Source: a virus. From it: a stretch of DNA of 27,872 bases. Each line of letters opens with the position of its first letter. The stretch's first letter is position 1. The position numbers and the translations under genes are program-made. The stretch is from IMG/VR virus record IMGVR_UViG_3300027782_000289, positions 1 through 27,872 of that record, one strand, 5' to 3'. This document shows positions 1-27,872 of this stretch, piece by piece. Below the pieces are notes generated by a model. The model was not told where the DNA came from, ran no database searches, and saw only the letters and a program-made list of their open reading frames with translations.

Positions 1-2
1 CA

Positions 3-128
3 GAAGTAGCATATTTTGATGAATATGGTGAAGTTGGCTCAGCATACCCTCATTATCACTCAATGAAAAAAATATCTGAAGCTTACAAAGAATTGAAAAC
101 TTTGCTTCCAGAGGATGAACATCATTGA
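3..128 (+). CDS. 3' end of an unidentified gene (partial)
   Basis: An open frame runs in from the left edge and ends with TGA at 126-128, leaving 41 C-terminal residues ending LLPEDEHH. The other two forward frames are closed by stops within the first 20 bases. The stop overlaps the TTG start of the next gene (TTGA), which is typical of translational coupling. The fragment is rich in Lys, Glu, His and Tyr; I do not recognise a family. Confidence 0.6.
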   Translation, partial: EVAYFDEYGEVGSAYPHYHSMKKISEAYKELKTLLPEDEHH

Positions 129-883
129 ACATTTATTGGTTTCAAAGAACAGATAATTTTAATTTTAAAACACTATCTGAGTCTTTAGAGGATGTTGGCT
201 TCACTGGAATTCTTTTTCCAACAAATGCAAGAGCTGATGATTTTTTTATAGATATAGCAAGAAATATAGATACAAAAAGAAAAATTAAATATATGGTTGC
301 AATAAGGCCTTATACTGTTTCTCCACAATATATTTCAAAAACAAACAAATCAATGAATAAAATATCTAACAACAGAATTTTAATTAATTTTGTAACAGGA
401 CATGTAGGTGATGAAGAACACAGTGTTGGTGGAATTTTAGGAGATATAAATGATCTATCTTCAAATATAGAAAGATCAAAATATATGATTAAGTATTTAG
501 CAGAGTTAAATAAAATAAAAAACGATTTGCCTGATTTTTACATATCAGTTACAAATGAGTTTGTTTTTGATGCAGCAAAAGAAAATAAAATACTGGTGCC
601 TTACTCTTGGTATAAAATAAATAGATTTGATTTAAATAAAAAACAATCCATGATACACGTTTCTCCAATAATTAGAGAAACTGAAGAAGAAATAAAAAAG
701 ATAGATAAAGATAACTGGCCACAGGATACAGAATTTTTTACAAAGGATGAGTTTAAAAGATTTATTTATTACTTGCAGGAAAAATCTTTTGATGGTGTGT
801 TGATTTCTAATAGCCTCAGTGAGCTTGAGACAGAAAATATACTTAAAGTAATGCAAGAAATTAAAGAAGAAAGTGTGAGATAA
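125..883 (+). CDS. luciferase-like (SsuD-type) monooxygenase homologue, copy 1
   Basis: The 252-residue protein resembles the N-terminal half of flavin-dependent alkanesulfonate monooxygenases and bacterial luciferases. Seen: a first beta-alpha unit ending GFTGILFPT (about residues 25-33), then KYMVAIRPYTVSPQ (about 57-70) and NRILINFVTG (about 85-94). These match the SsuD pattern of Val-Ala-x-Arg-Pro, Ser-Pro and Arg-Leu-Leu-Ile-Asn-x-Val-Thr-Gly. It is shorter than SsuD (about 360 residues), and I do not see the downstream active-site region, so the fold is better supported than the activity. The only plausible start is TTG at 125, because TGA at 116 closes the frame upstream; GAGGA lies 9 nt before it. 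A paralogue follows at once. Confidence 0.75.
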   Translation: MNIYWFQRTDNFNFKTLSESLEDVGFTGILFPTNARADDFFIDIARNIDTKRKIKYMVAIRPYTVSPQYISKTNKSMNKISNNRILINFVTGHVGDEEHSVGGILGDINDLSSNIERSKYMIKYLAELNKIKNDLPDFYISVTNEFVFDAAKENKILVPYSWYKINRFDLNKKQSMIHVSPIIRETEEEIKKIDKDNWPQDTEFFTKDEFKRFIYYLQEKSFDGVLISNSLSELETENILKVMQEIKEESVR

Positions 884-889
884 TAGATT

Positions 890-1741
890 ATGGAGTTTTA
901 TTATTTTGGTGGCAATACTGATGGCAATCAAATATCTAGGCTAGAGAATAGTCATTTCTCAGGGGTAATGTTTACATATGATGCTACCCAAGGAGACATG
1001 TTTGTAAGAATTGCTAAAGATATAAAGCCACAAGAAAAGATAAAGTATTTGGTTGCTATAAGGCCATACGCTATTTCCCCACAATATCTTTGTATGATAA
1101 ATCAATCAATGAATGAAATAGATCCAGATAGGCTTCAGATTAATTTAATTTCTGGATATATAAAAGATCATGAACTAGATTTTGGTGGAATTCTTGGTGA
1201 AACTAATGACTCATCAGGAAGAATTGAAAGATCAAATTATTTGATTGAGTATGTAAAAGCTTTAAACACAATGCCAGGAAACTTAAATACAGATAAACCT
1301 TTGGATTTTTATGTCTCAACTACAAATTATTATGTTGCTAGTGTGGTACAAGAGAATAACAATAAAGCAATCCTGCCATATAGAGATTATAAAAATGGTT
1401 TATGGACAGTAATTAGTAAAACTGGTGGTCAAAATATTAGTGATGTACCTGCCAAGTTAAACGTTTCTAATATTATGGTAGCTATAACTCCTATAATAAG
1501 AGAAACACAAGAAGAACTAGACGCACTGGTAGACCATACATTAAGGCCAGTATGGAAAAAAGGAGAAAAGCCCACACAGGTTACAGATGCAGCATACCTT
1601 ACATATGAACAATTTCATGAACTTGTTGTTGAGCTAGAAAAAAATGGCATCCACCAACTATTAATGAATAGCTATCCTTCATCTGAAAAAACAATACTAC
1701 TTAATTTTATTAAAAAATATGTGGAGGAAAATAAAAAATGA
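890..1741 (+). CDS. luciferase-like (SsuD-type) monooxygenase homologue, copy 2
   Basis: A 283-residue paralogue of the preceding gene: KIKYLVAIRPYAISPQYL, RLQINLISGY, GGILGETNDSSGRIERSNYLIEY and a C-terminal ITPIIRETQEEL segment all align with copy 1 (VSPIIRETEEEI). The family is flavin-dependent TIM-barrel oxygenases, but this copy too is short and divergent, so cofactor and substrate are unknown. The gene begins with ATG six bases after the stop of copy 1, and its TGA overlaps the ATG of the XapX gene (ATGA), so the four genes probably share one transcript. An enzymatically inactive structural or binding role is possible. Confidence 0.75.
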   Translation: MEFYYFGGNTDGNQISRLENSHFSGVMFTYDATQGDMFVRIAKDIKPQEKIKYLVAIRPYAISPQYLCMINQSMNEIDPDRLQINLISGYIKDHELDFGGILGETNDSSGRIERSNYLIEYVKALNTMPGNLNTDKPLDFYVSTTNYYVASVVQENNNKAILPYRDYKNGLWTVISKTGGQNISDVPAKLNVSNIMVAITPIIRETQEELDALVDHTLRPVWKKGEKPTQVTDAAYLTYEQFHELVVELEKNGIHQLLMNSYPSSEKTILLNFIKKYVEENKK

Positions 1742-1896
1742 AAGATATAATACTATCAATACTAACAGGTTTTGGATGTGGCGTCGTGTTTGCTGCATTC
1801 AAATTGCCAGTACCAGCACCACCAGTTTTTGCGGGAGTCGCAGGAATTATTGGTTTATGGATTGGCTTTACAGTACTAACAAAAATAATATCCTAG
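1738..1896 (+). CDS. XapX/DUF1427-type small membrane protein
   Basis: The 52-residue product begins MKDIILSILTGFGCGVVFAAFKLPVPAPPVF and continues with a second hydrophobic stretch, giving two membrane segments around a LPVPAPP turn. That pattern (G-x-x-x-G-V-x-x-A, P-x-P-A-P-P) is the hallmark of the XapX/DUF1427 family of about 50 residues, whose function is unknown. The start overlaps the preceding stop (ATGA). It directly precedes a holin-like gene, so a role at the membrane, perhaps in lysis, is inferred from context only. Confidence 0.8.
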   Translation: MKDIILSILTGFGCGVVFAAFKLPVPAPPVFAGVAGIIGLWIGFTVLTKIIS

Positions 1897-1906
1897 GAGG
1901 AAAATT

Positions 1907-2194
1907 ATGAATACAGAACAACTAAAGGCAATGCTAGCATCATATGGTCGCTCAGTACTTGCATCAGGACTTGCCCTATATATGGCAGGCGTGACAGATC
2001 CAAAGGACCTATGGGCTGCACTAGTAGCTGCATTAGCGCCAGTTGCAATCAGAGCAATCAACCCAAACGATAAGGCTTTTGGCTTACTGCCAGATGCCAA
2101 GGAGGTAGAAAAGGCTCTGAAGGCTGCTAAGGCACCTGTAAAGAAGGCTGCAAAGAAGTCTTCTGGTGGTGGAAAAACTAATCAAGTAAATTAA
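1907..2194 (+). CDS. holin-like phage membrane protein
   Basis: A 95-residue protein: a short N-terminal helix (TEQLKAMLASYGRSVLASG), a hydrophobic segment ending YMAGVTD, a second Ala-rich hydrophobic segment (LWAALVAALAPVAIRAINPND) and a Lys/Ala-rich cationic tail ending in a Ser-Gly-Gly-Gly linker. Small proteins of this kind, with one or two membrane spans and a charged C-terminus, are common in actinobacteriophages and fit a holin. AGGAGG at 1895-1900 lies 6 nt before the ATG, the best ribosome-binding site in the window. A terminator follows, so this is the last gene of the rightward operon. Confidence 0.6.
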   Translation: MNTEQLKAMLASYGRSVLASGLALYMAGVTDPKDLWAALVAALAPVAIRAINPNDKAFGLLPDAKEVEKALKAAKAPVKKAAKKSSGGGKTNQVN

Positions 2195-2211
2195 TATTTA
2201 CTTTCAGGATT

Positions 2212-2244
2212 GCCAGTCTAGAAATAGGCTGGCTTTTCTGTTTT
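2212..2244 (+). terminator. Rho-independent terminator closing the rightward operon
   Basis: An 8-bp stem, GCCAGTCT/AGGCTGGC with one G-T pair and a 6-nt loop, is followed by TTTTCTGTTTT. It sits 17 nt after the holin-like stop and just before the convergent tRNA genes. Confidence 0.85.
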
Positions 2245-2247
2245 ATG

Positions 2248-2319
2248 TGCCCCTAAAGAGATTTGAACTCCTGACCTAACGGGTAGAAACCGTCCGCTCT
2301 TCCGCTGAGCTATAAGGGC
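2248..2319 (-). tRNA. tRNA-Arg(TCT)
   Basis: The reverse strand folds as a 72-nt cloverleaf: acceptor GCCCTTA/TAGGGGC, D arm AGCT...GAGC, anticodon stem GACGG/CCGTT with loop TTTCTAC (anticodon TCT, reading AGA), and a T arm with loop TTCAAAT. The discriminator is A and no CCA is encoded. AGA is common in the AT-rich genes here, so the tRNA may supplement the host. Confidence 0.9.
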
Positions 2320-2320
2320 G

Positions 2321-2394
2321 TACACCAGGCAGGACTTGAACCTACGATCTTCAGTATATAAGACTGATGCCTTAACCAGCTTGGCTACTGGTGC
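2321..2394 (-). tRNA. tRNA-Ile(TAT)
   Basis: A 74-nt cloverleaf: acceptor GCACCAG/CTGGTGT with a G-T first pair, anticodon stem TCAGT/ACTGA with loop CTTATAT (anticodon TAT, reading ATA), and T loop TTCAAGT. It lies 1 nt upstream of tRNA-Arg. Its 5' end overlaps the last 23 bases of the carbamoyltransferase frame, so the mRNA 3' end must be processed if both are made from one transcript. Confidence 0.9.
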
Positions 2395-3814
2395 CTATTA
2401 ATATATTATATTCGTAATGTGTCTGCCAGTCAAGTACATCTTTTTCATCATTTAGTAATGGTTGGCCCTTAATGTTTAGACTAGTATTCAGTAGAACTGG
2501 AACCCCAGTCTGCAAATAAAATTTATTTAATACTCTATATAGTCCAGGGTGTTGTTCTTTTGTAACGGTTTGGACTCTAGATGTTCCATCAGCATGAACC
2601 ACAGAAGGTATCTTTTCTGGCTGTAAACATTTAACTGTGTATTGCATATAAGGGCTTTCAAAATCCATATTAAACCATTTAGATGCATACTCTGCCATTA
2701 CCACAGGTGCAAAAGGTCTAAACATTTCTCTTTGTTTAATTAGATTTACTTTGTCTTTAATGTTTGGATCCCTTGGATCTGCAAGAATGCTTCTATTTCC
2801 TAATGCTCTGGGTCCATACTCTGCTCTTCCTGCTGCTACTGCAACAATTCCATCTTTTAATATACCGTCAACAATTTTTTGAACGGGATAATTACCACCT
2901 AAATCATAACCAAGATAAGGAGTATTCCAGTCAATATGCTTACCGTATAATGCTGCTGCAGCACCCAATGAACTTCCAGCATCCCCTGGGTTTGGCATGA
3001 TCCAAACATCTTTAAAGATATTCCAAAGAAGGGTATTGGCTGAAGAATTAAGAGCACAACCACCCATAAATACTAAATTATTCTTTCCAGTAAGATGCTT
3101 TGCCATACGCATAAATTGGTTTAACCTTTGCTCATATACCATTTGTACTGCTGCTGCGATATCAAATTTATCTTGTTCTGAAACCCATCCCCAATCAGTA
3201 ATTCCCTTATGAAAATTATATTTTTGCTCATCGTAATTTGGAAAATATGCGTCAACTTTTTTATAATATTTTGTCCAATCTCCGTAAGCAGCCATACCCA
3301 TCATAATATATTCTTCTTGGTTTGGCATAAGGCCAATCAATTGTGTAAATGCAGAGTAAAACAATCCAAAACTAACTGGATAGTTTTGCTTATATTTTAA
3401 CTTAATCTTATCGCCTTCTCCAACCCAAATTGTTGAGGTGTTGTATTCACCAATAGCATCCAAAACAACAATAACAGCATCGTTAAACAAACTTGTATAG
3501 TACCCCGCAGCTGCGTGAGAGTAGTGATGACTAAAGGATTTTCTAGGTATCCCATTGATTTCAAACTTTGGCTTCCATTCTCCAGCACCACCCCTTAAAA
3601 AGAGTCTGGAGGCCTTTATGAGGGGTTTTTCATAGTAGGCTATCTTATCTGGTGTACCATACTGCAAAGCATCTTTTATTAGACTATCATTGATGTACCA
3701 GTCATTTTTTTGCTTGCTATATCTTTCAGAATGCCCAGCAAAAAGTATCTTTCCATCTTTAATTAAAGATACAGAAGCATCATGTGAAGTTTCATTAATA
3801 CCTAAAATTATCAT
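2372..3814 (-). CDS. NodU/CmcH-type O-carbamoyltransferase
   Basis: A full-length (480 residues) member of the family that transfers a carbamoyl group from carbamoyl phosphate, via carbamoyl-AMP, to a hydroxyl. Seen: N-terminal Kae1/TsaD-like domain (ILGINETSHDASVSLI), the metal-binding HHYSHA motif at 96-101, MMGMAAYGDW (171-180), GGCALNSSANT (251-261), and the C-terminal AEYGPRALGNRS (331-342) with FRPFAP (365-370). It begins 2 nt after the upstream SGNH-like gene, in one operon. Known family members modify Nod factors, antibiotics or glycans; a DNA-modifying role is a possible alternative in phages. The stop lies inside tRNA-Ile. Confidence 0.92.
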   Translation of the reverse strand: MIILGINETSHDASVSLIKDGKILFAGHSERYSKQKNDWYINDSLIKDALQYGTPDKIAYYEKPLIKASRLFLRGGAGEWKPKFEINGIPRKSFSHHYSHAAAGYYTSLFNDAVIVVLDAIGEYNTSTIWVGEGDKIKLKYKQNYPVSFGLFYSAFTQLIGLMPNQEEYIMMGMAAYGDWTKYYKKVDAYFPNYDEQKYNFHKGITDWGWVSEQDKFDIAAAVQMVYEQRLNQFMRMAKHLTGKNNLVFMGGCALNSSANTLLWNIFKDVWIMPNPGDAGSSLGAAAALYGKHIDWNTPYLGYDLGGNYPVQKIVDGILKDGIVAVAAGRAEYGPRALGNRSILADPRDPNIKDKVNLIKQREMFRPFAPVVMAEYASKWFNMDFESPYMQYTVKCLQPEKIPSVVHADGTSRVQTVTKEQHPGLYRVLNKFYLQTGVPVLLNTSLNIKGQPLLNDEKDVLDWQTHYEYNILIGTSSQAG

Positions 3815-3816
3815 TA

Positions 3817-4755
3817 TTAAATTAAACCCTTTTCTTTAAGTGCTTTTTCAAATAACTCTTTTACATGTATCTGCCAGTGTAGTCCATAATGGTTGTTATC
3901 TTTTGCCATATACCATATTGATTGATCACTGCATAGTTCTTTATCATTTGAATGGCAATTGTGGTTAGATAAAACTTCATAGTTACCATTTTCAAATTTT
4001 GGTAAGTCTTTTTTAATATCTATAATATATCTATTTGAAAAACCATCAAGACCTCCGTGAAAATCAATACCATCCATGTTCCATTTAAACCAAACAAATG
4101 GAATATTATTGCTATTGCAGTATACTTCTAGCATTTTTATATACATAGAGTTTAACATGTAAGCAAACTCTAAAGACATTATGTCGCCAAGGTTTGTTGG
4201 CAATGATACAAATTTTAATGGTTTTTCATCATTGTTCTCTAAAACCCGATCATTAATAAATGTTTTGTTTTCCACAGACTCTAAACGTCCGCCACCTAAT
4301 CTACGGCCAAACAATTTTGATGTATTTAAAATATTGCCGTCCATATATGTATAAACTCTACCAAAATCTGGAAAAAAAGCTAATAACATTTTTGGATGAC
4401 CATATTGTTCAAAGTACTTAAATATATTAAAAATAATATCCATGCATGATCCACCAGGGATTCCTATTGAATTGTGAGAAAGGTTATTTTCTTTGGCAAT
4501 CATATTGTTCCATGTAGCATCTTTTGGCAAGCCAACTCCAAAAGTAAATGAACATCCAGCAGACAATAGATCAATATTTTTTTCAAAATTAGAAGATCTA
4601 AACCCATCACTGTTAAATTTAATAGATACCTTAACATTTTTATCACTTTGACCACTTCTATTTGGAACCATTGAGGCAAACTGTTTCATCTCTTTTGAAA
4701 CTAGCTCTGCAAATGCTTTTTGATCTTTCTCTCTTTTTTTATATTCTTCATTCAT
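3817..4755 (-). CDS. SGNH/GDSL hydrolase-like protein, copy B
   Basis: A product of 312 residues. The block I nucleophile motif is LLSAGCSFTFGVGL (about 62-75), block II-like GIPGGS follows, and near the C-terminus NNHYGLHWQIHVKELFEK resembles the His-containing block V. This supports the SGNH esterase/acetylhydrolase fold. I chose ATG at 4755, one base after the preceding stop, with AAAGG about 10 nt upstream; an ATG at 4773 would add six residues and overlap the neighbour. It is paralogous to the next gene and precedes the carbamoyltransferase, so removal or transfer of an acyl group on the same substrate is a reasonable guess. Confidence 0.7.
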   Translation of the reverse strand: MNEEYKKREKDQKAFAELVSKEMKQFASMVPNRSGQSDKNVKVSIKFNSDGFRSSNFEKNIDLLSAGCSFTFGVGLPKDATWNNMIAKENNLSHNSIGIPGGSCMDIIFNIFKYFEQYGHPKMLLAFFPDFGRVYTYMDGNILNTSKLFGRRLGGGRLESVENKTFINDRVLENNDEKPLKFVSLPTNLGDIMSLEFAYMLNSMYIKMLEVYCNSNNIPFVWFKWNMDGIDFHGGLDGFSNRYIIDIKKDLPKFENGNYEVLSNHNCHSNDKELCSDQSIWYMAKDNNHYGLHWQIHVKELFEKALKEKGLI

Positions 4756-4756
4756 T

Positions 4757-5650
4757 TTACAAGAACCTTTCATTATATGCTTTTACAAACTTATCTGCAA
4801 TATGTGAATGCCCATGCGTTCCTAAGTGCCAGGAGTCTGAACCATATATGTATAAACTTGGTGACTTATCATATATTTTTTTGTGACAACCAATATCTTC
4901 TAATTTAAAATCATTGGGTGTTAAATCAATAAAGTCCTTGTAGTATTTAGTTTTATTTTTATTTATAATGTTTGTCATTATATTTGTATCTTTATGCCAG
5001 CTACCCCATAAAAAATTAATTCCTGATTCTTTACAGTAAGACTCTAAATATGAGATTGCTTGAAAATTAAAAAAAATTGGTAAGGTTATTGGAATAACGT
5101 CTTCTTTTATAAAAGGCTTCTTTGAATATTTTATAGAAATATCTATTGTTTCGTAGTTATGGTGTGTATTTTGTAAAAATTTTCCAGCATATGGTCTTCT
5201 TGCTGTAAGAAAATTTTCTTGTGAAGGAGATGTAAATCTGTAAGGATCTGGGAAAACACAAAACAAGTTCTTTGAATTACCATATTTTTTAAAATGAGAC
5301 ATTAGTCTTTGTATTATCCTGTATGTGCTTTCACCACCTACACCTAAGTTAATTGAATCCATCTTTAATAAATCTGAAGCAACAAAACCCCAAATATTTT
5401 TATACATTTCTTCAGGGTCATAATCTTTTGCAATATAACTACCTTGAGTTTCTGAACAACCAGAAAAAACTAAATCCTGATTTGTTTTAAATTTTTGATT
5501 GATTGGCCTATGAAGCATGAGCTGCTGATCTACTACTGGATTCATAAAAAGCAGTTCTACTTCAAAATCTGTAAGGTTTTTTAATTCATTTAGATCTGGA
5601 TTGCTTTGATTAAAAGTATCAAGTGAGTCATCATTAAAATAGCTATTCAT
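4757..5650 (-). CDS. SGNH/GDSL hydrolase-like protein, copy A
   Basis: A product of 297 residues, first gene of the operon with copy B and the carbamoyltransferase. Seen: LVFSGCSETQGSYIA (about 60-74, block I), INLGVGGEST (block II, Gly) and a C-terminal DSWHLGTHGHSHIADKFV that matches the Asp-x-x-His block V of SGNH enzymes. Both copies share the middle FxxFPDxxR segment (CVFPDPYRF and AFFPDFGRV), showing duplication. No clear ribosome-binding site precedes the ATG at 5650, and the upstream 130 bases are very AT-rich with several possible -10 boxes. The substrate is unknown. Confidence 0.72.
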   Translation of the reverse strand: MNSYFNDDSLDTFNQSNPDLNELKNLTDFEVELLFMNPVVDQQLMLHRPINQKFKTNQDLVFSGCSETQGSYIAKDYDPEEMYKNIWGFVASDLLKMDSINLGVGGESTYRIIQRLMSHFKKYGNSKNLFCVFPDPYRFTSPSQENFLTARRPYAGKFLQNTHHNYETIDISIKYSKKPFIKEDVIPITLPIFFNFQAISYLESYCKESGINFLWGSWHKDTNIMTNIINKNKTKYYKDFIDLTPNDFKLEDIGCHKKIYDKSPSLYIYGSDSWHLGTHGHSHIADKFVKAYNERFL

Positions 5651-5778
5651 TAATAAATAAATCCATCATCTTTTGGTTTCTTTATTGTTTTTTTAATTTT
5701 TAAAAAGGCAGCATAAATATAATAAGATATGATTAGTTTTATTTTTTTCATACAAATATTGTATCATATTTAGTCATG

Positions 5779-5852
5779 TGCACCAGGTAGGACTTGAACC
5801 TACGACGACCAAATTATGAGTTTGGGGCTCTAACCAACTGAGCTACTGGAGC
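5779..5852 (-). tRNA. tRNA-Met(CAT)
   Basis: A 74-nt cloverleaf with D arm AGCTCAGTTGGTTAGAGC, anticodon stem CCAAA/TTTGG and loop CTCATAA (anticodon CAT), and T arm GTAGG/CCTAC. The acceptor GCTCCAG/CTGGTGC has one T-T mismatch at the third pair. CAT can belong to elongator tRNA-Met or to lysidine-modified tRNA-Ile; the sequence alone does not settle this. It follows a four-gene leftward operon by 7 nt. Confidence 0.85.
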
Positions 5853-5859
5853 TAAACAA

Positions 5860-5955
5860 TTACTTATCTTGTTTAATGCCAAGTGTCATTACTAAATATG
5901 AAACGGTATATCCAAGAGCAAATGCCCCAATAGATAAAAGAACTAATTCAATCAT
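5860..5955 (-). CDS. 31-residue single-span membrane protein
   Basis: The product MIELVLLSIGAFALGYTVSYLVMTLGIKQDK is one hydrophobic helix with a charged tail. Its ATG overlaps the TGA of the upstream membrane-protein gene (ATGA), the pattern of coupled phage genes, and this is the main reason to accept so short a frame. No family is recognised. Confidence 0.6.
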   Translation of the reverse strand: MIELVLLSIGAFALGYTVSYLVMTLGIKQDK

Positions 5956-6179
5956 GATTGTGCTCCTTCCAAATCATCTCTACGCCAATGTATAAATGAT
6001 TTAATATATACTGCTGCATAAGCAATAGCAGAAAATATAAAACCATATTGTTTTGTAATTAATGCATATGTAATCCATAGGATCTCATTTGCACATAGTA
6101 TAAGCCAGCCCCATATAGTCTTACGACCAACAAAATAAATGCCAGCTACACCTATTACAGCCAAAATCCAAGACCACAT
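5952..6179 (-). CDS. small PnuC/PQ-loop-like membrane protein
   Basis: A 75-residue protein with three hydrophobic segments: WSWILAVIGVAGIYFVG, WGWLILCANEILWITYAL and YGFIFSAIAYAAVYI, ending HWRRDDLEGAQS. The N-E-x-L-W and Q-Y-G-F-I pattern recalls a half-size PnuC (nicotinamide riboside transporter) or PQ-loop unit, seen often as small phage membrane proteins. Transport is not shown. It lies between a zinc-ribbon gene (adjacent, TAA then ATG) and the 31-residue membrane gene (4-nt overlap). Confidence 0.72.
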   Translation of the reverse strand: MWSWILAVIGVAGIYFVGRKTIWGWLILCANEILWITYALITKQYGFIFSAIAYAAVYIKSFIHWRRDDLEGAQS

Positions 6180-6308
6180 TTATGCACCTATTGATGGCAT
6201 TATTTTATCACATGGGCATATAATGGATTCAGCTAAATCACCATTAGCTTCAATAGTAATCTTTGTGCCACACTCTGGATCTTCACATACATAAATACGT
6301 TTATTCAT
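6180..6308 (-). CDS. 42-residue zinc-ribbon-like protein
   Basis: The product reads MNKRIYVCEDPECGTKITIEA, then two further cysteines in CPC near residue 31. The four cysteines (C-x4-C and C-x-C) suggest a small metal-binding knuckle. The start overlaps the upstream stop by 8 nt (ATGAATAA) and its own stop abuts the next ATG, so it is part of the operon beginning at 6537. Function unknown. Confidence 0.6.
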   Translation of the reverse strand: MNKRIYVCEDPECGTKITIEANGDLAESIICPCDKIMPSIGA

Positions 6309-6537
6309 TATTTTCTGTTACCTTTTCATTTTGTCCTCTTGCAATAGCAGCACATACCTTAAATGCAGCCTTAGTTCTACGACTCTTCATAAAGCCTAAG
6401 CCCTGCCATACAGGAACAGTTGCCTCAATATCTTGAGCAATCTGCTCTCTGATTTCTTTTACAGTAGTAATTATGAGATCCATGACATATGTCTTCTGCT
6501 CATCGTCTAAGTCTTTAGTCCACCCATTTGTTTCCAT
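6301..6537 (-). CDS. hypothetical protein, leaderless gene heading an operon
   Basis: A 78-residue soluble, probably helical protein (METNGWTKDLDDEQKTYVMD...). No family recognised. Its mRNA should be leaderless: TATGAT at 6544-6549 is preceded by TGG (extended -10) and by TTGCAA 17 nt upstream, and places the start site on the A of the ATG. Genes at 6308, 6179 and 5955 follow with overlaps, then tRNA-Met. Confidence 0.72.
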   Translation of the reverse strand: METNGWTKDLDDEQKTYVMDLIITTVKEIREQIAQDIEATVPVWQGLGFMKSRRTKAAFKVCAAIARGQNEKVTENNE

Positions 6538-6543
6538 ATGTAT

Positions 6544-6572
6544 ATCATACCAGAAAATCAGCGGTATTGCAA
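6544..6572 (-). promoter_or_regulatory. promoter of the leaderless operon at 6537
   Basis: TTGCAA, a 17-nt spacer and TGG-TATGAT, followed by exactly six bases and the ATG. The palindromic TTGCAA lies between this promoter and the divergent TGG-TATGAT at 6579-6584, which drives the gene starting at 6591. Confidence 0.75.
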
Positions 6573-6590
6573 GTGTGGTATGATTAATGT

Positions 6591-6755
6591 ATGTATGAAT
6601 GCGACCATTGGTTAATACCCATAGTATACGGATATATGTATGGAGAAGTCATTGATAAGGTAGATAACAATGAGGTTGTTTATGGTGGTGCTAGAAAGTC
6701 TGTAGGATCAGCTGAGTGGTTTTGTAACAGATGTCTTGAAGACATTTTTATTTAG
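6591..6755 (+). CDS. 54-residue Cys/His protein, leaderless, divergent
   Basis: The product starts MYECDHWLIPIVYGYMYGEV and ends EWFCNRCLEDIFI, with C-x-x-H at the start and C-x-x-C at the end, a likely zinc site. TGG-TATGAT at 6576-6584 stands six bases before the ATG, so translation is probably leaderless. Transcription is rightward, divergent from the 6537 operon, and the stop overlaps the convergent next gene by 4 nt. Unknown function. Confidence 0.6.
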   Translation: MYECDHWLIPIVYGYMYGEVIDKVDNNEVVYGGARKSVGSAEWFCNRCLEDIFI

Positions 6756-6961
6756 TACCCACCCAAGCATTCATTTCTTGTATGAAATAATCTAATCTTT
6801 GTCATAATTTTGCGGGATGGAGCAGACATATTTTCCTTACAAGTTAAACACCTATAAGACCATTCTCCAGTAAAGAAATCATGCATGTACCCTTTGGCAT
6901 TGGCATATTTTTTAGCTACAAAGGTTTGAAATGGATCTGGTATATCGTAATGCTTATTCAA
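6752..6961 (-). CDS. zinc-ribbon-like hypothetical protein
   Basis: A 69-residue basic protein containing YRCLTCKENM (C-x-x-C) and a distal H-x3-C (HTRNEC), a possible C2HC zinc site. The start is TTG at 6961, overlapping the end of the upstream gene (TTGAATAA). No ribosome-binding site is evident, so coupling to the upstream gene is likely. The family is not recognised. Confidence 0.6.
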   Translation of the reverse strand: MNKHYDIPDPFQTFVAKKYANAKGYMHDFFTGEWSYRCLTCKENMSAPSRKIMTKIRLFHTRNECLGGY

Positions 6962-7127
6962 AGTCTAGCTGCTGTTCAAACATGCTGGTCATATAGTTAT
7001 CTTCTCCTCTTGCAACATTTGCTGCAAGGATACGCATACCAAGGGCATTGGTGATAGAGTCCTCAATTGGAAGAGCCTCAATAGCCCTTGCGATTTCTTC
7101 TCGTAATGTCATTTCGTCTATACTCAT
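6954..7127 (-). CDS. 57-residue hypothetical protein, leaderless
   Basis: A helical, acidic protein (MSIDEMTLREEIARAIEALPIEDS...QQLDFE). Its promoter at 7134-7162 places the start of transcription on the ATG itself. The ending QLDFE resembles QVDFE of the 46-residue protein at 10418-10558, suggesting a shared C-terminal tail. Confidence 0.65.
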   Translation of the reverse strand: MSIDEMTLREEIARAIEALPIEDSITNALGMRILAANVARGEDNYMTSMFEQQLDFE

Positions 7128-7133
7128 ACTTTA

Positions 7134-7162
7134 AGTATACCCTAATGCCAATGATATGTCAA
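7134..7162 (-). promoter_or_regulatory. canonical promoter, leaderless
   Basis: TTGACA, a 17-nt spacer and TATACT, then six bases to the ATG at 7127. A near-consensus sigma-70-type promoter. Confidence 0.8.
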
Positions 7163-7166
7163 ATAT

Positions 7167-7499
7167 CTAATCTTTTTCCCAATATGATATACCATCTTCA
7201 TCATAATCATCCCAGTTCTGACCTGACACATCTTTTCTAATTTGATCTAGCCAAGCACTGGTATCTATTAAATAATATGTGCCCCACCATTCGTAAGGCT
7301 TATTAAGATACTTCCACATTTTTGCGTGGTATTTATAACGAAATCCTAAATTACTATCTAAAGACTCATCTAAGTCAATAGCTTTAACTAGGTGATTACC
7401 AGCATAGCCTCCAAGAAAGTTTCCAATCCACCTAAGAGGAAGTATCTTTGTCTTGTTTATCTTCTGTGACATTCTGAGGAACCCATCTGAGTCGTCCAT
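7167..7499 (-). CDS. hypothetical phage protein
   Basis: A basic/aromatic protein of about 110 residues with GFRYKYHAKMWKYLNKPYEWWGTYY in the middle and an acidic end (NWDDYDEDGISYWEKD). The family is not recognised. The start is uncertain: ATG at 7499 has GAGAG 7 nt upstream, while ATG at 7517 or 7472 is also possible. It overlaps the small gene at 7432-7563 in another frame. Confidence 0.6.
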   Translation of the reverse strand: MDDSDGFLRMSQKINKTKILPLRWIGNFLGGYAGNHLVKAIDLDESLDSNLGFRYKYHAKMWKYLNKPYEWWGTYYLIDTSAWLDQIRKDVSGQNWDDYDEDGISYWEKD

Positions 7500-7563
7500 T
7501 TTTGTACTCTCTTTCATACCCTAAAGCTTTCCAGTCCATCTGCATAATCTTAGGTTCTTTCAT
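7432..7563 (-). CDS. 43-residue hypothetical protein, leaderless
   Basis: The product is MKEPKIMQMDWKALGYEREYKN and a polar tail. It is directly preceded by TATACT and six bases, so the A of the ATG is the predicted transcription start. It overlaps the following gene by up to 68 nt in another frame, an unusually long overlap; one of the two starts may be wrong. Confidence 0.5.
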   Translation of the reverse strand: MKEPKIMQMDWKALGYEREYKNGRLRWVPQNVTEDKQDKDTSS

Positions 7564-7569
7564 TTATTC

Positions 7570-7598
7570 AGTATACCTTAAAGTTAGGGCTTAGTCAA
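7570..7598 (-). promoter_or_regulatory. canonical promoter, leaderless
   Basis: TTGACT, 17 nt, TATACT, then six bases to the ATG at 7563. It overlaps the 3' end of the upstream gene. Confidence 0.75.
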
Positions 7599-7830
7599 CT
7601 GCTGGTTTTTGTTTCCACTTGGTCTTTACCCAAGTGCCTATCTTATTAATGTTAACTTTTTCTCTTAACACTTCTGCAAAATCTGTGCTTATATCAGATC
7701 CAAGATACTCTTCGCCTGTCTCTAAATCCGTTAGTTTCCATTTTCCAGGGGCTTTGGTATGAATAATTAACTCAACTGGCTTATCAAAAGAGTCAACTTC
7801 TGAACCATCTTTTAGTATTCTTTTATTCAC
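7591..7830 (-). CDS. 79-residue hypothetical protein
   Basis: A basic, probably beta-rich protein (SFDKPVELIIHTKAPGKWKLTDLETGEEYLG...). It starts with GTG one base after the stop of the methyltransferase gene, implying coupling. No family recognised. Confidence 0.65.
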   Translation of the reverse strand: MNKRILKDGSEVDSFDKPVELIIHTKAPGKWKLTDLETGEEYLGSDISTDFAEVLREKVNINKIGTWVKTKWKQKPAVD

Positions 7831-7831
7831 T

Positions 7832-8425
7832 TTACAGAGTATCCCACTTAAAATATTTTCTGTAGTCTTCTAAGGAAACAACATTAGGGTCTACCCACCA
7901 GTCTTCATGAATCTCTCTAACAACTAATGAATATCCAAGAGAATCAAGAATCTCTCTTTGCATATCTCTAATTGATGTATTCTTCCAATACATATTTGCA
8001 TCATGCTCAAATGTTATAACTGAAAATCTATACTTATTTAGTGGAACAGAGATTAGTCCATGCAGGCTAGTATAAGCACTACCAACTGGTCTTCCTTTTT
8101 GATCATAGCCAGCGTCAATATCTACTTGAAGGTAATCAATTTGTTCTGGAAAATTATTTTCTTCAAAGTAATTTATATAGTTAAACTTGGTTGCATCACC
8201 AAGAATACATGGGTTCTTTCTATTTTCTGATACTTCTTTGTGAAGCTCTGGAACTATCTCAAATGACACACCAGACCAATCAAATTCATTTTCAAGTCTA
8301 TAGGTATTGCTACCATTTTTTGAATGTGCAGCACCTAATTCAACATAGTGACCATTCTTTTTATTTTTGAGTACGTTTAGTACAAATTCTTCTTGAGAAC
8401 TTCTATCATTCCATGTTTGTTCCAT
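7832..8425 (-). CDS. FkbM-type SAM-dependent methyltransferase
   Basis: A 197-residue protein with a Rossmann-type SAM site: GHYVELGAAHSKNGSNTY (about 25-42) as motif I, VSFEIVPELHKE (53-64) with the acidic ribose-binding residue, and DYLQVDIDAGYD (97-108) followed by FSVITFEHD. This matches the FkbM/Methyltransf_21 family, which O-methylates sugars and other small hydroxyls. It is followed without a gap by a small gene; the upstream run AAGGGGGGG is about 11 nt before the ATG. The nearby glycosyltransferase suggests a glycan substrate. Confidence 0.8.
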   Translation of the reverse strand: MEQTWNDRSSQEEFVLNVLKNKKNGHYVELGAAHSKNGSNTYRLENEFDWSGVSFEIVPELHKEVSENRKNPCILGDATKFNYINYFEENNFPEQIDYLQVDIDAGYDQKGRPVGSAYTSLHGLISVPLNKYRFSVITFEHDANMYWKNTSIRDMQREILDSLGYSLVVREIHEDWWVDPNVVSLEDYRKYFKWDTL

Positions 8426-8452
8426 ATATTAAACAACCCCCCCTTTGTGGAT

Positions 8453-8578
8453 TTAAGAAATTAGTCCCATTGACAAATGATCTAGGCAAACATCTGCAAC
8501 TATATAGTCAGAATGTTCTACCACAACATCGTAATGTGTTGCATCTTTTTCGCAAAAAAAGCATTCTGATTTATTCAT
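8453..8578 (-). CDS. 41-residue zinc-finger-like protein, leaderless
   Basis: MNKSECFFCEKDATHYDVV and, near residue 31, C-L-D-H: two Cys-x2-Cys/His pairs spaced like a treble-clef knuckle. TGG-TATGAT lies six bases before the ATG; the -35 region is poor, so this looks like an extended -10 promoter. Unknown function. Confidence 0.62.
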   Translation of the reverse strand: MNKSECFFCEKDATHYDVVVEHSDYIVADVCLDHLSMGLIS

Positions 8579-8602
8579 ATATATATCATACCACAAACAA
8601 GA

Positions 8603-9268
8603 TTAAAATAAGCTGTGATCAAACAAGCATTTAGCAAAATGTTGTCCTCTAATCTCTATGTCTTCTTTAGATTTAAAATAATTACAATGGTGCACTGGCA
8701 TTTTTGAAATGTGGACATCATTTATATTATCAATAATAACCTTATTATACATTTCTGGCCCTGTAGCTTTTATCCACATAGCATCTATTAATGTTGTGTC
8801 TGGCACTCCGTAAATCATATCTTTGCATTTTTGTACCATTGATTCAATTATTTTCAGTAAAACCTTGTTGTTTGGAGCAGCAACGATGCAGCAGTTATTG
8901 TATACGTTTGTACCTAAATTAGAGGCAGCATTTATTGATGCATTAAAGTTTATTAATTCTTTGCATTCATCACTATTAATATCCATCACTAATACAGCAT
9001 CTAAATCTGAATAAATACCACCATACCTATAAAGAATTAGATATCTCCAAAAATCAGACTTATGTATACCAGGGACTATGTGATCATACAAATATAGATA
9101 CTGAGGAAATTCTGTTTCTATAAAATTTCTTCTGTCTTTAGCAGAATGATACCTGTAGGTCCAGCCCACAGTATTTTTTTTCCATATACCTGATGCATAC
9201 TTATAAATTTCTGGAAGATCTTTATACTCACATTCATGAGTCTGCCAAATTATTTTTGGTATTGACAC
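8603..9268 (-). CDS. GT32 (OCH1-type) glycosyltransferase
   Basis: A 221-residue protein starting SIPKIIWQTHE, with SDFWRYLILYRYGGIYSDLDAVL (about 71-93). The R-Y-x-x-L-x-x-x-G-G-I-Y-x-D-x-D signature with DLD at 88-90 is the sugar-nucleotide/metal motif of the Gly_transf_sug (DXD) family. Its late VHHCNYFKS segment is also typical in position. The start is GTG at 9268, six bases after the stop of the peroxidase-like gene, in one operon with it. The likely role is adding a hexose to a surface or phage glycan; acceptor unknown. Confidence 0.85.
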   Translation of the reverse strand: MSIPKIIWQTHECEYKDLPEIYKYASGIWKKNTVGWTYRYHSAKDRRNFIETEFPQYLYLYDHIVPGIHKSDFWRYLILYRYGGIYSDLDAVLVMDINSDECKELINFNASINAASNLGTNVYNNCCIVAAPNNKVLLKIIESMVQKCKDMIYGVPDTTLIDAMWIKATGPEMYNKVIIDNINDVHISKMPVHHCNYFKSKEDIEIRGQHFAKCLFDHSLF

Positions 9269-9274
9269 GATATT

Positions 9275-10051
9275 TTATGCGTTTGGATTTATTAAAGACT
9301 TTTTCCCTGCAATAAGATCTTCAATAAGAGCACATACTACAGCGTACTCTTCTTCAAAAACCTTTAGAGATCTTCCTGGACCAACATCAATAGTACGTCC
9401 TTCTCTTGCTGCTGCTTCTTTAACACCTTTTTCAGAGTCATAGTTTAGAACTGTGCATTGAAACCACTTTGCAGCATACCCATCTCTATCAATAAGATAT
9501 TTTTCAAAGTTTCCACCTTGTTCTGCTCCAGCAGTGTCCATGTTAAGCCAATATGAGTAGTATTCTTTTTTGTTTGTAATGCCTAATTCTTTTTCTTTAC
9601 TTGCCATTGCGTTCATTTGTTCAGCAATTTCTTTGTATAGTTCATGAGGCTCTTGCTTAGCATGGCCCAGTCCATTTACGTTAGTGTCACCCTTATGCTC
9701 ATTAAGCTCATTAACAGAAGCATTTGGATTTGATGCTACCATTTCTGAAAACTGAAAGGTAGTTCCATAAACATCTTTACCATAATTAGCTGAATCTGCA
9801 CCACATGTAATACCTTGTGACCACTTACCGTGAGTAATTCCAGGACCGCAGTAGTCATTAGTAGGGATAGCAATAACCTGGAAGTCATCTCCACCGTACT
9901 TATCTTGAAGCCACTGTAGAACTTCCATTTGGTTTGCGTTACCGCAACCTACAGTAGTGTTTACTAGTAGACCAACCTTGCCTTTAAATTGATCTAAAAA
10001 GTTAGGGGCTTCATCAGCCGAAAGCAGCGGGATATCATAAATAGGTTTCAT
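9275..10051 (-). CDS. glutathione-peroxidase-like thiol peroxidase with insertion
   Basis: A 258-residue protein with a thioredoxin-fold GPx pattern: IYDIPLL, LDQFKGKVGLLVNTTVGCGNANQMEVLQWL (about 19-48; Cys36 at the peroxidatic position, Gln41), FQVIAIPTNDYCGPG (57-71) and NFEKYLIDRDGYAAKWF (181-197). Family members are 160-200 residues; here about 70 extra residues (roughly 75-150) separate the ND and FEKYL motifs, including extra Cys at 68 and 83. It is leaderless: TGATATAAT stands six bases before the ATG. It leads the operon with the GT32 gene. Confidence 0.82.
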   Translation of the reverse strand: MKPIYDIPLLSADEAPNFLDQFKGKVGLLVNTTVGCGNANQMEVLQWLQDKYGGDDFQVIAIPTNDYCGPGITHGKWSQGITCGADSANYGKDVYGTTFQFSEMVASNPNASVNELNEHKGDTNVNGLGHAKQEPHELYKEIAEQMNAMASKEKELGITNKKEYYSYWLNMDTAGAEQGGNFEKYLIDRDGYAAKWFQCTVLNYDSEKGVKEAAAREGRTIDVGPGRSLKVFEEEYAVVCALIEDLIAGKKSLINPNA

Positions 10052-10066
10052 AGTTGTATTATATCA

Positions 10067-10204
10067 CTAATTAGCAGAGCATGTTAAGCATACAAATGGC
10101 TCATCATTAGCCTTTACATATAGTTGATTACATTGGCTACAGGCTACCTTGTAAGAATCAATCTTCTTAGCATATAGGCTCCAAGAGGATTCAAACTTGT
10201 TCAT
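10067..10204 (-). CDS. 45-residue zinc-ribbon protein
   Basis: MNKFESSWSLYAKKIDSYK, then VACSQCNQLY and VCLTCSAN: two C-x-x-C knuckles about 14 residues apart, a classical zinc ribbon. It starts 3 nt after the upstream stop (10208), in a two-gene unit with another zinc-ribbon protein. Confidence 0.65.
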   Translation of the reverse strand: MNKFESSWSLYAKKIDSYKVACSQCNQLYVKANDEPFVCLTCSAN

Positions 10205-10207
10205 AAA

Positions 10208-10396
10208 TTACTTACAAACCAAGCAGTAGAATGGGGCACGGAGATTATTTTTATGTGTGTATATGGTTTGTGCACACTTATGGCAATTAATATTTATCAT
10301 ATTAGGATCTGAAGCAGGCATTGAGAGTTTAATGCTTCTAGTGTAGTAATATTTGGTGGCATACCAAGTAAGTAATATTAAAGTTATTGTTAGCAT
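10208..10396 (-). CDS. membrane-anchored zinc-ribbon protein, leaderless
   Basis: A 62-residue protein with an N-terminal hydrophobic segment (MLTITLILLTWYATKYYY) and a C-terminal zinc ribbon (INCHKCAQTIY... FYCLVCK). The ATG at 10396, not the one at 10399, is six bases downstream of TGATATAAT, so the second methionine is the likely leaderless start. A membrane-tethered ribbon is unusual; function unknown. Confidence 0.65.
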   Translation of the reverse strand: MLTITLILLTWYATKYYYTRSIKLSMPASDPNMININCHKCAQTIYTHKNNLRAPFYCLVCK

Positions 10397-10417
10397 CATA
10401 CTATTATATCAGAGCCA

Positions 10418-10558
10418 TTACTCAAAGTCAACTTGGGCCTCAAACATATCTAATGTTATTGGAGTTGATGCGTCATCATCCATAGCCCCACAGACAGCAC
10501 ATGTTACTTGACCATCAAGGTCTAATTGGTAGTCGCACCCATACTTTGTACATGTCAT
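10418..10558 (-). CDS. 46-residue zinc-ribbon protein, leaderless
   Basis: MTCTKYGCDYQLDLDGQVTCAVCGAMDDDAS: C-x4-C and C-x-x-C-G form a ribbon, followed by an acidic tail ending FEAQVDFE. The promoter at 10565-10593 places the transcript start on the ATG. Compact zinc ribbons with acidic tails can bind nucleic acid or polymerase, but nothing here proves this. Confidence 0.65.
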   Translation of the reverse strand: MTCTKYGCDYQLDLDGQVTCAVCGAMDDDASTPITLDMFEAQVDFE

Positions 10559-10564
10559 ATATAC

Positions 10565-10593
10565 ATCATACCATTCGGCGAAAAAATTGTCAA
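10565..10593 (-). promoter_or_regulatory. consensus promoter, leaderless
   Basis: TTGACA, 17 nt, TGG-TATGAT and six bases to the ATG at 10558. Both hexamers and the extended -10 are close to sigma-70-type consensus. Confidence 0.8.
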
Positions 10594-10661
10594 GTCCTTA
10601 AAGTTCGGCGGAAAATAGAGGTATCAAACCATCTCATGCTCCAAAGGAGCACTATTGGTTA

Positions 10662-11132
10662 CTATCCTACCGTTGCCCACTTTATGATATTACACTTTCC
10701 GTGAGAAGGTCTGACATTTTCAAGGGTATCTAAACCGCCCCTTGATAAAGGATAGACATGATCTATATGAAGACCCTTCTCCCATCCATCCTGTCCTACT
10801 TGTCTTGGAGCATTTAAATCTATTGAGGTTTGACAGATATGACAGTCTAAACCATATGTTGAGAGCACATCAATATCTGAATAATTACCTGGCTCTGTAT
10901 TATTTCTACGAAAATGCCTACTAGCATTAGGAGTGCGAAATCTCCAGTCTCTTCGTAATGTATTTATTTGATCCTTACGAATAACTCTTTGATTCTTCCA
11001 ATAGGCTCTCTCAGCTTCTTGGCAGGGTAAACAAGGATCTTCTTTCTTATCTCGTCTATGCCAATCATAACCAGAGCGAGTACCATGTTCTGGCTCTGAC
11101 TTATGCCTTAGAGACACACCAAATCCTACCAT
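10662..11132 (-). CDS. HNH endonuclease
   Basis: A 156-residue protein. The N-terminal part EHGTRSGYDWHRRDKKEDPCLPCQEAE has a zinc-type C-x-x-C (34/37), often found fused in phage HNH proteins. The HNH core has CHIC (97/100), LHIDHVYPLSRGG (121-133, catalytic His-Asp-His), N139 and HGKCN (144-148). The ATG at 11132 overlaps the end of a short zinc-finger frame. It could be a homing nuclease or a phage nicking nuclease. No intron or intein is seen in adjacent genes. Confidence 0.88.
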   Translation of the reverse strand: MVGFGVSLRHKSEPEHGTRSGYDWHRRDKKEDPCLPCQEAERAYWKNQRVIRKDQINTLRRDWRFRTPNASRHFRRNNTEPGNYSDIDVLSTYGLDCHICQTSIDLNAPRQVGQDGWEKGLHIDHVYPLSRGGLDTLENVRPSHGKCNIIKWATVG

Positions 11133-11226
11133 CAGTCATGGTTTGATGAGTCTCCCAGAAGAGTGGATCTTTATGTGATAAACCACATGTTTGGCATTCA
11201 TTCTTAATAATTTCTATGTCTCCAAT
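11101..11226 (-). CDS. small zinc-finger frame without an ordinary start codon
   Basis: The frame reads IKNECQTCGLSHKDPLFWETHQTMTDGRIWCVSKA and stops at 11101. C-x-x-C-G, a central Trp and a late Cys look like a real small zinc protein. Upstream of the cysteines there is no ATG, GTG or TTG before the in-frame stop; only ATT or ATA could start it. It overlaps the 3' end of the gene at 11204-11419 in another frame, so it may instead be a frameshifted C-terminal extension of that gene. The coordinates give the longest open span. Confidence 0.35.
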   Translation of the reverse strand: MGDIEIIKNECQTCGLSHKDPLFWETHQTMTDGRIWCVSKA

Positions 11227-11419
11227 TTAGCAGGGAATATACTAAAGAACCATACCAAGTCTTACTACAACGCTTAATGCCATCTTCCCCATAGTGATCA
11301 TACATAAACAGGATTAGCTTGGTTTTGTTCTTTGTTCTCAGGAACTTGCCACATGTAATACAAGACTCAAATATATACATAGGCAACGGTTTGTCAAAAT
11401 CTACATTATTTTTATTCAT
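11204..11419 (-). CDS. zinc-ribbon-like hypothetical protein, leaderless
   Basis: A product of 71 residues (MNKNNVDFDKPLPMYIFESCITCGKFLRTK...), with one C-x-x-C-G and another Cys in KRCSKTW. I chose ATG 11419 because TTGACT-N17-TATGCT (11427-11455) places the transcript start one base before it; an ATG at 11431 would add four residues. Unknown function. Confidence 0.6.
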   Translation of the reverse strand: MNKNNVDFDKPLPMYIFESCITCGKFLRTKNKTKLILFMYDHYGEDGIKRCSKTWYGSLVYSLLNWRHRNY

Positions 11420-11456
11420 AGGTTTAAGCATATCATATACCTATCCCAAAGTCAAG

Positions 11457-11528
11457 CTTCAGGTGCAGGAATCGGACCTGCATTATCAGTTTCGGAAACT
11501 GCTCTACGAGCCATTATAGGAACCTGAA
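11457..11528 (-). tRNA. tRNA-Arg(CCG), atypical
   Basis: A 72-nt cloverleaf: acceptor TTCAGGT/ACCTGAA (seven perfect pairs, unusual U1-A72), D stem CTAT/GTAG, anticodon stem GCAGT/ACTGA with a G-A mismatch at the top and loop TTCCGAA (anticodon CCG, reading CGG), T arm GCAGG/CCTGC with loop TCCGATT. The discriminator is G. TATACT at 11539-11544 would start transcription about 4 nt before the tRNA, so it has its own promoter. Confidence 0.72.
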
Positions 11529-11688
11529 CTATATATTCAGTATAGCACACCGTATTTTTCAGGGGATTTAGAGAAGAGACACATTACCTCTATAGTAAAT
11601 ACACTATGTAATAACACCTGGCTTTGAGGATATGCCCATATAGCCAGAGAGCTGTACCGTTTTTTAAATAGCATGATAAAATGATGAT

Positions 11689-11964
11689 ATGAAACCAGAA
11701 GAATGTAACGCAAGCACACAAGGACTAGGACATGCAGGTGAGTATGGGAAGATAGGTTTTTCCCCATGTAGGGCATTTGTTGCTCACGAATCAAATAAGC
11801 CATGTGATGTTATTAACAACATTAAAGAAGATTTTACTCATGAGTGTGACTGTGCTGAAACTGGATATAAGAAAAATTCAAGATCAGGTTGCGTGGAAAC
11901 GATATGTCCATGTGGGGATTTTTTATCCCATAAGGTTTTTAATACCTGTACCGCAACAATATAG
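11689..11964 (+). CDS. Cys-rich hypothetical protein, leaderless
   Basis: A product of 91 residues with ten cysteines (MKPEECNASTQGLGHAG... CDCAETGYKKNSRSGCVETICPCGDF...). The C-terminal half has C-x-C and C-x-C-G, consistent with zinc binding. TGATAAAAT stands exactly six bases before the ATG. It is transcribed rightward into the DnaA-box cluster, whose first box begins 1 nt after its stop. Confidence 0.55.
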   Translation: MKPEECNASTQGLGHAGEYGKIGFSPCRAFVAHESNKPCDVINNIKEDFTHECDCAETGYKKNSRSGCVETICPCGDFLSHKVFNTCTATI

Positions 11965-12018
11965 TTATCCACAAGTAAATAAGCATAAAATATCATAGTT
12001 ATCCACATGTTATCCACA
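11965..12018 (+). repeat. three perfect DnaA boxes
   Basis: TTATCCACA occurs at 11965-11973, 11999-12007 and 12010-12018, all in the same orientation; the last two are 11 bp apart, one helical turn. The first and third are followed by the same AGTAAAT. This is the consensus high-affinity DnaA site. Lying in an intergenic, AT-rich, repeat-dense region, it suggests a replication origin. Confidence 0.8.
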
Positions 12019-12024
12019 AGTAAA

Positions 12025-12455
12025 TCTTACTGATATTTTTAATATATGGTTTGGGTGGAGGGAAGTGGAGGATAGTGGAGTATTGAGCACTTTTACAGAT
12101 GGCGTCGTAATGTCCACGGCTTTTAAAGGGGCCTGCCAAACCTCACATAACAAACCTTACAAACCTTCAAACCTTTCTTTGGGGCATGGATCATATCATA
12201 CAAACCTCTATTTGTCAAACCTTTATAGCTTAAAAACCCTATAAAAAACCTATACAAAATTGCCCATAATGTCCAGAAATATAATAGAAAGGTTTGATAA
12301 TATTTAATAACATATCCAAAACCAGGAGAAAAGGTTTGTTATTCTATAGGGGTTTATTGTTGTATGGTTTATATATATCCCCCGTCAAAAACGGGGACGC
12401 TAAAGCGTTGATCGTAATGTCTAACAGGATTATTTGATGCGTTATGGCGGGGGAT
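12025..12455. repeat. origin-like intergenic region: iterons and hairpins
   Basis: No gene is visible. CAAACCT occurs at 12137, 12151, 12160, 12168, 12201 and 12216, and its reverse, AGGTTTG, at 12290 and 12332, around an AT-rich stretch (12225-12320). TCGTAATGTC occurs at 12105 and 12412. Two tandem hairpins follow: CCCCGT/ACGGGG at about 12380 and ACGCT/AGCGT at about 12397. An outer inverted repeat ATCCCCCG/CGGGGGAT (12378 and 12444 regions) encloses them. Adjacent DnaA boxes make an origin the simplest reading. Confidence 0.6.
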
Positions 12456-12641
12456 TTAAAAAGCTAGAACTAAAGCATATAGAGTAATAAGCACAATAGC
12501 AGTACCCAAACATACAGATAAGATCAAAGCTCTTTCTGATCCATCATCTTCTGAATTATTATCATGATGATCATGGTGTTTAGAGAAACCATTATTAATG
12601 AAGTAAGGTCCCCCATGCTTTGAAAAATAGTTTCTTCCCAT
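12456..12641 (-). CDS. His-rich single-span membrane protein, leaderless
   Basis: A 61-residue product with a basic N-terminus, a metal-binding-like KHHDHHDNNSEDD stretch (about 22-34) and a C-terminal membrane helix (LILSVCLGTAIVLITLYALVLAF). TGTTATAAT stands exactly six bases before the ATG. It is isolated between the two halves of the repeat region. Unknown function. Confidence 0.6.
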   Translation of the reverse strand: MGRNYFSKHGGPYFINNGFSKHHDHHDNNSEDDGSERALILSVCLGTAIVLITLYALVLAF

Positions 12642-12893
12642 AGCATTATTATAACATGGTTTGACAAAGAAGGTTTGATATGCTATGAATCTGGAAAATA
12701 TTTTGACTGGTCGTAATGTCTTTTATAAAATAAGGTTTGGTGGTTTGTCCATGAATCTGGAAAATTTTTAAGATCCTCGTAATGTCTGAAAATGGGAAAA
12801 ATTTGGACATATCGTAATAAGGTTTGATGGTTTTGCTCGGGACCTCGGAGGCACAACGGCAGGCTTTTGTCAAGCCCACCGCTGCCATTACTA
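12642..12893. repeat. second half of the origin-like repeat region
   Basis: AGGTTTG lies at 12671, 12733 and 12820. TCGTAATGTC lies at 12711 and 12777, with a partial copy at 12812. A 15-bp direct repeat starting ATGAATCTGG lies at 12684 and 12750. At about 12860-12890 a nested hairpin (GGCAG/CTGCC around GGCTT/AAGCC) could terminate the leftward gene at 12894. I see no convincing gene; frames here are interrupted by the repeats. Confidence 0.6.
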
Positions 12894-13106
12894 CTAGAAT
12901 AGTTTGTATTGGTTGTAGTGATTGTAACGCTCATGCATTGTGTGTTCCGCTGAGTCTGCAATAGTAATTAAACGATTGTAGATTACATTGGGTGATGACT
13001 CTGCAAGATACTGTCCCACCAAATCAAGGTCTAACCTTAAGTCTGATAGAACATTGGATAGTTGGATTGCTACCTTTTCTTCCTTTGTTACTATTTTTCG
13101 TCTCAT
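12894..13106 (-). CDS. 70-residue helical hypothetical protein
   Basis: MRRKIVTKEEKVAIQLSNVLSDLRLDLDLVGQYL... is predicted mostly helical, with a basic start and His/Tyr-rich end. AAGGAG lies 4-5 nt before the ATG, and a promoter (TTGCGC-N17-TACAAT) lies just upstream, so this gene has a normal leader. No family recognised. Confidence 0.7.
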   Translation of the reverse strand: MRRKIVTKEEKVAIQLSNVLSDLRLDLDLVGQYLAESSPNVIYNRLITIADSAEHTMHERYNHYNQYKLF

Positions 13107-13122
13107 GGTTCTCCTTCATTTC

Positions 13123-13151
13123 ATTGTACCAAAAATAAGGGGGGAGCGCAA
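13123..13151 (-). promoter_or_regulatory. promoter of the gene at 13106
   Basis: TTGCGC, 17 nt, TTGG-TACAAT. The same TGG-TACAAT -10 element is used at 13783. Confidence 0.65.
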
Positions 13152-13186
13152 CCCACCACAAATTACACTCCCCCGTTGCAGTATGA

Positions 13187-13555
13187 TTATACTACTGCGT
13201 GCTCAGGTAAATATGCTTGTATAAACTTATCCCATTTGACAGGAACATTATCAGTAACTGTCTTGTTAACAAAATCAATGATTACGGTTTGTTCACCTAA
13301 ATCATAGTTAGTACCATTAATGGCATAAATTCCAAATCCTGTTTCATCTAAAATATTGTGCTGCATTAGATAACTGATTATCATCCTGGTTCCATATGCA
13401 GCGTCATTCCAACGTGGCTTGGCATGCTCTAAAGCTTGGGCAATGTCAACTTCCCATTGGTCCTGGCCCCAGTGACTGTATAGGACAACAGATACAGATG
13501 GCTCTCCTACTGCAGGCTCTGAGTCTTTAAAAACAAAATTAATTCTTGCTCCCAT
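13187..13555 (-). CDS. actinophage-type hypothetical protein
   Basis: A 122-residue protein (MGARINFVFKDSEP... VSVVLYSHWGQDQWEVDIAQALEHAKPRW... DETGFGIYAI). The VLYSHWG and AKPRWxDxxYxTRMxIS patterns are ones I associate with a widespread small protein of actinobacteriophages with no known function. Its ATG overlaps the TAA of the upstream gene by one base (TAATG). Confidence 0.75.
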   Translation of the reverse strand: MGARINFVFKDSEPAVGEPSVSVVLYSHWGQDQWEVDIAQALEHAKPRWNDAAYGTRMIISYLMQHNILDETGFGIYAINGTNYDLGEQTVIIDFVNKTVTDNVPVKWDKFIQAYLPEHAVV

Positions 13556-13752
13556 TATTCTTCATCCCATTCAAATGACATTAAGTCAAGTATAAGTTGT
13601 GCAAGAGTGTCAATCTTTGTTTGCAACACAATCATTTTTTCTACATCTTCTTGTGTATTTGCAATTTCATCAAGTGGAACAAGGTCATTTTCAAGGTCAT
13701 CAATAATGATTTCAATAAAGTCAATAACTTTTAGTAGTGAGTTTTTTTGCAT
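13555..13752 (-). CDS. 65-residue helical hypothetical protein
   Basis: An acidic, probably coiled-coil protein (MQKNSLLKVIDFIEIIIDDLENDL...). AAGGAA lies 6 nt before the ATG and a consensus promoter (13783-13811) is upstream; the stop is coupled to the next start as TAATG. No family recognised. Confidence 0.7.
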   Translation of the reverse strand: MQKNSLLKVIDFIEIIIDDLENDLVPLDEIANTQEDVEKMIVLQTKIDTLAQLILDLMSFEWDEE

Positions 13753-13782
13753 TGTTTTTCCTTATCTATAGTGGTTAATTCC

Positions 13783-13811
13783 ATTGTACCAAAATCTAGT
13801 GGCATTGTCAA
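13783..13811 (-). promoter_or_regulatory. consensus promoter
   Basis: TTGACA, 17 nt, TTGG-TACAAT, driving the genes at 13752 and 13555. Confidence 0.8.
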
Positions 13812-13822
13812 TTGCTCCCACA

Positions 13823-14062
13823 TTATTCGTCATCCTCGTCTGACTCCTTAAAGTCATCCCTGCAGGAGGTACACCACTTACCCTCAAGATCCTCTTTAGG
13901 GTTCTCTTCACAGTTCTCACACTCAGTGCCGTCTAGTTTAGTATCTGCCTGTACCCTGACCCATTCGCAGATCTCTCCTTCGTATACCTCAGCGGTTAGC
14001 GTGCTAATGGCCTCATACCATTTTTCATCAACTTCTAGTTCAATAAGATAAGTAGTCTTCAT
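13823..14062 (-). CDS. acidic zinc-ribbon hypothetical protein
   Basis: A product of 79 residues: an N-terminal beta-rich part (MKTTYLIELEVDEKWYEAISTLTAEVYEGEI) and a C-terminal ribbon CENCEENP... KWCTSCRDDF with an acidic tail. I take ATG 14062, which overlaps the upstream TGA (ATGA) and has AAAGG 9 nt before it, rather than an ATG 60 nt further upstream inside the neighbouring gene. Confidence 0.72.
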   Translation of the reverse strand: MKTTYLIELEVDEKWYEAISTLTAEVYEGEICEWVRVQADTKLDGTECENCEENPKEDLEGKWCTSCRDDFKESDEDDE

Positions 14063-14793
14063 GATGTTACCTTTCTGTATTCTGGTACCTTGGTTTCCAA
14101 GTATACCTTGTGGGTAGGACATTCTGCTACAGCCTCTAGGTCTGCCTCGCCAAGCCAGTTGCAGTTGCTACAGATTTCACCGCAGTCATTGTCGCAGTAT
14201 TCCATTTGGTCAGTTGCATCACAATCACGGCACATGTTATCGTATTCTGATTCACTAATAATCTCACCACGCAAGATTTCTAACTCACCACCCCAACCAG
14301 TCTCTTCCTCATATGATAAGGTAAACAGTAATGTTGGATACTGTGCAGATAATTTTTGAAGGGCATTCATAGGACGAGACCAAGCAGTATTAAAGTTATA
14401 GTGAACAACATAGTTCTCACCATTCTCTGCTTCCTCAATGGTTGTATCAGGATACTGATTATCTAAAGATACAGCCACATCCCACTTAGTGCCCCATTCA
14501 CGGACATTAAAGTTATACCAGTCATTGGTCTCAAACTTCATTGCCTCAGCAAAGTCAGTGGAGCGAGGAGGCTGACCATGATATACCTCATCAGTGATAC
14601 CAGCATCTCTATAGTTATAGATATTATGAAAAGCAAATATAGGATTAACATACTTAGTCTGCTTGACCTCATATGCTAAATCACCATTAGCAATAACAGA
14701 ATGAATAAATGGTTTATTTAATTGGTCACGCATCTTTTTTACTTGCTCAGGATTACCTTCTACAGTTAATCCATTGAATACCCAGTTTGGCAT
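14059..14793 (-). CDS. YubB/Api92-like ferredoxin-fold protein with Cys-rich tail
   Basis: A 244-residue protein beginning MPNWVFNGLTVEGNPEQV. The M-P-N-W-x-x-N-x-L-x-V-x-G start is the hallmark of the phage/plasmid YubB (DUF1281, Api92-like) family, which has a ferredoxin-like fold and no firm function. The C-terminal 50 residues (MCRDCDATDQMEYCDNDCGEICSNCNW) carry seven cysteines, a probable zinc module. AAAGAGA precedes the ATG, and TTGACA-N17-TAGAAT is at 14824-14852. Confidence 0.78.
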   Translation of the reverse strand: MPNWVFNGLTVEGNPEQVKKMRDQLNKPFIHSVIANGDLAYEVKQTKYVNPIFAFHNIYNYRDAGITDEVYHGQPPRSTDFAEAMKFETNDWYNFNVREWGTKWDVAVSLDNQYPDTTIEEAENGENYVVHYNFNTAWSRPMNALQKLSAQYPTLLFTLSYEEETGWGGELEILRGEIISESEYDNMCRDCDATDQMEYCDNDCGEICSNCNWLGEADLEAVAECPTHKVYLETKVPEYRKVTS

Positions 14794-14823
14794 GGTGGTC
14801 TCTTTCTTTAGTGGTTTAGTATA

Positions 14824-14852
14824 ATTCTACAGCAACGGTATTAGTTTGTCAA
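14824..14852 (-). promoter_or_regulatory. consensus promoter
   Basis: TTGACA, 17 nt, TAGAAT, overlapping the 3' end of the upstream gene and serving the YubB-like and zinc-ribbon genes. Confidence 0.75.
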
Positions 14853-15113
14853 TTTCATGCGGTCAGAGATAGCAAAGGACAAAGCATATGTTAGATTATA
14901 TACTTCTACAAGGGCGTCTAGTCGTCCTGTTGCTTCTGTACGTACCATAGAGTCCATTGCCTCTCCTGATTCATCTTCTATCTCAGTTGCTTCTTCTAGC
15001 CATTGTTCAGCCATTAGCATAAGGTTCTTAAGCTCTCCGTGCAGGATGTCTGTTCCTGATACCCCTGCGTCTACCATACGTTGTAGGTGCGGCTCTAATG
15101 TTAAGTTATCCAT
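14841..15113 (-). CDS. 90-residue helical hypothetical protein
   Basis: An acidic helical protein (MDNLTLEPHLQRMVDAGVSGTDILHGELKNLMLMAEQWLEEATEIEDE...). The start overlaps the upstream stop by 8 nt (ATGGATAA). No family recognised. Confidence 0.68.
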   Translation of the reverse strand: MDNLTLEPHLQRMVDAGVSGTDILHGELKNLMLMAEQWLEEATEIEDESGEAMDSMVRTEATGRLDALVEVYNLTYALSFAISDRMKLTN

Positions 15114-15282
15114 TTATATACTCCAATAGGTGTTCACAGGTAGCAATGGCTCCCTCGTAATAGGCGTCTGATTCATAGTACTCATCATCACTGATAGGAA
15201 TATCATTGTTAGCGTCTTCAACATCTTGCTCCAAAGAAATTCTGTGAATATTTATATACTCTCTTAATGTATTTAGGTCCAT
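15106..15282 (-). CDS. 58-residue acidic hypothetical protein, leaderless
   Basis: MDLNTLREYINIHRISLEQDVEDANND... is acidic and Tyr-rich. The promoter TTGTCA-N17-TATACT at 15289-15317 places the transcript start on the A of the ATG, six bases below the -10 box. The stop overlaps the start of the 90-residue gene. Confidence 0.65.
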   Translation of the reverse strand: MDLNTLREYINIHRISLEQDVEDANNDIPISDDEYYESDAYYEGAIATCEHLLEYING

Positions 15283-15285
15283 ATA

Positions 15286-15513
15286 TTAAGTATAAGGGTT
15301 GCTGTTGATTTTGACAAGTTTTGGAGGTGTGACTTCAATCACAGGTTCAAAGAGGGGAGCATTGCCGTCTGATACCCCAATGTTAATTATATTGGCAGAT
15401 CCACAAGGACACCAGCCCCGCCACTGTTTGATATCTTGCAGGGTAGTTATCTCAATAAGAGCATCACAGTCAGTACATAGATAATCATACTTAGTCCAGT
15501 TCCAATTAGTCAT
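15286..15513 (-). CDS. zinc-ribbon hypothetical protein
   Basis: A 75-residue protein: MTNWNWTKYDYLCTDCDALIEI, then GWCPCGSANI, giving C-x-x-C and C-x-C-G of a zinc ribbon, with a Pro-rich C-terminal tail. The start overlaps the upstream stop by 8 nt (ATGACTAA). Confidence 0.68.
   Translation of the reverse strand: MTNWNWTKYDYLCTDCDALIEITTLQDIKQWRGWCPCGSANIINIGVSDGNAPLFEPVIEVTPPKLVKINSNPYT
15289..15317 (-). promoter_or_regulatory. promoter, leaderless
   Basis: TTGTCA, 17 nt, TATACT, six bases, ATG at 15282. It overlaps the 3' end of the gene at 15286-15513. Confidence 0.7.
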
Positions 15514-15616
15514 GAATGTCCTTCAATCCTGTTTCTCTATTATGAATAGCCGTAACTCCGCAGGCACAGTAAAAGTATCCTGGTACATCATCACATTCCC
15601 AATAATGATTATGCAT
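15506..15616 (-). CDS. 36-residue zinc-knuckle protein
   Basis: MHNHYWECDDVPGYFYCACGVTAIHNRETG: His/Cys-rich N-terminus and C-x-C-G, probably a metal knuckle. It is coupled on both sides: TAATG with the upstream gene and ATGACTAA with the downstream one. Confidence 0.6.
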   Translation of the reverse strand: MHNHYWECDDVPGYFYCACGVTAIHNRETGLKDIHD

Positions 15617-15774
15617 TAGTCAAAGTACCCTTCTGCCCATAGGCCCTGGAGAAAGTCTTGCGCTTTCCATAGGTTTGTATGTAGTTGTAGGTAAGTGTCT
15701 GTATCAATTGTTTTTAATACAGTTTGAATAGCCTCAACCATATCATCTATCTCAGATGCTTCGTAACCTAACAT
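15616..15774 (-). CDS. 52-residue hypothetical protein
   Basis: MLGYEASEIDDMVEAIQTVLKTIDTDTYLQL... is helical and acidic. I choose ATG 15774 because it overlaps the upstream TAA as TAATG, the rule in this operon; a TTG at 15813 would lengthen it by 13 residues. Confidence 0.6.
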   Translation of the reverse strand: MLGYEASEIDDMVEAIQTVLKTIDTDTYLQLHTNLWKAQDFLQGLWAEGYFD

Positions 15775-15905
15775 TACGCCACCATTTCTGTAAGAGTCAG
15801 CCAAGTAGTGCAATACTTACAGTGCTCAATTTTTAGAGGGGATACAACAGAATGAGTACTATCAATGATAGCCTCAATCTTGTCTAATACATCATCTAGT
15901 GTCAT
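15774..15905 (-). CDS. 43-residue hypothetical protein
   Basis: MTLDDVLDKIEAIIDSTHSVVSPLKIEHCKYCTTWLTLTEMVA contains one C-x-x-C. Its start overlaps the upstream TGA (ATGA) and its stop the next ATG (TAATG). Confidence 0.58.
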   Translation of the reverse strand: MTLDDVLDKIEAIIDSTHSVVSPLKIEHCKYCTTWLTLTEMVA

Positions 15906-16114
15906 AGTAGAAAATCATCTCCCTCAATGTATCCATAGTATTCGTTATACTGTTGCTTTAATTCATCTGAGGCGTATTGCATAAATTTGTTTTCTGCATA
16001 GTCCTCACCTTCCTCTAAATTATTGTATGACCATTGGTCAAATAGTTCTTCTGCTATTTCTTGTTGGATAGCACCCGTAATGTGCTCTGCTAGTGTATCT
16101 ATGAATTGTTCCAT
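15902..16114 (-). CDS. 70-residue acidic hypothetical protein, first of operon
   Basis: MEQFIDTLAEHITGAIQQEIAEELFDQW... is helical, acidic and Tyr/Gln-rich towards the end. AGGAGA lies 6 nt before ATG 16114, which I prefer to an ATG 39 nt upstream. It heads the coupled genes down to 15286. Confidence 0.68.
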   Translation of the reverse strand: MEQFIDTLAEHITGAIQQEIAEELFDQWSYNNLEEGEDYAENKFMQYASDELKQQYNEYYGYIEGDDFLL

Positions 16115-16143
16115 TATTCTTCTCCTGTGGTAGTCATAAATTA

Positions 16144-16172
16144 ATTGTAGCAAAAAACTGGGAAAAAAGCAA
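16144..16172 (-). promoter_or_regulatory. promoter of the 16114 operon
   Basis: TTGCTT, 17 nt, TACAAT, leaving a 23-nt leader that contains the ribosome-binding site. Upstream to the tRNA (16173-16238) I see only AT-rich sequence and a GCCCCGAGC element at 16219. Confidence 0.65.
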
Positions 16173-16238
16173 GTCCACCTTAATAAAGTTTTTAATCAAT
16201 CTTTATATTATGTAAAGTGCCCCGAGCCATTTTCCTGG

Positions 16239-16312
16239 CGATCCGTACGAGACTTGAACTCGTGACCTCTACCGTGACAGGGTAGCGCTCTAACCAACTG
16301 AGCTAACGGACC
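16239..16312 (-). tRNA. tRNA-Asp(GTC)
   Basis: A 74-nt cloverleaf: acceptor GGTCCGT/ACGGATC with one G-T pair, D arm GCTC/GAGC, anticodon stem CTACC/GGTAG with loop CTGTCAC (anticodon GTC), T arm ACGAG/CTCGT with loop TTCAAGT, discriminator G. It lies directly downstream of the DUF932 gene and its 3' hairpin. Confidence 0.92.
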
Positions 16313-16318
16313 AAAAGG

Positions 16319-16344
16319 GTGAGCAGTTTTAAATCTTGCTCAGG
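16319..16344 (-). repeat. CTGAGYA...TGCTCAC hairpin, copy 1 of 5
   Basis: Six-base stem TGAGCA/TGCTCA around an 11-nt loop, 9 nt after the DUF932 stop and 6 nt before tRNA-Asp. The same element follows four other genes (17557, 18210, 18760, 21612). It could protect or end mRNA 3' ends; read on the other strand it is followed by a T-run. Confidence 0.6.
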
Positions 16345-16352
16345 ATTTTTTG

Positions 16353-17375
16353 TTATGCTAACGACATAACATTTTGTACAACTTTTAGCAAACGATTTTT
16401 TTCTGCGTTAATTGCAGGGTCAAATCCTGATGCTGATGCAAGAATACTTTCGTTATTCCCACCTCTTGCAGAACGATACCAATCAAGGCGTTCTGTTAGT
16501 GCATTGAAAGCACCCCATGCGTTACCAGCAATCATGCCGTTAAACTCGCCTGTGTAAATGTCGTTAATAACATCTACCTTGTTTTCCCATTTCTTGAAAG
16601 CACCCTTAGAGTCTTTTTCAGGCTTAGGGTATGCAGAAAGAATTATGTCATTGAAAGACTTAGCATTGACTTCTTTTTCAATCATAGCCTTAGCCATAAC
16701 ATCAAACTCGTCCATGTAAGCATTAGCAAGACCAAGAGTCTGTCGTGCAATAGCAACCTTACCGCTTGCTGTCTGTGTGTGGCGTATCTTGAAAGATTGC
16801 TTGATACCCTTATTCTTTTTACGACCTACACCATTAAGTGCAAGATTAAGAGTGTTAGCGCATACAACACGAACAGGTGTAATACTTGCTTGAATAGCGA
16901 TTGAGCCGTCATGTGATGTGTTGATAAGTAAATAAGTCTTTACCTTATCTGCAACACCGCTAGGGTCTAGAACAGTTTCACGCTCTAGTGCTAGTGCGCC
17001 AAATACTACACGCCCACCCTTGATTGAGCCAGCAGTTTCCCAACGACCTCCGCCGTCTAGAATGTTATCACCGAATGAGAATAAGTCCTCATTCTGCATA
17101 ACATGGTAACGCTCACCAACGACACCAAGAATGTCTGTCTGAGAGTTGTCAGTAGGATTGGTACGCAAAACATACTGATAGTTTTTGTCGCTTGTTAAAT
17201 GTGATGGGGTTTCCAAATCTTCCAGACGAACATTCCACCCATTAAGATTGGCAAGAGCCAACATTTCTGATGTGTTTTTTTCTTCTGTGAATACAGTACC
17301 CAATCCATGCCATGCAGGTTCGCGGAATGATGCGAATGATGCAACGCCGTTTTGTGTTTCTAGGTCATGTGCCAT
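16353..17375 (-). CDS. DUF932 phage/plasmid-like protein
   Basis: A full-length (340 residues) member of the TIGR03299/DUF932 family. Seen: FREPAWHGLGTVF (17-29), a central GVVGERYHVMQNEDLFSFGDNIL, GGRVVFGALALE, YLLINTSHDGSIAIQASITPVRVVCANTLNLAL (about 148-180) and a C-terminal helical part. The family occurs in phages and plasmids; its biochemical role is unknown, though it often lies near replication or recombination genes. A CRP-linked promoter (17411-17514) serves it. The leader carries AAAGGAAAA before the ATG. Confidence 0.92.
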   Translation of the reverse strand: MAHDLETQNGVASFASFREPAWHGLGTVFTEEKNTSEMLALANLNGWNVRLEDLETPSHLTSDKNYQYVLRTNPTDNSQTDILGVVGERYHVMQNEDLFSFGDNILDGGGRWETAGSIKGGRVVFGALALERETVLDPSGVADKVKTYLLINTSHDGSIAIQASITPVRVVCANTLNLALNGVGRKKNKGIKQSFKIRHTQTASGKVAIARQTLGLANAYMDEFDVMAKAMIEKEVNAKSFNDIILSAYPKPEKDSKGAFKKWENKVDVINDIYTGEFNGMIAGNAWGAFNALTERLDWYRSARGGNNESILASASGFDPAINAEKNRLLKVVQNVMSLA

Positions 17376-17410
17376 GAGTTTATTTTCCTTTTCTTTTTGT
17401 AGTTATTTTA

Positions 17411-17514
17411 AGTATAGCAGGATAGGCTGACAAATGCAAAGCGGGATAGTTAAAAATGGGAAAAAATGGGGATTATTTTAATGTGTCGTAAATCACAGTG
17501 TGAGCTTGATCACG
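17411..17514 (-). promoter_or_regulatory. TTGTCAG-type promoter with two overlapping CRP/GlxR-like sites
   Basis: TTGTCA at 17428-17433, an 11-nt gap and TATACT at 17411-17416; TTGCAT lies immediately upstream as a -35 box at 17-nt spacing. TGTGT-N6-TCACA (17482-17497) is centred 85.5 bp upstream of the predicted start (17404), and TGTGA-N6-TCACG (17499-17514) follows. It drives the DUF932 gene. Confidence 0.7.
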
Positions 17515-17556
17515 CCCCCCGAGCCGTTTTTTTATGCAACGGCATAAATAAAAATA

Positions 17557-17585
17557 GTGAGCAGTTTTGCACAGACATGCTCAGG
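17557..17585 (-). repeat. CTGAGYA...TGCTCAC hairpin, copy 2
   Basis: Same 3' element, 21 nt after the stop at 17607; followed on the leftward strand by TATTTTTATTT. A second hairpin (TTATGC/GCATAA) and a CCCCGAGC element lie at 17517-17547. Confidence 0.55.
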
Positions 17586-17606
17586 TCTTTTATTAGTAGC
17601 CCCCTA

Positions 17607-18038
17607 CTAAATATCTACTCTCTCAACTGAAGAGGATAGGTATTGAATTGAGTCTGAGTTATAATCAACAGTATCAAAATCAATATCATGAATTAAGTTT
17701 TGTGCTTCTTCCTCATTGCGTGCATTAACAGTAATTGCATAAACAACAGTGGCTTCAACTTCAAACTCTTTTGTTAATTCAAAACCGCAAATGTCTGCAA
17801 TTTCTTGTGCCTCTGACTCATTAAGCGTACCTGCTTCAATGGCTTCAAAAGTCCACTCTTGCATTTCGCTACGCATACGATTACGCTCTGCAGACTCGCC
17901 GTATGAGCGTTGTGTTACTACTTGAATATGCTTTTCTAGTTCATCTATGCGTGTTTTTTGTTGTGCAAGAGTAGTTTCCAAAAACTCTCTTGTCATGTAG
18001 TGCTTTGCTTGTTCTATTCCTGCGATTGGTTGGTCCAT
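17607..18038 (-). CDS. coiled-coil hypothetical protein with a small beta-alpha-beta end
   Basis: A 143-residue protein with a helical, coiled-coil N-terminal half (TTLAQQKTRIDELEKHIQVVTQ...) and a C-terminal VEATVVYAITVNARNEEEAQNLIHDIDF that resembles the small V-x-V-x-A-x-x-x-x-E-A units at 22769 and 23566. GAAAGAGGTAG-like sequence precedes the ATG. No family recognised. Confidence 0.72.
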   Translation of the reverse strand: MDQPIAGIEQAKHYMTREFLETTLAQQKTRIDELEKHIQVVTQRSYGESAERNRMRSEMQEWTFEAIEAGTLNESEAQEIADICGFELTKEFEVEATVVYAITVNARNEEEAQNLIHDIDFDTVDYNSDSIQYLSSSVERVDI

Positions 18039-18073
18039 AAGGGCTACCTCTTTCTGTTTGTTGGTTTAATTTA

Positions 18074-18096
18074 ATTATACTTGGTACCACTGACAA
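18074..18096 (-). promoter_or_regulatory. TTGTCAG-type promoter
   Basis: TTGTCA at 18091-18096, 11 nt, TATAAT at 18074-18079. A weak palindrome TGTGG-N6-CCACC is centred 86.5 bp upstream (18146-18161). Nothing else recognisable fills 18097-18209 apart from a partial TGCTCAGG element at 18127. Confidence 0.6.
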
Positions 18097-18209
18097 ATTC
18101 CCTTGCGGGGAGCCTTTTTGGATCATGCTCAGGATGTGCACTTCTTGTGGGCTATGCCACCCAGCTCTATAGTATTTCTATTATCGCCCTAATCAGCCTG
18201 GCGAATACT

Positions 18210-18235
18210 GTGAGCAGTTTTGCAACCTACTCAGG
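18210..18235 (-). repeat. CTGAGYA...TGCTCAC hairpin, copy 3
   Basis: The same 3' element, with CTGAGTA in place of CTGAGCA, 38 nt after the stop at 18274. Confidence 0.5.
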
Positions 18236-18273
18236 TTGTTTGGGTTCAGGACTTTAATTGCCTCCCAAATTAT

Positions 18274-18696
18274 TTAGAGATAACGAGCAACCGCATTGTA
18301 AGTGCTTGTGCTAACTACTTCCTCATCTGTCATCTTTAGAATACGAATAGCATTAGAGATTTCCTCTTTCTGCTCACGATAACTATGAACATGAATTGTC
18401 TCATAGTCCTTCTCAGGCTCTTTAGGAAAATCCTTTTCTGAAACTGTTAGGTCATAGTCAATGTTAAGTGTGTTGTTCCATGAACGATAGTTAGTGCGGA
18501 AGTTTTCTGCCTTCTTGATGTTAGCAACGGCAAAATCGCTAACTTCTTTCTGCCAAGCCTTACGCAACTTCTCGTACTTTGCTTCGTTTGCTTCTTGTGA
18601 TGCGTAATCTGCCTCTAACTTTGCTAGTGCATTTTCTAGTGCCTTGATTACCTTTGGTGTTGCTATCTTTACTGAGATTGCTTTTTGTCGTGCCAT
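18274..18696 (-). CDS. 140-residue helical hypothetical protein
   Basis: MARQKAISVKIATPKVIKALENALAKLEADYASQEANEAKYEKLRKAWQKEV... is a long Lys/Glu/Ala-rich coiled coil followed by a Trp/Tyr-containing central part and a helical end. AAAAGAGAAAAC precedes the ATG. Single-gene unit with its own promoter; no family recognised. Confidence 0.72.
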   Translation of the reverse strand: MARQKAISVKIATPKVIKALENALAKLEADYASQEANEAKYEKLRKAWQKEVSDFAVANIKKAENFRTNYRSWNNTLNIDYDLTVSEKDFPKEPEKDYETIHVHSYREQKEEISNAIRILKMTDEEVVSTSTYNAVARYL

Positions 18697-18729
18697 GTGT
18701 TTTCTCTTTTCTTTTGGTGGTTTATTTAT

Positions 18730-18752
18730 AGTATAGGGGTTGGGTCTGACAT
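18730..18752 (-). promoter_or_regulatory. TTGTCAG-type promoter
   Basis: ATGTCA at 18747-18752, 11 nt, TATACT at 18730-18735. No CRP-like palindrome is visible at the usual distances. Confidence 0.62.
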
Positions 18753-18759
18753 TTTTAGT

Positions 18760-18787
18760 GTGAGCAGTTTAAGCAGACTTACTCAGG
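18760..18787 (-). repeat. CTGAGYA...TGCTCAC hairpin, copy 4
   Basis: The same 3' element, 30 nt after the stop at 18818 and directly upstream of the next promoter. Confidence 0.5.
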
Positions 18788-18817
18788 TCTGAGTTACTAT
18801 CTAACTGGCTTGTTAGA

Positions 18818-18982
18818 TTACGATTGTGCTTTCCATGTTGTCCAGCGTGTGTTACCATTAACATCTAACTTAACACGAACTGTATCTTTTGCAGTAGGTG
18901 AGATTTCAAGAATTGTTCCTGTTACCTTTGACTTCTGTGATGTGTAGAGGTCGCCTACCTTGTATGTATTTGCTACTGTCAT
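18818..18982 (-). CDS. 54-residue KOW/SH3-like hypothetical protein
   Basis: MTVANTYKVGDLYTSQKSKVTGTILEISPTAKDTVRVKLDVNGNTRWTTWKAQS: a short beta-barrel pattern (K-V-G-D...G-x-I-x-E-I...V-x-V-K-L) reminiscent of small SH3-like domains. AAAGGAG 7 nt before ATG 18982 fixes the start; an upstream ATG at 19039 would lie upstream of the predicted transcript start. Function unknown. Confidence 0.7.
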   Translation of the reverse strand: MTVANTYKVGDLYTSQKSKVTGTILEISPTAKDTVRVKLDVNGNTRWTTWKAQS

Positions 18983-19016
18983 TTTGTTTCTCCTTTTTAG
19001 TTTGTTGTATGTATTA

Positions 19017-19103
19017 AGTATAACATTTCCTACTGACATTTTTCAACTCCATTTCTGTTATTTCTCACTATTTGAGACGCTTGCGGGTGTGATGTAGGTC
19101 ACT
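19017..19103 (-). promoter_or_regulatory. TTGTCAG-type promoter with CRP/GlxR-like site
   Basis: ATGTCA at 19034-19039, 11 nt, TATACT at 19017-19022; TTGAAA just upstream could be a -35 box. TGTGA-N6-TCACT at 19088-19103 is centred 85.5 bp from the predicted start (19010). TGAGACGCT at 19072 recurs in two other control regions. Confidence 0.7.
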
Positions 19104-19170
19104 TATTGGTAAATCAGGAACACTAATAAGGCTACTATGCATAGCGGAATTATGCTCTCCATTTATCTCC

Positions 19171-19893
19171 TTACTTTTTACTTGATGAGAATACTATGTC
19201 ACTCTTTGAGTATACACACAATGAGCAAGAAACGCAAGCGCTTCCATTTGTTGAGATTAGGGGAATGGCTTTTTTATTCTCAGGACACTTAGCGCCTACT
19301 TTACCAATCATCTCTTTCATGTCTGCCTGTCCTACTAAGAAACTCTTAGCAAGGTATGCAAGCTTTATGCCATGATCTTTTTTCAGGGTAACGCCAATAG
19401 ACTTATTCTCACTATCTGTAGAATAGTATAAAGATAGATTAGGGATGTCTTTAAGCATTACCGCTGCACTCATTACCCTTGTGTATACCCAAAATTGAAT
19501 TTCAGGATGATTAAGAATGACATGCTTCCATGCGAATGTGTAAGTATCATTAAAGAAGTCTCCGTCCCAATGGATACGGAATAATTTAGGAGCGTCTTTC
19601 TTTTCACAATCAGCAATAAATTCAACAATCATTTCTTCAAGCAATGCTTCAATGGTGTCGTGGTCTGCGTCTTTGACTAACTCCCAATTGTGTAATAGGT
19701 TTTTCTTTACTGTTGGGAATACCTTTTCAAGTTTCCCAGCATAACAAACACTTTCGCATACGCTAGTCGCTCCAGGACATGAGTATGCTTTCCCTGCGGG
19801 TAAGCCAAAAGTGTTGGCGATACTTGCTTGTTTTCCATTAGGTGTGACGGCATTAGCGACCTTTCTGTCTTTGCTTCTGAGTAGTTTAGTCAT
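19171..19893 (-). CDS. mycobacteriophage Gp88-type protein
   Basis: A 240-residue protein: TPNGKQASIANTFGLPAGKAYSCPGATSVCESVCYAGKLE (17-56) with Cys39/46/50, FRIHWDGDFFNDTYTFAWKHVI, FWVYTRV, YYSTDS and a C-terminal ACVSCSLCVYSK. This order of motifs is that of the phage GP88 domain family named after the mycobacteriophage protein. The clustered cysteines (C-x6-C-x3-C and C-x2-C-x2-C) suggest bound metal or an iron-sulfur cluster. The biochemical role is unknown to me. It follows a tiny gene that overlaps its promoter. Confidence 0.85.
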   Translation of the reverse strand: MTKLLRSKDRKVANAVTPNGKQASIANTFGLPAGKAYSCPGATSVCESVCYAGKLEKVFPTVKKNLLHNWELVKDADHDTIEALLEEMIVEFIADCEKKDAPKLFRIHWDGDFFNDTYTFAWKHVILNHPEIQFWVYTRVMSAAVMLKDIPNLSLYYSTDSENKSIGVTLKKDHGIKLAYLAKSFLVGQADMKEMIGKVGAKCPENKKAIPLISTNGSACVSCSLCVYSKSDIVFSSSKK

Positions 19894-19899
19894 GGTGGG

Positions 19900-20040
19900 T
19901 TACTCGCTTTCTTTCTTTAATTTTAGCATAAGGGACTGACATTTTTTTCTATCATACTTTTTTTTATTTGGAACAGCGGAGGCTGCATTAGAACGGCGTA
20001 ATTCCATTAACCTTCTTAATTCCTCAGCATTTTTCTTCAT
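19900..20040 (-). CDS. 46-residue basic protein, leaderless
   Basis: MKKNAEELRRLMELRRSNAASAVPNKKKYDRKKCQS... is strongly basic (about a quarter Lys/Arg) and could bind nucleic acid. TTGATA-N17-TGG-TAAGAT lies six bases before the ATG, so a leaderless transcript starts exactly on the A. The stop is 6 nt before the Gp88 start. The coding sequence contains the TTGTCAG-type promoter of the Gp88 gene. Confidence 0.52.
   Translation of the reverse strand: MKKNAEELRRLMELRRSNAASAVPNKKKYDRKKCQSLMLKLKKESE
19920..19942 (-). promoter_or_regulatory. TTGTCAG-type promoter inside the small gene
   Basis: ATGTCA at 19937-19942, 11 nt, TAAAAT at 19920-19925, just before the Gp88 gene. Confidence 0.58.
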
Positions 20041-20046
20041 GTAATA

Positions 20047-20101
20047 ATCTTACCACAAATGGGAAAAAATATCAACTTACGTAATTGTGTTTTAGATCAC
20101 A
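20047..20101 (-). promoter_or_regulatory. canonical promoter with CRP/GlxR-like site
   Basis: TTGATA (20070-20075), 17 nt, TAAGAT (20047-20052); start predicted at 20040. TGTGT-N6-TCACA at 20086-20101 is centred 53.5 bp upstream. Confidence 0.62.
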
Positions 20102-20121
20102 GGGCCCCCTCGGGCGTTTTT

Positions 20122-20355
20122 TCAATCTAAATAAACGTACCAATCAACTTCTTCATTAAATGAATACTGAACAATTTCTTTTTCACCAAAATCATTTGTT
20201 AATTCAATGTCATAGTTATCTCCTGTTGAATCACTTTCAATAAAAGTAATTTCAACAATCTCATCACCATAACCAATTAGATCCCCAATCTGTAGTGCAT
20301 CTACAGTTAAAGAATCAGCTTTTACAAGTTCCATGTCAATCATTGTAGCACTCAT
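20122..20355 (-). CDS. 77-residue acidic hypothetical protein
   Basis: A beta-rich acidic protein (LTVDALQIGDLIGYGDEIVEITFIES... DIELTNDFGEKEIVQYSF). GGAGGAAC lies about 10 nt before the ATG, inside the upstream small gene, with which it overlaps as ATGA. No family recognised. Confidence 0.7.
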   Translation of the reverse strand: MSATMIDMELVKADSLTVDALQIGDLIGYGDEIVEITFIESDSTGDNYDIELTNDFGEKEIVQYSFNEEVDWYVYLD

Positions 20356-20429
20356 TTATTCTGTTCCTCCATGTCTAAACACTCTGGGCAATCGCAATAC
20401 TTTGAGTGTGGAATAAAAAAAGTACTCAT
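20352..20429 (-). CDS. 25-residue zinc-knuckle peptide
   Basis: MSTFFIPHSKYCDCPECLDMEEQNK has C-x-C-x2-C and an upstream His. It is coupled on both sides (TAA-ATG upstream, ATGA downstream). Its 3' end carries the ribosome-binding site of the next gene, so it might be a leader peptide rather than a functional protein. Confidence 0.48.
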   Translation of the reverse strand: MSTFFIPHSKYCDCPECLDMEEQNK

Positions 20430-20753
20430 TTATTCTAATCCCAATCCTGATTCATAGCCTGCATCTTCTTCCCAATAGTCTGCCTCATCTTGTGGCAACC
20501 ATGGGTCTAGGTGGTGTTGTTCAATTATTGCAAACGCTGGTGCGGTGGTATTTCCCTTATAGGTAATTCCATCAGGCATTTCAATCTGACGCATGGCGTC
20601 ATTTTCATGGTATGCGTCAATAGCCTCAATACAAGGCTTAACCATGCTTAGTGGTACTGGTGGATAGTGATTACCTTGTAAGTGATAACCAATAGCCTGT
20701 TCAAGGCTTATGTCTAAGTTTTCTGCTAAGTCAATCGCTGTATTGTGTCCCAT
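20430..20753 (-). CDS. phage hypothetical protein (NHYPPVP type)
   Basis: A 107-residue protein with LDISLEQAIGYHLQGNHYPPVPLSMVKPCIEAI, a pattern I associate with a common small protein of actinobacteriophages, and an acidic aromatic C-terminus. No function is known. The start overlaps the upstream TAA (TAATG). Confidence 0.72.
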   Translation of the reverse strand: MGHNTAIDLAENLDISLEQAIGYHLQGNHYPPVPLSMVKPCIEAIDAYHENDAMRQIEMPDGITYKGNTTAPAFAIIEQHHLDPWLPQDEADYWEEDAGYESGLGLE

Positions 20754-20971
20754 TATCGTGTTACCACCAATCCTGTTTTGTAGAAAGTTTTTGTGTGCAT
20801 TTTGCCTGAAGGTTCAGACAAGTTAATTGTTGAGTATTCCTTAGCAAGTCCATGGTCAATAAACTTTTGATAACTTTCAACGGCAGATAAAGCGTCACTA
20901 TAACGCCCAACCCAAGTAGTGGAAGCGTCTGAGTCATAGGTACAAGTAACTGAGTATAGGTATTCGTTCAT
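20753..20971 (-). CDS. 72-residue hypothetical protein
   Basis: MNEYLYSVTCTYDSDASTTWVGRYSDALSAVESYQKFIDHG...: a beta strand, then a helix (alternation as in small ferredoxin-like folds), then beta strands. Coupled to both neighbours by TAATG. No family recognised. Confidence 0.68.
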   Translation of the reverse strand: MNEYLYSVTCTYDSDASTTWVGRYSDALSAVESYQKFIDHGLAKEYSTINLSEPSGKMHTKTFYKTGLVVTR

Positions 20972-21162
20972 TAGTTATTCTCCTTATAGTTTTCGTTCAT
21001 GATACTTTCAGCATACCATGCACAGTATTCATTTTCAAGCGACACGCCTTTAACGCAATCGCAAAACTCTGAGTCGTATTCCTCGCCACCATTACCAAAA
21101 AAGAGGACACCCTCATCATGGCAATCAACACAATCAACCAAAAAGTCTAGTAAGTTTCCCAT
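20971..21162 (-). CDS. Cys-rich acidic hypothetical protein
   Basis: A 63-residue product MGNLLDFLVDCVDCHDEGVLFFGNGGEEYDSEFCDCVKG...: C-x-x-C-H and C-x-C probably bind one zinc. Coupled downstream by TAATG; the upstream gene ends 4 nt before it. Confidence 0.65.
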   Translation of the reverse strand: MGNLLDFLVDCVDCHDEGVLFFGNGGEEYDSEFCDCVKGVSLENEYCAWYAESIMNENYKENN

Positions 21163-21166
21163 TTAT

Positions 21167-21379
21167 TTATTCTCCAACTCTTACAGATAGATAACGATAA
21201 GTATCCTTTAGATTAAATACTGAAGGATAGTGTGGGCGAACCTGAACACGATAACTTTCTAAGCCTGCGCCATAAAAGACATCAGACTTTTCTGCATCTA
21301 TGATTTCGCCATTTAAGGTGCGTGAGTGATAAGTTTTTCCTACAAGTAGGTTTTCTATTGAATAGACATTTGCTGACAT
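21167..21379 (-). CDS. 70-residue beta-rich hypothetical protein
   Basis: MSANVYSIENLLVGKTYHSRTLNGEIIDAEKSDVFYGAGLESYRVQVRP... resembles a small SH3-like barrel in strand spacing, but I cannot assign it. AAAGAGGT precedes the ATG. First gene of the operon running to 20122. Confidence 0.68.
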   Translation of the reverse strand: MSANVYSIENLLVGKTYHSRTLNGEIIDAEKSDVFYGAGLESYRVQVRPHYPSVFNLKDTYRYLSVRVGE

Positions 21380-21411
21380 TTGCCAACCTCTTTCTTTGTT
21401 GTTATTTATTT

Positions 21412-21434
21412 ATCTTACCATTAGGGTCTGACAA
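21412..21434 (-). promoter_or_regulatory. TTGTCAG-type promoter
   Basis: TTGTCA at 21429-21434, 11 nt, TAAGAT at 21412-21417, start predicted at 21405. A second, degenerate -10 (TAAACT, 21465-21470) lies upstream. Confidence 0.68.
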
Positions 21435-21469
21435 ACTTTGATTATTTATTTTTCTTACTATGTAAGTTT

Positions 21470-21646
21470 AGCCTATTAGACAAAAGTTATCAACCTACTA
21501 GTGAGTAGTCTTAAATAATGAGACGCTCAACAAATGTGAGAAAAATCACAACCACGTAAAGTTATCCACAAGAACCTGTGGAAAAACCCCCGAGCTTTTT
21601 TATTTAGAAAGATCAAGCAGTTTTAAAACTTGCTTAGGTTTTTATT
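21470..21646. promoter_or_regulatory. control region with CRP-like site, DnaA boxes and hairpin
   Basis: No gene. From the right: the CTGAGYA-like hairpin (21612-21638), CCCCGAGC (21588-21595), a DnaA-like TTTTCCACA on the reverse strand (21577-21585), a perfect TTATCCACA (21562-21570), TGTGA-N6-TCACA (21535-21550) and TGAGACGCT (21520). The CRP-like site is 84.5 bp from the start predicted for the degenerate TAAACT box. The order matches 24500-24607. Confidence 0.65.
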
Positions 21647-21799
21647 TTATTTTAGAAGTCGTTCAGTTCGCAAAGTGATTTGAAGTCTGCGAATTTCTTT
21701 TTCTAATTTAACATTGCGTTGCCAAAATGCTATCATCATAGAAAGCGATCCAGCCAAAGCAATTACAATTGCGATTAGTGTTCCATTATCTAAAATCAT
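21647..21799 (-). CDS. 50-residue membrane-anchored coiled-coil protein
   Basis: An N-terminal membrane helix (LIAIVIALAGSLSMMIAFW) and a basic coiled coil (VKLEKEIRRLQITLRTERLLK). Such small anchored proteins may be holin-associated or spanin-like, but this is not demonstrated. It overlaps the upstream TGA (ATGA) and ends the operon beginning at 22401. Confidence 0.62.
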   Translation of the reverse strand: MILDNGTLIAIVIALAGSLSMMIAFWQRNVKLEKEIRRLQITLRTERLLK

Positions 21800-21981
21800 T
21801 TAGACATCTCCAATTCTTTAACGCAAGCATCCCAAAATCTGTTTTCATCAAATCTTGGATTGTCTGCACTAAACCATTCACTAAATTCAAAAATTAAATC
21901 TTGAAAAGTGTGTGAGTCAATTGTGTCTGCAAACTTATTTAGAATGCTTGCAGTTTCTACATAGTCTTTTCTTGTCATCAT
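21796..21981 (-). CDS. phage small protein (DNPRFD type)
   Basis: A 61-residue product MMTRKDYVETASILNKFADTIDSH... FSADNPRFDENRFWDACVKELE. The C-terminal D-N-P-R-F-D-x-x-R-F-x-x-A-C pattern recurs in small proteins of many phages and has no known function. The start overlaps the upstream TAA (TAATG). Confidence 0.75.
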   Translation of the reverse strand: MMTRKDYVETASILNKFADTIDSHTFQDLIFEFSEWFSADNPRFDENRFWDACVKELEMSK

Positions 21982-22184
21982 TACTCTGCCACCTTTAGGA
22001 TTGCATAGGAACCACCTGCATTTATTTCATCAAGGATTGGCTGTAAGCGAGAGCCTACCAAATCCTTTAGCATTCCTTCAAGCATTGTTACACGCATTGA
22101 CTCAGGAAGTGCAGACATCTGCATTGTTATAGGGTGTCCTTCTTTGAATTCTGTTACGAATTTTAAGTTGTGTTCAATTTTCAT
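21981..22184 (-). CDS. 67-residue hypothetical protein
   Basis: MKIEHNLKFVTEFKEGHPITMQMSALPESMRVTMLEGMLKDLVG... probably alpha/beta. Coupled downstream by TAATG; it starts 19 nt after the upstream stop. No family recognised. Confidence 0.68.
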   Translation of the reverse strand: MKIEHNLKFVTEFKEGHPITMQMSALPESMRVTMLEGMLKDLVGSRLQPILDEINAGGSYAILKVAE

Positions 22185-22203
22185 TTATTTTATTTCCTAT
22201 TCT

Positions 22204-22401
22204 TTAGTTTGATTTAGTAAGTGTGCGAGTGCCACGAAGTGTGCCACTTAGTCCAATAGTATCGCAAGCGATTTTTACAGATACGCCAACAGGTAAAGCG
22301 TTAGGGTATTCATTTACGAATTGAGCAACCTGACCTCGTGATGAGAAGTTGATTTTTTTAGTAGAACCTGAAAAGGTTTCTAGTGTTACAGTGTAAGTCA
22401 T
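22204..22401 (-). CDS. 65-residue hypothetical protein, first of operon
   Basis: MTYTVTLETFSGSTKKINFSSRGQVAQFVNEYPNALPVGVSVKIA... shows beta-beta-alpha-beta alternation. AAAGGAAG lies 7 nt before the ATG. It is served by the TTGTCAG-type promoter at 22435 and probably by a second promoter at 22555. Confidence 0.7.
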   Translation of the reverse strand: MTYTVTLETFSGSTKKINFSSRGQVAQFVNEYPNALPVGVSVKIACDTIGLSGTLRGTRTLTKSN

Positions 22402-22434
22402 TTATAGACTTCCTTTCGTTAAGTTGATAAGACT

Positions 22435-22500
22435 ATCCTATCATGGGGGGCTGACAAATCTTGGCATTTATTCGCTAGGCTCACTGTGATACTCGTCACA
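22435..22500 (-). promoter_or_regulatory. TTGTCAG-type promoter with CRP/GlxR-like site
   Basis: TTGTCA at 22452-22457, 11 nt, TAGGAT at 22435-22440. A perfect TGTGA-N6-TCACA (22485-22500) is centred 64.5 bp from the predicted start (22428). Confidence 0.72.
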
Positions 22501-22520
22501 TTTATTTGCTAGGCTCACTG
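22465..22520. repeat. 22-bp direct repeat flanking the CRP-like site
   Basis: Copies at 22465-22486 and 22499-22520 differ at one base, with a 34-bp period. The CRP-like palindrome sits exactly between and overlaps both. The core (leftward GTGAGCCTAG) resembles the start of the leader at about 24947. Confidence 0.7.
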
Positions 22521-22554
22521 CCTGATTTATCTTTATTTAATTGTTATACCTACA

Positions 22555-22630
22555 AGGATACCAAATAAATCTAAAAAAGTCAAGACGACACGCCGTAAAA
22601 TGGGAAAGATTTTGTGTGACCTTAAACACA
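22555..22630 (-). promoter_or_regulatory. canonical promoter with CRP/GlxR-like site
   Basis: TTGACT (22578-22583), 17 nt, TATCCT (22555-22560). TGTGA-N6-ACACA (22615-22630) is centred 74.5 bp upstream of the predicted start (22548). It overlooks the region up to the 22401 gene, within which I see no gene. DnaA-like boxes TTATACACA (22635) and reverse TTTTCCACA (22647-22655) lie further upstream. Confidence 0.65.
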
Positions 22631-22663
22631 TAAGTTATACACAGCCTGTGGAAAACGCCCGAG

Positions 22664-22702
22664 CAAAAAATCACAGCTTTTTAGCTCTGTGATCTTTTTT
22701 TT
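22664..22702 (-). terminator. bidirectional Rho-independent terminator
   Basis: A 7-bp stem ATCACAG/CTGTGAT with T-runs on both outer sides (TTTTTT leftward, eight T rightward), placed just after the stop at 22704. Confidence 0.85.
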
Positions 22703-22703
22703 A

Positions 22704-22769
22704 TTATGCTCCGTTATGTATCCAAATTACAAAAGCAAATGAAGTGATAGCAATTAAAACAACTAACAT
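22704..22769 (-). CDS. 21-residue hydrophobic peptide
   Basis: MLVVLIAITSFAFVIWIHNGA is a single membrane helix. It is coupled to the upstream gene by TAATG and is followed by the terminator. Its length leaves it doubtful, but the coupling pattern supports translation. Confidence 0.45.
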   Translation of the reverse strand: MLVVLIAITSFAFVIWIHNGA

Positions 22770-22906
22770 TAGTCTAACTCCAATTCTGTATAATCAACAA
22801 CAATAAAATCAAGTCGTTCCAGTGGAATAACTTTTAACCATGAAAGTGCAGACTCAAAGTTATCATCTTCAACAGTAACGGAAATGTCAAAATTAAATAC
22901 TGGCAT
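22769..22906 (-). CDS. 45-residue beta-alpha-beta protein, paralogue of 23566
   Basis: MPVFNFDISVTVEDDNFESALSWLKVIPLERLDFIVVDYTELELD shares the frame M-x-V-F-x-F, V-x-V-E, A and a late V-x-D-x-x-x-L-E with the 48-residue protein at 23566-23712. TAATG couples it on both sides. Function unknown. Confidence 0.62.
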   Translation of the reverse strand: MPVFNFDISVTVEDDNFESALSWLKVIPLERLDFIVVDYTELELD

Positions 22907-23073
22907 TAGTTATCTCCTTTTTGTTTTGCAAGTGTAAGAATTAACTCTAACTGTTGTGTAGTTAGTAGTGCTTGAGCGCAACCCCAAGTAAATGCAAGTG
23001 CAAGAGCGCTATCTCCATAGTGCTCATTAGCAAGAGTGTTTATCTCTTGCACTATCTCAAAATTAGTTTTCAT
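22906..23073 (-). CDS. 55-residue helical hypothetical protein
   Basis: MKTNFEIVQEINTLANEHYGDSALALAFTWGCAQALLTTQQLELILTLAKQKGDN is largely helical and amphipathic. TAATG joins it to both neighbours; AAAGGAG near its end serves the next gene. Confidence 0.62.
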   Translation of the reverse strand: MKTNFEIVQEINTLANEHYGDSALALAFTWGCAQALLTTQQLELILTLAKQKGDN

Positions 23074-23219
23074 TAGTTTTCTACTTTCTTTAATTCATGA
23101 TTATTATTAAGGGGGCGATTGTTATTTGAGAACATGGACTCTATAACCGCTTTATCTTTTAGTGATTGAGCAATTCTTTTTTCTTGTTGCTCTTTTAGTA
23201 TTCTATAAAAAGTGCTCAT
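23073..23219 (-). CDS. 48-residue hypothetical protein, paralogue of the gene at 25031
   Basis: It begins MSTFYRILKEQQEKRIAQSL and continues through KDKAVIESMF to NNRPLNN. It aligns along its whole length with the rightward gene at 25031 (K-E-Q-x-E-K-R, KDKA, SMF, NRPLNN shared). The two copies lie in divergent operons. It overlaps its neighbours as ATGA and TAATG. Confidence 0.68.
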   Translation of the reverse strand: MSTFYRILKEQQEKRIAQSLKDKAVIESMFSNNNRPLNNNHELKKVEN

Positions 23220-23311
23220 TTGTCTGAGCCTTTCTTTAGTATGGACATGGCTTGCAAGGTGCTTGCCTTGCGTTGCGCTTCTACAAGCGCCTTGTATTCA
23301 TCTAGTGTCAT
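23216..23311 (-). CDS. 31-residue hypothetical protein, first of operon
   Basis: MTLDEYKALVEAQRKASTLQAMSILKKGSDK, helical. GAAAGG lies about 10 nt before the ATG and the promoter at 23347 precedes it, which supports so short a gene. Confidence 0.58.
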   Translation of the reverse strand: MTLDEYKALVEAQRKASTLQAMSILKKGSDK

Positions 23312-23346
23312 TTATTTAACGACCTTTCTTTTTGTTTATACTAGCA

Positions 23347-23422
23347 ATTCTAGCATGGGGGTCTGACAAATTGGGGACGTTCTTGGGCGTGTCGTAGAAT
23401 TATTTTTGTGATGTTGGTCACA
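23347..23422 (-). promoter_or_regulatory. TTGTCAG-type promoter with perfect CRP/GlxR-like site
   Basis: TTGTCA at 23364-23369, 11 nt, TAGAAT at 23347-23352. TGTGA-N6-TCACA at 23407-23422 is centred 74.5 bp from the predicted start (23340). GCCCCGAGC follows at 23426. Confidence 0.75.
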
Positions 23423-23434
23423 AACGCCCCGAGC

Positions 23435-23469
23435 AAAATTTGCAGCTGTTACACTGCAAATCTTTTTTT
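23435..23469 (-). terminator. bidirectional terminator
   Basis: An 8-bp perfect stem ATTTGCAG/CTGCAAAT, 8-nt loop, with TTT on the leftward side and C plus seven T on the rightward side. It ends the operon from 24419 to 23468. Confidence 0.8.
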
Positions 23470-23566
23470 ACTTATTGCCAAACATGTTAAAAATTTCATC
23501 AACCTGTTCATCAGTTAAGTGATCTAACTGAATTGCTTTTTCAAATTCAAATAAATCTTTTTCCAT
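23468..23566 (-). CDS. 32-residue acidic hypothetical protein
   Basis: MEKDLFEFEKAIQLDHLTDEQVDEIFNMFGNK, two acidic helices. Coupled upstream by TAATG and followed by the terminator. Confidence 0.55.
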   Translation of the reverse strand: MEKDLFEFEKAIQLDHLTDEQVDEIFNMFGNK

Positions 23567-23712
23567 TATGCAATCTCCAAATCTTTTATGTCAGCGACAT
23601 AGACATTATCTTTATTTATTCCGTATTTTAACTGGAATTGAAATACATCAATAGCCTCATCATAGGACTCAGCCTCTACATTTATGAAAGCGTTAAACTC
23701 AAATACAGCCAT
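23566..23712 (-). CDS. 48-residue beta-alpha-beta protein, paralogue of 22769
   Basis: It begins MAVFEFNAFINVEAESYDEA and ends VYVADIKDLEIA: strand, helix, strand, with V-x-V-E-A and a late V-x-V-x-D. It matches the 22769 product in pattern and length, and both lie near the end of their operons. Function unknown. Confidence 0.62.
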   Translation of the reverse strand: MAVFEFNAFINVEAESYDEAIDVFQFQLKYGINKDNVYVADIKDLEIA

Positions 23713-23906
23713 TACTTAACCAACCCTTCAAACCATTGGGAAAATCCACCTGTAAAAAATACTTCCTCACCTTTATGGTTAGTAAGTGTTGCAATTACTG
23801 ATTGAGTTTCATCATTAACCTCAAGAATTTCTTTAACAAGAAAATTTTGATCGTTGGAAATAAACAGTTTTCCAACAGTGATTTTATTTATTAGTGTCAT
23901 GCTCAT
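23712..23906 (-). CDS. 64-residue beta-rich hypothetical protein
   Basis: MSMTLINKITVGKLFISNDQNFLVKEILEVNDETQSVIATLTNHKGEEVFFTGGF... has the strand pattern of a small SH3-like domain, like the products at 18818 and 21167. TAATG couples it on both sides. Confidence 0.68.
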   Translation of the reverse strand: MSMTLINKITVGKLFISNDQNFLVKEILEVNDETQSVIATLTNHKGEEVFFTGGFSQWFEGLVK

Positions 23907-24070
23907 TACTTATTCCCCTTATAAAGAAAGTCCCACGCCTTACGGCATAACAAAATGCTTTCGCAATTATCGCAACAGATAACACCATGAGGGTTTAATT
24001 CAAGGTCATACATGTCTATTGTGGTAGTAACCGCACCACATACAGACTTAACAGGTACATAGGTACTCAT
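23906..24070 (-). CDS. 54-residue zinc-binding hypothetical protein
   Basis: MSTYVPVKSVCGAVTTTIDMYDLELNPHGVICCDNCESILLCRKAWDFLYKGNK contains C-G, H, C-C-x-x-C and a late C, consistent with a zinc site. Coupled by ATGA upstream and TAATG downstream. Confidence 0.64.
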   Translation of the reverse strand: MSTYVPVKSVCGAVTTTIDMYDLELNPHGVICCDNCESILLCRKAWDFLYKGNK

Positions 24071-24249
24071 CTCTTTAGTCCTTCCGTTCCATAGGTATTT
24101 ATAAAATCAGGGAGAGCCATAACGCCCTTGTAGTCCTTACATGCTGGGCAAAATCTATTCCACCCGTCAAATAGTGTTATGCAAAAAGCGCAGATGTTAT
24201 CCATAGCGCATAAGCCTTGCTCATCTATGAATTGCATAGTGTCGTTCAT
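24067..24249 (-). CDS. 60-residue zinc-ribbon protein
   Basis: MNDTMQFIDEQGLCAMDNICAFCITLFDGWNRFCPACKDYKG...: C-x-x-C and C-x-x-C thirteen residues apart form a zinc ribbon. Overlaps both neighbours as ATGA. Confidence 0.7.
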   Translation of the reverse strand: MNDTMQFIDEQGLCAMDNICAFCITLFDGWNRFCPACKDYKGVMALPDFINTYGTEGLKR

Positions 24250-24419
24250 TTAGTCACATACCAATCTGTCCATGTAGGAAATTGCTCAGGGTCACTATCA
24301 TAGTAGTAACGCTCAATGTTATTTTCACAATCCATGCAGAAAGTAAATTGTTCATCTCCAATTTCAGAGATAGCGGAAAGCATAGGTTTATGCTCATGTG
24401 TTTTTGTTAATGTAGTCAT
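24246..24419 (-). CDS. 57-residue hypothetical protein, first of operon
   Basis: MTTLTKTHEHKPMLSAISEIGDEQFTFCMDCENNIERYYYDSDPEQFPTWTDWYVTK has one C-x-x-C and an acidic aromatic tail. GAAAGGTGG lies about 8 nt before the ATG. It heads the six-gene operon ending at 23468. Confidence 0.66.
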   Translation of the reverse strand: MTTLTKTHEHKPMLSAISEIGDEQFTFCMDCENNIERYYYDSDPEQFPTWTDWYVTK

Positions 24420-24476
24420 TTTATGACCACCTTTCTTTAGTGGATTTCTTTACCACTTTTATTTTCTTATACTGCA

Positions 24477-24563
24477 AGTATAGCCTATAAGTCTGACATT
24501 TATCAACCTACTAGCCAGTAATTCCAGATAGTGAGACGCTCAAGTAATGTGATAAAGGACACA
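24477..24563 (-). promoter_or_regulatory. TTGTCAG-type promoter with CRP/GlxR-like site
   Basis: ATGTCA at 24494-24499, 11 nt, TATACT at 24477-24482; TTGATA just upstream may act as -35. TGTGA-N6-ACACA at 24548-24563 is centred 85.5 bp from the predicted start (24470). Confidence 0.72.
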
Positions 24564-24574
24564 CTCACTTAAAG

Positions 24575-24596
24575 TTATCCACAGAAGTTATCCACA
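24575..24596 (+). repeat. two DnaA boxes between divergent promoters
   Basis: TTATCCACA at 24575-24583 and 24588-24596, 13 bp apart, both in forward orientation, between the leftward and rightward CRP-linked promoters. Confidence 0.75.
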
Positions 24597-24611
24597 GGCG
24601 CCCCGAGGCGA

Positions 24612-24677
24612 TGTGAGGGACATCACATGCGACACGCCATGTTTAGACTTGCATTTGTCAGTCCTACCTGTTATACT
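24612..24677 (+). promoter_or_regulatory. rightward TTGTCAG-type promoter with perfect CRP/GlxR-like site
   Basis: TTGTCA at 24655-24660, 11 nt, TATACT at 24672-24677; TTGCAT immediately upstream gives a -35 at 17 nt. TGTGA-N6-TCACA at 24612-24627 is centred 64.5 bp from the predicted start (24684). It is the only rightward member of the promoter family. Confidence 0.75.
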
Positions 24678-24726
24678 TGCAGTATTAGATAGTTAAAGTA
24701 TAACTACTAAACGAAAGGTCACTAAC

Positions 24727-24846
24727 ATGAACCCATTTACAGCACTAATTGATTGGCTAGACGAATACGCTGATGTAGCAGGTCCAATTGGAGCCTTCAT
24801 AGGCGTAGCAGTAGCCGTTATCCTATGCTTTACGCTTGGAGCGTGA
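24727..24846 (+). CDS. 39-residue membrane protein
   Basis: MNPFTALIDWLDEYADVAGPIGAFIGVAVAVILCFTLGA: amphipathic acidic start, then one Gly/Ala/Val-rich membrane helix. GAAAGGTC lies about 8 nt before the ATG. First gene of the rightward set; function unknown. Confidence 0.65.
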   Translation: MNPFTALIDWLDEYADVAGPIGAFIGVAVAVILCFTLGA

Positions 24847-24907
24847 CACACATCACACCACGCCAACGGCGTGTCGCCTTGACTTTTCAGGGTATCTATG
24901 GTAGTAT
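24842..24907 (+). promoter_or_regulatory. canonical promoter with CRP/GlxR-like site
   Basis: TTGACT (24879-24884), 17 nt, TAGTAT (24902-24907). CGTGA-N6-TCACA at 24842-24857, partly inside the preceding gene, is centred 64.5 bp from the predicted start (24914). Confidence 0.66.
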
Positions 24908-24913
24908 TCTACT

Positions 24914-25030
24914 ATAAGAAAAATTAAATAGTAACACAAATCCTAGTGAGCCCTACTAAGTAGGCAAATAACCTAGGTCAGCAAAAGGTTAGCAAATCGC
25001 TAACAGTTAAAAACGAAAGGTACTCATTCA
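24914..25030 (+). promoter_or_regulatory. structured 5' leader
   Basis: A leader of about 117 nt. It contains the palindrome CCTACTAAGTAGG (24954-24966 region) inside CCTAG/CTAGG arms, and a hairpin GTTAGC/GCTAAC just before the ribosome-binding site GAAAGG. It may control translation of the next gene; no known riboswitch class is recognised. Confidence 0.4.
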
Positions 25031-25177
25031 ATGAATACACTAGAAAGAATACAGAAAGAGCAAGCAGAAAAGCGTGCTATCCAATCTATCAAGGACAAGG
25101 CTATTGTTGCCTCAATGTTTGCTAATACAAATCGTCCCCTAAACAATTCCTACCTACTAATGAAAGAAGAAAACTAA
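25031..25177 (+). CDS. 48-residue hypothetical protein, paralogue of 23073
   Basis: It begins MNTLERIQKEQAEKRAIQSI and continues through KDKAIVASMF to NRPLNN. It shares roughly half its residues with the leftward 48-residue protein at 23073-23219 and the same length. GAAAGG lies 10 nt before the ATG. A helical, charged protein of unknown function. Confidence 0.7.
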   Translation: MNTLERIQKEQAEKRAIQSIKDKAIVASMFANTNRPLNNSYLLMKEEN

Positions 25178-25179
25178 TT

Positions 25180-25332
25180 ATGACTATCACCTACTCACTA
25201 TGGGACGGCGCTCAACTACTAGGCGCAGGCTTTACCGCTACTAGCGCAGACGAAATGAATAAGGTTGTAGCAGACCTACAAAAGGTTTCTAAAAATGTAG
25301 TAGCACACATGCGAAAGGTAGAACAAAACTAA
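25180..25332 (+). CDS. 50-residue hypothetical protein
   Basis: MTITYSLWDGAQLLGAGFTATSADEMNKVVADLQKVSKNVVAHMRKVEQN: a strand followed by a long basic helix. It begins 2 nt after the preceding stop. No family recognised. Confidence 0.65.
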   Translation: MTITYSLWDGAQLLGAGFTATSADEMNKVVADLQKVSKNVVAHMRKVEQN

Positions 25333-25476
25333 ATGACTATTGAACTAAATGACTATGGCTTCATGCTTGACATGGGCGACTTTATCTATCTATCCCTATC
25401 ATGGGCAATGCTATTGACTAGCGCAGTAATTTTTGCAGGGTATAAGTTTTATCAACGAAAGAAGGCTACTAAATGA
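25333..25476 (+). CDS. 47-residue membrane protein
   Basis: MTIELNDYGFMLDMGDFIYLSLSWAMLLTSAVIFAGYKFYQRKKATK: one membrane helix with a basic cytoplasmic tail, following an acidic N-terminus. Directly abuts the preceding stop; its TGA overlaps the next ATG. Confidence 0.65.
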   Translation: MTIELNDYGFMLDMGDFIYLSLSWAMLLTSAVIFAGYKFYQRKKATK

Positions 25477-25574
25477 CATCAGCCATGTACGCACACACAT
25501 GCGAGACCTGTGGAGATACAGGCATCATTATTTTTGATGAGGGTAGTACCCACATAGACCCTTGCAAATGTTAA
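25473..25574 (+). CDS. 33-residue zinc-knuckle protein
   Basis: MTSAMYAHTCETCGDTGIIIFDEGSTHIDPCKC: C-x-x-C-G and C-x-C around a beta hairpin, a minimal zinc ribbon. Coupled upstream by ATGA. Confidence 0.62.
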   Translation: MTSAMYAHTCETCGDTGIIIFDEGSTHIDPCKC

Positions 25575-25622
25575 TAGGGTACTACACCTAAAACAAAAGG
25601 TGGTAGGAGATCCAGCTAGGTG

Positions 25623-25657
25623 GTGGGCATGCATTTTGTGTGCTCACTATTTTTTTT
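25623..25657 (+). terminator. terminator of the rightward small-gene operon
   Basis: An 8-bp stem GTGGGCAT/GTGCTCAC with two G-T pairs, followed by TATTTTTTTTG. The remaining 100 bases to the next gene are AT-rich, with ATATTCAGATT repeated at about 25699 and 25726. Confidence 0.78.
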
Positions 25658-25755
25658 GTATTTATTTTATTTATGTATGTATCATACAAAGATAAGAAAT
25701 ATTCAGATTTTAGGGAAAATGAAAATATATTCAGATTAGTGGTATAATCATACCT

Positions 25756-26367
25756 ATGACTATATACGTAGATGGCTTTGAACGCTCTGGAAACACATTT
25801 TTAGGAGAGGCTATGGGTTGGACTCTTGAGACCAACGTAGTCACACTTAGATCACATAAGATCTCTAACTTGCAGGACAAGCTTGCAGAAGACATATTTG
25901 TTGTCCCAGTAAGAGATGCACTACCCACTTTGGTTTCTGCCAAGGTATACAGAGATTACCTCTGGGATAATGACATACAGGTAAATGATCGCACTGGAGA
26001 TCCTGCAGAGCTACTTGAAAGACTTACAGCATATGTTGATTACCTATTAACTGACGAAGAAGTGTTTATTGCTCCATTTGACAATTTTGTTGCAGACCAT
26101 AATGCCGTTATTGATGTATTTGTAGCAAAGTATCCAACTTATTCAGTTGCTAGTAGATACACTGAAGACCAAGTTATTGCTAAAAATGAATTTACTCAAG
26201 AAGAAAAAGAAAATCCACATATTGGCAATTTCCCTAGAGCTCTGGCTACAGATGAAGTGTCAGATGCTCAAAGTATATTTTTAAACACATACGGAACACA
26301 GATACAGAGTCTTCAAAATAAAATTAATACTCTTTATCACAGATATGCTAACTACAACCAAGAATAG
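25756..26367 (+). CDS. sulfotransferase-like P-loop protein
   Basis: A 203-residue product starting MTIYVDGFERSGNTFLGEAM. The ERSGNTFL segment (9-16) resembles the PAPS 5'-phosphosulfate loop (K-S-G-T-T-W/F-L), and VVPVRDALPTLVSAKVYRDY (49-68) resembles the 3'-phosphate site (R-x-P-x-x-x-x-x-S). RSHK in between recalls the K-T-H motif. The similarity is by eye and partial; a nucleotide kinase-like protein is an alternative. TGG-TATAAT lies seven bases before the ATG, so the mRNA is nearly leaderless. Confidence 0.6.
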   Translation: MTIYVDGFERSGNTFLGEAMGWTLETNVVTLRSHKISNLQDKLAEDIFVVPVRDALPTLVSAKVYRDYLWDNDIQVNDRTGDPAELLERLTAYVDYLLTDEEVFIAPFDNFVADHNAVIDVFVAKYPTYSVASRYTEDQVIAKNEFTQEEKENPHIGNFPRALATDEVSDAQSIFLNTYGTQIQSLQNKINTLYHRYANYNQE

Positions 26368-26380
26368 GATGTAATAAACT

Positions 26381-26473
26381 ATGACTGAAACTACATACAC
26401 AGGCAAGCTTTGCTGTGCAGGATGCACTTGCACAAATGCACATAGATCTGTTCCTTCTGAAGACGAAGAATAA
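26381..26473 (+). CDS. 30-residue Cys-rich peptide
   Basis: MTETTYTGKLCCAGCTCTNAHRSVPSEDEE has C-C-x-x-C-x-C and one His, probably metal-binding, with an acidic tail. AGGATG about 9 nt upstream could be the ribosome-binding site. Starts 13 nt after the sulfotransferase-like stop. Confidence 0.52.
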   Translation: MTETTYTGKLCCAGCTCTNAHRSVPSEDEE

Positions 26474-26499
26474 TACTTTAAATTAACAAGGGGTAATAA

Positions 26500-26661
26500 A
26501 TGTCAATACTAGACAATCTTGAGTCCTATCTAGAATTTTACGATAAGGAACCAGTAAATCTGCAAACAAAAATTTTTTCAGAAACGGTATGCAAAGACTG
26601 TGAATCAAAACCAATGATTAACATTGACAACATGGGCAGAGACACATCAATGTACTCTTAA
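26500..26661 (+). CDS. 53-residue hypothetical protein
   Basis: MSILDNLESYLEFYDKEPVNLQTKIFSETVCKDCESKPMIN... has one C-x-x-C. AAGGGG lies 6 nt before the ATG. Its stop overlaps the convergent oxygenase stop by 4 nt. Confidence 0.62.
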   Translation: MSILDNLESYLEFYDKEPVNLQTKIFSETVCKDCESKPMINIDNMGRDTSMYS

Positions 26662-27248
26662 GGGTAATTAGATCCATCGTGTAGCTCAACATCTGCAAAC
26701 AATTCTGGATTTAAAACAACTGGGTTCTCTACACTTCCTCTAATAAAGTCTGTTGAGAAATATCTAACTTTATCACCAATAACTTTTTTAGGTCCATGGA
26801 GTATATTTCCACCATGCATGACTAGTGATCTAGCTTTTGGCTTATACACAATACCAAGCTCTGGATACTCAATCTCTCCACCTTCGTACTCATCGTTGTA
26901 ATATATAACGATTCCATAACGAATATAGTGATCTAAATCTTTTAGCCAGTAATCTCTATGCTGCTGCATAGGTTCATGGTCTAAGCATCTTTGTAAGGCT
27001 GCTCCAGGAATGTACTCAGAGCTAGTGTAAAGATTTTTTATGCTGCTGTCTATGTCTTCAAAGACTTTTGGCTTATCTCCACGATATTGTTTTCCATACC
27101 AGAACTCTAGTTTGTCTTGTTCAGACAAAATTTGCCACCATTGATCTTCTTCTAGCGAGTTACAAAAATCTAAGATTTCTTTTTGCTGTTCTAAAGTAAC
27201 AAAATCTTCAATCTCATAAATATCTGGAGACAGACGATTAATCTTCAA
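26658..27248 (-). CDS. 2OG-Fe(II) oxygenase (prolyl 4-hydroxylase type)
   Basis: A 196-residue protein with the double-stranded beta-helix signature: QQHRDYW (His97-x-Asp99), YYNDEYEGGEIEYPELG, then PKARSLVMHGGNILHGPKKV with the distal His151 and VRYFSTDFIRG with Arg162 for 2-oxoglutarate. All three iron ligands are present, so it is probably active. Such phage enzymes may hydroxylate proteins or small molecules; the substrate is unknown. The start is TTG at 27248, overlapping the upstream stop by 11 nt. Confidence 0.85.
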   Translation of the reverse strand: MKINRLSPDIYEIEDFVTLEQQKEILDFCNSLEEDQWWQILSEQDKLEFWYGKQYRGDKPKVFEDIDSSIKNLYTSSEYIPGAALQRCLDHEPMQQHRDYWLKDLDHYIRYGIVIYYNDEYEGGEIEYPELGIVYKPKARSLVMHGGNILHGPKKVIGDKVRYFSTDFIRGSVENPVVLNPELFADVELHDGSNYP

Positions 27249-27441
27249 ATTTTTCTAGCTCCCACATACGGATATCAACAAAACCATACATCGCTGAAAA
27301 AGCTGCTTCTTCTGTTGGTGCTTCAACAACCATTCTTGCATTTTCTTCAATGTTTATTTCTGCGGTATATTCTTTTTTAGCATTGTCAAGATAAGTTTCT
27401 TTGATAACACTAAGAATTGGCTTATAGTAGTATTTAGGCAA
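27238..27441 (-). CDS. 67-residue hypothetical protein
   Basis: MPKYYYKPILSVIKETYLDNAKKEYTAEINIEENARMVVEAPTEEAAFSAMYGF...: a beta-alpha pattern with V-E-A-x-x-x-E-E-A, like the small proteins at 17607, 22769 and 23566. Start TTG at 27441 overlaps the upstream stop (TTGCCTAA). Confidence 0.62.
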   Translation of the reverse strand: MPKYYYKPILSVIKETYLDNAKKEYTAEINIEENARMVVEAPTEEAAFSAMYGFVDIRMWELEKFED

Positions 27442-27631
27442 GTAGGTTCGCCTCTTTCATTTTATCGTACATGTTTGAAAGCATGTAGGCCAAAGACTGT
27501 TGGCTTTGTTCAATGTTACGTTCAACTTCTTCTACAGCCATTCCATTTTGCAAACAAATATTTCTGTTATCTTCATTAAGGCTATTTAGCATAAAAACAA
27601 CAGTCTCTGTCTTCTTTTCTTCTTGATTCAT
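27434..27631 (-). CDS. 65-residue helical hypothetical protein
   Basis: MNQEEKKTETVVFMLNSLNEDNRNICLQNGMAVEEVERNIEQSQQSLAYML... is helical and acidic. AAAGGTG 6-8 nt before ATG 27631 decides the start over an ATG 84 nt further upstream inside the neighbouring gene. Confidence 0.66.
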   Translation of the reverse strand: MNQEEKKTETVVFMLNSLNEDNRNICLQNGMAVEEVERNIEQSQQSLAYMLSNMYDKMKEANLLA

Positions 27632-27656
27632 TTTTTCACCTTTTCTGTACGGGACT

Positions 27657-27872
27657 TTAGTTTGTTCCAAAGTCGTTATTAATTTCCAATTTGGACGGTA
27701 TACCAATGATATCACAAGATACAGTAGTCCACAACTGATGAGACATAGTAGGACGTATAGTAGCTGACATCCCAGGTATCTCCATTACATATTTGTAGCC
27801 TTTTCCATGCTTAGATTCTTTCCTAGACCAATGCTCAAAACCATAATCAAGCTTTGTTGCTTCAAATACAAA
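27657..27872 (-). CDS. 3' end of an unidentified gene (partial)
   Basis: An open leftward frame enters from the right edge and ends with TAA at 27657-27659 (71 residues, FVFEATKLDYGFEHWSRKES... LEINNDFGTN). It lies 25 nt upstream of the next leftward gene and probably in the same operon. No family recognised. Confidence 0.6.
   Translation of the reverse strand, partial: FVFEATKLDYGFEHWSRKESKHGKGYKYVMEIPGMSATIRPTMSHQLWTTVSCDIIGIPSKLEINNDFGTN

Follow-up and report, generated by a model that had tools for sequence, protein, structure and literature searches.

Does the repeat-rich, nearly gene-free stretch at positions 11965-12893 of a 27,872-bp virus fragment (IMGVR_UViG_3300027782_000289, hereafter the window) serve to start replication, and if so, which protein would act there? 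The initial annotation had proposed an origin of about 900 bp that combines DnaA boxes, pointing to the host initiator, with iterons, pointing to a phage-encoded binding protein. Based on the comparisons described below, we consider it probable that replication of this large actinophage starts at a much shorter core, at about 11965-12218, which uses the DnaA protein of the host.

The window encodes a Nol-like carbamoyltransferase, a gene product 88 homolog, a DUF932 protein, and an HNH endonuclease that weakly resembles phage WhiB-like proteins, and these genes, together with the replication genes of related viruses, place the virus among the actinophages. In a comparison of DnaB proteins, the closest cultured relatives were Streptomyces phages with 38% identity. 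A direct comparison of the DNA of the region with cultured phages gave no meaningful match, and DSL-LC01 was ruled out as a relative sharing the same origin, as it lacks exact boxes.

The repeats that had been described in the region are real and far more frequent than expected by chance. Three perfect TTATCCACA boxes lie on the plus strand at 11965, 11999, and 12010, the latter two 11 bp apart (3 observed against 0.013 expected in the region; 7 against 0.44 in the whole window). CAAACCT occurs six times (12137, 12151, 12160, 12168, 12201, and 12216) and AGGTTTG five times (12290, 12332, 12671, 12733, and 12820), which makes 11 copies against 0.17 expected and a shuffle maximum of 2; in 300 shuffles, no 7-mer of any kind exceeded 7 copies. 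The four TCGTAATGTC repeats (12105, 12412, 12711, and 12777, with an extra copy at 7101) never arose in 1000 shuffles, and the 15-bp direct repeat ATGAATCTGGAAAAT, at 12685 and 12751, is present as well, as are the two tandem hairpins within an outer inverted repeat. The view that the 900 bp are nearly free of genes needs some correction, since a small open reading frame with a conserved N-terminus lies among the repeats. The -10 element of its promoter P1 ends so close to the start codon that a leaderless mRNA is suggested, and the gene is thus a probable leaderless gene. Further features of the region are as follows:

12137-12222, plus strand: six CAAACCT heptamers, two of which overlap or sit inside promoter P2
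12290-12826, minus strand: five CAAACCT heptamers (AGGTTTG on the plus strand); in 55 of 101 loci, no heptamer is commoner than AGGTTTG
12377-12455, unstranded: two tandem hairpins within an outer inverted repeat, -30.8 kcal/mol for the plus strand, found in close relatives only
12456-12641, minus strand: small open reading frame of 61 amino acids with a hydrophobic C-terminus and the N-terminus MGRNYFSKHGGPYF, which is conserved in relatives
12648-12653, minus strand: extended -10 element of promoter P1 in the context TGTTATAAT, 6 nt before the start codon of the 61-residue reading frame

Related viruses delimit the element more sharply. Using a pattern of box plus TTACTG, we matched at least 120 viral contigs, and at least 110 distinct, non-redundant viral copies share the same order of elements, with the core being kept almost letter for letter in more than 100 related viruses. 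As this pattern itself required the boxes, conservation was judged on a second set, for which we searched with the protein encoded at 13187-13555 (minus strand) and which is therefore blind to the boxes. This protein-anchored search yielded 46 phage loci, nearly all of which had paired boxes downstream of the anchor gene and most of which had AGGTTTG/CAAACCT repeats. The core was found in 37 of 44 loci and DnaA boxes at the locus in 41 of 44, and column identities were taken from the 37 core loci. Absence of the repeats from close relatives, which had been named as evidence against an origin, was checked, and the repeats proved to be present in most of them. What conservation singles out, however, is a unit of about 250 bp at 11965-12218 and not the entire 900 bp. 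The order of its elements in the alignment is AGTTATCCACA-n2/3-TTATCCACA-nn-TAAATCTTACTGAT-(AT-rich)-GTGGAG x3 at 10 bp-~25 nt-TCGTAAT, with the paired TTATCCACA boxes 11-12 bp apart and the AT-rich block (TAAATCTTACTGAT...) directly on their 3' side. In the window, the core comprises:

11965-11973, plus strand: upstream DnaA box TTATCCACA, semi-conserved with 71% mean column identity and located 34 bp ahead of the pair
11999-12007, plus strand: DnaA box 1 of the pair, 94% mean column identity (upstream flank 49%)
12010-12018, plus strand: DnaA box 2 of the pair, 95% mean column identity, 11 bp from box 1
12021-12047, unstranded: AT-rich block TAAATCTTACTGATATTTTTAATATAT, candidate DNA unwinding element, 89% mean column identity at 12021-12036
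12055-12080, plus strand: three GTGGAG repeats at an exact spacing of 10 bp, most bases 90-100% conserved in 110 cores and 84% in the protein-anchored set
12105-12114, plus strand: core copy of TCGTAATGTC, 89% mean column identity in the protein-anchored set, its TCGTAAT 92-100% conserved in 110 cores
12190-12218, minus strand: predicted promoter P2, TTGACA-17-TATGAT, directed at the AT-rich block and the DnaA boxes beyond it

Of the 101 loci for which 800 nt downstream were available, all had at least two copies of ATTACGA. In two relatives (L026 and L033), a short open reading frame for a membrane peptide of about 28 residues (MKPFLIAMLGLFLFLNYMAYLQQIRMSG in L026) follows right behind the upstream DnaA box; the window has no such reading frame there.

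The core is specific to viruses. Among 84,980 bacterial and archaeal genomes, the box plus TTACTG pattern matched a single contig, a 22.9-kb piece of a Chitinophagaceae metagenome-assembled genome (L244, core at 2379-2413), which is probably a mis-binned phage.

The core has what is expected of an origin of the oriC type, namely a conserved cluster of DnaA boxes well above chance and, beside it, an AT-rich element that should melt easily, the latter as judged from nearest-neighbour stability only. By this measure, the best 30-bp stretch of the AT-rich block is within the weakest 0.1-1.1% of six genomes, the window included. When we read the consensus of the 110 copies by eye for DnaA-trio repeats, no regular trinucleotide run was seen.

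On the far side of the AT-rich block lies P2. Promoters of the type TTGACA-17-TATAAT correspond to the consensus, and 106 of 110 copies have the exact TTGACA, 108 a spacer of 17 bp, and 75 the exact TATAAT, at a median distance of 156 nt to TTACTG and facing the core. Promoter matches above 10/12 were rare in shuffled controls. In a promoter-like scan on its own, matches were no more frequent than in shuffles, and P2 is credible because it is conserved: in the protein-anchored set, column identity is 100% in the -35 and 94% in the -10 element and 60% in the spacer. Predicted transcripts from P2 would first cross TCGTAAT, then GTGGAG and the AT-rich block, and finally enter the boxes. A conserved RNA element in the core was rejected, as no RNA fold with covariation was found (covariation term about 0) and an Rfam search returned tRNAs and no other RNA element.

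The heptamers are less easily reconciled with the iteron view. They are only 7 bp long, occur in both orientations, and follow each other at irregular distances of 8-33 bp and more, and several overlap the conserved promoter. The iteron part of the initial annotation is thus only partly supported. A phage protein that binds AGGTTTG/CAAACCT is likely; the overlap with P2 suggests a regulator, which may control P2 rather than serve as an initiator, although in three relatives described next, related repeats are found where the boxes were lost.

Loci that depart from the common pattern are informative. By HMM, the core was absent from seven loci (L041, L044, L047, L056, L057, L058, and L061), each of which has at least one DnaA box there. 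In two of these (L057 and L058), six TTATCCACA and one TTTTCCACA follow each other at steps of 21-22 bp, with an AT-rich stretch behind them, and the array adjoins a 30-bp stretch that is among the weakest of the genome. The L057 array corresponds to 27269-27404 of record G007, where its seven DnaA-type boxes are helically phased. In another record (G005), the AT-rich block lies behind a single box, and further boxes are 21-24 bp apart. The boxes are kept in 34 of the 37 core-bearing loci. In the other three (L027, L038, and L046, one of them a close relative), the box pair is lost while the AT-rich block and P2 are kept, and GGTTTG-type repeats occupy the former position of the boxes. This counts against the origin reading, as the boxes are thus not strictly needed, or these phages use something else.

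The gene content of the relatives also bears on the identity of the initiator. The relatives encode DnaB, primase, a DnaE-like Pol III alpha, and RecA. DnaB is present in 12 of 13 related records, and G001 encodes DnaB, a DnaG-type primase, a putative DnaE-type polymerase of 1091 residues, and RecA in a row, an order that equals that of Streptomyces phage Karimac. No dnaA gene was found in the 13 records, by which a phage-encoded DnaA was rejected, and no tyrosine integrase and no ParA-type ATPase (PF13614) were found in them either, by which prophage-type maintenance was rejected. Among the open reading frames adjoining the region, no Rep initiator gene was obvious, with the small flanking ones only partly searched against families.

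Cultured phages provide a counterpart. A gene-free stretch of 1.4 kb in Karimac (about 118.84-120.23 kb) contains TTATCCACA...TGTGGATAA, with the box pair at about 119.2 kb, and six TCGTAA repeats; it is the largest gene-free region of Stanwilliamsviridae and was matched in 36 Streptomyces phage records. Wofford, Genie2, Enygma, and Wipeout have retained the complete inverted box pair, and Mildred21 has one box. The replisome gene order, the TTATCCACA pair, and the TCGTAA repeats are shared with the core, whereas the boxes are inverted and 12-24 bp apart, the CAAACCT array is missing, and the sequence is otherwise unrelated. As a separate lineage, these phages support the reading as an origin. 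We found no description of this region as an origin in the open-access literature searched. Conservation, architecture, phage gene content, and cultured relatives together support the proposed origin with host DnaA boxes well.

We suggest the following mechanism. Host DnaA would bind the TTATCCACA boxes, which are paired and in some cases number three or more, and spread from there over the AT-rich block on their 3' side. Transcription from P2 would enter this block from the opposite side and either help opening or supply a primer, and the phage DnaB helicase, DnaG-type primase, and DnaE-like polymerase would load on the opened strands. The putative AGGTTTG/CAAACCT-binding phage protein would probably control P2 and hence the timing of initiation. 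As GGTTTG-type repeats stand in place of the boxes in a few relatives, this protein may replace DnaA there. A bolder reading, which we regard as conceivable but rather unlikely, is a swappable initiator slot beside the AT-rich block: most members would have host DnaA boxes in it, others sites for a GGTTTG-type phage protein, and all would share an unchanged AT-rich block, TCGTAAT box, and inward promoter. If true, phages of a single family would have been caught switching between initiation by the host and initiation by themselves.

Other DnaA boxes of the window have to be considered when weighing alternatives:

21562-24596, unstranded: secondary DnaA-box pairs at 21562/21577 (spanning 21562-21585), 22635/22647 (22635-22655), and 24575/24588 (24575-24596), inverted or direct, with no adjacent AT-rich block

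These pairs are 8-14 kb from the core, near a divergent gene junction, which speaks against the origin reading, and their counterparts in relatives include direct pairs of 42 bp in three records (G003, G008, and G010). We judged them to be regulatory sites outside the core. They adjoin TGTGA-N6-TCACA palindromes, the form bound by CRP/GlxR-type regulators. Five perfect palindromes are present in the window (21535, 22485, 23407, 24612, and 15328; 0.04 expected), four of them at 21.5-24.7 kb amid early promoters and the secondary boxes, and in 8 of 9 relatives, 4-9 of these palindromes were counted, most of them within the same arm.

A further point against the origin reading is that P2 may just be there to drive the genes behind it. 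The region might be a gene-control region in which P2 and P1 are early promoters, AGGTTTG the operators, and DnaA a transcription factor acting on the P2 leader, with no initiation here. The near-consensus P2 and the heptamers that overlap it fit such a view, as does the fact that other DnaA boxes of the same phages adjoin promoters and palindromes. Nevertheless, we consider it unlikely: the GTGGAG steps, the AT-rich block, and the boxes are found not at P2 but some 100-220 nt downstream of it, the other DnaA-box sites mostly lack an AT-rich block (30-bp stability percentiles of 64-97, compared to 99-100 at the core), and relatives kept the boxes at the locus despite unrelated flanks. Very unlikely, in our view, is an RNA-primed origin like that of non-RepA cluster A prophages, where a noncoding RNA is required (PMC7157519), with the P2 transcript as initiator and the boxes as dispensable helpers; the three relatives that lack the boxes have kept P2 and the transcribed core, but covariation gave no support for a conserved RNA fold, and retention of the boxes in 34 of 37 loci argues against dispensability.

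GC skew, proposed in the initial annotation as a check, did not settle the origin question, as cumulative skew has no clear turn at the core. Skew, both overall and at fourfold sites, follows gene direction without a break at the core, and it was therefore rejected as an origin marker. Among genes on the same strand, each of 7 genomes, which are related to each other, had a higher skew on the right side, and the change was about 3 kb off the core. In the window, the cumulative curve turns at about 25 kb, and its turn in relatives is close to the gene junction; one could thus place the true origin at this junction (about 24.4-24.7 kb, with the box pair 24575/24588) and regard the region at 11965-12893 as accessory. 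This is the least likely of the alternatives, and we hardly believe it. The turn coincides with the switch of the coding strand and is explained by transcription, the flank is GC-rich (stability percentile 68 in the window), and the spacing and orientation of such pairs vary among relatives, unlike those of the core.

The proposed host-DnaA origin in the core would be of interest, as little is known about initiation of replication in large actinophages; according to Wetzel et al., the replication systems of mycobacteriophages are not well characterised (PMC7157519). These phages bring their own helicase, primase, and polymerase and yet apparently leave initiation to host DnaA, which would tie phage copying to a cell-cycle regulator of the host. 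With its sharp limits, the core is easy to recognise by a simple pattern; together with the counterpart in cultured Streptomyces phages, this makes the idea testable now. Origins with DnaA boxes are a known kind, but we found no description of the arrangement and spread of this core in large actinophages in the open-access literature searched.

Like bacterial oriC, the core combines TTATCCACA boxes and, 3' of them, an AT-rich block, with host DnaA as the expected initiator, and a box pair also adjoins the unwinding region of the B. subtilis oriC (PMC10201434). In contrast to oriC, it usually has two or three boxes, GTGGAG steps, TCGTAAT repeats, and an inward promoter, and it sits on a phage with its own replication proteins. 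With the iteron origins of P1, RK2, and F (PMC4980987), it shares DnaA boxes by an AT-rich region and repeats that suggest a second, element-encoded binding protein. Classical iterons, however, are repeats of 17-22 bp (PMC4980987), and no regularly spaced direct repeats of this length were found; the irregular, bidirectional 7-mers and the lack of a recognised adjacent Rep gene differ, and we did not file the core as an iteron origin because of repeat length and arrangement. Non-RepA cluster A prophage origins (PMC7157519) are actinophage origins with a promoter-driven noncoding transcript, which for the core is predicted from P2, and the text of that paper does not mention DnaA. Those are prophage maintenance origins beside parABS, whereas the relatives studied here lack ParA-type ATPases and tyrosine integrases; as no partition cassette was found (no PF13614 in 13 related records), we did not assign the core to this class. 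At the lambda ori (PMC3985674), host RNA polymerase transcribes through the origin and DnaA-box-like sites are nearby; transcription of the core is predicted from P2, no O protein or 19-bp iterons were seen, and its DnaA boxes are exact and central. By analogy, the core would function most like oriC or like that part of iteron origins which depends on DnaA (PMC4980987), to which a promoter is added as at the lambda ori (PMC3985674).
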